Below, piece after piece: positions 1-64,000 of a stretch of 64,000 nucleotides of DNA (positions are counted from its first letter, which is position 1; each line of letters opens with the position of its first letter). The position numbers were made by a program, and so were the translations under genes. Source of the stretch: Xanthostigma xanthostigma (Eukaryota > Arthropoda > Insecta > Raphidioptera > Raphidiidae); NCBI GenBank assembly GCA_963575645.1, contig OY754464.1:62842948-62906947 (forward strand). The letters run 5' to 3'. The notes beneath the pieces were generated by a model. That model saw only the letters and a list, made by a program, of their open reading frames with translations. It ran no database searches and was not told where the DNA came from.

Positions 1-1240
1 AAATCAATTTTTTTTTGGAATCCTGAGTACTTCACCTTTAGATTCACCGGAACAAAGATTGAAGATCACACATCTAGATAACAAACTTTATCAATAATTT
101 TGTCGAGGGGTACGAATGTAAGTACGGACTTGATTGAAATCTATCAAAAAATGTAGGTACTTATAAAAGAACATTAGTTTCGAATCGACAACATATCCAC
201 AAAATTCAAATACTCGCGTTATTAAAATAATAATAACACGTCGTGACAGTTTGCACGTTTCTGTCAACAAAACAGTTTACTGTCTAATGTTGTTTTCATC
301 CATTTAAGTCATTGATAAAGTGATTCGTAGATGAGGCTGCGATACGGGTTACGCTAGATATACATAAATGTGTATTGTAGAAAACAAATTATTGCTTTGA
401 ACTGTCAAAATAATATATATATTTTATATACATAATAAAATATGTTGTTACTGAAAAGCGACTGAGTAATGTATAATCAGGACTGTGTCAGCTGATAGTG
501 TACAAGGGGAAGGGGTGCCGGCGCGCCGCCCGCTGCTTCGTACTTCCTCGGCTCCGTTCAACGGTAAAAAATATTGCAAATCCAATAAACTGGAGGTACA
601 GACTGCTTTTAAATGTGGGGGGGGGCAATTTCGAGGGACCCATAGGCAAAAAAAAATGTAAATCCGGCCCTTAATGCAATGATTAATTATAAATTCGTAC
701 ACAAATGTATTCAGTCGATTTAAAATATTAAAAATATAATAGGTTTTCAAGAAAAACAGAATCTACTGCATGTCAAGCTGGGCGATAAAAATTTATAATA
801 CGGTGGAGCCAAAGACTCCGTCACAGTTGTTTTTTGCCGAGCCAGACGAAGCGCCGCGAGTCAAAACTGTAATGAAGTAGAGCCATACACTCGACAGTAG
901 GAAGTGAAGCTTGCACCGAGAACCGAGGGTTATCCAAGTTTAAAAAGTTTAAAATAATATGTAAGCTTTAAAAATTATATTATAAACAGCAATTTTAAAC
1001 TGCCGCGGGAAAATGTATAACATTGCAGCGGATAGTTTATAGTATAAGCATCTGCTTCTACCTTCTGTTTCTACCTTCGATAATAAAAAATGAAAAGATA
1101 GGTAACTCATTTCCATTCAGATATATTTAACATACAGTGCGTTCGATTTTAATCAACATAAGGATGTTAATTTTCTTCATTTGAATAACATTGAAATCAA
1201 GTTACCTATATCAAATAGTATAGGCTAACACATATTTCCA
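1..1240. other. AT-rich non-coding stretch with repeat scraps
   Basis: No convincing gene. At about 796-900 a short motif (TAATACGGTGGAGCC..AAG.CTC) is followed by a degenerate second copy (TAATGAAGTAGAGCC). The same motif recurs at 20210-20240 inside Penelope-like sequence, so this is probably an old transposon scrap. A run of nine G at about 618-626 followed by 'atccggccc' resembles the end of an old DNA transposon, without a matching partner. The open frame on the minus strand at 448-750 looks like chance. Confidence 0.4.
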
Positions 1241-1343
1241 TTTGATTTGCCTTGTCAGAGAAGAGATAGTAATGCTGGGTTGCAGAAAGGATTGGCAAAA
1301 AAATTTATTTGACAATGATCTTAGATTGTGATCATAGTATTAC

Positions 1344-1532
1344 AGTTTCAATACAATCAGGAGCAAGTGTTTTAAAGACCAGTTATCCACGAATATTTTA
1401 CGCTATTTTTTTTCGAGCACGACGGCGCAGCCGGAGTGCTCGAAATAGAGCAAGTGTTTCAAAGACCAGTTATCCACGAATACTTTACGCTATTCTTTTT
1501 CGAGCACGACGGCGCAGCCGGAATGCTCGACA
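1344..1532 (+). repeat. Tandem duplication of about 87 bp containing a hairpin
   Basis: Two adjacent copies of a unit beginning GAGCAAGTGTTT.AAAGACC and ending in the hairpin TCGAGCACgacggcgcagccgGA.TGCTCGA. They differ by only a few substitutions, so the duplication is fairly recent. An open frame runs through it (1309-1581) only because the unit is a multiple of three and lacks stops; it resembles no family. A (GATA)n microsatellite follows at about 1583-1608. Confidence 0.75.
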
Positions 1533-1639
1533 TACACACATATACGCCCATGTATATTTTAAAATAGCTAGCAATTTATAAAATAGATAGATAGATAGAT
1601 AGATAGATGTTCCAATTAAATTGTTTTATTATTTCACTT

Positions 1640-1671
1640 TATACGTAGCGAAGCACGTACAGGGCCGCTAG
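1640..1671 (+). mobile_element. Helitron-like 3' terminus
   Basis: The stretch holds a short hairpin (TACGT..ACGTA around an AGCGAAGC loop), about ten bases, then GCTAG followed by T. Helitrons typically end in a hairpin plus CTRR and insert between A and T, which this matches. The 5' end was not located; the element may include the 87-bp duplication upstream. The fit rests on a short motif only. Confidence 0.4.
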
Positions 1672-2060
1672 TACTAATATATAAAACTGAAGAGTTTGTT
1701 TTCCTGTTTGTTTGGTTGAACCCGCTAATCTCAGGAACTACTAACGAATTGAAAAAACATTTTTTTTTGTTAGATACTAGATAGTCCATTAATCGAAGAA
1801 GGCCTTAGGCTATATAATATCGCACTACGACCAATAGGAGCGGAGCATTAATGAAAAATGTTGCAAAATATAACTCAAAATTTGTCCGTCCGACAAAAAC
1901 TTTTAAACGGTAACTCCGATCATCATGAAATTTGGACACAGCATTCATCTCGGTAAACTAAGAACAACGTGCGTACTCATGTCCCTTACCCCCATTCGTT
2001 CTTTTGTACCCGGGTGAAACCGGGCGGGACCGCTATATCTCATAAATCGATATGTCATTA
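1672..2060 (+). repeat. Dispersed repeat resembling a Helitron 5' region
   Basis: The block begins 'actaatatataaaactgaa' and carries 'cgctaatctcaggaactact'-like and 'ccaataggagcggagc' motifs, ending near 'gaaaccgggcgggaccgcta'. I recognise this type of sequence as a widespread animal repeat, probably Helitron-associated. It has no coding content. It directly abuts the Helitron-like 3' terminus at 1671. Confidence 0.4.
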
Positions 2061-2461
2061 ATAACCCTACAGTACTAACGCCTTTAGTTTGTTTCGAAAA
2101 AATCCAGACTGGAAGAATATCACAATTTTCGTGTTTGCTAACCAGTAAACTAGCCTTATTTAGGAGAGTAGGGAGAAAATAGGAAAAACATTCTTGGAGA
2201 AGTTCCAAAAAACCTTAATTTCAATTTTTGGTTGCGATTCGTTAAGAGGTGAGTCAGCAAAGCCTCTTTAATCTTGAACCAAATCAACTTTCATATCCCC
2301 CTGTATACGCGAAGAGCTATATGGATTCTAATTGGCTCATTTTAGGTTTTAAAGCTTAAATAAATTTTCATCAAGAATAATTTTTTTCTGACAAATGAAT
2401 AATAATCAAAATGTATAAAATTGTGAATTTCTTGTAACCACACTATATAACAATTATTTTC

Positions 2462-2545
2462 CTTGTAACTAATGCTGCGTTGCAGAAAGGATTGTCAAAA
2501 AAATTTATTTCACAATGACCTTAGATTATGATCATTACAGTTTTC
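2462..2545 (+). repeat. Short dispersed repeat shared with 1271-1345 and 50160-50225
   Basis: The string TGCGTTGCAGAAAGGATTG and the following TTGACAATGACCTTAGATT-like block occur here, at about 1271-1345 and, more divergent, at 50160-50225. This is a low-copy dispersed repeat of unknown class. No open frame or terminal repeat is evident. Confidence 0.55.
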
Positions 2546-2951
2546 ATAATACTTACAGGAGCAATCTTATGTCGTATTCAAACTCCCTGTCATGTACCTA
2601 CAACATTATATTGTACTCATATAAAAACAAATAGTAGACCCTTCATAAGCCTATAAAGAATTAAGTCAGTTAATTAGTAAACGAAATACAGACTGTAATT
2701 TATAATAATTCATACTTACCATATCAAATGTAACATTAATTATTATACGTCGACTTATGGGACACCCTGTATAGTGCTAATGGCTAAACGTCGATGCACA
2801 GTTTGTTTTGTTAAAAACACAAAAACAAAAAAAAATACTTGGCCTACATAGAAAAAACTGGCTTTTAAAGCTAACTTTTAATCGAACAGCTTAGAAAAAT
2901 GCCGTTTCGAAGTGAAAATTATACTAAAAACTATGTTTAATAAAAGTATAT

Positions 2952-3810
2952 GTTACCGTAAAAACCCGTTTTTAGTTAGAACGCGTATTTACTAGTTAAA
3001 ACTAGTTTTCACTAAACGCCTTCGTTAAAACTAGAATTTACTGTTGGTAAAAATGAATATCAGTTAAAACTAGTTGTAACTAGTCAAAACGCGTTTTAAC
3101 GGCACCAAGCAGTTAAAACTGATTCCACTCAAAATGCCACGATAGTTTGCCCTGCAATAACAAGTAAAGACCAATAAAACTAATTAAAATTTCCAATATG
3201 GCTGTTTGATCTTCATAAGGAAAAATGTTCTTTTACTGTGTTATGTTACTAACTTTAAATATTAAATTTGTTTGGGATGTTTCAATTCGTAAATAGTTAA
3301 ATAAATATTGTATTAAATAATATGTTGTCATATAATGTTTCTTTTTCAAATGACTAAGAGGAGTACTAATTGTTCTTGTTCGCTATTAATGTCTTTGTTA
3401 AATGTGTAAGACTTTAATAAAACTTTAATAAAAGTTGCCAATATGGATGTTTGATCTCCATAAGGAAGCTTGAAGAATGATATTTTTATATTACTAATTA
3501 ATATCAACGTTGTTCAGATGTTACTATTCACAAATGTTCTCAATAAATATTTTAATAAATAATATGTAATAATGTTTATTTTTTAATCAAGCCTTCATTC
3601 TATTAAATAAATCCTCTGAAACACAATTTTCTAGTTACTACTAGTTTTGTCTAACGCTCACAGTTAAAACTAGTTTTACCTAAAAATCAATCTTCTAATT
3701 CAGTAAATTCTAGTTGTTACTAGGAAATTCTAGTTTTAACGAGGGCGTTTAGTGAACTAGTTTTAACTAGTAAATACGCGTTCTAACTAAAAACGGGTTT
3801 TAACGGTAAC
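2952..3810. mobile_element. Terminal-inverted-repeat element, GTTACCGT family, copy 1
   Basis: The left end reads GTTACCGTAAAAACCCG and the right end is its near-perfect inverse, ...CGGGTTTTAACGGTAAC. The inverted repeats run about 85 bp with few mismatches. Both arms contain repeated ACTAGTTTTAACTAG-type palindromes, which look like subterminal binding sites. The interior holds a diverged direct duplication (around 3175 and 3415, sharing CCAATATGG.TGTTTGATCT). ATAT flanks both ends, compatible with a short target duplication. No transposase is encoded. A second element with the same tips is at 48446-49938. Confidence 0.75.
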
Positions 3811-3815
3811 ATATA

Positions 3816-5947
3816 GTCCAAGAACGATCTTCGTGAAATACCTAAAATCTCAAACGGCTAAAAATTTCAGGGATCGTTCTTGGGGTTACAAGAAACTATT
3901 CTGACTATGAAAAAGTGTGCTCCGATTTGCAGTTAGGGTAGAAACCGCCCCTTTAAATTTTGTTTTCTAATTATCTCACAAACTATGAGATATATGAAAA
4001 AAGGTTTCGACAAAAAGTTGTAGATTTTTATATTTGCTACGAAAAAGTGCTCCGCCCTCTTACCCCTATCTGCAATAGTTTACCCATAAATCGCCCCTAA
4101 AGGTAAAAAAATTGAAAATCATTATTTTTCTCGACTGATTCGGGTTTTTTGTGACATTTTGAGAAGAAATTATTCTTGGTATTTTCTTCGAAAAACGATT
4201 ATTTTAGAAATTACCAAAAAACGGATATTACCCCCTTTGCACAATAGTGTAATCTAATTGTCGTGAATTATTATAAAGAAATCGTATCCATGATTTTAAA
4301 ATGTAAAACAAACTTAAAATAAACGTTACCATAACTATAATTCAAAATCAAACTTGAGAATTCAAAAAATTTGAATTATATTTTTACATTTATTTTAGAA
4401 ATTTATTTGTACCGTTGTTTACGTGGCGTGTTTCTACGGTTTTTTAAACAAAATTTTTGAAATGGAAGTCACAGAAATGCCGCGCAAAAAAGACACGTTT
4501 CAATAATAATCAAAACATCTTGCCCAAAAAGTATATTTTTTTTTATTTCAATAAGAATGTTTTATTGAATGATTCCATGTGTTTGATAATTTTTAATATG
4601 ATAATTATTGATTTTAAAATTATTTTCAAAAATTTTGCATATAATAGGTACCTATATTATGTTATGAATACTAACATTCGAATTTTTACTATTTTTTATT
4701 TATTGTTAAAAAATTATAATCAACATAAACTTGTTACCATGTTTTTTGTCTTATATTAATTGCTATGGTTAGTAATTAATGTTGATTTTCATAATTATTG
4801 TTTTTAATTTTCTGCATGTACTTGAAAAAGTCTAAGTCTATAGACGTCTATAGACTTAGAGTTTTTCAAGTACATACAGAAAATGAAAAACAATAATTAT
4901 GAAAATCAACATGACAAAAAACATGGTAACAAGTTTATGTTGACTATAAACTTTTAACAATAAATAATAAAAATTCGAATGTATAAAAATATTTAACAAA
5001 TTCAATTTCAGAAAAATTTTTTGAGTGAATTTTTTTATGTAGGTAGATAGGTACTGACAAGCGAAATACAATATTATTATATCCTGACATAAAATTAAAT
5101 GCATAGGTAGGTATACATAGGAAAAAATACGAAAAACGAAAAATAATAATTATGTTGCGACATAAGTAATTATAATTATTTAGGATTCTTCTCTTGAAAA
5201 AATAAGATTATTTTTATGATCTTGTGACAAAAAATATAATGTAAGGGCATAATTTTATTATTTTTCTTCAGGATATTTTAAGTTAAAAAATATTTTCAAA
5301 AAAAAATTCTGAAATTGAAAGTGTTAAATATTTTTATATAATATTTTGTAAAAATACTTTACGGTTTAAATAGTAAAACGGAGTACCATACCCCCTAACT
5401 TATATTAATTGCTATGGTTAGTAATTAATGTTGATTTTTATACTTATTGTTTTTAATTTTGACAGCTGACGATGATATAGTGGGACAAGCTCCGACAATC
5501 GCGCTATCTCTCTCGCTACAGTATCGTGCAAAGGGGTATCGTTTTTCTGTAATTTCTATAATGTTCATTTTTCGAAGAAAACGCAAAGACTATTTTCTTC
5601 TTAAAACGTCACAAAAAACACGAATCTGCCAAAAAAACAAATGATGTCCATTTTTTTCACATTTAGGGGCGGTTTACGGGTAAACTATTGTAGATAGGGG
5701 TAAGAGGGTGGAGTACTTTTTTATAGCAAATATAAAAATCTACAATTTTTTGTCGAAACCTTTTTTCATATATCTTATAGTTTGTGAGATAATTAGAAAA
5801 CAAAATTTAAAGGGGCGGTTTCTACCCTAACTGCAAATCGGAGCACACTTTTTCATAGTCAGAATAGTTTCTTGTAACCCCAAGAACGATCACTGAAATT
5901 TTTAGCCGTTTGAGATTTTAGGTATTTCACGAAGATCGTTCTTGGAC
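3816..5947. mobile_element. 2.1-kb foldback element with long inverted arms and TA flanks
   Basis: The ends are GTCCAAGAACGATC and GATCGTTCTTGGAC, each flanked by TA, as expected for Tc1/mariner-type target duplication. The arms (about 3816-4240 and 5540-5947) are long inverted copies with scattered small indels. Inside lies a second, nearly perfect palindrome centred at about 4845 (GTCTATAGACGTCTATAGAC at the axis), with arms of about 140 bp, one of which carries a 28-bp extra segment. That segment (ATTAATTGCTATGGTTAG) recurs directly at 5405. Open frames inside (4457-4759, 4856-5104, 5447-5644) are chance frames in inverted DNA. Confidence 0.75.
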
Positions 5948-6650
5948 TAATATACACACTATACAAATTAAAAAAATATCGTTTTAATCGATCAATTAAT
6001 TTTCGAGCAGGATCGATTTAAAACTCTACTATGCTTTTCTTATAGAGAAATATGTGTGGTCTCAATCTAGCGTCGTTATCAAATTAGATTTTTTGACAGT
6101 TTTTTCTGCATCCCAGCAAGTGACCTGCCATGTAGATAACAGTGACCATTTTTTATGTAGTGAATTCTTGCTCTAAAAAATCAGGAGGGCAGAAAATAAC
6201 ATATTTATGATTTTTCATGTTAAATCCCTATTGACACATGGGCAGTTCAACATCCTGTATAGTATCTAGGTAGCATATTGTATTTTAAACAAAAAGTAAT
6301 TTGTGTTTAATATCCCTGAAGCATTTTACTCATGTTCTTGTCATCATCAACAATTTTTATGTTATTACACTTTCATCTATTTCAAACGTACACAAAATAT
6401 AATCTGTTTTAGTCTAATTGTAAATATATACCCATGTTTTTAGCTTACGTTTAACTTCTTATATAATTTTGGTTAGAAATGAAAAAATTGTATGTGAAAA
6501 AAGTTTTAGACCTTTATTTTAATATGTTTTTCTAGAAATAAAAAAGGACGAACAGCTTATAAAAAATTTACGAAGGTATATAAAAAAGTATGAAAAAACT
6601 ATATATATTTTTTTTATTAAACAAACAAAAAATGTGCATCGGCTTATGCC
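5948..6650. other. Non-coding stretch
   Basis: AT-rich sequence without a convincing gene. 'ACATCCTGTATA' at about 6248 and 'GACACCCTGTATA' at about 2761 look like ends of an older DNA transposon family, but no full element could be delimited. Confidence 0.4.
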
Positions 6651-6856
6651 ACTAGCACTGTTTATAATAACATAATATTATATGGTAAGTAGTAATTTTA
6701 ATTGATAGATAATAATTAATTTGTTAGTAATTTTAATTTTTTGGTAGTCCTTGCGGTATATGCTTGCTATTATGGGTGTCGGAGGTTCAACTGTATGAAA
6801 AATTTGGTGGTAAGTATTTGTTTGTTGCTTGGTAAGTATTCTTTTATTTAATTATT

Positions 6857-7313
6857 TTAGATTTCTGATTTTAGATTTGATGTATTTAGAAAATTGATTA
6901 ATTTTTGTAAGTTATCACAATCATTTTTTAATATTTCATTTATTGTTTTAGGAAGCTGATTAACAATTCTATGTCTCGTGAACTTTTGGCAGTTTAGTAG
7001 AAGATGTTCGACGGTGATTTGAATATTGCAAACGTCACAGGTAAGAGTGAGTTTTTCTTGTGTGACCAATTCTTAGTCTTGTAATCGCGATCTCTTCTTT
7101 TCTCGAAAGTTTGATGGGGCTATCCCATCTTTTTGTGTCTTGTTTTGTTTTGTTTAGTTTATTGTCGTTTAGGTTTTGCCATTTATTTTGCCAGTCGTTG
7201 ATTATGATTCTTTTTATCACTTGTTTTAGGTTATCGGGAGTGACAGATTTTTTGATTTGGGGTAAACTATATTTTGTTTTGTAACCATTTATTTTTGTGA
7301 AAACACTTTTCAA
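6857..7313 (-). pseudogene. Non-LTR retrotransposon RNase H C-terminal remnant, frameshifted
   Basis: Two overlapping minus-strand frames (7035-7313 then 6857-7069) read as the C-terminus of a Jockey/I-type non-LTR polyprotein. The first carries WQNKW, then RKEEIAITRLRIGHTRKTHSYL-type sequence; the second carries CDVCNIQITVEHLLLNCQKF, the Cys-x2-Cys...His...Cys tail that follows RNase H in these elements. The frame changes between them near 7035-7070, and nothing upstream of RNase H remains, so this is a 5'-truncated, dead copy. The AT-rich 6660-6850 is probably its 3'UTR. Confidence 0.75.
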
Positions 7314-7432
7314 AAATGTGGATTAGTTCGGATTTATTTTTTAAATAGTTTATGAACTAAAATTTAGAAGTTACAAAACTGTTGAGCAACCACAAAAACC
7401 GAAAATCTTTGATTGTCGATGACTGTAGCAAA

Positions 7433-7672
7433 CAATTTTGTAAATAAAATAAAATAGAATATACCAAATCCTTTAAAAAAAAAATTTAATTTATAACGAT
7501 CGTTTCGTCCTATATTAGGTCAGGTCATCAGACACGAATGTAAATTACACAAAAAAAATTTAATTTACACTCGTATCTGAAGATGACCTGATCTAGGTTG
7601 AAATGATCGTTATAATTTAAATTATTATTTTTTTAATTTGGTCTATTCTATTTTATTTTATTTACAAAAATG
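7433..7672. mobile_element. Palindromic element with hammerhead-like motifs in both arms
   Basis: The left arm (from CAATTTTGTAAATAAAAT) and right arm (to TTTTATTTACAAAAATG) are inverted copies of about 100 bp. Each arm carries a CTGAnGA...GAAA motif: minus strand 7498-7531 (CTGATGA..GACGAAACGATC, stem CCU/AGG) and plus strand 7577-7608 (CTGAAGA..GAAATGATC, stem ACCU/AGGU). The paired inverted arrangement resembles the inverted pseudo-LTRs of Penelope-like elements. The stems are short and the cleavage triplet is AUC rather than GUC, so activity is doubtful. Confidence 0.6.
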
Positions 7673-7926
7673 TTTAATCCAAACTATGAACTCACAATTG
7701 GTAGCAAACAAGACAACAAACTGGTCAAAATCGGGTCCTCATTAATTGTAAGATTCACTTGTAAACCGCAGAAATATCTTCTAAGTTGTCTCTCATTTTA
7801 AGCTGATTGAGGATGCAACGAGTTTAGACTAAGGATATTGCAGACATCTACATCCGCATCCGCTACGTTGCGGAGATTTTGCGGATGTAATTTAAATCAT
7901 GACAGAACTATCGTCGAGTACAATAA

Positions 7927-8088
7927 GAATTAATATATTATCGACCTTTGCGAAATAATCCTAATCCCGATGAAGCTGCATTGTTATTATTAAGACGTAA
8001 TGAACATTGTGATTTTCTTAAAAAAGATCAATTGCAATCTCTTTTACGTGGCTTCACGAAAATTCAATATTTAACAAAGACTTATTAA
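7927..8088 (+). other. Short unassigned open frame
   Basis: A 53-codon open stretch without its own ATG, rich in charged residues (includes NPDEAALLLLRRNEHCDFLKK), ending in TAA at 8086. Its composition looks more like protein than the surrounding AT-rich frames, but I do not recognise a family. It could be an exon remnant or part of a dead transposon. Confidence 0.2.
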
Positions 8089-8574
8089 TAGTATATAAAT
8101 AAACCCAACATTTCCTATATTTGTTATACTTATAAATACAATGTAGTGATGACAATATTCAATATGAGAGAGAAGCACTCGTCTTTTTCTAAATATCGAT
8201 AACATATAGGTGTCCAGTGTTGGAGGTTATAAAAACGACAATGAATGAGATTTATAAATCTTATATTGTTGATAAAAATATGTAATTTATCTCAAATTTT
8301 AGATCTATTTCATCAAAAACTGATACAAACTTTGACAAAAATATATTCTAAACTCAAGGTACAACGTCGAATGTACGTACCAGTGAAATGACAGGTTGTG
8401 ATTAATTATTTCATGAATTCTGACATACATAGCATTGCTTCACCATCTTTAAATCTTTTTAAAAATCGTGAACAATTCTAAATTCATCAACAACAGTCTT
8501 GTTCATTCACAGCAAAATCATAAAGAATGTCACCTTCGAAAAAATATTTTAAAAATATAATACTCCTATGGTCT

Positions 8575-8897
8575 CTATGGTAATTTGGCTGCTATAGATA
8601 GACATATTTGTGACGTAAGCAAATGTCGGCTCAGATAAAAAGGAAAGTAATAAAGTGTCGGTTGTAAACTGGCTCTACTAATTTCAAATTTCATTTTATC
8701 TGTATCATTGATAACATCAACTACAACTGACTTCAATGTGTCATTTCTATTAATCTGTGATTTATCAATTATATCATTCAATGATCAGCTGTAGTTTGAC
8801 AACATTGATATAGATTTGTTTTCACCGAGTTCGTTTAGAATGTAATTAGCTGCGGGCTGCAAAAAATGTGAGCAAAGCTCTATCCCTTTCATTTATT
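8575..8897 (-). pseudogene. Degenerate coding relic, unassigned
   Basis: On the minus strand a protein-like frame with GIELCSHFLQPAANYILNEL is broken by TGA at about 8788 and resumes in the same frame as SLNDIIDKSQINRNDTLKS. Regular amphipathic composition suggests a former gene or transposase. The family is not identified; a hAT or BED-type transposase is only a guess. The remainder of 8089-9380 shows nothing recognisable. Confidence 0.2.
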
Positions 8898-9391
8898 TAG
8901 CTGAGATATTTACCCACCAACCGTCACATTTATTGTTAAAAATATTATTATTTCCAGGTATGTTAAAAATTTGTATCTGCATCTGCAGAATAGTCTCATC
9001 TAATTTACATACACAAGAAATGTGTCCAAATCTCACATAGAATAATAAATGGAGCTAGGACTTGACTATGGATATGAGATAAAATACACCACGGGTAGAA
9101 AAAAAGCTTATAAGAAGTCACTTCTCAGTTATACCTCCTTATGTAAATCTATTTCATGTTCAGGTCACACTGTAAATATTTTCTCTGAGCAGGTGAACTT
9201 TGTTCTATATAATATTGTAAGAAAAAACATTGTGAAAAATGTTGGGTTTCATGCAATATCTTACTTGGGTTCTATTTTATGTACACTCATTAACTAGCTA
9301 TTTTTATCTATCTAATTAATTATTTATTAACTTCCAGCACTTAGTGTAGAAAAGTTCTTGTAATGTGTTCGACAATAAAGTTCAATTTTTC

Positions 9392-9703
9392 AAATAAATA
9401 AAATTGTCGACCAATTTTTCTCAGACCAATATATTGACAAAATATAAAAAATAACAAATCAATATAACATAAGATGACGTTTCGATCCGGATTTGGATCT
9501 TCTTCAGAAAAATCTAAAAAATAAAAATTATTAGTATTAGTTATTTAATATTTAATATAGAATGCACGATGATTAAAATTATTGAAAGAATCAAAAGAAT
9601 TAATGAAAAATTAATAACAAACAAATTATATATATTGATTTGTTATTTTTTATATTTTGTCAATATATGTCTGAGAAAAATTGGTCGACAATTTTATTTA
9701 TTT
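9392..9703. mobile_element. Penelope-like terminal repeat with inverted arms and hammerhead motif
   Basis: The arms at 9392-9467 and 9628-9703 are inverted copies containing AAATTGTCGACCAATTTTTC. The minus-strand segment 9476-9507 holds a small hammerhead core next to the left arm. A closely related half-copy lies at 24225-24370 on the plus strand, with the same hammerhead and the same arm sequence. The arrangement fits the inverted pseudo-LTR structure of Penelope-like elements. The open frame at 9569-9754 is within the arm and not a gene. Confidence 0.65.
9476..9507 (-). ncRNA. Small hammerhead ribozyme motif
   Basis: Read on the minus strand: CTGAAGA, then stem II GATCC/GGATC around AAATCC, then GAAAC and GTC. 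This matches the hammerhead core (CUGANGA, stem II, GAAA, NUH cleavage triplet) with an almost absent stem III, the form described for mini-hammerheads of Penelope-like elements, which may cleave as dimers. It is identical to the motif at 24250-24281. Flanking stem I pairing is weak in this copy. Confidence 0.65.
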
Positions 9704-10836
9704 GAAGAGTTCTATTCAGACGTTAATCAAAGATTTAAAGTTCAATTTTTTTAACATATTATATTATAGTTAGTGAGATAGCGACAGAAATAGTCAAGGA
9801 ACACTGAGTGACAGAAACGCTCTCTTTCGTGTAGTTTGAGACCCCCTCTACAAATCCGCTTGGTGGAGTAGGGGTCTAGCGCGTTTCGGTGCGCCGCTGA
9901 AGTTCTCTACTGAATGGCAAAAAATGACTGAACAGCATCTGGGGGACCTCCTAGCTGCAGGAAAAATATTTTCTGACAAAAAATCAAACAAAAATTTAAA
10001 AAAAAACATTTTACACGATTTTTAGAAACAAGTGTGGGATCATTTCTTTCTAGCACGAAATCTCGAGAATAAAAAAATACGTCTACTACTTTATAGTGCC
10101 AATCGAAGTGTATTAACGTCAGTATGATCTAAAAAAACATTTATCAAACAGCCTTTTTTTTGTTAAAATATAAAGGTTAATCGGATATTATTTGTTTTGG
10201 TGGTAATCGATATTGTTATATCAAAATTTGATAACATCGACGACAACTTCTTTCTTAATCTACTACATATTTTTATTTATATGTATTGATAAATTAATAT
10301 TTTAAATGATTAAAATGCTTACTTTGCTGTGTTATTATTAATTATCATTCATTCATACTAATCTAAACTCGTCATACTGGGAAGTTTGTCACAACCCACC
10401 GCACCACCTCTCGGCTTGTTTGCATTTAATTTAGATTATAATATGGTGGAAAGACGGGTTTATATGGTGGAAGTACGTGTATAAATTCGACAGAGCTCTT
10501 ATAATAAAAATGTACAGCTGTTTTATTGTAGAATTTTTCATCGATAAATAGATATGAAAAGTAATAATTTCCGGGCGATTGAATGAGAACAAAGTTAAAT
10601 ATTCCAATATGAAATTATTTTAAAACATTGTTTCTGCAAAAATGATTTTTAAGAGATTTAGGTACATCTGTCAATAATAATACTCCCTTTTCGATAATAC
10701 CTACTAATTCACTACAATTATTGAATTATTGTTAGGTACCGCTAACGTTACAGTGCTATAAATGATAATTCAGCCGCCGCGATAGTAAAAGATTCGAATT
10801 TGAGTTTCGACAGTGACACTGTTTAAGAAATATTTT
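9704..10836. other. Non-coding stretch
   Basis: No supported gene. There is a short GC-richer patch at 9830-9960 and AT-rich DNA elsewhere. No terminal repeats or coding-like frames were recognised. Confidence 0.4.
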
Positions 10837-11450
10837 TCCATTCGAACCCACAATGGGAACTGGTACTAGTTTGGGTCAAAAATCATTGTTTAAAATTTTA
10901 CAATATTTTTCGTTTTGAGGTTCCCCGAACACAAAAAATACATTTTTGGAAAAACTCTGTGCGCCTGTTTGTCTGTGAGCACGACACAGATCAAACGGAT
11001 GAACTGATTGAAACCAAATTTTGGAAGGATGTTTGGTATGCAAATATAAAGAGCCCTATTATTTTTAGGGAAAATCGGCGCATGTATAGAAGAGATATAA
11101 TATGCTATAACGGTGATTTTTATATAATAATGGTATACATTTCATAACGGAATGTTATTCTATTTATTTTTTCAAGAAAGATTTGTTAAAAAATGTTTTT
11201 GTAAACTTTATAGTTTCTTAAATATTTTGAATATAAAAAAAATTAGCTGTTGTAGATATGTAAGAAGGAAATTAAGCTTTGGATAATTTTTTCATGACGT
11301 GAAGGATATATTATGTATGTAACCATGCAAACGAATAGCAAATATAATATTTAATACTAGCCGTTATCTGCGTCTCCGCACGCCATAACAGAAATTTTAA
11401 TTTCTTTATTAGTCTATATCAAATGCCAACATTTTGAAGTTGGAATGGTC
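10837..11450 (+). mobile_element. Repeat family A, copy 1
   Basis: A DNA element of about 0.6 kb. One end is CCATTCGAACCCAC (ACCATTCCAAC in better copies), the other GTTGGAATGGT, giving an imperfect 11-bp terminal inverted repeat. Diagnostic internal strings are TTTTGGA.GGATG, GGTATGCAAATA and AAAATCGGCGCATG. Other copies: 22912-23534 and 62447-63078 (minus), 33902-34691 (plus), and pieces at 61655-61755 and 50480-50700. No transposase is present; the open frame 10959-11147 is a by-product. Sequence after the inverted repeat (CCCAATTGGCTGGATTTTT) is also shared, so the true border may lie further out. Confidence 0.7.
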
Positions 11451-11902
11451 GCCCAATTGGCTGGATTTTTTTTCCTAATATTGAATTGTAACTTCAATCT
11501 TTCACAATGGATGTTTCATAATATTATAGCAGACTATTGTTATTTATTTATGTAGTTATATTTAACTTGAAGGTTTTTGTGTAGCTGAAAAAATATTACT
11601 CTGGGCATCATTTTAAAACTGAAATGTGTTTAGCGTATCGTAGCTCAGATGGCTTGTAAATCCTTTGAAGAGAAATTACGAAACTTTGCGAATGACAGAT
11701 TTCTTAGGAACGCATATCACCGGGAATACCAAACCAGTGAGAGTAAATAATATGAACAGGGTTTTTTTAAAGTACATGATAAATGTGCCTCTTTTCAACA
11801 TTCAGACCATTTATATTACATGACGGACAATAAGACCACAAATTCGTCTACCATTTGCTTCGGTACATTATTGTTAACAAAATTTTTTCAATGAATTTAA
11901 TT

Positions 11903-12300
11903 ACAGGATTTGAGGCCAAAAAGAAAACAATTTTTATTTGCTTTTTTATAAAATTGTTATAAATTTTAAAATATGTGCATTTTAATGTTTTTTACGAATT
12001 TGTTTAAACGATAAATACGTATATAACTTTACGTTATTTGCTAATTTAAACAAAACAATTATATTTTACAGAGATTTAACTTAATTATTTAAATATACCT
12101 ATTAAGATAATTTCTGTTCATTAACGCATAGCATATGACTGAGACATGAAAACTATAAAATCACAATTTTTTGGTTTATTTAATTTCAATTTGTAATAGA
12201 TTATATTTTGTAGATCCTGTAGAAGGAGGATTTAATGCTAAAATGTTGATCAATAAAGTAAGCAAATAAAAATTGTTTTCTTTTTGGCCTCAAATCCTGT
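11903..12300. mobile_element. 398-bp MITE with ~41-bp perfect terminal inverted repeats
   Basis: Left end ACAGGATTTGAGGCC and right end GGCCTCAAATCCTGT belong to inverted repeats of about 41 bp with no visible mismatch, extending through AGAAAACAATTTTTATTTGC. The interior is AT-rich and non-coding. ATT abuts both ends and could be a 3-bp target duplication. The near-perfect arms suggest recent insertion. The preceding 11451-11902 holds only a 33-codon ATG frame (11650-11751) that I cannot assign. Confidence 0.75.
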
Positions 12301-12495
12301 ATTTGAATTAATTAAAGATACCGAGGTAACACTATAATTCAAAACATTTTGTCAGTTTTACGTGATAAGCAAAATTCCAGCCAATTGGGCTACAGGACTA
12401 TTTCAACTTCAAAAATATTGAAAGTGGCAACAGTAAATAATTCGTGTATCCTACTAGAGACAAAAAAAATAGATTTTTGTTCAACTCAAGATTAA

Positions 12496-12921
12496 CTATC
12501 GGAAACTGCTAAGGCATATTTTTTTTTGTACTTCAAACTCAACCGGAAGTGTACATGCATTTTTTTTTCAAATGGCAACATATTTTTTTACATTTTCGAA
12601 ATTTCCATTTTTTTCTATAAAATATAAAATTTTCATAAGGTTACATAAGAAAATATTCGAAAAAAACGTTATCACTATTAATTAAATACCCAGCAGTTAT
12701 TATTATAAATAATTTATACGTGTAAGGAGTGCTATAAAAATAATTATTACTGTGTATTTAATTAATAAATTGATATCGATTTTCTCGAATATTTTTTATG
12801 TAAGCTTATAAAAATTTTATATGAAATTATAGAGAAAAAATTGCAATTTCAAAAATTTTGCCATTTGAAAAAAAAATGCATGTACACTGCCAGTTGCGAA
12901 CACCTCAGCAGTTTCCGATAG
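12496..12921. mobile_element. 426-bp palindromic MITE
   Basis: The ends CTATCGGAAACTGCTAAGG and CCTCAGCAGTTTCCGATAG are inverted repeats. Inversion continues inward with the paired strings TGTACATGCATTTTTTTTTC and AAAAAAAAATGCATGTACA and further AT-rich blocks, so most of the element can fold on itself. There is no coding capacity. No target duplication could be assigned. Confidence 0.65.
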
Positions 12922-13079
12922 GAAATCTCGAAATGAACAAAAAAACTATTTAAACTTTTTTTGGTATTTAATAGGATAAACGATTTATAAAATAAATACA
13001 AAAAAGACGAGAAGTGTCGTGAAACACCCGGTAAGAAAGAAGTTATTTTTGCTATTTATTATGTATCATATATTTTTAA

Positions 13080-13985
13080 CTTCCCACTTAAAAAAAAAAA
13101 AAAATTTTTTTTTCAAAAATCGGGAAGTTATTGGTTTCACCCCGATTTTCGAAAATCGAGTTTTCGCCAGATCTCGACGTTTTGAGGTCCTAGGAAGCTA
13201 TTGAAACTATTTTGGCGATGATGTCCGTAGGGCTGTATGTGTATGTATGTATGTATGTAAACCTTTTATATCTTTTGAACGGAGTGTCCGACTGAAACGC
13301 GGTTTACGGCATCTGACGTGATCTTGGTGAACTTAGACTTCCTGAATATTTGAAACGATTCGGCTCAAAAAATTTTGAGAAATCTTAAAAAAACAAGTTT
13401 CAAAAATTTTTAAAAATTTGTTTTTGTAAAAAATTTTCTAAACTACTAAACCGATTAAATCCAAAAACTAATCAGCTCTTCTCCTTAACAAACTGCGTCG
13501 ATTTCCGCAAACCGCATCAAAATCGGTTCATTTGTTCACGAGATACCGTGAATGAAAAAATCGTAAAAAAGTGTTTTTTTAAAATGACTCTTAAAATTGT
13601 TATCAGATTGATTTTTTTGTAATAAATTACTTTCTTAGGCTAAAAAAACTGCGTCGATCGCCGCAAGCCAGATCAAAATTGGTTCATTTGTTCATGAGAT
13701 AACGTGAACGAAAAATTAGGAAAAAAGTAATTTTTTATAATTACTCGTAAAATTCTTATCAAATCGATTTTTTTGTAATAATTTACTTTCTTAAGTTAAA
13801 AGAACTGCGTCGATTGCAGCAAACCGCATCAAAATCGGCTCATTTGTTCATGAGATATCGTGAACGAAAATTTCGTAACAAAGTGTTTTTTTTGAGCTCG
13901 ATGAGCTAAAAAATAAACTTCTTGCTATATTTTATATATTTTAGAGCGTTTTGAACTCGAAAATAGCGGGAAGTTACAGGGATGG
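13080..13985 (+). repeat. Dispersed repeat bounded by CGGGAAGTTA, with three ~155-bp tandem units
   Basis: The block starts near 'cttcccactt..cgggaagtta' and ends with 'agcgggaagttacagg'. Inside, a unit beginning AACTGCGTCGATTG.CGCAA and including GGTTCATTTGTTCA.GAGAT occurs three times, at about 13488, 13648 and 13802. A (GTAT)n tract lies at about 13235-13258. I recognise this as a common insect repeat type. Its mobility class is not clear, and no gene is present. Confidence 0.6.
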
Positions 13986-14127
13986 CCTGCAGGGTCAAAC
14001 TTCTTTTCAAATTTTTTTTACTAATTTGTCTACAAATTATTTGAAAATTCTATTATAATATGATTATTAAACAAAAATTAATCGTTTGATTTGCAACTTT
14101 AAAAAAAAAACGAAAATAATATTTGTT

Positions 14128-14200
14128 GCGCATCTGGCGGGAATCGAACCCGGGACACCCGCAAGGTAGATAAGTATTCTACCACTGAACCAGTAACATT
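14128..14200 (-). pseudogene. tRNA-Gly-like pseudogene or SINE head
   Basis: Read on the minus strand there is a good A box (TGGTTCAGTGGTAGAAT) and a perfect B box (GGTTCGATTCC) with tRNA spacing. The anticodon loop would be CTACCTT, giving anticodon ACC (glycine). The acceptor arms (ATGTTAC / CAGATGC) and the anticodon stem do not pair, so it is not a working tRNA. The internal Pol III promoter appears intact, typical of tRNA-derived SINEs; no poly(A) tail or target duplication was delimited. Confidence 0.6.
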
Positions 14201-14819
14201 GCTTAGATATCGCTATTTATATAGGTTTAACAACAAATCGTGAAGCTAGAAGGTGTTGCATTTCACAAACTGTTAATGTCAAAAAACCGATTAATATTTA
14301 AAATGGCATCCGTTTTTGAACAAATGCAATCTTTTTATTTTAAGACAGAACATACGCAATCTTTAAATGTCCATAACACACTGTGTAACAGAAAAAGATA
14401 ACCGATCCGCGTGCGTGGTGTACCTATTAGTCAAAATCAAATTTATACAGTGTTTATTTCTGTTGTTTTATGTATAAAAAAACTATTTGCGCGAATTCTG
14501 TTATACTAAATCTATGTAAAATTTTCTCCTCTTTCGTTTAAGACGGATTTCGAACCGATCTGATTCAAATTGAGCAAATTATAAGCGAAAAACTTTTTTG
14601 TTTTCAATTTGCTCCCCTTTGGGACCAAAATTCAAAAATCCGACTCCGTTAGGATCTGTCCCATGCCCTATATTATAAGTGTGCCAAATTTCAACTTTCT
14701 ATGTCTACGGACAGACATACAATAGTTAATTAGATTAGATTTTCGGTACATATTTTCTCTGCGCTTTTTTCTTCACGTGTTTTTTTTTCTAGCCCTCTCC
14801 ATTTATATATATAACGTCC

Positions 14820-14895
14820 CATAAGGAATACATTGCATTCACCGAAAGTGGTAACAGTTAATAATTCGCTGTTACCACTTTCAGTAAACGCACTG
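14820..14895. repeat. Short hairpin GAAAGTGGTAACAG/CTGTTACCACTTTC
   Basis: A perfect 14-bp inverted repeat with an 11-base loop. A related half-site (GAAAGTGGCAACAG) is at about 12420. It may be the core of a short palindromic repeat. The rest of 14206-15506 has no recognised gene. Confidence 0.5.
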
Positions 14896-15506
14896 TTTAT
14901 ATCAGACTGTCTGCGGTGGTGTTTTATAAATAAAACCAATTTATATTCACACGTTTACACATAAACTCTTGTGAGTACCGCGTCAGACGTACTTTTTTTT
15001 CCATTACAGTTTGTTGGATTTTAAATCTACGAAGCTATGAATGTTGTCATAAAATGAACGAGTTCTCTTTATTACCTCAAGAAATATTTGTTTAATATTT
15101 TTATTTGATTTGTAGTATTTATTTAAAAACATTAAACAGTGCGCGTACTGTTTAATCATTTAAAAAATTGGTGATTCTATTATTTATAAGTAATTAAGTA
15201 AAAACACATGTTTGTTTAACGAATTTCAAATTGAAAAATCGATAAATTAATTAAAAACACAACATAGACAGACAACTCAGGAAGAGATGAATCCAGAGGC
15301 GGCTGTAAAACTGACGTTAATGACATTAATTGCAGCCGCGATTCCTCATTAATGGTTTTGTCTAAGGTTGCCACCTCGGACCTAGATATCCAAAGTCTCT
15401 TATTTTAAAATATATGGAATTCCTTTACATTTAATACATTAATCCACAGGGTGACATAGAACAAACTACATTCCATAGCATCACGCGATAGAAGACCAAA
15501 AAATTG

Positions 15507-16583
15507 GTTGTCTGTAAAGTCGGTTTACGGACGATAGTTTTACGTGATAACGTATTCCGTAATACATAACCTAAACCTCCCAAAATTTGGTTTCAATCCG
15601 CTTATCCTTGGTGTCGGAATGATAAGAAATGTCAAAAGTGACGTTTGCAACTGTCAAAGTATTATGTTCTAATAATAATTAGTTATTCCAATACTTAACT
15701 TAGAAGGCGTTGCATTTCACAAAATACTAATGTCAAAAAATTGAATTAAACATTAGAAATGCAGCCGTTTTCATGTTGCATTTATACAGCTATTTTTCTA
15801 TATAAATTTGTATAAAAAAAGAAACAACTCACAAATAACACAATTAACAGTCGATAAATAAACATTTAATTATTCAGTTCCGAAAGTGCAGTAAAAATTA
15901 TAAAATTGAAAAAAATTAAATCAGAATAACATAAGTAAACAGTCGCATATAAAGGCACAGATTCAATTATGCGACATTTCCCCGAATTTTTACTGAAAAT
16001 GCCTGCTATCGACTATATGTAGTACAGCAGCGTAATTTGGGTTGCCTGCATATATTTTTTCACAAAATTAATAGATTTGTATAATAATTCGAATCTATGA
16101 TATTGCATCTTTCGCTTCAAATTTAGGTTAATTTTATTTATTTAAATTACTTACCATATAATATAATTGTTTTTTCTAACTTTCTTTCGTATTTAGTTTA
16201 AGTCTCAAAGATTAGCTGTCATAATATTTATAAAACAATTGCTTCACTGTTTATAATATAAAATTCCAAAACCTACTTACAATATTTAAGTATTTTCATA
16301 CGTCAAAAAATTGATTTTTATAATGATAAAATTTGTAAGAAAACGATTTTTTCGAGAGATGAGACCTAGCTAAAACGATTTTTTGCCCCCCAAAATCCCT
16401 TTTCAGTAAATTTCATCCAAATCGTTAGGGCCGTTTTCGAGAAAAGCACGCACAGGGTCAGGCGGAACGTTAGGAACGCTATAGGAACGTTACGTTACAC
16501 TTTTTCGTGCATGCAGCCGGTGTTTTATCAATTTATAAGATTGGTGATTCATCAATTTATAAAACGTTATCACGTCAAAAATA
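15507..16583 (-). mobile_element. Repeat family D, copy 1
   Basis: One end reads AATTGGTTGTCTGTAAAGTCGG with ACGTGATAACGTATTCCGTA, the other ...ATAAAACGTTATCACGTC. An inverted ACGTTATCACGT motif lies subterminally at each end, though the extreme ends differ. Copies: 25427-26045 and 41570-42135 (plus), 48912-49553 (minus). The central part, including GTAACGTTCCGCCTGAC and GCATGCAGCCGGTGTTTTAT, is conserved, with short tandem TAACG repeats that vary between copies. No coding capacity; class unknown. Confidence 0.65.
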
Positions 16584-17053
16584 ATTTAAAAAAATTCCTA
16601 TACACTAATGTCCGATCTCTTTTTGTTGTTCAAGTTACAGGCTGTTAAGTTTTTTTTTTATAATTTTAATAAATTAAGAAAGCAGGCTCCCCCAGAGGAA
16701 ACTTTGGGATGTTTGATTAACGTCTGATTAGAACATTGGGATGTAGTTTACATTGGAATGTTTCATGTGATTAGCGTTCCCAGGGACCCGTCGGTCTGTG
16801 TATGCCGGCTGACAGATTCTAATGCACAACTAGATGCTAATGATCAAAGTTGTCATGATTTCATGAAACAAAACGTTGGTGTAATATAATGGACGGCCCT
16901 GTGTATATATTATACAAGAGACACGAAATTATATAACCAACTGTAAATTGTAGGTTGAGTTCAATATTAAATGGACAATAAAATAGTTAGTCAAACTAGC
17001 AACACGTTATCCATTTGCTTTACATTACAGTTGGTAAATGTCAAACTAATATT
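16584..17053. other. Non-coding stretch
   Basis: No gene recognised. A 'GGACGGCCCTGTGTATA' motif at about 16891 resembles an isolated transposon end. Otherwise AT-rich sequence. Confidence 0.35.
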
Positions 17054-17062
17054 GCAATAATT

Positions 17063-17919
17063 GGTAAGAGTTCGATAACTTGCTATGCAAAATATCCACT
17101 GGAAATTCACAATTATTGTTTTATATAACATATTATAACAGCGTTATTGGTCGTTTTAAGTGCGGAAAATTAATTTTTATAAATTAATTAAAAAAAATTA
17201 AATATGGTATAGTAAGTTGATTTAGAGTATATTATTTACTATAGTGATCGCTATCTTGTCTCATATAGTGATAAGAAAAGAGAAAGTTATATATACTTGT
17301 ATCTATGATAAACAAAGATAGAAATATCAATTGGTTGGAATGAAATACAATTGAACGTTCAGGGCAGAGTCGTATTTAGAAATTTTAATTTATAAAACGA
17401 ATTTTAAATAAAAACCAACCAACTTAAAACTCACATTTTCATGAAGATTGAAAACCACCGCTTTTTTTGATAAAGGGGTATGCGAATTGTCTCGCAGTGA
17501 AACGGGAAGGGGCAAATGTGGAGTTTTTAAAAAAAACAATTCCGGGGTGAACGATAAACGGGTATGCGAATTGTAATTCTGGGGTGAACGATAAAGGGGT
17601 ATGCGAATTGTCTCGCAGTGAAACGGGAAGGGGCAAATGTTGAGTTTAAAAAAAAAAAACAATTCCGGGGTGAACGATAACGGTGTATGCGAATTAGATA
17701 GTTAATTTGTTTATAAATATCTTATTTGTGATTTTTGATTGGTTAGATTCAAGAAATGACAGTGAAAGACGAAAAGTAGTTCCATTTTTTTCACGTATTT
17801 TTGAGGAAATTTGTGAATAATCCGCAAAGTTTTTTTTTTTGAACGTCAAAATTTAGCGTTTTCTATGACTTAAAAAAAAAATTCACAATTTGGGTGCATA
17901 GTGTTATCGAACTGGACCC
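17063..17919. mobile_element. TIR element with 120-bp minisatellite, copy 1
   Basis: Bounded by a 9-bp direct repeat GCAATAATT (17054-17062 and 17920-17928). The left end is GGTAAGAGTTCGATAAC and the inverted right end GGGTCCAGTTCGATAAC, sharing AGTTCGATAAC and the leading GG. Inside is the 120-bp minisatellite array with two units (17444-17690). Copy 2 (18597-19604) shares both flanks of the array. A 9-bp duplication is typical of Mutator-like elements and also seen with Merlin-type; no transposase is encoded, so the superfamily is inferred only. Confidence 0.8.
17444..17690. repeat. 120-bp composite minisatellite, array 1 (2 units)
   Basis: The unit is built from a segment of about 83 bp and one of about 37 bp, both starting GTGAACGATAAAsGGGTATGC. 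The longer one adds TCTCGCAGTGAAACGGGAAG and GGGGCAAATGTGGAG. 'AAAGGGGTATGCGAATTG' occurs at 17472 and 17592, exactly 120 bp apart. Because 120 is divisible by three, long minus-strand frames appear across it; these are not genes. Confidence 0.85.
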
Positions 17920-18006
17920 GCAATAATTTGTTCACAGTTTGTCGTATTCCTGATTTCCTACGTGTTTAGTTCACTTATTAGTCGTTTTTAATAACTGCTT
18001 TAAAAA

Positions 18007-18204
18007 ATGGTTCGTTATACTCTTTTAGAATACAGGGACATGATTATGTGTTACGGCGAAACTTCTTCAAATAATTACGAAGCTCAACGTATCTATCGAG
18101 AGAGATATCCATTAAGACAAGTTCCGCATGTTAAAACATTTAATGGCGTGCATAGGCGTTTGGGAGAAGGTGGCAAGGGGCTCACAGAACAGCGTGTAAC
18201 TTGA
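18007..18204 (+). CDS. DUF4817-type helix-turn-helix protein, truncated
   Basis: A 65-codon ORF starting at an ATG. It shows the pattern of the DUF4817 domain of insect repetitive genes: an N-terminal YTLLEYRDMIMCYGE helix, then EAQRIYRERYP, then VPHVKTFNGVHRRLGE. This domain (about 50-60 residues, probably DNA-binding) normally precedes a longer transposase-like protein. Here the frame ends after GKGLTEQRVT and no downstream domain is visible, so it is likely the 5' end of a dead transposon. It starts 79 bp right of the 9-bp duplication of the neighbouring TIR element but is not part of it. Confidence 0.6.
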   Translation: MVRYTLLEYRDMIMCYGETSSNNYEAQRIYRERYPLRQVPHVKTFNGVHRRLGEGGKGLTEQRVT

Positions 18205-18431
18205 AAACAAAAAGCGATCGGACATTACTGTATAGAAATTTTTTTAATTATTTTTTGGTCCTCTATCGCGTGGTACTATGCAATGTAGTTTGATATAAAA
18301 AATCAATTGCCGTGCGTTAGTCTCTTAAAAACTCGAGAATGGCTCGACCGATTTGAATGTTTTTTTTATTTGGTCGCCTCAATATTGGGGTGGCTTAGAA
18401 AAAAACAAAGGTAGAGTCGAAAACGTTTTGT

Positions 18432-18587
18432 ATATTAGCAAGCTTAGTAATGAACCTTTTAATTTCGAAAGTGGAAGAAAATTTAAGTTTTGGATTGAAG
18501 TCTCTTAAAGCATATGTAGACGACACAGCTATAGCAGTACCAAAAAATAATACTCAAGAGTTACTACAAAAATTCAATAGGTATATA
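18432..18587 (+). pseudogene. Penelope-like element reverse transcriptase fragment
   Basis: The frame reads ILASLVMNLLISKVEENLSF, then LKAYVDDTAIAVPKNNTQEL, ending in KFNR. YVDD is the catalytic RT motif C; the order (motif B tail LASLVMN, about 25 residues, then YVDDT.I) is typical of Penelope-like RTs. Upstream motifs are missing. The frame is cut by insertion of the TIR element at 18597, whose duplicated target TGTTAAATG supplies a stop. After the insertion (about 19655) NLSGIYNQLFG might be a decayed GIY-YIG endonuclease start, but this is weak. Confidence 0.65.
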
Positions 18588-18596
18588 TGTTAAATG

Positions 18597-19604
18597 GGTA
18601 AGAGTACGATAACTTGCTATGCAAAATATCCACTGGAAATTCACAATTATTGTTTTATATAACATATAACAGCGTTATTTGTCGTTTTAAGTGCGGAAAA
18701 TTAATTTTTATAAATTAATTTAAAAAAATTAAATATGGTATAGTAAGTATATTATTTACTATAGCGATCGCTATCTTGTCTTATATAGTGATAAGAAAAG
18801 AGAAAGTTATATATACCTGTACCTATGATAAACAAAGATAGAAATATCAATTGGTTGGAATGAAATACAATTGAACGTTCAGGGCAGAGTCGTATTTGGA
18901 AATTTTAATTTATAAAACGAATTTTAAATTTAAAGCTCACATTTTCATGAAGATTGAAAACCACCGCTTTTTTTGATAAAGGGGTATGCGCATTGTCTCG
19001 CAGTGAAACGGGAAGGGGCAAATGTGGAGTTTTTAAAAAAACAATTCCGGGGTGAACGATAAACGGGTATGCGAATTGTAATTCTGGGGTGAACGATAAA
19101 GGGGTATGCGAATTGTCTCGCAGTGAAACGGGAAGGGGCAAATGTGGAGTTTTTAAAAAAACAATTCCGGGGTGAACGATAAACGGGTATGCGAATTGTA
19201 ATTCTGGGGTGAACGATAAAGGGGTATGCGAATTGTCTCGCAGTGAAACGGGAAGGGGCAAATGTTGAGTTTTTAAAAAAACAATTCCGGGGTGAACGAT
19301 AAACGGGTATGCGAATCTAAATACGACCCTGCTTCCATAACACAATCGAAAGCTGCATTCAAAGTGAGATAGTTATACAATAATTCTACACCAGTTGCTA
19401 TGACGTGTATTTGTTATTTTTGATTGGTTAGATTCAAAAAATGACAGTGAAAGACGAAAAGTAGTTCCATTTTTTTCACGTATTTTTGAGGAAATTTGTG
19501 AATAATCCGCAAAGTTTTTTTTTTTGAACGTCAAAATTTAGCGTTTTCTATGACTTAAAAAAAATTTTCAAAATTTGGGTGCATAGTGTTATCGTACTGG
19601 ACCC
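18597..19604. mobile_element. TIR element with 120-bp minisatellite, copy 2
   Basis: Bounded by a 9-bp direct repeat TGTTAAATG (18588-18596 and 19605-19613). The ends are GGTAAGAGTACGATAAC and, inverted, GGGTCCAGTACGATAAC. Left flank (ACTTGCTATGCAAAATATCC), array, and right flank (ATGACAGTGAAAGACGAAAA) match copy 1. Length exceeds copy 1 by 151 bp, mostly one extra 120-bp unit. It is inserted into the Penelope-like RT. No transposase. Confidence 0.85.
18940..19318. repeat. 120-bp composite minisatellite, array 2 (3 units)
   Basis: 'AAAGGGGTATGCG' occurs at about 18978, 19098 and 19218, an exact 120-bp period, with nearly identical units. The minus-strand frame of 146 codons here (40-residue repeats such as FAYPFIVHPGIVFLK) is a consequence of the 3x40 period and has no start context or family match. 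Confidence 0.85.
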
Positions 19605-20060
19605 TGTTAAATGTATTATATTAACAAAAATGACACTGTAAATTTTAGATCAGACGTAGAAAATCTCAGTGGTATCTATAACCAATTATTTGGAATCAAA
19701 AAACTTTTTTCTATAAATACCTACATATTAGTTTACCAATTTTTTAACATATTTTTTTTAATATACTTTTACCTATACACACATTTTAAAAACTTCTTTT
19801 AGAATCAATCTTGTTACATAACTGACCCTTTACAGCAAAGGATACAATCATAAAATTAGAACAATTTATATTATTCTCGAATTTTATAAGTGACAAAATG
19901 GCATATAGCCAAAGTTGCTGAGCACGTAATTTAAGTAAAAAAAAACAAAAGTTTTTATTTTTAACAATTGAATTTTATTAGTAAGGTAAGGTAAACTATA
20001 ATTTTAAATAACATATTTGTATAATAATTGTATTTATTTCATTATAATTATTTATATTTG

Positions 20061-20092
20061 CTGATGAAGTCATAATTAAATGACGAAACGTC
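20061..20092 (+). ncRNA. Small hammerhead ribozyme motif in Penelope-like sequence
   Basis: CTGATGA, stem II GTCAT/ATGAC around AATTAA, GAAAC and GTC: all conserved core positions of a hammerhead are present with a perfect 5-bp stem II. Stem III is essentially absent, as in mini-hammerheads. It lies 1.5 kb downstream of the Penelope-like RT relic on the same strand, where a terminal repeat of that element would be expected. This is the best-formed of the motifs in the window. Confidence 0.7.
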
Positions 20093-20159
20093 CAATTTAT
20101 TAAAATTAAATTCAATTTTATCAACCTTTCCAACTTTCAACGATTTATCTAACTAATTA

Positions 20160-20700
20160 CAGTACTGTTGTCGTTGCCGAGCGGTCGCAGCCCCGTGAGA
20201 TAAGATTGTAATACGGTGGAGCCGAAGTCTCGACTATTTTTGTCATTGCCGCGTTTCGTCTCAATTGCGTGTACTGCAAATACGGCTATTATTAGGCAGC
20301 CTGCAAATCTGGGCACTTGTCAGTTTTTCGTATATATGCCCTCTTTTCGAACAGATCACTTCTTCCAAATCTTCATGGTTTCCGGGCTTGTATGCCGTGG
20401 TCTATTGGTATTTCCACCTGGCGTTTCGTCTACAACTGCGGTAGACATTATCAAAGAAGATGTGGTAGCGGGCGAAGTATCCTTCTAGGATGCTCACGGG
20501 TAAGTGTGTCGACAAGTGCGGTACTTCCTTCTTTTATGGTCAGCGTGCTCGTGTTCTCTGCTCGTTCAGTGGGTTGGACACCAGCACTGTGCAACACCCC
20601 GGCCGTAAAAGCCTACACATTTGGAAATCACTTCTTGTCCTCGGAGCTCTACATCATTTTTCATTTTTCTTAGAGAAATTTAAAACACAATAAAAAAAAT
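20160..20700 (-). repeat. GC-richer Penelope-like terminal repeat block
   Basis: A 0.5-kb block of higher GC than its surroundings. It contains a hammerhead-like motif on the minus strand (20420-20454) and a truncated one near 20250 (GCGTTTCGTCTCAATTGCG). Overlapping plus-strand frames (20216-20488, 20317-20673, 20490-20693) have no recognisable domain and probably reflect base composition. The TAATACGGTGGAGCC motif at 20210 recurs at about 796. Confidence 0.5.
20420..20454 (-). ncRNA. Degenerate hammerhead-like motif
   Basis: Minus strand: TTGATAA (for CTGATGA), a perfect 6-bp stem II GTCTAC/GTAGAC around CGCAGTT, then GAAAC and GCC (for GTC). Two core substitutions make self-cleavage unlikely, but the stem and spacing are those of a hammerhead. 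It is on the opposite strand from the motif at 20061. Confidence 0.5.
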
Positions 20701-21116
20701 ATCTGTAAAACTCCTTAGCCCACAGAAATTTGCGTTTGACCGGAAACCCAGAGATCCTCTCCAAGGCGCGGTTTAAGTCATATAATTAAAATTAGAGATA
20801 AAAAACTCTCAAATAGCTCACTAAAAGTAAAACATAATTTTTAAATATAAAAATTTTGTTCAGCAGCGATAGGAAGACCTCAACTCAATATAATTTCATT
20901 TTTAAAGGTTTTATTTAACTTGACTCCGTATATTTCTTCGTTTCTTTGTGACTTTGTGGCTTTGTTTCAAATCTTGCATAGCTTTTTCAACTACTTCCCG
21001 TTATCCGATTGTGTTGAAATTTTGCACAGATATGAAGTTCCGATGACAATACAATGTTATAATAACTAACTGACCGTTTCGGCTCTCCTCCGAATGCAAG
21101 TCAAACTACAAACTTG

Positions 21117-21425
21117 AAAATAAAAATAGGTAAAAAACTTTTAATTTAAATGCTTTTATTTTATCAATCGATAATGTACTAAAAACTAGAAAATTAATAT
21201 GAATCACCCGCGGGGGGCATTTAGTAGAAAACTTTCATTTGGTTGAGATTAGAAATCATATTCAGCTTTATCTGACTTCTTTGACTATAATGTAACCCCA
21301 ACGATTTTATTTTAAATTAATCAAAGCCGCCTATGGTGACTCATATTTATTTTCTAGTTTTTAGTACATTATCAATTGATAAAATAAAAGCGTTTAACTT
21401 AAAAGTTTTTTACCTATTTTTGTTT
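21117..21425. mobile_element. Palindromic AT-rich MITE
   Basis: The block AATAGGTAAAAAACTTTTAA..TTTTATTTTATCAAT at 21127-21180 is repeated inverted at 21358-21420, with further pairing of CTAGAAAATTAATATGA and CATATTTATTTTCTAG. The interior is non-coding with a CCCGCGGGGGG patch. Borders are approximate. Confidence 0.6.
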
Positions 21426-21857
21426 GAATAATGTATTTTCATTTTCAGTTATTCAAAACATTAAATTTTATGCTATCATTTTTTACTTTTGCCATAAAAA
21501 TGTGTTTTTTTAAATTCTAGTTTTAATTATTATTTATCAACTGATTAAACATGTTTTTTAAAATGTACTCGCGTCTGCCTCTTCATCCAAATTGTTTAAT
21601 GAAACATAAAATGCATAGAAATTCTATAGGCAGACGTGCCTACTCTGCATTAATAATTATAATTAATGTTTTTTTTTTTTGTAATTTTGTATCTGTCAAC
21701 ATATAGGGTTTTCAGTAGTAATATAGTAACCCTCGTAAATTTTTTTATATTTTCTGTTAGCTGTTAAAAAAGTTTGTTGTGACAAGTGACGGACCAAAAG
21801 TTATGAACCCTAAAACTTTGAAATGAATGTACAAACTCTTTCACTGCACTACTTTTT

Positions 21858-22352
21858 AACCGACTTCAACAAAAAGGAGGAGGTTCTGTGTTCGTCTGTA
21901 TATTTTTTTTTTTTATGTATGTTCACCGATTTCTCCGTCAATTATGGACCGATTTTCAAATTTTTTTTTTATTCGAAAGAGTGCACTTCCGAGGTGGTCC
22001 CATCGGAACCAAGTCAGGATCTGATGGTGGATCCCGGAGAAATCGAGGGAAACTCTCAAATTTCAAAGGCATGCATAATGTTTTTTTATGTATGTTCACC
22101 GATTTTTAGTGTTAGATTAACACTAAAAAGAGAAAAATAAAATATTTTTAACAAAAAAAATGAACCGACTTCAAAAAAGGCACTAAAAAGTAAAAAATAA
22201 TTGCGTATTGAAATGTTTTGGAGTCGGTGTCAGCCAAAATGAAATCTATTCCGAGAACTACACCGACTCCAAAACATTTCAATACGCAATTATTTTTTAC
22301 TTTTTAGTGCCTTTTTTGAAGCCGGTTCAATTTTTTTGTTAAAAATATTTTA
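21858..22352 (+). mobile_element. Repeat family C, copy 1, with 3' hairpin
   Basis: The block begins TTTAACCGACTTCAACAAAA with GGAGGAGGTTCTGTG, the signature of a common insect repeat. It ends in a large palindrome at 22138-22352 whose arms contain ACCGACTTCAAAAAAGGCAC, CACTAAAAAGTAAAAAATAA and TTTTGGAGTCGGTGTC, with an apex near 22245. Copy 2 is at 37322-38215. Open frames at 21823-22140 are not genes. Class not assigned. Confidence 0.65.
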
Positions 22353-22890
22353 TTACCCGACTGCGGCGAAGCCAAAAGGAAGGGTTATGAGTTTAGCAGG
22401 CTATGTAGGCATGTTTGAATTTACGGATGTTCCTGCGTAGTGCCTAAACTATTCATCCGATTTTGATAAATAAGGTGTCAATCGATTCGTTTTTATGGCC
22501 CGGGTAACGTATAGTATAGTAGGCTACATTTATTTTTGAATTTTGTCTCGAGGGTGAGCAAATTGAAAACAAATAAAAAAAAGTTCAAAGAAAAAACATT
22601 TAAATAAATAATAAGTTCAATAACTAAAACCTGTCTACTGAAAAGTATGAACAAAGAAAATATTCTCATCTGAGGATAGCCGTGGTCGTATGCCATCTCA
22701 TATACATATATAAGGCCCGTCTAGACGTATAGCGTGATGCACTTTGCCCTAGAGCTTATGATCGCTTACTAATGTTAAAATGTGTTGTTTTGTTACGGTA
22801 GGTGGCATACGACGGCTATCCTCAGATGAGAATATTTTCTTGTTTCATATTTTTCAGTAGTCGTGTTTTAGTTTTTGAACTTATTTTTTA
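22353..22890 (+). mobile_element. Repeat family B, copy 1
   Basis: It starts TTACCCGACTGCGGCGAAGC followed by AAAAGGAAGGGTTATGAG, and contains TCATCCGATTTTGATAAAT and GGCCCGGGTAAC. The distal half is a palindrome built around AATATTCTCATCTGAGGATAG and its inverse. Copy 2 lies inverted at 31255-31763. No coding capacity; it directly abuts family C. Confidence 0.65.
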
Positions 22891-22911
22891 TGATAACTGA
22901 TTTCAGTTTTG

Positions 22912-23534
22912 CAAATTTCTGATATCGCGTGCGGTGACGCGGGTAATGGCTAGTATTAAATATAATAATAATAATAATAAATGTTTATTGCTCCAAATGT
23001 ACAATTAATTATGACATTTGCTATTCGGTGCCATGGTTACCTACACAGTATGTTCACGTCATGTAAAAATTAATCAAAGTATGCTTAACTAATTTCTTTC
23101 TGACAGATCTCCAAAACAAAAGAACAGCTGATTTTTTTAATTTTCAAAATATTTCCGAAACTACAAAGTTTGAAAAAAATGTTTAGCAAAACTTTCTTAA
23201 AAAGTAAATAGAATAATAAACCGTTATGAAAACTATACCATTGTTGTATAAAAAAACTTAAAGAATATAATATATCTCTTTTACGCATGCGCCGATTTTT
23301 CCCCAAAAACAACAGGTTCTTTATATTTGCATATTAAACATTTTTCCAAAATTTGGTTTCGATCCACCCATCCGTTTGACCTGTATCGCGTTCACAGACT
23401 AACAGACACACAGATTTTTTCTAAATAGTATTTTTTTTGGATTTGGAGGACCTTAAAACATAAAAATGTCAAATTTTGAAAAGTGAATTTTGACCTAAAT
23501 TAGTACCATTTCCCACTTGTGGTGTTGGAATGGT
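22912..23534 (-). mobile_element. Repeat family A, copy 2, with a small retro-insertion
   Basis: Matches copy 1 in reverse, ending GTTGGAATGGT at 23534. At about 22965-23009 it is interrupted by (AAT)n followed by TGTTTATTGCTCC, which is absent from the other copies. On the minus strand this reads as the 3' end of a non-LTR retrotransposon with a (TTA)n tail, so it is a very short 5'-truncated insertion. Confidence 0.6.
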
Positions 23535-24161
23535 AAAAAAATGTATACTTTCAGAATCTACCGTCCCCCAAAAAAATAGCCGCCCTGGGCAATAGCCCAT
23601 GCTGGCCTTGCTTGAATCCGCTACTGTGAATAAACATTAGATACAAATAACTGATTTTCATGCCGCGGATTTTATAAATATCCAACAACCTTGCCACCGG
23701 AAAACTGAATAGTTAGCTTAACAAACAAGCGATTCCAATTAAATTATCGAGCCGATAATGGTGTCGCGGGGGCAGGAACACGATGTTAAAACATTCATTT
23801 AATTAATTAACTGTCAATATTGTATCGATGTCAATAAACTATAAACAAACTGTCTACGATACACAGCTTTTTACGGATATTTATAAAGTTGACAAATAAT
23901 AAAAAATACGTCTCTCTATAGGTGTTCACTTTAGTTATTTTTTAATTAATCTGGTGTTCGCAAATACAATGTATGAATACGTATATTTGCGAACTTCAGA
24001 TTTAGGTCTAAGCCTGCGAGGCCCGGGTCTAGGGTGGCACAATTTGAGGGGCGGCAAAATTTAGGAGGCGACTAAAATAAGAAAGGTAAAAAAATTGGAA
24101 GTAGCTAAAAATTTAAAATTTAATGAATGTTCTGTCGATTGCTTTCTCTCTTATTGTTACG

Positions 24162-24203
24162 AACTAATCGATTGTACGCAATCTTGCGTACAATCGATTA
24201 GTT
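24162..24203. repeat. Perfect 20-bp inverted repeat with a 2-base spacer
   Basis: The arms AACTAATCGATTGTACGCAA and its exact inverse are separated by TC. This would form a very stable cruciform. It sits 47 bp upstream of the Penelope-like hammerhead at 24250. Function unknown. Confidence 0.8.
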
Positions 24204-24224
24204 AATAAATAACGTAATACTAAT

Positions 24225-24420
24225 TAATTTTTATATTTTTTAGATATTTCTGAAGAAGATCCAAATCCGGATCGAAACGTCATCCTGTGTTATATTGATT
24301 TGTATTTTTATTATTTTTTGTCAATATATATGGTCTGAGAAAAATTGGTCGACAATTTTATTCATTTGATGAACTGAAGATGGTACAGCGTAACGAAACA
24401 TGACCCAGTTTTATTTACAT
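24225..24420 (+). mobile_element. Penelope-like terminal fragment
   Basis: Carries the hammerhead at 24250-24281, then TTATATTGATTTGTATTT and AAATTGGTCGACAATTTTATT, the same arm as at 9392-9703. A second, poorly paired CTGAAGA...ACGAAACATGA motif follows at 24374-24404. It is a half-copy, lacking the inverted second arm, and lies about 200 bp downstream (3') of GPCR exon 2. Confidence 0.6.
24250..24281 (+). ncRNA. Small hammerhead ribozyme motif
   Basis: CTGAAGA, stem II GATCC/GGATC, GAAAC, GTC, identical over the core to the minus-strand motif at 9476-9507. Conservation of every core base in two separate loci suggests both derive from a functional ancestor. Confidence 0.65.
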
Positions 24421-24627
24421 GTACATTTCAAATACAATTTATCGTGTGAACCTGTGAGGATTATTGTTATACAAATTATTATTATTCTATTCACGTAAGT
24501 ACTTGACTATAAAAGAGGACCTGTTTGAACCCGAAACTTGTTTTGGCTCCTGAGATATAACAAACGGTACTTTTTTATTGGGCATCTTGTACAAAAAGCA
24601 AATATTCGTTACGATTGAATGACATAC

Positions 24628-24855
24628 CTGAGGTAGAGACCAGACAAGCGAAATGCACCAGGCGACGCCAAGCATAACCTTGCCGCGTCGTCGAGCGTCG
24701 TTCACACGTAGCGGATAAAGAACGGCAAAGTATCTGTCCAATGAGATACAGACGAGTACGTTGCTGCTCAAGTATAGACCGAAAGCTCGCAGAAACAAAA
24801 ACACTTTGCAGGCTAGATTGCCAGCCACCCACTGAACTGTCAATCGCCAGCCGAC
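24628..24855 (-). CDS. Neuropeptide GPCR, exon 2 (ECL1 to TM4), AKH/ACP-receptor type
   Basis: 76 codons, phase 0 at both ends. The acceptor is ATATTGCAG before GTCGGCTGG; the donor is CAG followed by GTATGT at 24627-24622. It encodes VGWRLTVQW (extracellular loop 1), the conserved Cys of NLACK (TM3 disulfide), [15 protein letters not shown] (TM3), [10 protein letters not shown] (DRY motif at its end), a basic second intracellular loop NDARRRGK, and TM4 ending SLPQ. PLE|VGW across the junction matches the PLEIGW of insect AKH and ACP receptors; the corazonin receptor differs there. No continuation (TM5-TM7) was found between 1 and 24627, so later exons are probably outside the window. The exact paralogue is uncertain. 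Confidence 0.85.
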
Positions 24856-25426
24856 CTGCAATATAATATTTCAGGAATTTTAATCTGAAATTACGAACAC
24901 TTCATAAAAAGCGACAAGCGTTTCAATTAAAAAAGAAGCATCAGGGAATGTTGAAAACACATTATTTAGTAGATATATTTATAGTCGCTTTTATAAGCTC
25001 TGGGAATTTAAATATAAAAGCATTTTAACAGTAATTTATAAAAACAGGTTTTTCGTATTTTTTTTAATACTTATTTAAATACATCATTACAACACCATTT
25101 AATTGTTAATAGTCAAATATCCGTCTTTAAAAAGATTAACAGGTTCAAAATGTTGTTTTCAACAGCGTATCAGAACTACACGTCAATAACATCTAATTGG
25201 TTCGTCGGTTGTAATTTGAAGCGTAACAAGTGGATAAAAACTTATGATAAAATGCAAAAATTCACTGATACAAATTAATTCAATATTGTAAGGAAAGAAT
25301 AAGATACATATAAAATGTTACCAATCGGGTAGTTGCATGCATTTTTTCAGCATATTTTTATGATGAAAATCGAATATATTTATCAATTTGAATACAAAAC
25401 CTGATCTACATTATGCAATGAGAAGT

Positions 25427-26045
25427 GATTTTTGACGTGATAACGTCTTATAAATTGATGAATCACCAATCTTATAAATTGATAAAACACCGGCTGCATG
25501 CACGAAAAAGTGTAACGTTCCTAACGTAACGTTCCTAACGTTCGTAACGGTCGTAACGTTCCGCCTGACCCTGTGCGTGCTTTTCTCGAAAACGGCCCTA
25601 ACGATTTGGATGAAATTTACTGAAAAGGGATTTTGGGGGGCAAAAAATCGTTTTAGCTAGGTCTCATCTCTCGAAAAAATCGTTTTCTTACAAATTTTAT
25701 CATTATAAAAATCAATTTTTTGACGTATGAAAATACTTAAATATTGTAAGTAGGTTTTGGAATTTTATATAAACAGTGAAACAATTGTTTTCAAAATATT
25801 ATGACAGCTAATCTTTGAGACTTAAAATAAATACGAAAGAAAGAAAGTTAATAAAAACAATTATTTTTATAGGTGGTGAGTAATTTAATAAATAAAATTT
25901 ACCTAAATTTGAAGCGAAAGATGCAATATCATAGATTCGAATTATTATAATTATTATATAAATTTAGGTTATGTATTACGGAATACGTTATCACGTAAAA
26001 CTATCGTCCGTAAACCGACTTTACAGACAACCAATTTTTTTTTTT
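25427..26045 (+). mobile_element. Repeat family D, copy 2
   Basis: From TTTTTGACGTGATAACGTC to TACAGACAACCAATTTTTT. It carries an expanded run of CCTAACG/TAACGTT repeats near 25515-25560 not seen in the same form elsewhere. The rest matches copy 1 in reverse orientation. It lies in the GPCR intron. Confidence 0.65.
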
Positions 26046-26459
26046 AATTCAACCTTTGAGGTGATCAAAAAAGGGTGTAGATTTTTTTTGACTACAAATT
26101 CATAACCGAGGGGGATTAGCCGAATTCTACATACTAACTCTTCTTTAAAAATAATGAAACTTTTCTTCAAGCGTTTTTATAAATTCAGCCTGTAAGGTGT
26201 GTCAAAAAGGCACTGCGAAACAGTGTTTTTAAATTTTGTCGGAAATAAAAACAATTATTCTAAATAAATTCCGTTCATAAACATAATTTTTGGATTATAT
26301 AATAGACTGTAATTGTATACCTAATCGGAAGCACATACTATTATGCAAGATCACGAGTTATATTACGTTTAAAACGGTTGTTTTAACAGACCAGTATTCG
26401 TTAAATTTTTAATGAATTTACATATTTGCTGATATAATTATTAATGTATATTACTGGGT

Positions 26460-26985
26460 GCAGTGAAAAACCGTACTGAAATAGTTATTGGCGTAACTAG
26501 TAGTCTAAGTCATTCATCGCGCTGACAGGTCATGACTTAGCCTACAAGTTACGCCCATAATTTTATTCAACAATTGCGCGTTATTCATGTTTTATTTATT
26601 GTTATTAATGAGATGTTGTAAATATCTATTTATTTCTTTATAAAAAAACTGTCAATACTAACAGCACCAAACAGCACGATTCAATGTTTTGGTTTGTGGT
26701 TAGCCGGTTATGAATAAACTCCATGTCGAAAACATTCGGCCTCTCAATTTTAGCCTCAATGGGTAACAACGGAGTTGTTGTTACCGACTATTTCGTTACG
26801 ACTCAGAAAATAGTTACGTTTATTTTCATTACTCCACAATGACCGAGCTAGTAGGAATCTTCATTGAGTTATGACAAGTTATTGTTACCAGTCGGTAAAT
26901 GGCTATTTAGAGTTCGGTTTTTAGGCATGATAAAACATGAATAACGCGCATGAGTTGAATAAAAATGTTATCTTAGTAAAAATTC
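26460..26985 (-). mobile_element. Repeat family E, copy 1
   Basis: The core has inverted ends TTCAACAATTGCGCGTTATTC and its near inverse (26568-26962). Inside is a small palindrome near AACAACGGAGTTGTTGTTACC. Adjacent GGCGTAACTAGTAGTCTAAG and GGTCATGACTTAGCC are shared with copy 2 (43630-44120, opposite orientation), so the element extends past the inverted repeats. Non-coding. Confidence 0.65.
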
Positions 26986-28163
26986 AACCTTCATCCCATA
27001 AAATACGGTCAAAGTATTCTTAATTTCAATACTCAGTAACAAGGTCAAAGATCACCAATAACCACGCCCCCACAAATTTTTTCAAAGGTTATAGTAAACA
27101 CGCCGTTTACTTACATTAGATTAACGTAACCAGCAGAAAGGGTCAAAGAAATATGGAAATTCCAATCCTGCCAAAAAAAATTCTGGTTATGCACTACCTT
27201 GCTCAATGAGCTTTGTATCAGCCTAGAATCTTCACCGTATTATACTGTACGAATTTTAAAAGAAGACTGGTCCTTGGAATGTACTATGATCTTATTGCAG
27301 AAAAGCGTACATGCATTTTATATCAGTAAAAGTTAATGATCATGGAACCGCTTCTATGCAATAAGGGACGCAATGGTACACATCAGCAACTTCTCGCCCT
27401 TTCCCCGCCAGTCTTCTTTAGCTGAGCGCACTGTATGTAGTACATTTTTCTGTGAATAATGCACTAGCCGCAAAACAATGATTTCGCTGATACTTAATTT
27501 CTATTACGTCTATAATCTATAAAACAATGAGTTCATAAATTTTGTAAATGTATGTTCGATCTGATTTTGATAAAATTTTAGGGACATATTTTAATCTTGA
27601 CTAAAATTGGAGTACTGCACTTGATAACCCTAAAGACAAATTATTATAGATCTCACAATTGTGAAATTTTGGAAATTATGTTTCATTGGGTAGGTGAAGA
27701 ATTAATATTGATGAAAGTTTGGTTTCAATTATGTAGCATAAATATAGAAGTACGATATTGTGTTTATATTAGATAAGACTGGTTTAGCTCTATTACAAAT
27801 TTCGAACATCCTGCCAATCAAACAGTAATCCAGCGGTTGACTTAAGGCTCCAAGGTGTTCGTTACCGCAACTGTATGATAGTCCCAATCAATAACACAAT
27901 TTGCAGACCGTCGATTATCTGAGCCGTAAATTATCCGAAGCAGAAAATTGGTTCGAACAATGCATCGAATTTAATTTTCAATTTTTTTTTAGCCTGGGTG
28001 TTGTTTAAGGCAGCTGTATTGTCGACACGTTAGATTAAATTTATTTGATATATTCATGTATTTTGCTTCATACCACTAAATACTGAAGCGTTAATATTAA
28101 TGTCTTCTATGAACTACCCTTTTCCGTGAAATAAGAAGAGGAGCATGATACAAAATCGTATGT

Positions 28164-28290
28164 GTTATAATAATAAAATAATAATAACAATATTTATTGG
28201 TAAAAAGACCAAAAGGCATAAGTTCAGCTATAGAAGCTGTTTTACAACTTAACTTACCATTACATAACTACACACATGAGTAGGTACATG
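28164..28290 (-). mobile_element. Non-LTR retrotransposon 3' tail
   Basis: On the minus strand the sequence ends ACCAATAAATATTGTTATTATTATTT, a 3'UTR with a polyadenylation-like AATAAA and a (TTA)n tail typical of CR1/Jockey-group elements. No coding part remains, so this is a severely 5'-truncated insertion. Confidence 0.5.
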
Positions 28291-28663
28291 ATTTATAGTT
28301 TAGAAATCATTATTGCGTAGTTTCTGTGTCTAACAAAATACATATAAAAATGTATAAAAAAAATAAAAATATAAAATTAATGTATATTCTCTGAATTAAA
28401 AAGTTGACGTAAGAATTTTCATTAACCCTTCCCCCTCCATTTAACTGAGATTTGGTGAGATTTTGCCCCCCTCCCCTATTTTGAGCTCACGTATTAATGG
28501 ACGTCCCCTCACGACATCCAACGCCACCGCACGCTTGGAACCTGGCAGCAGGGTTGCCAACTCCTAAAAATCTTTCCCTCCAACCATAAATTGAAATGTT
28601 CCTAAAAATCCCCTAAAAAAATAATTGTTTTACTTTGAAAAATTTTTATTTCTAATAATGTAT

Positions 28664-28850
28664 ACAGCGCTCGGTATCCTTATAATAGCAGAATAGTGAA
28701 TACAGTCGTCAAAGCGGCAAACTTTGTTGAAGATAAGTTAACAACAAAAAATGAAGTTACAATAATCGGAATTATTTCTTAACTCATATTCAACAAAGTT
28801 TGCTGCTTTGACGGCGATATTCTGCTCTTGAAGGAGACCGAGCGCCACAT
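28664..28850. mobile_element. Palindromic MITE nested in the hAT element
   Basis: The arms GCGCTCGGTATCC..GCAGAATA..GTCAAAGCGGCAAACTTTG and the inverse CAAAGTTTGCTGCTTTGAC..ATTCTGC..GACCGAGCGC pair over about 80 bp each. Non-coding; no target duplication identified. Confidence 0.65.
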
Positions 28851-28954
28851 GATGTTGCCATAATACTATATTAATTATGGGGAATTATAAAACGGTCGAA
28901 TAAAAAAACAAATTTGGTGACTGATGAGATACTGTTTTAATAATTTGAGATATT

Positions 28955-29526
28955 AAAATAATAGTTGAGTGACTAAATTACTACAAGTAAGTGAGCGACT
29001 AAATTACTAAGTGAGCGACTAGAATGCCTTCGGTAATTTTGAAGCAGATATCTTCTTTTGTTTTTACTTTTTATTTATTTTCACTTTGAGACTACAACCT
29101 AAAACTCACATTTTCATGAAGATTGAAAACCACCGCTTATTTTGATAAAGGGGTATGCGAATTGTCTCGCAGTGAAACGCGATGGGGCAAAGGTTGAGTT
29201 TTTAAAAAAATAATTCCAGGGTGAACGATAAACGGGTATGCGAGGTGTAATTCCGGGGTGAACTATAAAGGGGTATGCGAATTGTCTCGCAGTGAAACGG
29301 GAAGGGGCAAATGTGGAGTTTTTAAAAAAACAATTCCGGGGTGAACGATAACGGGGTATGCGAATTAAATAGTTAATTGTTTGAATAGAACTGCGTTTTC
29401 TTAAAAATGACAGTCAATTAAATATATATTTTTTAAAAAACGCATTTCTATTCACACAATTAACTATTAACAACTTAGTAATTTAGTCGCTCACTTAGTA
29501 ATTTAGTCACCCAACTATTATTTTCT
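28955..29526. mobile_element. Inverted-repeat element carrying the minisatellite, third locus
   Basis: The left arm AAATAATAGTTGAGTGACTAAATTAC, with repeated GTGAGCGACTAAATTACTAA, matches the right arm inverted (TTAGTAATTTAGTCGCTCAC, CAACTATTATTT). Between them is a minisatellite array (29097-29366, two units of 120 bp) whose immediate flanks (AACTCACATTTTCATGAAG and ATAGTTAATT) match copy 1 at 17063. The termini are unrelated to GGTAAGAGT..., so the cassette sits in a different element type. Confidence 0.7.
29097..29366. repeat. 120-bp composite minisatellite, array 3 (2 units)
   Basis: 'AAAGGGGTATGCGAATTG' recurs 120 bp apart (about 29146 and 29266). It is somewhat more diverged than arrays 1 and 2 (for example GCGATGGGGCAAAGG for GGGAAGGGGCAAATG). 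A hairpin, GAATAGAACTGCGTTTTC with its inverse, follows at 29374-29466. Confidence 0.8.
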
Positions 29527-29855
29527 CGTCACGCGCAGTCAGTCGCTCAGTAGCCCAAATTGATTATTTTTGTCACCCAAAATTGTAATTTACAGTCACT
29601 CGTTTAAATACTACCCATTAATTATTAGGACTTAGGTTACGACTTAGTAAACAGATATTTAACAATGAGTCGGTTTTGTAATTCAAATTTAAGTTTTTTT
29701 TTGTTCCTAAAATTACCCCTAAAAATATTAGGGCCCCAAAATTAGAGGATAAAACCCCCAAGTTGGCAACCCTGCCTGGCAGCGGACCTAGTAGCAAAAC
29801 CAGCCTCGTGTGCAGCGGCCTTTAGTCACAGCTACACAATAAAGTACAAACTTAC

Positions 29856-30194
29856 CTCGAGCGGAATCATGATGAAGGTAACCATTAGATCGGCGAGCGC
29901 CAAATGCATGAGCATGACGTTGATGCGTGATTTACGGTGTCGCGATCTCGTGAGAGTAACAAATACCGTCAGGTTACCGACAGCAGCCATCAAGAAGAGA
30001 AGGCAGTAGACTATAACGCCAGCGAGCGAATTTTCATTGAATGTTAAATATGGCGGCAGCGTCGATACGATTGTGACGCCGGCGTCACCGTTCAGTGACA
30101 GATTGTAGCAATCTACATCACCACCACTGCTGACTGTCGTCAACCACGTTTCGTTCGTCACATCATATAAACTCGGGGTGTGCAAACAACGCAT
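29856..30194 (-). CDS. Neuropeptide GPCR, exon 1 (N-terminus to TM2)
   Basis: 113 codons from the ATG at 30194; the in-frame codon four before it is TAA, so this is the first possible ATG. The extracellular N-terminus carries two glycosylation sequons (NET at residue 14, NLS at 31). TM1 is about residues 57-81 with the conserved Gly-Asn at 73-74. The basic first intracellular loop is [11 protein letters not shown]2 carries LALADL and ends IPLE. The donor is CTCGAG followed by a consensus GTAAGT. No signal peptide is evident, as usual for class A receptors. Together with exon 2 it gives 189 residues of an AKH/ACP-type receptor (GnRH-receptor superfamily), a Gq-coupled neuropeptide receptor. 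The assignment rests on motif resemblance. Confidence 0.85.
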
Positions 30195-30442
30195 GGCTGT
30201 CACTTAGTACAAAAATGGATAGCCCGAAAAATCGTACTTCGTATCCATCTCTGTCGAAAATGTCTTCACATTCAATTTACAAATCACTATTCTTTATAAC
30301 ACCATCTTAATATTGAAGCACAATTATATATTTTTTTCTCTTTAATAAAATTTTAAAAATCACTGTATTGATATTAAAATTAGTCGTTACACTGATTTAA
30401 GAAACTTAAGTTGCTTTTTTTTAACAATATTTAACATACGTA

Positions 30443-30835
30443 AGGAGAGATGTCCACCTATAAGGAGCCGGAAAAGAAGGTCATTTTTGTGAATTTTTTA
30501 AAGGAAAAGTATGTGAATTTTTGGATTAAGTGTTTTACTATCTAAAAGTATACACATTCAGAAATAGTATCTAATTTAATAATATTTTTGTTTTTTTTTT
30601 TGTTTTAGATGATTTTTGAAGAAACGGTAATGGGTACCGTACGCAGATCTTTTTACGGCGCTCCAAAGATCCTACAATAATCTTGTCAATTTTTGATATT
30701 TTTAAATAAAAAAAATGAACATAATATTTCTGAATGTGTATACTTTTAGATAGTAAACCTCCAAATCCAAAAATTCACATAATTTTCATGAAAAAATTCA
30801 CAAAAATGACCGGCTCCTAGGTGGATATCTCCCCT
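30443..30835. mobile_element. 393-bp TA-flanked MITE
   Basis: The ends AGGAGAGATGTCCACC and GGTGGATATCTCCCCT are inverted repeats, each flanked by TA (30441-30442, 30836-30837). Inversion extends inward through GGAGCCGG/CCGGCTCC and AGTATACACATTCAGAAATA, about 120 bp per arm. Typical of a Tc1/mariner-derived MITE. It lies about 250 bp upstream of the GPCR start codon. Confidence 0.75.
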
Positions 30836-31254
30836 TAAATACACCAATTGACTAATATAATGAAAGTGTCTACGTTTGAAGAAGCGACAAATGTGAGAAT
30901 AGCGTAATACCCAACGGTATTATGTTACATTAACGCAGTTTGAGCTGACCTAAATATTCTCAAATTAAATCATCAACTCCTATACATATAATTTTCATTT
31001 GAATAAGATCCGACGTACATTTCAAAATACTGTATATAAAAAAACTTTAACAAATATCTGATATACATATATTCTCAGTATGTAAAACTCTAGTTATTGA
31101 TAAAAAAAAATAAAAAAACCTTGAAAAGCACGTTTTTATAGTAGGTAATGTGCACAAAAAAGTAATTTTTTTTTAATATAATGTTTTTCTTCAACAGCGA
31201 TAGAATATTACCCAACTCAACATAATTTAATTTTTTGAGAAAATGTGAATGGAT

Positions 31255-31763
31255 TATTCAAATGAAAAATAAGTTCAAAAACTAAAACCCGACTACTGAA
31301 AAGTATGAAAGAAAAAAATATTCTCATCTGAAGATAGCCGTGGTCATATGCCACCTACCCTAACAAAACATTACATTTTAACAGTAGTAAGCGATCATAA
31401 GCTCTGGGGCAAAGTGCATCACGCTATACATTTAGAGAGACCTCATATCTATTATGAGATGACATACGACCACGGCTATCCTCAGATGAGAATATTTTCT
31501 TGTTTCATACCTACTTTCAGTAGTCCGGATTTAGTTTTTTAACTAATTTTTTATTTGTTTTCAATTTGATCCCCTCTGGGACCAAAGTTCAAAAATAAAT
31601 GTAGCCTATGTTACCCGGGCCATAATAACGAATCGATTGACACCTCATTTATCAAAATCGGATGAATAGTTTATGCGCTACGGTGGAACATTCGTAAATA
31701 CAAACATACATAGAAGCTGCTAAACTCATAACCCTTCCTTTTGGCATCGTTGCAGTCGGGTAA
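31255..31763 (-). mobile_element. Repeat family B, copy 2
   Basis: Reverse orientation of the element at 22353. It ends CGTTGCAGTCGGGTAAA and contains TTACCCGGGCCATAA and the AATATTCTCATCTGA.GATAG palindrome. The open frame 31348-31542 lies in the palindrome and is not a gene. Confidence 0.65.
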
Positions 31764-32740
31764 AAATTAAATTATATCGAGCTGGAGGACGTCCTTTCGC
31801 TGTTGAACAAAATCATTATATTCAAAAATTATTTTTTACCTTTTCTCGATAAAACGGCCAAACGTGAATTTTTCGAAAATATTAGCATCCGATTGTTAAA
31901 TCCGAATATATTTCAAGCAATAGTGATTTTATAATTGCAATGTTCAAAACAAATTGTTAATGTGTTTAATTAGTTCTTTGTATTGACAGCAAATACACTA
32001 AATTTGGAAACTTCAAACTTAAATTTTAACCATTTATTGAAGTAAGTATACTTTAACCAATGTTTGAACTTTAAATTGAAAAATATCAATGACAATATAT
32101 TTAGCGGAGAGAATTGAGGCAACACTTTAATAAAAAAACAGAAAAATAAATTTTCTTCCGGATAGGATCAAATATCTCCGATGTTAATAAAACAGTTTGC
32201 AACGTTTTTCTGTGGTCCGTTATGTCATATAATAAATAACTGCTTTCTAAAAAAAAATTTCCCGTCACTTTTAAAGAAAGCAATATTGTCGAATTTGCGT
32301 AATTTATTACACGGCGATATTCAACCTAATTTTGAAACTTGACAAATATGTTTTCGCAATCTACAAAAAGATTTTAATATGAGCACTGAGAAACTTTACG
32401 AACTTTCATCATAATTGTAGTCTCGAGTAAAGCGTAATATTATTATTGACATCAATTAAAACACAAATTATTATAGGTGAGCAAATACACAACTAAATTC
32501 TCCATAATTAACATAACATGAATGTTTAACACCAACCGTAAGGAACACATGTTAACCAGAAAAAAACTGTTATACTTATGCAAGGGCTAATAAGATGCGT
32601 TGAATATATTCTTTTATAATATACAGGGTATTTCAGCAAGTTATTTTTGTGCATATTTATTTGTTCTAAAATATTATAAACTTAATTATAAATATTTTCC
32701 GAAAACTATTTTGCACGTGCGCTGATTTAACGTAATTTCC
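31764..32740. other. Non-coding stretch
   Basis: AT-rich, no gene recognised. 'TATACAGGGTATTTCAGCAAG' at about 32621 looks like a DNA transposon end without a located partner. Confidence 0.35.
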
Positions 32741-32829
32741 TACGAAAAGCTGCGGCACAACAAAGTTAAGAATCGACTTGGAAATAAAGAGAAGGGAGTG
32801 GTAATAGATCGGACACACTTTGAGGTACA

Positions 32830-32900
32830 GTCCAGTACACACTGCTAGACTGAAATCTTCAGGGAGTCACAAGAAGAGGATGTCCCAGTAAGACTTGGCA
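32830..32900 (+). pseudogene. Possible RTE-type non-LTR C-terminal scrap
   Basis: A short plus-strand frame reads GVTRRGCPSKTWQWTIEAY before a stop, resembling the GRPxxRWxDDI motif at the end of RTE-clade polyproteins. Only about 20 residues are readable, so this is tentative. The surrounding region to 33900 shows an isolated hAT-like end (CAGGGGTCGACAAG at about 33144) and nothing else. Confidence 0.3.
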
Positions 32901-33901
32901 GTGGACTATCGAGGCATATGTGTGAGACATAGGAAACTTCTGATTGCCAAGAGAAACGAGATAACTCGACAATTTTTATAAGTTTTTTCCATCAAGAGAT
33001 ATATTTATCACGTGATGCTTGGCGAGGATGCAAAAAGTATATTTTTTGTTGTTCAACTATGTTGAGTTCCATGGGTCCGATAAGACGCCATTAGATGCGG
33101 ATCACCCGGTTTTATTGCTATATTATCAGGTCATGGAATAGAGCAGGGGTCGACAAGTAATCTTTAGTGGAATTCGGATGTTTTCGAAAACTTTTATCGG
33201 GGTCCAGAGAAAAAAAAATCGCATCGTAGTTGCAAATGGAACCATAAACATTTTGTGAACCAAATCAAATTTAATTATTTAATAAATACAAAAATTATTT
33301 TTGGAGAAAAATTGCACCTTTTATCCTGAGCCAAATTTTAGTTCGTGAAGAACAACTAATGTGCATTGTGTCTTCAGAGAGGGAATTCGTTAATCTTGAA
33401 CGATATTTGTTCTTCGAGAAGTTCATTTTCGAGAAAGAGGTCTCAACATTATATATGTGAAACTAAACATGTGAGCCAGTTCAGATAAATACTTAACTCA
33501 AAACTCTTCTAGGAACGCAGTTTGGTACATTTTCAAGTAAATATTGTCCTACTGGTCGATGATCTCCATCTCAACCGATAAATTTAAAAGACTGAACAAA
33601 CTTGACAGCTATATTAGTCCATTCTACAGCTGGAGAAACTTCATAAGAAGTTTTTAAAACGGGAACAGTCTCCCTAGCTCTGTAAAGTCTTGAAACTTTG
33701 CTGCAAATTCCTGTAGAAGGTCTTATACATAAATTCCTTTTTGAAAACTCTCTCTTTGGAAGCGCGGTCCATCTTTCTATTATTATCTGTGGTCCGTATC
33801 CAAACTGCAGGCCGTCTGTGTCGATCCTTGGGATAGAGTATAGTTTACAGAATTTTTATACATGTGGATACTATCAAGTGTGACTCGTATAAACAATTTT
33901 T

Positions 33902-34691
33902 TACCATTCCAACCCACTAGTGAGCAATGGTACTAGTATAGGTCAAAATTCACTTTTCAAAAATTTTACAAGATTTTTTTCGTTTTGAGGTCCCCCGAAC
34001 CCTAAAACGCATTATTGGAAAAAATGTGCGTCTGTTAGTTTGTCTGTGAGCACGGTACAGGATACAGGATGAACTGATTAAAAACAAATTTTGGGAGGAT
34101 GGTATGCAAATACGAAGAGCCCTATTGTTTAAAATCGGCGCATACGCAGAAGAGATATATGCTATAATGATGTTTTTACATAATAATGGTAAGTATACTT
34201 TTCATAACGGCTTATTATTCTATTAATTTTTTTCAAGAAAATGTTAAAATTTTTTTTTTCTAAGCTTTTAGTCCAGTGAATAAAGAAGTTGTAGAGTGCG
34301 TTAGCAGGCCCCTAAGCGATTTCTTCAGAAACTTGTTCAGGGTCCTTAGGGAGTAAACACACCAAAAGTCCTGACGTTTAGGAGGTGAGCCGGAGGGAGG
34401 GGAGCACCAAGAAGGTACCACTTTTATAGTTTCGGAAATATTTTGTAAATAAAAAAAATCAGTTGTTCTTTTGTTTTGTAGATCTGTCAGACATAAACTA
34501 GTTAAGCATGCTTTGATTAATTTTTACATGACGTTGAACATGTTATGTATAGGTAATCATAGCAAAGAATACCAAATATTATATTCAACACTAACCGTTA
34601 CCCGCGTCTCCTCACGCGATATCAGAAACTTGACTTTCTTTATTATTATATATGCTATATCAAATGTCAACAATTTGAAGCTACAATGGTC
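33902..34691 (+). mobile_element. Repeat family A, copy 3, with an internal insertion
   Basis: Starts TACCATTCCAACCCAC and ends CTACAATGGTCCC. Between about 34266 and 34430 it carries a GC-richer insert (GAAGTTGTAGAGTGCGTTAG, GGAGGTGAGCCGGAGGG) that is absent from the other copies and splits the shared AAGCTTTATAGTTTCGG. The insert is unassigned. Confidence 0.65.
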
Positions 34692-35445
34692 CCGTTGCCC
34701 AATTGGCTGTAATTTTTGATATACCCTGTATTGTGTAATATTTACATTAGAATTAGACACAAATTCGATATCAAATGTATATCTGTCCAAATAGTATAAA
34801 AAAAATTATCGCAACATGCATATTTAAGGTTTAAAATAAATATAGTGCCAAGTTTTCGTAGAATTATTCAAATTAACTGCATTTGTTATCATTTATCCCT
34901 CAGTATAAACCAAAAGATAATCATACAACAATACTTACTATTGTCATAATACATGAGAGTATTATATAAGCATAGATTTACATATAAAACTGAATTTACA
35001 CGTGTTTAGCGACTGTTCCATTGCTCTAATTTTTACAACGCTGTATAAATGCGAAGAAATCTTCCGTCGATAAGAAGAGAAGTTTATTTAATCAGTAATT
35101 TTTATGTCAATAATTATTTGCAATATCTATAAACACTTTAAAATGCACCGCAAACATTGAGGCAGAATGTCGGAGCGTCAGAATGTGTTATTTAACTTTG
35201 TTTTCAGGTTAATGCGTTTCCCATTTATATTTTTTATTTTTTAACTATAATATTTCTGAAATACTCATACTCACCTTTATTTTAAAGTATGAATAAAGAT
35301 TCATATTTAAAATGAAAATAATAGATTTTTGTAACTTTGCTTTAGAAAATCAACCGAAAACCGTATAGTAGTGGTAATTAATAATGCTAACACTCTCGTA
35401 TAATATGTAATCAGTTGTTTTTGTTTCTAATTTCCCAATTTTATT
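34692..35445. other. Non-coding stretch
   Basis: AT-rich flank of the LINE insertion. 'GATATACCCTGTATT' at 34717 resembles a transposon tip. No gene seen. Confidence 0.35.
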
Positions 35446-36903
35446 TTGAAGGGATGCTCTGAGTTCATGACATATCCATTAATCATACTTTTTAATCTTT
35501 CTTTGAAGCAAAGTCAACTACCATCTTGCTGGAAACAGGCAAAAGTTGTTCCTATTTTCAAGTCTGGGAATCGTGATCAAGTCACTAACTATCGTGCGAT
35601 ATCTATTCTGCCTGCACCTGTCAAAGTACTGGAACAAATAATTTACAATAGAGTATATGCACACGTGTCTCCTTATTTGTCACCTAAACAACATGGTTTT
35701 GTAAAGAAAAAGTCTACCGTAACTAACTTAACTTCCATCACGCATGCAATTTAATCGCAACTAAATCTTGGTGGTCAGGTAGACATAATATATACGGATT
35801 TCGCTAAAGCCTTTGATAGAGTTTGTCACACTGTATTGCTAAAAAAACTATCTATATTTGGATGTTCCGATTCCTTAATAAACTTCTTCTCTTCTTATTT
35901 GCAGAATAGACAGATGTTTGTCGTTTTCGGTGGTTCAGTATCACATGTTTTTGTACCAACTAGCGGTGTCCCTCAGGGATCAAATCTAGGCCCACTTCTT
36001 TTTTTAATTTTCATTAATGATTTAGTAGACTGCATTGAACACTCTGATTGCCTGTTGTATGCTGATGATGCAAAAATATTCAAATCAATTACATGTGACA
36101 CTGACTGTGAGATGCTTCAACGCGACATAGATAGCATTTACAAATGGTGTGATGATAATAAGCTACATCTCAATATAAATAAATGTAAAGTTGTGTCATA
36201 TTATCGCAAAAATTCGGCTTATAAATTTAATTACATGATAGAAAATAGCATATTAAACAGATGTGATTCTGTAATTGACCTAGGCGTTAAATTTGACTCA
36301 AAGCTATTTTTCACAGACCATGTAATTAAAATCATCAATGAAGCATATCGTATGCTAGGTATTATAATCAGGTTCCCCAAAGATTTCAATTCGACAAACG
36401 TTATGTTCACTCTTTTTTATACACTCGTTCGTAGTAGACTAGAATATGCTTCCATCGTATGGAGTCCAGGGTATCAGGTTCATATTCGAAACATAGAAAA
36501 AATTCAAAGCAGATTTTTGAGATTTGTATTTTTCAAATTATTCCACACTTATCCCACTTTTATGCCCTACCGTGATCTACTCAATCTTTTTAATATTACA
36601 TCGCTGGAAGGTAGAAGGAATTGTAGCGCCATCATGTTCTGTTTTAAATTATTTCACAACATCATAAGTGACAATTATTTATTATCGCAATTCCAGTTTA
36701 AAATTCCACATCTGGCAACTAGACCAACACATGAGATATTTATGTACTCCAGAATCAATACTCGTCAACACGAAAATTCACCAGTATTGCGAATGGCAAT
36801 TCTTATAAACCTTATAAGCGTAACTTATCCTGCAATTGATTTTTTTAATGATAAATTGTGCAATTTTCTTAAAGTTATCGCAAAGCATTACGCAAATAAA
36901 TAA
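35446..36903 (+). pseudogene. Non-LTR reverse transcriptase (CR1/L2-like), 5'-truncated, one in-frame stop
   Basis: One frame runs from KGCSEFMTYPLIILFNLSLK to the TAA at 36901, broken only by a TAA at 35752. RT motifs in order: WKQAKVVPIFKSGN and NYRAISILP; YTDFAKAFDRV (motif A Asp); GVPQGSNLGPLLFLIFIND (motif B); LLYADDAKIF (catalytic YADD); then the thumb-like YASIVWSPGY region. The endonuclease and ORF1 are absent: the sequence begins abruptly at about 35446. Codons after the stop remain open for 380 residues, so the copy is young or was inactivated recently. Clade is judged from motif style only. Confidence 0.9.
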
Positions 36904-37140
36904 TGGCTTAAAATTGTAACCTTATTATTATTATTATTATTATTAAATTATTACTTATATCCAAGCAAAACTGTTTTGGTCTGACTAGAATTTAGAATTT
37001 AGTTTCTGTTATATGATTTTTTTCCCTCTTTTAAGTGCATGTTCTCTTATATATATATATATATATGTATTTTTTTTGTATTCTCTCTAAATGGGTCTTC
37101 CTGTTGAAAATAAATCTATTATTATTATTATTATTATTAA
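36904..37140 (+). mobile_element. 3'UTR and (ATT)n tail of the LINE
   Basis: It has two (ATT)n-type tracts, at about 36926-36948 and 37118-37139, an (AT)n run at 37051-37067 and AAAATAAATCTATT before the terminal tract. Microsatellite-type tails are usual for CR1-group elements. No clear target duplication was found. Confidence 0.65.
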
Positions 37141-37321
37141 AGCATTTCTATAACTTACACTAGAATTTGAGCTAGTCGCAATACCGAAGTTCAAGGATCC
37201 ACAATGTGTTTAATTTTTTAAGGAAAATCAGAAATGTATTCAAACCTCATAAATATTGCTCAGCCCCGTGTCCTACAACTTCTCAGGTTAATGGAGTGGT
37301 AGGTATGAAAAGACTGAATCC

Positions 37322-38215
37322 AGTTTTTAACCGACGAAAAACAAAAACGGAGGAGGTTCTCAAGTCGACGCGTATATTTTTGTTTTTTTTTTTTATTTTT
37401 TTTTTATGTATGACCACGCATAACTTTTTACAGAGTTGTCCGATTTTGATAATTATTTTTTTGTTTCAAAGGGTATACCCCGAAGTTGGTCCCATATAAA
37501 TTTGGTAAAAAAATTCCAACCCTAAGGGTAGGAAAACAGGGGATGATTGATTGTTCACTCACTGATTGTAATGTATGACCACACATAACTTTTTACAGAG
37601 TAGTTCGATTTTGATAATTATTTTTTTTATTGGATAGGGTATACCTCGAGGTTGGTCTCATATAAATTTGGAAAAAAAATTCCTACCCTAAGGGTGGGAA
37701 AATAGGGGTGATTTATTGTTCACTCACAGATTTTCATGTTGAGTTGTGTATTACAATTATAAATTATATAGACACAAAAAATTATAAAATAAAAACTTTT
37801 TAACAAAAAAATTAAACCGCCGAAAAACTGAAAAGCAAAAAATAATAAAAGTTCTATTTAAGTAGTTGAACGTATGTGACAGTCTAGCATATCTAAGTAA
37901 TTTTGAGTCGGCGTCAAACAATCAATGAACAAAGATCACTTAAAGAAATAACCAAATCAAATTAACAATGATACGTGAAATCTCCAGCGATAAAAATTAA
38001 CATTCCAAACATGCGCTCTCCACACGACCACTCGCAAAGACGTGTGCCCTCAGTGTGTGCCCGTTCGGGTTGCTCTGTCGCTGACATTAACTTCGTGAAC
38101 GCTTAGAGATTTCCGGCGAAGGATTGTTGACGCCGACTCAAAATTACTTAGATATGCTAGACTGTCACATACGTTCAGTTTTTCGGCGGTTTAATTTTTT
38201 GTTAAAAAGTTTTTT
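37322..38215 (+). mobile_element. Repeat family C, copy 2, with 3' hairpin
   Basis: Begins TTTTTAACCGACGAAAAAC with GGAGGAGGTTCTC, followed by two diverged direct units (ATGTATGACCACGCATAAC and ATGTATGACCACACATAAC, about 37406 and 37570). The 3' palindrome 37791-38215 has arms with TTTAACAAAAAAATTAAACC, GTATGTGACAGTCTAGCAT and TTTTGAGTCGGCGTCAA. The outer arms match copy 1, while the inner arms and loop differ. Confidence 0.65.
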
Positions 38216-38221
38216 TGATTA

Positions 38222-40026
38222 TCTATATAAATTAAAATGAAAATGTTCGTTGGTTCAAAATCCTAAAACTCCCAAAAGTTCTTCACCGATTACTTCGAAA
38301 TTTCGACACAATGTTCCACTCGAATACGCGCGTATTTTTATGTTACATCTGTGGCAAGAAAAAATACGCTTTTTTTGACCTGCGACAGGTGAAAACATGC
38401 TTTCTTTGAAAAATAGCGCCATTTGTTGAACGTTAAAGCAACGCACGCAATACGAAACATTGCTCATGCATAGCCGGACAACGTGCTTCATGACAGCTGG
38501 TGTCACTTAGCATTTTCAATGTTTTCAGTTGGATTGTTAAATTGAATTTTTTAGATCTAAACATAGATTGCTTCTCACATTGACAATTATATGTTGCGTG
38601 TTCTAGAGTCGGCATACTAGACAATCTCTATATCTACACGTACAATGGAACAACAAAAAATGTTGTATTCGCTATGTGCCGCTGCTTGGAAGGGAGACGC
38701 TGAACGACCGCGCGCGCTTAGCGGCGAAAGCTGGCATTCTTTAGGCACATGCATTATTAATTGTAATAATATATAAAAAATAGTGATCCTAGCTAATATT
38801 ATTGAACTATTAGATCACAGTTTTATAAACTATAACTTTTATTTTTTTACATTTGGTTTGAAACTTTGATGTTGCGCATAAATTTTAATTTTAAATAACT
38901 TTTTACTATAGTTGTCCCATTTTCCATAATGTATAAAAGTGGCAGTTGATGCTGCACAAAGCAAATACCCAAAATCATTGTGAAATTAAACAGTAGAAAT
39001 GTGTGCTTTCACCCACAGCAAACCAACAAATATATTGAAAGTTTCTAAGCTGTAATAGTGGCCAAAATTACTACACAAACTATGATGAAGGGTGAAGATG
39101 TTGAACACGGCTGAACCGATGCTGAACATGATTAAGGTTTGATTTCGCAAATACCAGCTTTCAAGCAAACAAAAAAACATCATTGAAATCAGATCATCCG
39201 TGCTAGAGCTACGATATCATAGAGGGACAAAGAATTCAAACTTTTAACATTTCTCTTTTGCATCGGGAGTTAAAAAGTATTAATAATTTTCAAAAAAAGT
39301 GCCTTTTTGTATCGGAATGGGATGCTTCAAAACCTACGTACACATTTAATTTGATATACCTTAATAATCTGAATAATTTTTTGTTGTAACGCCTACAGCG
39401 TTTTAACCACAAGCAGCATGAAAATAATTTCAAAAATAATTTTTCATCAACAAAATATCTTTTCTTGACATTTTAGTGTACCTTTTTGCATGGAAGTTTA
39501 TGAAAATAAAAATTTGCTCAGCAATATTGCCTATATAAACAACAGGTGTGAGTAATCCCAATGGAAAATTCGAACTTTCTAGAATAAGTGAGTAAAAATT
39601 CAAGTAGTTGTCTGTCTCTCACATGTGTCAGTTGAAACTTGAGATAGTCTTATAGACTCTACGTGTAAATACATTGTTCCACTTAATTAGAGGATCAGAT
39701 AAAAATTGTCGAAATGTTTGTGATGTTCAAATCGCCGTATTATTGCGAAAAATGATTGGGTTTTTTTCCATCTTTTAGCAAGCCTTTAGAATTTAAAAAA
39801 CCAAACAAAATTATTCCTTTATTTTTTATAAAATCGCATTGTATCTACGAGCTCTAAAAATAATTAAAGATTTTCGAGTGAAGCTCATACTTTCCACTTT
39901 AAAACTGATTTTTTTTTTAATTGTTCTAGTATATTTTCTAAACGAGTTAGCTGCCAAGAAACAGTGCCATTTTTGTCTTTAAATGCTCCTAAATAAATAA
40001 TCTTACAAATTTCCGAATTATTATTA
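38222..40026. other. Unassigned repeat-like stretch
   Basis: It starts with TCTATATAAATTAAAATG, similar to a Helitron 5' end, followed by GC-richer DNA to about 38740 and AT-rich DNA beyond. Minus-strand frames at 38255-38624 and 38986-39183 show no recognisable domain. No gene is claimed. Confidence 0.3.
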
Positions 40027-40214
40027 TGTGAATGTCGTTTTTCTACGAATTCTAAAACGATAATTTCAGGATAAAATTGAATAATTGCATTTTTAAGACG
40101 ACCTTCTCAGCTTTCCAATAGGCTGGAAAGCTGAGAAGGTCGTCTTTAAAATGCAATTATTCAATTTTATGCTGAAATTATCGTTTTAAAATTCGTAGAA
40201 AAACGAAATTCACA
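40027..40214. mobile_element. 188-bp near-perfect palindrome
   Basis: The arms of about 90 bp run from TGTGAATGTCGTTTTTCTAC to CTTCTCAGCTTTCC and back, with an 8-base apex (AATAGGCT). Only a few mismatches are visible. This is a MITE or foldback element with almost no loop. No target duplication assigned. Confidence 0.8.
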
Positions 40215-41569
40215 TTTATATAACATAAGACGCTGATACTCTCAGCTTTAAAGCGTCTGTAATAATCTATAATCTTATATAAAAGTCATTTCTCGTTTCT
40301 GATGTCCTGAAATGTAATAAAAGATATCATGATAACCAGCAAACAATTTATTTTATGAGGCGTCATGAACAAGGGTTTGTATAAAAGACATTACTTGTCA
40401 TAAAAACGCATGAAAAATTCACTAGAAACTTTTGAAACATCAGTAAAGTTACAAGTCAAGACACTTCAACTTTCACAAGAAAGAAAATCTAAAGGATAAC
40501 ACGGTTCCAGCACTAAAATTGTCCTCCTTAATATTGGGGTTCGTCAAATGGGTGGAGCTTTAAAAACATGGCGACGATGGAGTATCATTTCCCATAGTTA
40601 CTATGGTTATTATATAGTAAACAGTGCTATTGTGAATTTTTTTTAAGTGCACCATAATATGTAATTGGGCTGATACAAATCAGCGAAAAGATATTTCCTT
40701 GAAGGGGAACTGTATAATGCCGGCCATATCGTAAAATTAGGCAAAAATTCAATTGAAACAGAATCTTGACATAAGGTGAATTTTAAAGCTTTCTGTTTAC
40801 AAACTTTCGATTTAAAGAGTAATCCACAAGAAATAAAAGTGGTAAATAGAGATATTATATCAATGCAGTGTTGATGAACGTTGCAAACATTTATTGAAAC
40901 ATTACTTTATTGCAACAAAAAATAGTCATCTGTAAAATTGTATTTTCAACAGTTTTTTTTCTATCAAAATTCTTAATGTTATTTAATAATAATAACTATT
41001 CAATTAATAAATGAACTTTTCAATACTATAAGACAAGTATAATACCTACTTACTAGGTAAAATAACTAATTATCTGCATTGAAATGACGTGGTACTATTA
41101 CAACCTTTTACTAACTTTTTATTTGTGTTTGCACGAGGTGAAAACTTCGCAGGTTCCATAAAAAGTCCTTTATTAATTTATCAACGTTTTTTTTATTATT
41201 ATTGTAAAAAAATCACGATTAACAGTATTCATTGACAGTACGATTCATATACTTGTTTCTTACATGTTAGTTAGTAAGTTTCTCCGCCAGATGGAGTAGT
41301 CCATATCGCGGTTCCCAATAGTATAGAATAAATCATGACATCTCTCTAAACTTCAATACCCTTTACACTAATAACAAATACTGCACATGTATCATCAAAA
41401 TAAATATATTATATAATCTTTATCTCTTTATAAATAAAGCCCTCGGGTCGCAGTTCCAAACCCTGCCGACAATATAGCGCATTGTGGAACCCCTTGATAC
41501 CTACTCTTGAAATAATATTTTTGAAGTAAAACTTCTTTAAGCGCGACTTGACACTAACACTCAGGTCTT
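40215..41569. other. Non-coding stretch
   Basis: No gene recognised. Scattered chance frames only. Confidence 0.35.
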
Positions 41570-42135
41570 TTTTTTTTTTTTTGACGTGATAACGTCTTAT
41601 AAATTGATGAATCACCAATATTATAAATTGATAAAACACCGGCTGCATGTACGAAAAAGTGTAACGCGTAACGCATAACGCATAACGCGTAACGTTCCGC
41701 CTGACGCTTTTTGCTAATTTCTCGCTCAATTTAAATCAGATCGGTTTGAAACCAGTCTTAAACGAAAGAGGAGAACATTTTACATAGATTTCGTATAACA
41801 GAATTTGCCTAAACAGTTTTTTTATACAAATTTATATAGAAAAATATTTTATACAAATTTATATAGAAAAATAGCTGTATAAATGCATTCAATTTTTTGA
41901 CATTAGTATATTGTGAAATGCAAGGCCTTCTAAGTTAAGTATTGGAATAACTAATTATTATTAGAACATAATACTTTGTAAGTTGCAAACGTCACTTTTG
42001 ACATTTCTTATCATTCCGACACCAAGGATAAGCGGATTGAAACCAAATTTTGGGAGGTTTAGGTTATGTATTACGGAATACGTTATCACGTAAAACTATC
42101 GTCCGTAAACCGACTTTACAGACAACCATTTTTTA
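41570..42135 (+). mobile_element. Repeat family D, copy 3
   Basis: From T-rich TTTGACGTGATAACGTC to TTACAGACAACCATTTTTT. It contains a compact run GTAACGCGTAACGCATAACG, a variant of the TAACG repeat. A local duplication (TATACAAATTTATATAGAAA twice) is at about 41823-41875. Confidence 0.65.
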
Positions 42136-43629
42136 ATTTAGTAAACGCGCAGCAGCGTGGCTATATGCGTTATATTATTTGGTTATGTTGTAAGCACTCA
42201 GGTCTTTTTCCTAACGGAAGTAACGTTGTCGGACGGAAGTACCGTGTTTTTGCAGTTTCCTCTAATTAAAGGCGTTGACTGATAGATAGCGGCATCAAAA
42301 CGCATCTGTACGAGACATCTTGAACGAACATAGCTACGGACGCAAACCAATTTTGTGATCAGCAGAGGTCGACGAAACACGTAATTGTATTTATCACAAT
42401 TATATTCAAAGCAATGGTACGTCAATCCGGTGTCGGAGAGCCAACCGGATGGCGAGTGGTAATCTGGGCCTTTGAGTGGTACAGCTGGTAGCGGCCAAAG
42501 TGACCCCAAATGGACAGGGGCGGCGATATGGGGGTGGGGCAAAATCGAAAAATTTTTGAAAAGGCAACCGGATAAAAATGCGGTTGCATTGAAGAAAATA
42601 CCCTAATTATATAATAAAATGTTTTTGCCAGCCGAAACACGCGGGCCGTTTTCGCACTAGCGAAAAAAAACTGAAAAGTAAACCGCTTCAAAATTAGTGA
42701 GCATACTTATTGACACCACCAAACGTTGGGAAAAAATTGCCATCCGATCCTGATGGGCAGTTTCGGAGAAACAACCCCTTTCGATTATGGATTTTTATTC
42801 TTGACAATTTTAACTGAATTTTCAACTTTTTAATGATTTAATTTTTATTACTTCTAATTTCTTTTTTTAATTATTTACTGCAAAAAATACAGATATTTAC
42901 ATAAATTTATTTTTTTAACCTAACGTTGTACAAAAAATTCAAAAGCCCTTTTGAGCTGTTAACATTTTCAAAAATTGTGCCAAATTGTTCAGGAGGCTAT
43001 GAAATGTCCAAAAATATTAGTCCGGCCTCTAGGTCCCACCATCCGACCAACGCCAATAGTGTATGTGTCGTATGACAAACACACTAAAGAAATAACAAAA
43101 ATTATAAAGTACACCTGGGTGTGGCTTTTTGTGGCTTTTGTTGACCGAAGTATAACATCAATCAAACTGTTATGTGAGGTCTGTTGACAATGAAAAATTT
43201 CCATAACGTTTTTTTTTCTTTAATTCATTGTTATATTAATAATCTCTATAAAAGAGAGTTAAAATTTGAACAAATTGTTATTACCTACCGTTTCAACCAC
43301 AGTAATTAGATGTTACGGTATATTATTAATATTTTATTGTCTAAACTAGTGGTCAAGAGGGCAACGTAAGAATTCTACACAGGATTAAATTTTAAAGGGA
43401 TGTAGTATTTATCTTGACAAAGAACAAGAAAATGTGAGTGATCGTGGGACGCCTGACAGATGTGAAACATAGATTTAAGCTTGCTTAAGTTATAAAGCCT
43501 TGTAGATACGAACACATCCTAAAGCACTATGGACACTCTACGAACACTTCTTAAAGACCTATGGATACTCTACGGACACTTCCTAAAGCTCTATCGACAC
43601 TGCAACCTTAAGTTACTAGCAGCGCTACT
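42136..43629. other. Stretch without a recognised gene
   Basis: A GC-richer patch at 42390-42545 gives overlapping minus-strand frames (42198-42691) without a recognisable domain. The rest is AT-rich. A short imperfect triplet of ACCTATGGACACT-like units lies at about 43520-43605. Confidence 0.35.
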
Positions 43630-44120
43630 TAAATAACTATTATTCAACTCATGCGCGTTATTCATGTTTTATCATGCCTAAAAACCGAACCCTAAATAGC
43701 CATTTACCGACTGGTGACAATTACTTGTCATAACTCAATGAAGATTCCTACTAGCTCGGTCATTGTGGAGTAATGAAAATAAACGTAACTATTTTCTGAG
43801 TCGTAACGAAATAGTAGGTAACAACAACTCCGTTGTTACCCATTGAGACTAAAATTGAGAGGCCGAATGTTTTCGACATGGAGTTTATTCATAACCGGCT
43901 AACCTCAAACCAAAACATTGAATCGTGCTGTTTGGTGCTGTTAGTATTGACAGTTTTTTTTATAAAAAAATAAATAGATATTTACAACATCCCATTATAA
44001 TTAAAACATGAATAACGCGCAATTGTTGAATAAAATTATGGGCGCAACTTGTAGGCTAAGTCATGACCTGTCAGCGCGATGAATGACTTAGACTACTAGT
44101 TACGCCAATAACTATTCTAG
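43630..44120 (+). mobile_element. Repeat family E, copy 2
   Basis: Same element as 26460-26985 in the opposite orientation: TTCAACTCATGCGCGTTATTC ... GAATAACGCGCAATTGTTG, followed by the shared GCGCAACTTGTAGGCTAAGTC block. Identity appears high, suggesting recent activity. Confidence 0.7.
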
Positions 44121-45150
44121 TAGGTATTACGTAACTAACAAAACTCAGTTTGATGTCGCCGTCAACAAAAACTATGTAACAATCTAACGCACACACCTAG
44201 CAAACGTTACGCGCTGTCATCTACAATCGCGAAATACTAGTAACTAAAAAACGAAATAATGTATCATCATCACAGTGTCGTCATCACAACTTATGCATCT
44301 TTAATACCACCAGCAAAATTGTCTAAGTGCCGTATAAAGACTTTGACAATGACGACATTTTTCATATTAAAAAGCATTTCAAAATATAATATTTGAGAAC
44401 AATGTAAGTATAGTTTCTGCATACGAATATCGTAAAATTACAAGTTTATATTTTTTCATCAGATTTAAATTCAAAATGTTATTCATCTACCTACACGTCG
44501 TAACTTTTGACTTGAATGTTCATTTAATCCTCGAAATTCAACAAACAAAACAAAAGCCTTCAGACAGCAGTCATCTGCTGAATATGTTTATTACAGGGAA
44601 CAAAATATGTAAATTTCTTGTTTGTGAAACAACAAATCAGTCATGTTTATAACCAAAAGCCAGTTTAAATCATTTTATAATATAAATGTTATAAAGGCTA
44701 CCGATTTTTAGTCGAGAAGCATAAATCAAGGGTTCCTAAACGTTTTCTGTATGTAAACCTTTTTTGATTTAATAACGCAATCCAATAATTATTATTACGA
44801 AAATGTTACTTGACGTACCATAAACAAAAAATAATAAGTTAATTTGTAATTATACAGGGCTAGCACAACCAGGCCCCTCTTTCCCACTGGCCCTGGCCAC
44901 TAGCCCAGGGCCGCGCGATCGATAGGGGCCTCCTAGTTCCTGCCATTAATGAAACGACAACCGATATTTATTACCGAACAACATAATATTTATTTCGAAA
45001 AAATCAAACGATAATGACTGACTACAATACTTGCTTATTAGCTTTTGCATGCGCGAATCTACTCTACTTTCGCCCGAAAATCAGGTTTTCCGATTTCAGC
45101 ATATTCAGGTAAATTTAAATATAAAAAATACAATAATTTAAGTACAATGC
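44121..45150. other. Non-coding stretch with a possible hAT-like end
   Basis: A GC-rich patch, CAGGGCTAGCACAACCAGG at 44856 to GATAGGGGCCTCC at about 44930, resembles the left end of an old hAT element. CAGGGCCGTCTTTAACC (inverted) at about 45925-45941 could be the right end, which would enclose the hAT MITE at 45159. No target duplication supports this. Confidence 0.35.
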
Positions 45151-45158
45151 TTCAAGAG

Positions 45159-45418
45159 CAGGGGTGGGCAAATCTTTTGATCGTCGGGGCACATTGCGGA
45201 TGAAAATTTCTAATTTTAAGTATAGTTTTTTTGAAACAACAATTTCAAGTTTTTAAACACAATTTGCTATTTTTCCAAAATTTTGCTTATGCGCCAATTT
45301 ATATTGGCAGACAGTAATATTTTTGCTCTTAATAATCACTTATAAAATGCTTCGCGGGCCGGAGAAAATTCTACTGCAGGCCGGATCCGGCCCGCGGGCC
45401 GCCATTTGCCCAGGTCTG
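45159..45418. mobile_element. 260-bp hAT MITE, copy 1
   Basis: Flanked by an 8-bp duplication TTCAAGAG (45151-45158, 45419-45426). The ends are CAGGGGTGGGCAAATC and ATTTGCCCAGGTCTG. The GC-rich right part contains GGCCGGATCCGGCCCGCGGG. Non-coding. Confidence 0.9.
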
Positions 45419-45426
45419 TTCAAGAG

Positions 45427-46572
45427 ATTAACCAGTTTGTAGATTTTGCCCATCTCAATCCAGAAGGGTACATCTTCAATCAACATAGATTTTTAAGCAT
45501 TAACCTGTGAATGCTAAAAGAGTTACTTTTGTAGATTATATTATATTATCTATTCATTTAATGTGACCGGGAGTGCCGGCGGAAGTGAAAACTTGAATAT
45601 TAACGTCTTACGAATTTTCGATCAAAATTGTTTGTATCATAGATTGCATTTTTATGTACGATATTTCAAGGCTAGATGTCTAACGTTGTATAAATAAAAG
45701 TTTTCGTCTTACGCATTTTCGATCAGGACACGTGACCCTGACGATCTGACGCGAGTTTAACATTTTTTACCATTACAAAAAAGTGTACAACGCCGCTAAA
45801 GAAGTTTTCACTTCAATAAATCTAGAACCTTACTTATCTACTTTCTTTGCCTATTCTAACAAAATAGTGCTCTGTCAAGGTCATAGAGGTCCTATTATTC
45901 TAATGTGCCCAAGGCCTCCAATAGGTTAAAGACGGCCCTGATCACAACACTCGTTTAATTAAAATCAGATACATAAAATTGGTAGCAACAGAAAACGAAA
46001 CTCAAAAGGTTTTGTTTCACTAGATCACAGCTGAAAACATTGACTGTATATAACGTACCATTCACCCCGAGAAACGGTATGAGAGAAAATGGCGTAGGAT
46101 GAGATTGATAAATAGCAATTGTGTATTTGAAAATTACTGCCATTGTGGACAGGAAAACGTTTTGTGTCCTGAATTTTCATCATAATACAAGATCCGGAAG
46201 CTGATTCCTGCAGATAACTGTTTTTTCAATGATACTTAATTTAAGTCACTGATCAAGGATAATTAATGTAATACATTACTGCCGGGTAGCCGATAAAAAA
46301 TTAGCCGCAATTACCTTTAATTAAATACTGTATTGTAATTAATTTATTTTAATAAAATACGACTATATTTTTTAAGTATAGTTTAAATGTCGTTTGAAAG
46401 AAAATGATCTGAAGTATTAAAAAAAAAAATGGTTGCCAGCTCTCAGTAAGCAGGTATGCTATTTACTATAATATGCCACGTACACTGTTGGCGAGATTAA
46501 AATTTCTCGACGCTTCATAGCCTAGCGAATATTTTAGCATCATTTTTGAGTATGTTGAACTGTCCGATATAC
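45427..46572. other. Non-coding stretch
   Basis: No gene recognised; isolated chance frames such as 45955-46143 on the minus strand. Confidence 0.35.
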
Positions 46573-47105
46573 CAGGATGTGTCCTAAATACCGGGGTGGT
46601 CAATTATTTCGAATACTGCACGTTGAATTAAAAAAAACACGTATCCAGTATTTTTAAAAGATCTATTTAGCGACACTGGGGGCAGGTTCAGGGGTAACTT
46701 TGAAATTTTAAATGGGTACCCCCAATTTTTATTACAGAATTGTATTCTACGTTGAAAAATAAGACATTTTCTTTAAAATATTTTTTTCGAATTTGAGTAT
46801 ATGGCGCTATAAATGGCGTGTCTGTTGTCTGCAGGACAGAGTGACGTCGGCACCATCTATTCAGAATTCGAAAAAATGTTTCAGACAAAAGTGTCCTATT
46901 TTTCAACGTAGAATACAAATCTGTAATAAAAATTGGGGGTACCCATATAAAAGTTATCCCCGTCCCCAGGAGGGGGGGAGCATGGGGTCAACTTTAGTGT
47001 CGCTGAATAGATCTTTTAAAAATACTGGATACGTGTTTTTTTGTTTTTTAATTCAACGTGCAGTATTTGAAATAATTGACCGCTTCGGTATTTAAGACAC
47101 ACCTG
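46573..47105. mobile_element. 533-bp inverted-repeat element
   Basis: The ends CAGGATGTGTCCTAAATACC and GGTATTTAAGACACACCTG are inverted repeats, and inversion continues for about 230 bp per arm (GTGGTCAATTATTTCGAATA; TAGACAATTT-type blocks; TGGGTACCCCCAATTTTTAT). A small unique centre lies near 46800-46860. TAC flanks both ends and may be a 3-bp duplication. The frames 46688-46918 and 46793-47095 are by-products of the inversion. Confidence 0.75.
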
Positions 47106-48022
47106 TACAAATGTATATTATTATTTTATGAAGTGAAAATTAGATACTTTATAGGAGGCACCTTCGTGCAAAGATGATATTATGACTCGGGTGACTGTTA
47201 AAACTCGCTGGTTTCTCGTTGTAACTTAACGTCACTACTCGTACCCTCATTTACAAACGAAATAACTTTACTAACCACTATTTTGTTATGATTTTAGTTC
47301 ACCTCTATACAAGCGTCGGCAACCTATGACCCTCAGGTCATCAAGTGACCCATTTGATAATTCCAAGTGGCCCATCTCTTGAGTTCTGCTAGTAAAGTAG
47401 GTACAATTGTATAATATATAAAAATAAGTTATGAAACGTAAATTAAACGTAATTTTGAGAAAAAATAAAGATAAAATATGTGTTTTCTCAATAAAATTTA
47501 TCTTATGCACTGACGAACTGTTAAATGAAAATACCCATTACCACCCATTACCCAAACTGTCCTCTTAATTGTCACATTTTGGTTGATTTTGATCCGTAAC
47601 CAAAAAAGGTTGCAGTAGGAGAGCTATCAAACATTTTTGGGTAGGTATTTGAGGCTGCGTAAATATTGTGTAACACTTCTTTTGTAGTGTCTGAACACAA
47701 AATCGAAGACCTGCCCGAAGGATAGTGGGGCTTAGCCAAGTCGTGTATTTTTAACTTTGCAAAATTTTATTTGCCAAAAAAGTCCTTGAGGCATTTTTAA
47801 TTTTTAATATCTTCCGTATTTAATAAAAATAAAAAATAAATAAACCAGATTAATTAGTCGGGTCTAAATGTTTGCTAGGCCGTTTCAAAACTCTATACAG
47901 GTTAAAGTGTTGTCGAACAAACTGGAGAGAAAAATAGGATATAATTCATGGTTGAGTTTTCAACGATCTTTTGTCGGCATCTGCTGTTTAATATAATATT
48001 TTAACACCCATTGCGTTAAACT
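47106..48022. other. Non-coding stretch
   Basis: 'AGCGTCGGCAACCTATGACC' at about 47310 resembles an old hAT-derived end. No gene recognised. Confidence 0.35.
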
Positions 48023-48030
48023 GATTAGAA

Positions 48031-48321
48031 CAGGCCTGGGCAAATGGCTGCCCGCGGGCTGGATCCGGCTTGCAGTAGACTTTTGTCCGGCCCGCGAAGC
48101 ATTTTATAAATGATTATTAAGAGCAAAAATAGTTTGCCAATATAATCTGGCGCATAAAAAAAATTTAGAAAAATAGTAAATAGCAAGGGCCACAACAAAC
48201 GAAAAAAGACCTTTTTGTTGCAAAAATGAAAGGACCTTTTTTTTGCTCTCCAAACTTTTGGCCCACAGTCAAATTTTCATCAGCAATGTGACCCGACGAT
48301 CAAAAGATTTGCCCGCCCCTG
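48031..48321. mobile_element. 291-bp hAT MITE, copy 2 (reverse orientation)
   Basis: Flanked by an 8-bp duplication GATTAGAA (48023-48030, 48322-48329). The ends are CAGGCCTGGGCAAATGG and GATTTGCCCGCCCCTG. It is the same family as 45159-45418 with some extra sequence (a pair of AAAAAGGACC-type strings at about 48205-48240). Confidence 0.9.
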
Positions 48322-48445
48322 GATTAGAACATGTCACATTAACGACACTAATTACCTACATAGAACAAAAACAATCCATATAGGGTTTCTCCTGAACTTC
48401 GTTCTAACTAACTCGATATGAACAAAACTCCTTTTTTGTGTATGT

Positions 48446-49938
48446 GTTACCGTAAATAGCCGAAATCCGGTTTTTATAGTTACTTATAAGAATGTGAAGT
48501 ATCTACGAGCATTTGTAATTTCGAGTTCTTACTAGGAAAGACGCGAATTAAAATTTTAATTCGGCTTTTAAATGCAGCTTTCAGTTAGAATCCGTTCTAA
48601 CCACACGCATAACAGTAAGTAGACGAAATACATATCTTTTAAGCGGACTACTTTACACTTCCGGTCCCCCAAAAACCAGTCACCTGTGTATCTCAAATAG
48701 GTTGAAATAAATAATAATAAATAAAGGTTTTTACTTTTAACATCATTTCGTGTTGGATTGGCGGGTTTTTACTGAAAAAAAGCAATTTGATTTTTGAATG
48801 ATTTTTTTTATATGAATGAAAAGATCATTAACAATTTTTGTAGCAAAACTTAAAATGTATTAGTATTTTCGATGTATGAAATAACCATTTCAAAAGAATA
48901 GTGATACGTAGGAAAAAAAAAATTGGTTGTCTGTAAAGTCGGTTTACGGACGATATTTTTCCGTGATAACGTATTCCGTAATACATAACCATAAGAAATG
49001 TCAAAAGTGACGTTTGCAACTTACAAAGTATTATGTTCTAATAATAATTAGTTATTCCAATACTTAACTTAGAAGGCTTTGCATTTCACAATATACTAAT
49101 GTCAAAAAATTGAATTAAACATTAGAAATGCAGCCGTTTTCATGTTAAGACAAGACATACGTTTGCTTCTAATTTCCATGTACGGCAAACAAAGACAACC
49201 GACCGCGTCGCGCCATGCATTACACAACATTGCATTTATACAGCTATTTTTCTATATAAATTTGTATAAAATATTTTTCTATATAAATTTGTATAAAAAA
49301 ACTATTTAGGCAAATTCTGTTATACGAAATCTATGTAAAATGTTCTCCTCTTTCGTTTAAGACTGGTTTCAAACCGATCTGATTTAAATTGAGCGAGAAA
49401 TTAGCAAAAAGCACGCACAGGGTCAGGCGGAACGTTACGCGTTATGCGTTATGCGTTACGCGTTACACTTTTTCGTACATGCAGCCGGTGTTTTATCAAT
49501 TTATAATATTGGTGATTCATCAATTTATAAGACGTTATCACGTCAAAAAAGTATGTATATGAACAATTCTTGTAGACAATTGTATGATCCACAACTTTTG
49601 TCTGTCCTATTTTTAGATAACATTTACCGTTTACGAGAAAAGTGCAAAAAACCGATACTTTTGACCTTTAACCTACAAATAAATTTTGAAGCAGATCTAC
49701 GATCAGTGGGTACTTTTGATTTTTTATTTGTAATAATATGTACTTAAGACCTGTACCAATTTTCAACTCTACGCGAATTACAGTAAACTGAAATGTTTAT
49801 TTTGACTAGACTACAGGCTCTAACTGAAAGCTGCGTGTCTTTCCTTGTAAGAACGCGAAATTACAAATTCTCGTATGCATACTTTGCATGCTTACTAGTA
49901 AGTACTTGTAAAAATGGATTCCGGCTATTTACGGTAAC
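48446..49938. mobile_element. Terminal-inverted-repeat element, GTTACCGT family, copy 2
   Basis: The ends are GTTACCGTAAATAGCCG and CGGCTATTTACGGTAAC. Inverted blocks continue inward (GAGCATTTGTAATTTCG; TTCTTAC.AGGAAAGAC; CAGCTTTCAGTTAGA). The tips match the element at 2952-3810, but the inner arms are different. Family D copy 4 (48912-49553) is nested inside, which accounts for much of the length. Confidence 0.7.
48912..49553 (-). mobile_element. Repeat family D, copy 4, nested
   Basis: From AATTGGTTGTCTGTAAAGTC to GACGTTATCACGTCAAAAA. It has the same GCGTTATGCGTTATGCGTTA run and doubled CTATATAAATTTGTATAAAA as copy 3, so copies 3 and 4 are closest to each other. Confidence 0.65.
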
Positions 49939-51140
49939 ATATAAAATAAAGTTCTGGAAACGATAACTTACTTTTCTAACTTTTAAAGATGAAACACCAC
50001 GCTGGGTAAAAAGTTTGATATTGGCGTAAGTACCTATAAGAATAATAATTTTTCGTTCTATTGTAATAAAAACTTCATGAAAGTGTAGAGGCAAGTTTTT
50101 TTTACGTGACCTTAGACTATATTAATATATAGCATACCATTGCGGTTCTAACTTCTAAGCTATTGCTGAGTTGCAGAAAATACTGTCAAAAGTTCTGATT
50201 TGACAATAACCTTAGATTGTGACCACGCATATTTCTCACATAAAAAAATCATTACAGAATTTTAAATCGATTTGATCGAAAAATAAATGACATTGAAACT
50301 TTTTTTTTAACTGTGTAATGTGTACACATCTAGGTATACATTATAATATTTTTTTGCACAATTTCCACTTCGAAAAATCATTTTTTCTACTCATTTTGAT
50401 CTAAATTTAGCTTAAAAAGCGACATTTTTCTAAGTAGATATATTATTTGTTTTATGTGAGCAATAGCATAATATATTATTATGATGATGTTGGTTTTCCG
50501 TTTGCACGGTTACATAATATAGTTTCACATGTATTATTTAACCAAAGCATGCTTGTCAGCTAGCTTAATAATCTTAATAATTCCTTTTTTTAACAAACCT
50601 TCAGAATAAAAAAAACGCTTGGTTTTTTATTTTCAAAATATTTACGAAGCTATGAAGTTTGCAAAAAACATTTTTAAGAAACTTTCTTAATAAAAATTAG
50701 TTTTAAATTTAATTTAAATTACACTTAATATTTCTGAATAAGTCACATTTTTGCACAAGTATTTTTTTAATTAAATAACTTCAACATTGATATTTTTAAG
50801 TCGAATTTAACTGTCGATATAGTATCGCGACGCGAGATGAATTACCGTCGTTACCGGACGTACACGGTTTTACACCAGCATCCCGACGCGTAATGACACC
50901 GTCGCAACGCATCCTGCGGCGCTGTGTTCTATGCCGCGGGTTTCTCAGCATGCGCGCACAACACTCTGTTGCTTCAGTACTTGCACACATCTGAATCCTA
51001 TAGCGACATGCAGAGTTTGATCTTTTTAAACAAAACAGCCTCAAAAAGCTTAAGCATGAATAATATCGCCCGCGCCGTTTTCAAATCGTTACCGTATCAC
51101 AAATAGGGATTGCAAACCTTTTTACACGCTTTATATTAGT
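49939..51140. other. Stretch with a family A fragment and a GC-richer patch
   Basis: 50480-50700 is a diverged minus-strand piece of family A (AAAGCATGCTTGTCAGCTAG, TTTTCAAAATATTTACGAAG). 50810-50960 is GC-richer with overlapping open frames on both strands (50796-51044, 50924-51106) but no domain. 51124-51150 (ACGCTTTATATTAGTTTCAC) is shared, inverted, with 59993-60040. Confidence 0.4.
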
Positions 51141-51251
51141 TTCACTTGTAAGTTTGTATGTATGTATGTATGTATGTAAGTATGTATGTTTGTAAACTCG
51201 TTTGGACTACAGCAAGTGGTTTATATAGTGGTATAATATGCCAGCACTGTA

Positions 51252-51333
51252 AGTACACTGGCTAGCCGTGCGATCTTTCGCTGACGTCAACTCTCGGAAT
51301 CACGGGTCGTGGGTTCCTATCCTGTCCACGCCG
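51252..51333 (+). pseudogene. tRNA-derived SINE head
   Basis: TGGCTAGCCGTGCGA (A box) and GGGTTCCTATCC (near-consensus B box, GGTTCGANTCC) have tRNA spacing, and the segment is followed by an A-rich run. It is preceded by a (TATG)n tract at 51157-51190 and followed by the palindromic element at 51360. No tRNA cloverleaf could be completed. Confidence 0.5.
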
Positions 51334-51364
51334 AAAAAAAAATTGTTTGTTTTTCGGCAAATTT

Positions 51365-51867
51365 TTGACAATAAATTGAACTAAAAAGTGGAAAATAAAT
51401 ATAGTTTAGAAAAAACTAAAAAACACGCTTTATATCGAACTAAAAAGTAAAAAATAATTTTTTTTTAAATTAGCTTAAAACAATAATGAATAAAAAATAC
51501 AAGTATTATTGTGAAAAAAGCGTGGGGCGCTCGATGTACGAAAATGTGGAACAAAGCGCCCCACGTTTTTTTTTACAATAATACTAGTATTTTTTATTCA
51601 TTATTGTTTTAAGCTTATTTAAAAAAAAAATATTTTTTACTTTTTGGTTTTTAGTTTTTAGTTAGTATTATTGTGAAAAAAGCGTGGGGTGCTCGATGTA
51701 CGAAAATGTGGAACAAAGCGCCCCACGATTTTTTCACAATAATACTAGTATTTTTTATTCATTATTATTTTAAGCTTATTTTTAAAAAAATTATTTTTTT
51801 ACTTTTTAGTTCGATATAAAGCGTGTTTTTTAGTTTTTTTTAAACTATATTTATTTTTCATTTACAG
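51365..51867. mobile_element. Palindromic element with two hairpin loops (GCGTGGGGCGCT family), copy 1
   Basis: The outer arms hold ACTAAAAAGTGGAAAATAAA, AACACGCTTTATATCGAAC and ACTAAAAAGTAAAAAATAAT with their inverses. Inside are two hairpins, at about 51500-51590 and 51664-51750, each GCGTGGGGyGCT / AGCGCCCCACG around a 23-bp core beginning CGATGTACG. Related copy at 59205-59504. Non-coding. Confidence 0.75.
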
Positions 51868-52412
51868 TCCGGAAAATTTTAATACACGTCAAGTCCGAAC
51901 TCTATGTCTTTCGTATCACAGGCGTGATGACAGTATAAAAGAATCAAAGATTAAATGGTTTTAAAGAAAAATATATGTTGAAAAGATTCTAAAAAATGAC
52001 CCAGTGTTAATACAAACATTGAGATTAATAAGATTTTTAATATAATAAAAGTATAAAATACTGCAATCAGCCATGTTGACTGAAACACTGAATGACGTCA
52101 CGTCTTCTTAAACCAAAAAAAATATTAACTTGAAGTAAATAATCACCATCTCGCTTAAATTTTGGTTGCAATCATTCACTTTGCATCCTTTAATTAGTTG
52201 ATTTGATGTTTATTCGTTTTTTTATAACACTTTGTCATAGGTTATTTTTGAGGTTAGTTAACTTGCAACTAAAGAAAGCCCTACTATTTTTACCACTAAC
52301 TACCTACTTTTAAGAAAATATTTAATATAAATCAATCATTAAGTAAATGTACAGACATGTCTACGAAACACCTCTGCACGACAGCCCTACATCCATAAAT
52401 ACAACATAATAA
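51868..52412. other. Non-coding stretch
   Basis: No gene or repeat recognised. Confidence 0.35.
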
Positions 52413-52566
52413 GTTCGTTCCAAACAGCTAGCAAACGGTAACGAAACCATCACCCGCATGCGCAGTAGGTAAAACGAAACTGTTGTATCGGTTTTGAATC
52501 ACGTTTAGCTACTGCGCATGCGGGTCACAGTTTCGTTACCGTTTGCTGGCTGCTTGGAACAAACCT
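52413..52566. mobile_element. 154-bp palindromic MITE
   Basis: The arms contain CAAACGGTAACGAAAC and ACCCGCATGCGCAGTAG and their near-exact inverses, with GTTCCAA tips. TAA abuts both ends (52410-52412 and 52567-52569), compatible with the TWA target of PIF/Harbinger elements. The loop is about 45 bp. Confidence 0.7.
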
Positions 52567-52974
52567 AATGTCTGCTGTCACTACAAGCGTTACGTCACAA
52601 GCGTTTTCGCGATTAAAAATAGAAAGATAAAATGCAATAATTTGCGGTAAAATGTAATTTATTGCTGAAATAATGTTTTTTTCGGAAATAGTAGACGTGT
52701 ACCCACCTTATAAAAATGGATTTCAAAATCTGTCAACATGCCTATTCCCGGTACCGAGCCGTATGAAATAGATATATTATATTTCCATTCAAACTCTTCT
52801 AGCAATAATTTCAATTCATAAAATATTTATATAATATGCGTCTTACGTCAAGGTTAGTATCCTTATATGATGTATTGCGCGTCAAAAAAAAAATTTTTTT
52901 TCGAAATGTTGCACCAACTTTTTTCTAACGCAATTTGTATGAGTAGTAGTGCATATCAAGTGCCACAATATATA

Positions 52975-54427
52975 GTCCAGTCAATGCACAGAGAAAACGG
53001 CCAAACCTGAAAATTCTACCAAACAGCACCGATTAGCACCAAAATTTGGCTGTAGGTCCTACTTACCCTCTACTTCAAAATTGTCAATGTGCCGAGGGTT
53101 GCTTTTATCCTGGGGGTGGACGCCACCCCTTCTCGAGGATGAAATTTTTTTTATTAAAAATAAGTATGGGAATTAATAGACTGACTAATTCTAAGCAGCT
53201 TTAATTGTTTTATAAAGTTTTTACTTTACACGTTTTCAGACGGTTTTCCATGAATAACTCTGAAAATAAGTATTTTATGAAAAAAATCATTCGTTGCAAT
53301 AATGTAGCTTATAAAAAAACAAAAAAAAAATACTGGGTTTAAAATATCACTAGACCCAATACTAACGGAGTAATAGCTTGTTAAAGATTAGTTCTTCTTC
53401 GTCAAACGCCAAAATTGAAAGTTTCAACGTAAAATAGCCAAAAAAAAAAAAACACAAAGCATTTTTTGGAGAAAACTCATAGAACTTTTTTTTAAGTGCT
53501 TGATAAAACACCCTTATTTTTATGGAAGTTCCTAGTATCAAAATTAAGCGAGTTATGACAAAAACAAACTTGGTCCCTATTTTTTTCGAGGCAAAAAATT
53601 TGAAAATCACCCCCTAATTACCACCCTAATTGTAAATGATCATTACCATTTTACAATTTCTTTTATTTATTTACTTGTAATATGCCTTATAAGTTTGACC
53701 GGCTTAAAATGCTTATTTTGAAAAAATTTGAGCTGGAAGTGAAGAGAGCTTTTTTGCAAGTTAGCAAAAAATTGCCTTTCTTTAAAAATAACTGAAAAAC
53801 TATGAAAGATACGAAAAATTTTGATGATTTAAAAATTATACGTTATTTTTCTAAAAATGTTTTTTTTATTTTTCTGTACGATAAAAATTGAGCAAGATAT
53901 GGGCATTCCAAATTTGCATATATTCGCAAATAGTAACGTTTTCAAGCTCTTTCAGCTCAAACCTATTAAAAAATAAGAGCTTAAAAAAGTTAGTTTACAT
54001 CAGCTTATAGCTTTTAAAAACCTATACAAAATGGTTTTTTGTTGAATTTGATAGTTCAAAACTAAGTGAGTTATGGTAAAAATAACCAAACAGAAATTTT
54101 TCAGTTATCAAAATACGTATTACAACACTAATGAAGTGGATTCCTGTTGTAATATACGTGTTTCCACTCTCGAATAAGTCGAAAAGTATTGACTTTACGT
54201 AAAAACTTTATAGAACAAAAGCTATTCAGAATTAGTCAATCTATCCATTCCGATACTTATTTTTAATAAAAAAAAATTCCTCCTCGCTAAGGGGTGGCGT
54301 CCACCCCCAGGGTAAAAGCAACTCTCGGCACATTTGAAGTAGAGGGTAAGTAGAACCTACAGCCAAATTTTGGTGCTAATCGATGCTGTTTGGTAGAATT
54401 CCTAGGGAAACCGTGAATTGACTGGGC
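52975..54427. mobile_element. 1.45-kb TA-flanked element with ~230-bp inverted arms
   Basis: The ends GTCCAGTCAATGCAC and AATTGACTGGGC are inverted repeats flanked by TA on both sides. The arms include ATTAGCACCAAAATTTGG, GGGGGTGGACGCCACCCCTT and ATTTTTAATAAAAATAAGTA-type blocks. The interior (53250-54150) is AT-rich with no recognisable transposase; the 53362-53610 frame is unassigned. The tip resembles that of the element at 3816. Confidence 0.7.
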
Positions 54428-55370
54428 TAATATATTATTTCAGTGATTGTAAGTGACAGAGAAAAAATGATTATTATATTTTTATTTAGGTTTTAATAAT
54501 GTGCGTAAGTCTTCGCAAAAATCCAAAAAAAATATGAAATTTGCTTTTAAAGGTTACCTAAGACTCTTTGGTGCTGTAACTTTCCCGTTCCATATAGCTC
54601 GTTCTATTGGCTCAGGGTGGAACAGGTCGTACAAAAATCTTGTTTTTTGTCTTTTTAAATAAAAAAAATCAAAATCGGTATATTGCCTCAGTGAGCGTTT
54701 ATTATTATTTACCAAAATATCACTTTTTTATACACAATTTTTATTACAACAAAATTCAAAAAAAAATATAATATAACAGATATAAAAATAGAGAAAAAAA
54801 TGGTTAGTGCATGTGTGTGTGTACGTGAAGGGAGTAGGAGTCTAAACTTGAAAGAAAAAAAAAGTTTAGACAGGGAAAACGGGAGGTGACAGCGCCCAGG
54901 ATTAATTCCGTAGAAAACTGTCGTTGGGTATTTGTAAAAAAAAATCAGGATAAGTTACAAAACGAGTAACGGTGGGTTTGTGAGCGTTTTTGTGAAAATA
55001 CAAACCAGAACACTTTAAAAGAAGAAGACGCAAAAAAATATTACTGTTTCAATGCAAGACAGTATCGTTTTTGCTCTATATCTCAAGGTCAAAGGGGAGT
55101 GCGGGGGCAACACATATATAAAAACAGTTCATACATCATGTCGATATTAAAACATAAGTTTCGATATATGTTGTCGTTTGGGGGCAAACTCGCCATAATA
55201 TCTATCCGGCTAGACCAGGGGTAGCGAAGCTATGGCACTAAAAAGTGGTAACAGCACCACTGTCCAGTTTTTTTAATAAGGAATGGACTGTTCTCATTAA
55301 ATTTACTTCAAATTTTTATCATATTTTTTATATTAGACTGTAAGTAAATAATAATAATGCATCGAAAGAT
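54428..55370. other. 3' flank of the LRR gene
   Basis: No gene recognised. 'CAGGGGTAGCGAAGCTATGGC' at about 55216 looks like an isolated hAT-type end. An ATTAAA-type polyadenylation signal for the LRR gene could lie near 55268 (minus strand), which is weak. Confidence 0.35.
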
Positions 55371-57101
55371 TTAAAAACAGGGAATACCATTTACATTCGG
55401 AACATCATACACTTTAGAAATCGTAGTTAAATTAGCTTTTCTAAAAAATAAACTTTGTGTAGCCAAAGTGTGGCATGAAAGGTAATTACCGTCTACATAT
55501 ATTGTATTAACAGATGGTAAAAACAGATTCATTTTTTCTACATCAACAGAATTAAGACTATTTTGTCCAATATCTACTGTTTTCAAAGATATCAAACCTG
55601 TAAACTTTTCTATCAAATCTGAAAATTGTTTTATTTTATTTTTTCGCAAATTTAGTGAAGACAAAAATCCTAATCTTGCAAAACTTCCATAATAAAATCC
55701 ACCGTCATTTAAAACATTGTTATTTAAGTGAAGTGTTACCAACGAGTTTAGATTTTGAAAAATGTTCACCGAAATTTCGTACAATTTATTAGAGCTTAAA
55801 TCTAATAACTGAAGATTCTTTAGATCTTGGAAAAGTGTATGTGGTAAACTTGAAAGACTATTATTTTTCAAGTACAAATTTTGAAGAGTTAAATTTTCGA
55901 ATGCATTTGAATTTATGTTAACTAATTTATTGTTAGATAAATCAAGAACTTTGAGTGAAAGTGCACCAGAAAACGAAACAGAACTGATATCATTTGAAGA
56001 TAAATTTAAAGATACAACATTTTTTAAATTATTATCAGAAAATTTCTCCAGATTATTATTGTTTAATTTTAGAGTAATCGCTTGATTTGACATCGATACA
56101 AAAAAGTCTTTCGAAATGTTTTTTATAAAATTAAATGATAAATTGATATCTATTAAATCTTTATAATAATGTGACAAGCCGTTTATCTGTTCAATTGCAT
56201 TATGACTAATATCAAGAGATGTTAGATTTACAGGTAAATAAGGCGGAAAATCATAAATATTATTAAAACTTAAATTTAGTGTTCGAATTCCATATAAATG
56301 TCCGAAAAAAATATCATTTAAATGCGTAATGCTATTGTTATGCAAATCAAGTTTAGTTAACTTTGTCACATTCTGGAATATTGTGGACTCAAGATACATT
56401 ATTTTATTGTTTGATAAATCGAGTGTTGTCAACGATGGTAAAACAAAGTTCCCGCTAATATTTTTTATAGAATTGAAAGACAAATCGAGACTTGTCAGTT
56501 CTTTTAAATGATCAAATATGACGGTGTCAACATAAATTATATCATTGTTAGAAATATCAAGTGTACTTAATGACGGTAAATTAAAATTTCCGGTTATATT
56601 TCTTACAAAATTAAATGACAAATCAATCTTCTGTAAAGATGGGTTAATAATATCTTCACTTATTTTTGTAATTCTGTTGTAATTAAGTTTAATTTCTATC
56701 AATCCAGTTGTAGTATCAAGCATTCGATACGGAAAATCGGAGATATTATTTGAAGAAAAATATAAATAACGTAAATATTTATTTCGATCTATGTAGCTGA
56801 AAGCATCTGCGCTGATTGTTTCTATATTGTCATTTTCCAATACAATTGTTAAACTTCTCTGAAGAGAAATATCTGATATTAAAGTATTATCCACAATTTT
56901 AAAATCGCAACCGGTGGCTACAATTTTTTCAAAATAGTAATAATTTGAATTCTGACATGATTTCACTCCCACGTTGAATTCATTTCTTGATACATTAAAA
57001 CAGTCTATTTGATAACTTGCACATTTGCAATCCGCATCTGATTTTTGTACATAAATCAATAGTAATAGTATACTATTAGTAATCAGTAATTTGACGATCA
57101 T
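55371..57101 (-). CDS. Secreted leucine-rich-repeat protein
   Basis: 576 codons in one exon. The start is placed at the ATG at 57101 because the next residues form a signal peptide (VKLLITNSILLLLIYVQ, then a cleavage region near SDADC), and TTTTTTTTAATTTTCAG just upstream (57109-57110) is a good splice acceptor. The longer open frame to 57191 would therefore read into a 5'UTR intron. After a cysteine-rich cap (CKC, then further Cys to about residue 65) come about 19 LRRs of 21-25 residues (LxxLDLSxNxI). In part these form a 47-residue super-repeat (LSFNFVRNITGNFNLPSL / LSFNSIKNISGNFVLPSL). It ends with NYLSC and GIPCF, a reduced LRR C-cap, without a transmembrane segment. Many N-glycosylation sequons. 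The partner is unknown; extracellular binding is inferred from LRR biology. Confidence 0.85.
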   Translation of the reverse strand: MIVKLLITNSILLLLIYVQKSDADCKCASYQIDCFNVSRNEFNVGVKSCQNSNYYYFEKIVATGCDFKIVDNTLISDISLQRSLTIVLENDNIETISADAFSYIDRNKYLRYLYFSSNNISDFPYRMLDTTTGLIEIKLNYNRITKISEDIINPSLQKIDLSFNFVRNITGNFNLPSLSTLDISNNDIIYVDTVIFDHLKELTSLDLSFNSIKNISGNFVLPSLTTLDLSNNKIMYLESTIFQNVTKLTKLDLHNNSITHLNDIFFGHLYGIRTLNLSFNNIYDFPPYLPVNLTSLDISHNAIEQINGLSHYYKDLIDINLSFNFIKNISKDFFVSMSNQAITLKLNNNNLEKFSDNNLKNVVSLNLSSNDISSVSFSGALSLKVLDLSNNKLVNINSNAFENLTLQNLYLKNNSLSSLPHTLFQDLKNLQLLDLSSNKLYEISVNIFQNLNSLVTLHLNNNVLNDGGFYYGSFARLGFLSSLNLRKNKIKQFSDLIEKFTGLISLKTVDIGQNSLNSVDVEKMNLFLPSVNTIYVDGNYLSCHTLATQSLFFRKANLTTISKVYDVPNVNGIPCF

Positions 57102-57305
57102 TTTTGCTCTGAAAATTAAAAAAAAGTATGATAACATTTCGTGATCGTATATTTTATCTGAAATAATCCTGTCATGAAAAAATATGATCACTCAAATTCA
57201 GTTTTTGGTAATAATTTTCTTCTAAAAGATTTTTTCAACTCTGATTTGCATGACATTATGGAACAATTTTTGTAAATAGACGCACAACACCAAGGCTTTA
57301 CTTAA

Positions 57306-57925
57306 TACGGTAAGTGTAAGAAAGAAGATGGATCGGATTGGGATTTAAATTTACGCTCGATACAATGGGCGCTAAATTGTTTGCAACATAAAACCACACA
57401 AAAATCTGCTCATGAATTATTGTTTTCTTACAGACCTCCAGATATCCTGCAGAACAAAATCCTGTTGACGTTACAAGACAGTGACGACCCTGCAGACGTT
57501 GACGTTGAGAAGCTGCATGAAGCAACCTACAAGCGACTGCAACAAGACGCTGAAAAACAGAAATTGTACTACGACAGACGTCACAAGCCTCCGCAATGCT
57601 ATCAAGTAGACGACCTCGTCTTAGTGGAGAAAGAAGCTCTTGCAACTGGGCAATCAAAGAAACTGCATCCACGATTCAAGGGACCATACATGGTGGAACA
57701 GGTACTTAGCAACGATCGTTACCTGTTGAAGGACGTACCGGGAGCTGAGCGAACTCAAAGGCCGTTCCACTCAGTATTCGCCTCAGAACGAATGAAGCCC
57801 CATGGTGTTTACTCCAGCCAGAACTCGATGAAAACTCTGCAGAAGACTCAACCGACGACTCTGAAATCGAGGGCGATTTATCGGGTCAGGAAGAGCCGAA
57901 CTGTAACCTTAAACGGGTTACATAA
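57306..57925 (+). pseudogene. Gypsy-type integrase C-terminus, truncated and frameshifted
   Basis: The open frame starts after TAA at 57303 with WDLNLRSIQWALNCLQHKTT, then SAHELLFSYRPPD, YYDRRHKPPQCYQVDDLVLV, KLHPRFKGPYMVEQVLSNDRY and LLKDVPGAERTQRPF. This is the order of the integrase C-terminal region and GPY/F module of Gypsy (Mdg1-like) elements. The catalytic core is missing. Near 57798 (a run of four C) the coding frame shifts: the acidic tail (CLLQPELDENSAEDSTDD) continues in the next frame to a stop at 57923. The copy is dead. It faces the LRR gene head-to-head, 205 bp from its start codon. Confidence 0.8.
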
Positions 57926-57947
57926 CCACTCCCGAGCCGAATTGTAA

Positions 57948-58180
57948 AATGCCGATATCGTTTGCAAGCAGTACGCGACGAACAACGATAGTAAACGCAG
58001 CACAGCGACGACATAAACGATTTATTTAATTATTTTCTTGCATAAATTATAATATTATTATTTCATCAGAATTTCTTTTTGTTTTAATAAATTATTTCAA
58101 TTGTGAATAATTTTATTTATTGTTAAAAATATAAAAACCTTACATAAGTATTATAAATAATTGCTGATGTTAATATGGCA
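57948..58180. other. Possible LTR remnant or flank
   Basis: TGTAAAATGCCGATATCG begins just after the integrase frame and could be an LTR start, but no second LTR or primer site was found. Confidence 0.25.
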
Positions 58181-58356
58181 CATACACTATTGGCGTCGGT
58201 CGGATGGCGGGACCACGAGTTGCTGTATCTTCTGTTTTTAATGTGTTTATTACTTTATTATGTAAAGGTTAGGTTGTAAAGCTGCCGATGGCTGAACCTC
58301 GCCTTTTGGTGCTATTGGCATTAATAAAGATGTATTATTATTATTATTATTATATA
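58181..58356 (+). mobile_element. Non-LTR retrotransposon 3' end with (ATT)n tail
   Basis: GGTTGTAAAGCTGCCGATGG and CATTAATAAAGATGTATTATT, then an (ATT)n run at 58331-58351. This is the typical 3'UTR and tail of a CR1-group element, 5'-truncated to about 170 bp. The rest to 59204 has no recognised feature. Confidence 0.5.
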
Positions 58357-59204
58357 CATGTGTGTTTGCACGATAACTCTCGACAGACCTAATCGATTGA
58401 AATAAAAATTGGTCACCACAGGAAACCTATCTAAATGGGGCTATTCGGGTAGATTTTAGGGGTTGGAAAATATTTGTGGACCCAAAGTGTCAAATGACTT
58501 GCTTTGATTGGTCATCAGTCGGCACGTGACCTTCATGAGCGATCCACGGCATTTCGACAATCGTTTTTGCTATATAAATAAAAGTCCCGAAATCAGTGTT
58601 TTCGTTAAAAAAATACGCGAAATTAAACAGCACTTGTTTTTCCCACCCGTTTATGAATTGTGGTGGTTAATATTTCTTTTTGTAGCAGTGTACATTTAAT
58701 TAGGAAAGCTGATTTGTTTGTTCTTTTTTCTGTAGTTTTAAAAGAGAAGTTTATGATGATTGATAATAAAAACTACTACGTTTGGGGGCTATTTTTCTCT
58801 TCAAATTATAACTACCCTACAATGCCCTATAGGTTATTCCACTTTAGCCCCATATACGGGGCATAGCGGGGCAAATGCCATTTTTCATTTATGCATTCAC
58901 GGATCGTAGATTTCTTATCGTTATCGAGAAAAATATATGCATAGTCGTTCACAATGCGTCAAACAATGATATTGCGTTAAAATTTGTTGCTTAATCATAA
59001 TATTTTGTAGATATGCTCGAGTACTAAGTATCCCACTATGCCCGCCTCCCCTATCTCTAAAATTCCTTAAGCTAAAAACAAGAAACTAGGATCCCTGATA
59101 ATGAATTATTTATTTTCTTAACGCATTATGTAATTTTGTTACCCGCACGCCGTGGTCGACCAATCAAATCAGAAAAGTCATACCACGTGCGTACGGTATT
59201 TAAA

Positions 59205-59504
59205 TAATAAATTCTTTTATAGATCCTCAAACTAAAAAGTGAAAAATAAAATATAGTTTAAAAAAAAACTAAAAAACACGCTTTATATCGGACTAAAAAG
59301 TAAAAAATAATTGTTTTAAAATAAGCTTAAAAAGCGTGGGGCGCTTTGTTCCACATTTTCGTACATCGAGCGCCCAACGCTTTTTAAGCTTATTTTAAAA
59401 CAATTATTTTTTACTTTTTAGTCCGATATAAAGCGTGTTTTTTAGTTTTTTTTAAACTATATTTTATTTTTCACTTTTTAGTTTGAGGATCTATAAAAGA
59501 ATTT
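59205..59504. mobile_element. Palindromic element, GCGTGGGGCGCT family, copy 2
   Basis: The whole 300 bp is a palindrome: AATAAATTCTTTTATAGATC at the left is repeated inverted at the right, then ACTAAAAAGTGAAAAATAAA, AACACGCTTTATATCGGAC, ACTAAAAAGTAAAAAATAAT. The apex is GCGTGGGGCGC / GCGCCCAACGC around a 23-bp core TTGTTCC...ACATCG, which is the exact reverse complement of the core at 51532. Its right arm is the start of the tandem units that follow. Confidence 0.8.
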
Positions 59505-59950
59505 ATTAATCCTGGGGGTCCTAATAAGGATAATGGGAAACTGTTATCAAATTATTGCATTGTCATCGGTCCTTGATACGTATGCAAAGTTTCAAATTAA
59601 TCAGACTTCGGGAAATTGGTGAAAATAAAGCGTTTACTACAGAGGATCTATAAAAGAATTTATTAATCCTGGGGGTCCTAATAAGGATAATGGGAAACTG
59701 TTATCAAATTATTGCATTGTCATCGGTCCTTGATACGTATGCAAAGTTTCAAATTAATCAGACTTCGGGAAATTGGTGAAAATTATGCTCAAAGATTTAA
59801 AAGAATTTATTAATCCTGGGGGTCCTAATAAGGATAATGGGAAACTGTTATCAAATTATTGCATTGTCATCGGTCCTTGATACGTATGCAAAGTTTCAAA
59901 TTAATCAGACTTCGGGAAATTGGTGAAAATTATGCTCAAAGATTCCGTTA
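59485..59950 (+). repeat. Three tandem units of 147-157 bp
   Basis: The unit starts AAAAGAATTTATTAATCCTG, includes GGATAATGGGAAACTGTTAT and TTGATACGTATGCAAAGTTT, and ends GGGAAATTGGTGAAAAT. It starts at 59495, 59652 and 59799. Copies are almost identical, so expansion is recent. It is followed by two repeats of CAACCCAA.CTAATATAAAGC at 59987-60040, a terminal module also seen inverted at 51124. Confidence 0.85.
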
Positions 59951-60040
59951 CGGACATACATACATAGTTAGTTACATACATAGTTACAACCCAAACTAAT
60001 ATAAAGCGTTTAATTACAACCCAAGCTAATATAAAGCGTT

Positions 60041-61820
60041 TAAAAAAGGGACGGGTTCTGTCCCTAGCGGATCTTTGTCGTTGTTCAGGATTGGTAGCGA
60101 ATTAAAAAGTAAAGCCTCATCACGCGAGATCAGATATGTACAATGGTTTATTTACAAAATGAAATTTACATTAACTACGAGTATACGAAATATATAATAA
60201 CTACTTCTAACAAATTCTTAATTCTCTATAATATACTATTATGTAGTGGTAGACATTGCTGCAAGCAATGTCTAGCCTACCGAACTACGAAATCCAAAAA
60301 TGTACTTACATGGCAATCTTCAACAACCAAGCTTGAACGACCGATGAGCAAAGACTGAATAATGAACAGTGAATGATTGATGAATAGTGAATGAATAGTG
60401 AATGAATAATGAATGAATAATCAATGAATAATGATTAAATTTTTCACCGCGTTCTGCCCGTTATCTCAAAATTGCCTCACTCTTAGCGAGTCTGAGTGCG
60501 CATGCCTTCAACCAATCGCAAACGGGCATGTAATCGAGTTAGTTATACAGGTTTAAAGGGTTGAGATAAGGCAGGTTTCTACGAACTCTGTTGGTTTTTA
60601 TGACCTGACCTTCGAAATAAATGCCATCGTATGTTCCTATTGTTTTCCGTATCAACTAAAATAAATATTTACGTCTTGGGTTCATTTGGATTTCGCATTC
60701 TATTCTTATCTCTAATTTTATCTATATTCTTTGGAAAAACCCCTAATGTATTTAGTCCAGTGGCGTACCAGAGATTTTTATTCTTCCACTGTATAATAAT
60801 GTTAAAATATGTTTTGGCGTCGCCCGGTCGGGCGCCGTTAACAATTTGTAAAATAAGGTAAAATAGAAGTTTAAAACAATACTTTATATTGTACGATAAA
60901 TGGAACAAAATTTTATCTTAAAATTATGTAGGTACATATTGATAAATTATGAATTCCAAAATTTTTTTCATTTTGCCTGTCTAGGTCATGAAAGGAACCA
61001 ACTGTCCTTTCAAGTTCTAGTTTCAGCGGTTTGGCCTGTAGGTTGTAGTAAGTATTAACATGTGAAATGTAATAATACTGTAATAATTTCTGTGTTAATC
61101 CGTCTTCGGTTTGTCTCTGAGTGATGTCATGCGTAGAAGAAGCTAATACGTATCCATGTATGTAACACAAGTTCTATTTTTTTGCAATAGACCACATGCC
61201 TAAAGCTTAAAGGTATACTTCCTATGGAAATTCATTCAGCAACGTATATTATAAAATATGCAAATAAATTAACGAAACCGCACTACGTGCTCGCGGTTTC
61301 GAATTTATTTGCTTATTGTTATCAGAGGCATTTTAACAAGCTGTAACTAAATTTAATATAAAAGTGCTTTTCAATTTATTAAATTCGTTCTTTTTTTAGA
61401 ACTTATGAACACAGTGGTTTGTGAACCTCCTGGCGGATTTATATAATGCAGATGTCAATATAACTGGAGAGCTCACGTACCACTTTTCACGAAGTGTTTG
61501 ATGCACCTAGAAATTTTGACCAGTGGTACAGATAGGATAGATGAACAAGAAAAAATATGTTTGCCTGACTTACCGTGATCTACAGGTACTGCGCATACAA
61601 GTAATGCGCCCAAAAATGTATGTCAAAAAAAGTGTCTGATTAAAAGAAATCATCTATGCATGCTTTGATTAATTGGAACATATTATGTAGGTAACCATGC
61701 TAATGAATAGCAAATATCGTATTTAATACTAGCCATTACCCGCACACCGCACGCGATTTAATACAAAAACAATAATCCGATCAAAATGGAATGGGTTTCT
61801 TTTGTAATTTGTAGAAAAAT
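60041..61820. other. Stretch with small repeats, no gene
   Basis: It contains a hairpin AGACATTGCTgcaAGCAATGTCT at about 60251-60273 and a tandem TGAATGAATAA-type array at 60355-60433. A hairpin at 61258-61312 has paired GCAAATAAATT, GAAACCGC and their inverses. A family A fragment lies at 61655-61755 (CATGCTTTGATTAATTGG, TACTAGCCATTACCCGC). Open frames at 60143-60358 and 60631-61170 are unassigned. Confidence 0.45.
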
Positions 61821-61828
61821 GTCAATAA

Positions 61829-61993
61829 TATCGGCAAGATTATAATTTAAGGTACAGTGATGTGGTTATACCATTAAATGTGTCTCCTACTAAAGGCTGT
61901 CATCGACAATGTTATGCAAATTTCACAAGTTTAAAGCAACAGTACAGGAAGAACTTATCAACAAATTCCAGCCGAATCTCCTATATTTATCAG
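61829..61993 (+). CDS. Cys/His-containing coding fragment, possibly transposon-derived
   Basis: The open frame (no ATG required if internal) reads through VVIPLNVSPTKGCHRQCYAN and FTSLKQQYRKNLS to a CAG followed by GTATTG, a possible donor at 61994. The pattern GCHRxCYxxFT resembles the N-terminal Cys/His module of multi-copy, transposon-related insect and fish proteins; this is recollection. The frame stays open to 62281 past the donor, but that part has no recognisable domain. Joining to the only nearby acceptor (62093) would give an early stop, so the downstream structure is unknown. Confidence 0.35.
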
Positions 61994-62446
61994 GTATTGT
62001 ACAACATTAAATTTATTTCTCTACTGATATGCACGTTGACTTTTTTAAAATATACCGAATCTAAAAACGCTAAATCGATTTTTTCCTTTATAGATACCCC
62101 TTCTACAAGTAGCCCAGTAGTAGGAAATCTGGACCTTCTTGAACTTTTGGCCGATCTTCATTATCCGTGTGGCCAATGGTCCCTTCAGGTTGAGGTTCTA
62201 AGTCTAGAAGACTGCAATCGTGGACATCTCAAAGCTGACACGCTCCTGGATCAACAATTTTTTTTTTTGTTTTTTCAATAGATTAAATATATGTATTACT
62301 GCTCCGAAAAAACCCGTCTTAAAATTACGCTCCAAAAACGGCCGCCACTGCGCAATATCCCGTTACAACGAATGACCAGGTCAACTCCTACTACGGGCAC
62401 AGCTTACTAAAAATAAAAAAAAAAATCCAGCCAATTGGACGACGGG

Positions 62447-63078
62447 ATCATTCCAACTTCAAAATGTTGACATTTGATATAGTATAATAAAGAAAATCAA
62501 ATGTCTGATATCGCGTGAGGTGACGCGGGTAATGGCTAGTATTCAATATGATATTTGCTATTCGTTGCCATGGTTACCTACATAATATGTTCCACGTCAT
62601 GTAAAAATTAATCAAAGCATGCCGAACTAGTCTATTTCTGACAGATTCATAAAACAAAAGACCGGAGGATTTTTTTTATTTTCAAAATATTTCCGAAACT
62701 ATAAAGCTTAGAAAAAAATTTTATTAACGAAACTTTCTTGAAAAAATAAATAATAATAAGCCGTTATGAAAAGTATATCATTATTATATAAAAAATACCG
62801 TTATAGCATATATCTCTTCTGTGCATGCGCCGATTTTCCTCAAAAACAATAAGGCTCTTCATATTTGCATACCAAACATCCTCCAAAAATTTGGTTTTGA
62901 TCCGCTCATCCGTTTGACCTATATCGTGTTCACAGACTAACAGACGCACAGAGATTTTCCAAAAATATGTTTTTTGAATTCGGGAGACCTCAAAACGGAA
63001 AAATATTGTAAAATTTTTGAAAAGTGATTTTTAACTTAAACTAGTAGTACCAGTCCCCACTTGTGGGTTGGAATGGTA
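62447..63078 (-). mobile_element. Repeat family A, copy 4
   Basis: From ATCATTCCAACTTCAAAATG to GGGTTGGAATGGT. It is the least disrupted copy and best for deriving the family consensus: about 630 bp with terminal ACCATTCCAAC/GTTGGAATGaT. No coding capacity; the frame 62764-62949 is a by-product shared with copy 1. Confidence 0.7.
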
Positions 63079-63741
63079 AAATATTGATTATGGTATATGC
63101 ACAATTTTGAAAATATTTAAAATCCAATTATTTTCATATTAAAAGTTATCAAACACATGAAATCATTCATTAAAACATTCTTATTGAATTAAAAAATAAA
63201 TATTCTTTTTGGGCAAGCTATTTTGATAATTTAAACGCGCCATTTTTTCGCGGGAGATATATGTGACGTCACATAACATAATTCTATGGCTACCATATGT
63301 TTGCGTGTTTTTTGACGTCACACTGCGGTCGAATCAATAGCATTGAGTTTCGATATTTTATATTTCGCGCGTATTTATTGCATTTTTGTTTAATTAATAT
63401 TTATTATTTAACAAAAATTTAAAAAGAAAAAAACTATTTAAAGTTTAATCAATTGCAATAAAGTTTACAAAAAATAACATTTAAACTAAATATAAGTTAC
63501 ATCCATATACCCTATTGAATGATGTAGCAACAAAATAACTTTTATTTGTAAACACTTGGATTTATAAAAAAGAAGTTACAAATGTAAAATAATTCATTGG
63601 AAGTAGTGTGTTAGCATAGTTGCAATAAAAGAGGAGAATGGAGATGTTATATTCAATAGAACGTTGTGTTTTTTCCAGCGTAAAGAAAGGATTTCAGTCT
63701 ACATAAATATATTTTAATACTGTAGCGGTGTGAAGCGTTAG
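63079..63741. other. Non-coding stretch
   Basis: AT-rich; no gene or repeat recognised. Confidence 0.35.
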
Positions 63742-64000
63742 CGACGTAGGCCCCCGTCAACGGTCTCGCAGCTTTCGTTGACTCATGAAAAATTTTTAGC
63801 TATGCCTGTGACCGTGAGTAAGGATTTTAAGAAAATTTACCTAAATATTTATATTATCATTAGAATTTTGTTAACAGTAGCGATAAGTACAGCCTCCATC
63901 GAAAACATCTTTTCAAAATTAAAACAAATACAATATTATTTAAAAAGTGCAATGGGTCAGCACGGACTTTCAGCTTTGGCAGTTTTATGTGTTGAAGCAG
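63742..64000 (+). pseudogene. hAT transposase C-terminal (dimerisation) domain, partial
   Basis: An open frame from after TAG at 63739 to the window edge. Residues near the end read ILLTVAISTASIENIFSKLK, then QIQYYLKSAMGQHGLSALAV and LCVEA. This matches the hAT family C-terminal domain (pattern LLTIPVTVASAERSFSKLK...YLRSTMxxxRLxxLALLSIE). Substitutions at usually fixed positions (ASIENIF for ASAERSF) suggest a diverged or decayed copy. Upstream the frame starts with an odd RRRPPSTVSQ segment, so the N-terminal portion is missing or interrupted. It continues beyond 64000, so completeness cannot be judged. Confidence 0.75.

Follow-up and report, generated by a model that had tools for sequence, protein, structure and literature searches.

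Rehavkus elements are related to Mutator, encode a transposase with a PHD finger, and occur in insects and annelids. In the excerpted descriptions of the group, they duplicate 9 bp of the target and carry a minisatellite ahead of the 3' terminal repeat (PMC6446971); in Rehavkus-1_TC of Tribolium, arrays of satellite DNA lie within the inverted termini (PMC10218199). In aphid Phantom elements, a minisatellite lies after the transposase gene (PMC6446971). Phantom and Muta, both MULEs of arthropods, are described in excerpts as having duplications of 8-10 bp, many non-autonomous derivatives, and subterminal tandem repeats (PMC5225508, PMC6446971). Merlin elements have GG termini and duplications of 8 or 9 bp, and the excerpted account records terminal repeats that are imperfect as well as a 163-bp tandem repeat inside the element (PMC8101967). 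Tetris / DAIBAM of Drosophila virilis is described in part as non-autonomous, with internal tandem repeats and duplications of 8-10 bp (PMC4079207).

The two elements analysed here lie in a stretch of 64,000 nucleotides (the window; G+C content 32%) from the snakefly Xanthostigma xanthostigma. They belong to a family that is a kind of transposon already known. The family resembles Rehavkus in its 9-bp duplication, the minisatellite before the 3' repeat (across 59 copies, motif counts give arrays of 2 to 5 units), and the insect host. Compared by description only, it differs from Rehavkus in that the window copies have no transposase and the terminal repeats are short and imperfect. Rehavkus terminal repeats span 26-400 bp; the left and right ends of this family have AGTWCGATAAC and CTATGCA in common and differ in the outer six bases. 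The Mutator superfamily range of duplication lengths, 8-11 bp, includes those found here (9 bp in 38 and 8 bp in eight of 58 distinct copies, with none exact in the remaining 12). The terminal repeats set the family apart from Muta, where, in the part of the account covering Aedes, they exceed 100 bp in 12 of 14 Muta families. Both GG termini (left end GGTAAGAG in 57 of 59 copies, right end GGGTCCAG in 54) and a duplication of 8 or 9 bp (46 of 58) are as in Merlin, but a long tandem repeat is recorded in one Merlin family only in the excerpted account. Tetris has long foldback repeats that enclose its tandem repeats, whereas this family has one array between short ends.

We propose that both copies are members of a single high-copy family of non-autonomous cut-and-paste DNA transposons, in which a 120-bp minisatellite precedes the right end. 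A DDE transposase acting in trans would make a staggered cut of 9 bp, sometimes 8 bp. The two window copies differ in the base at position 10 of their ends, and the states A/A and T/T (left/right) would be diagnostic of two groups joined by mixed intermediates with A on the left and T on the right. Each end would have changed separately, perhaps in the order A/A, A/T, T/T, and the mixed form would itself have been mobile. We hold this account with high confidence as far as the family and its subfamily history are concerned; the identity of the transposase is judged separately below.

Two window copies and their insertion sites

Copy 1 (17063-17919, forward strand, 857 bp, T/T group) runs from a left terminus at 17063-17089 (GGTAAGAGTTCGATAACTTGCTATGCA, forward strand) to a right terminus at 17895-17919 (GGGTCCAGTTCGATAACACTATGCA, reverse strand). 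Its minisatellite (17469-17695, forward strand) holds 1.9 units of about 121 bp, and GCAATAATT stands on both sides as a 9-bp target-site duplication (17054-17062 and 17920-17928). Copy 2 (18597-19604, forward strand, 1008 bp, young A/A group) has its left terminus at 18597-18623 (GGTAAGAGTACGATAACTTGCTATGCA, forward strand), its minisatellite of 2.8 units of 120 bp at 18975-19316 (forward strand), and its right terminus at 19580-19604 (GGGTCCAGTACGATAACACTATGCA, reverse strand). It is flanked by the 9-bp duplication TGTTAAATG (18588-18596 and 19605-19613). The flanking repeats of both copies are exact. These coordinates, repeats, and matched T/T and A/A ends are exactly as the initial annotation gave them. 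The arrays stop 224 and 288 bp short of the right ends. In a global alignment with some poorly matched columns, copies 1 and 2 show 18 substitutions across 818 aligned bases. Other T/T copies have a stretch of about 90 bp, close to the right end, that copy 1 lacks.

No open reading frame of at least 110 aa was found within the window copies, apart from one that runs through the minisatellite of copy 2, in agreement with the earlier observation that neither contains a transposase. Copy 1 had no match among phage records, and a 27-base word taken from the minisatellite had no exact match in viral contigs or in bacterial and archaeal genome contigs; these collections do not cover insect genomes as such, and both results carry little weight. 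The surroundings of copy 2 (18420-18596 and 19605-19730) resemble, by eye, a degenerate reverse-transcriptase fragment with a YVDD-like stretch. A DUF4817 helix-turn-helix fragment (Pfam E 9.9e-9) is found between the two copies at 18007-18180.

Exact duplications flank 46 of the 58 distinct genome copies. They are 9 bp in 15, 8 bp in two, and not exact in eight T/T copies; the corresponding numbers are 20, five, and four for A/A copies and three, one, and zero for A/T copies. The middle of the 38 nine-base target sites is A/T-rich. For unoccupied sites, the two flanks of each copy were joined at the duplication and compared with the other loci read and with the window. A match spanning the joined junction was found for 13 copies, and seven were inspected base by base. 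The 8 or 9 bp are present once and intact in the unoccupied paralogues of L035 (two sites), L010, and L007. Those of L008 (two sites) have a single copy with one mismatch, and the paralogous sites of L041 and L059 a single copy with two mismatches each. For L053, which has no exact duplication, the comparison gives an ambiguous result. The window itself, at 16097-16530, contains one of the unoccupied paralogues of the L035 site, whose junction was inspected base by base; a second window match to this site, at 25480-25986, is a spanning match only. Since the unoccupied paralogues have one copy of the site, this comparison shows that the target bases were duplicated upon insertion, as had been supposed for the 9-bp repeats, and it fixes the boundaries of the element.

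End states among genome copies

The window contains four occurrences of the motif AGTWCGATAAC, one at each of the four copy ends, and none of 100 shuffled windows reached that number. For the W, copy 1 has T on either side and copy 2 has A. Left and right terminal repeats match imperfectly, reading GGTAAG-AGTWCGATAACTTGCTATGCA on the left and GGGTCC-AGTWCGATAACACTATGCA on the right (family patterns GGTAAGAGTNCGATAACTTGCTATGCA and GGGTCCAGTNCGATAACACTATGCA). It had been suggested that the ends are homogenised. The constancy of the different left and right outer bases in nearly all copies (counts above, one segmental duplicate included) speaks against this: the left and right ends are not homogenised, because their outer six bases stay unlike.

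The 623-Mb assembly (28 contigs) was searched with both copies. Copy 1 gave 2684 first-look candidates and copy 2 gave 2960, and the best 40 for each query were scored. For copy 2, the best 40 of the 2960 comprise the locus of the copy itself (100%) and another 39 that are 99% identical. Sixty loci, 30 per query, were read, yielding 59 copies with both ends and 58 without the segmental duplicate. The latter is L052, omitted from the 58 because it shares flanks and duplication with L036; the two lie about 200 kb apart on contig C2 with near-identical flanks and an 8-bp duplication in common, which marks a segmental duplication. L029 was omitted since its right end is not in view, as was L031, which repeats L013. 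A second start in L001, whose right end is also out of view, is copy 2 and was counted as L032. L026, which carries an inserted sequence, is included in the counts and left out of the trees.

Among the 58 distinct copies, position 10 is T/T in 25, A/A in 29 (28 of them in the young group), A/T in four, and T/A in none; as these copies are the best matches to two matched-end queries, the shares are not genome frequencies, and the true share of mixed ends may differ. The tabulation of end haplotypes called for by the initial annotation thus returned its two subfamilies with mostly matched ends (54 of 58) together with four mixed copies, among copies similar to the queries. Outside the minisatellite, mean divergence is 0.88% among the 28 young A/A copies, 1.92% among T/T copies, and 2.84% between the groups. 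Counting motifs gives three minisatellite units for each of the 30 A/A copies (the duplicate among them); for T/T copies it gives two (18 copies), three (4), four (2), or five (1). T/T and A/A copies are told apart by a linked set of differences: base 10 on the left, the corresponding base on the right, one indel of 11 bp and one of 14 bp (AAAAACCAACCAAC), and single bases. The in-step pattern of the ends seen in the window arises because one member from each of two subfamilies is being compared. It shows how subfamily history can yield a striking pattern in two copies.

The A/T copies are L002, L003, L027, and L054, each with an exact duplication of 8 or 9 bp. L002 and L003 have the 11 bp but not the 14 bp; in L027 both stretches are present. 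Apart from its mixed state, L054 is a young A/A copy, and a private mutation may have produced that state later. L030 has A/A ends and an interior of the L002 type. Judged from these differences, the copies form a chain from A/A through A/T and A/T plus 14 bp to T/T. L002 and L003, which are 0.6% apart, lie on different contigs and have different duplications (GTATTATCC and GGTACTTC). A mixed-end element has very probably moved, because these two are sisters at different sites. The idea that matched ends are required for mobility therefore finds no support.

Order and cause of the end changes

In a tree built with both end positions masked, the left base needs one change, the right base two, and the joint state three. 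The joint number equals the sum of the two, and no branch is therefore required to change at both ends; whether the ends changed in step is a question to which the evidence says no. Support in this tree is uneven, with 97 for the clade formed by the A-left copies that lack the 14 bp and 79 for L002 + L003; with outgroups the values are 98 and 90. The outgroup tree groups L030 with L002 and L003 at 65, adding one right-end change to those of the masked tree. Neither tree gives more than weak support to the placement of L027.

Two diverged relatives bear on the direction of change. One, beside L033, has the left end AGTACGATAATTGG with A (80% over about 120 bp); the other, at position 2887 of L078, has the right end GGGTCCAGTACGATAAC with A (88% over 91 bp). 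Both have a tandem array near the right-end sequence. These arrays are 82% alike to one another; their resemblance to the repeat unit of the present family is weak (in two copies, about 80% over 50 bp). Because both relatives carry A, the comparison suggests that A/A is the earliest state, an order that we hold lightly. The L033 relative is gapped at both end columns of the outgroup tree, and the left polarity is taken from the BLAST match. The outgroup-rooted tree places the root, with weak support, among T/T copies, and this counts against A/A as the oldest state.

Gene conversion or template switching between the inverted ends would change both together. The same base at both ends in 54 of 58 distinct copies, with one position altered alike on both sides, is what such a process would leave. 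However, it would have to spare the outermost six bases, which remain GGTAAG and GGGTCC in nearly all copies. The four mixed copies and a masked tree that requires no branch with both ends changing also oppose it, and we consider concerted change highly improbable. Co-adaptation is an unlikely explanation as well, though less so. Base 10 would then be a transposase contact, with selection for matched ends in each burst and mixed ones transient. Both large groups are matched, mixed copies make up four of 58, three of them intermediate in the linked differences, and T/A was found in none of the 58, all of which would fit; but the mixed copies L002 and L003 moved, inheritance within two bursts is enough to account for the association, with no need of selection, and sampling went by similarity to matched-end queries. 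As mixed copies are few and T/A is absent from the 58, there may be a mild preference for matched ends. It is conceivable, if rather improbable, that the contact at base 10 shifted from A to T, first right and then left, as the acting transposase changed. The mixed copies would then be surviving intermediates of a stepwise swap in specificity. The reading we prefer remains separate changes at the two ends, inherited within two subfamilies. If base 10 does track transposase specificity, A/A, A/T, and T/T copies would form a natural test series for the co-evolution of ends and enzyme.

Which transposase moves the family is a separate matter. The duplications of 9 or 8 bp and the GG termini are compatible with both Mutator/Rehavkus and Merlin. 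For the Mutator/Rehavkus group, to which we lean because of the minisatellite without claiming membership, we put the chance at about even, as a candidate for the enzyme acting in trans. That the family is Merlin is less likely. The GG termini, duplication lengths, imperfect repeats, and 163-bp internal tandem repeat in the excerpted Merlin account all agree with it; but the excerpt of PMC6446971 places a minisatellite before the 3' end in Rehavkus and, in aphid Phantom, behind the transposase gene.

MULE transposases and other elements

Matches to MULE transposases listed for the genome number 53. At 20 of these 53 loci, a scan of 1.5-kb flanks allowing up to 6 mismatches found the ends of the family on the locus's own MULE element in none (0/20). 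One candidate for an autonomous partner was the MULE at L078, where the diverged right end lies beside a 607-aa MULE gene. This end points in the opposite direction from the gene and falls just beyond the block repeated in other MULE copies, so it was read as a neighbour of an unrelated MULE element. Its other end was not found in the next 1,001 bases. The MULE element itself (L078:125-2886) contains the 607-aa open reading frame between repeats of about 300 bp that are direct, not inverted, and 81% alike; three other copies among the loci read are 99% identical to it. The listed MULE matches are strongly concentrated, with 31 of the 53 in one region of contig C10 (8.8-16.3 Mb).

A related minisatellite cassette is found elsewhere in the window (29095-29382, forward strand), 92.5% identical to positions 358-650 of copy 1. 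It sits in a different element without the ends of the family, implying that the minisatellite and some of its flank are common to unlike elements. Inverted arms at 28955-28983 and 29496-29524, 97% complementary, flank the cassette and form a foldback-like unit. The enclosing element has 15-bp perfect inverted ends (28548-28562 and 29761-29775), with CCTGGCAG on both sides. The stretch 28548-29775 is thus a set of nested elements, in which an outer element with ends CAGGGTTGCC and 8-bp flanking repeats, presumably hAT-like, surrounds the foldback-like unit that holds the cassette.

An element of about 8 kb with long inverted ends and nested inverted repeats inside occupies 41577-49550 of the window; its arms (41577-42139 and 48913-49550) contain blocks matching at 94-99%. 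At 59485-59939 there is a tandem repeat of three 157-bp units that are 96% alike.
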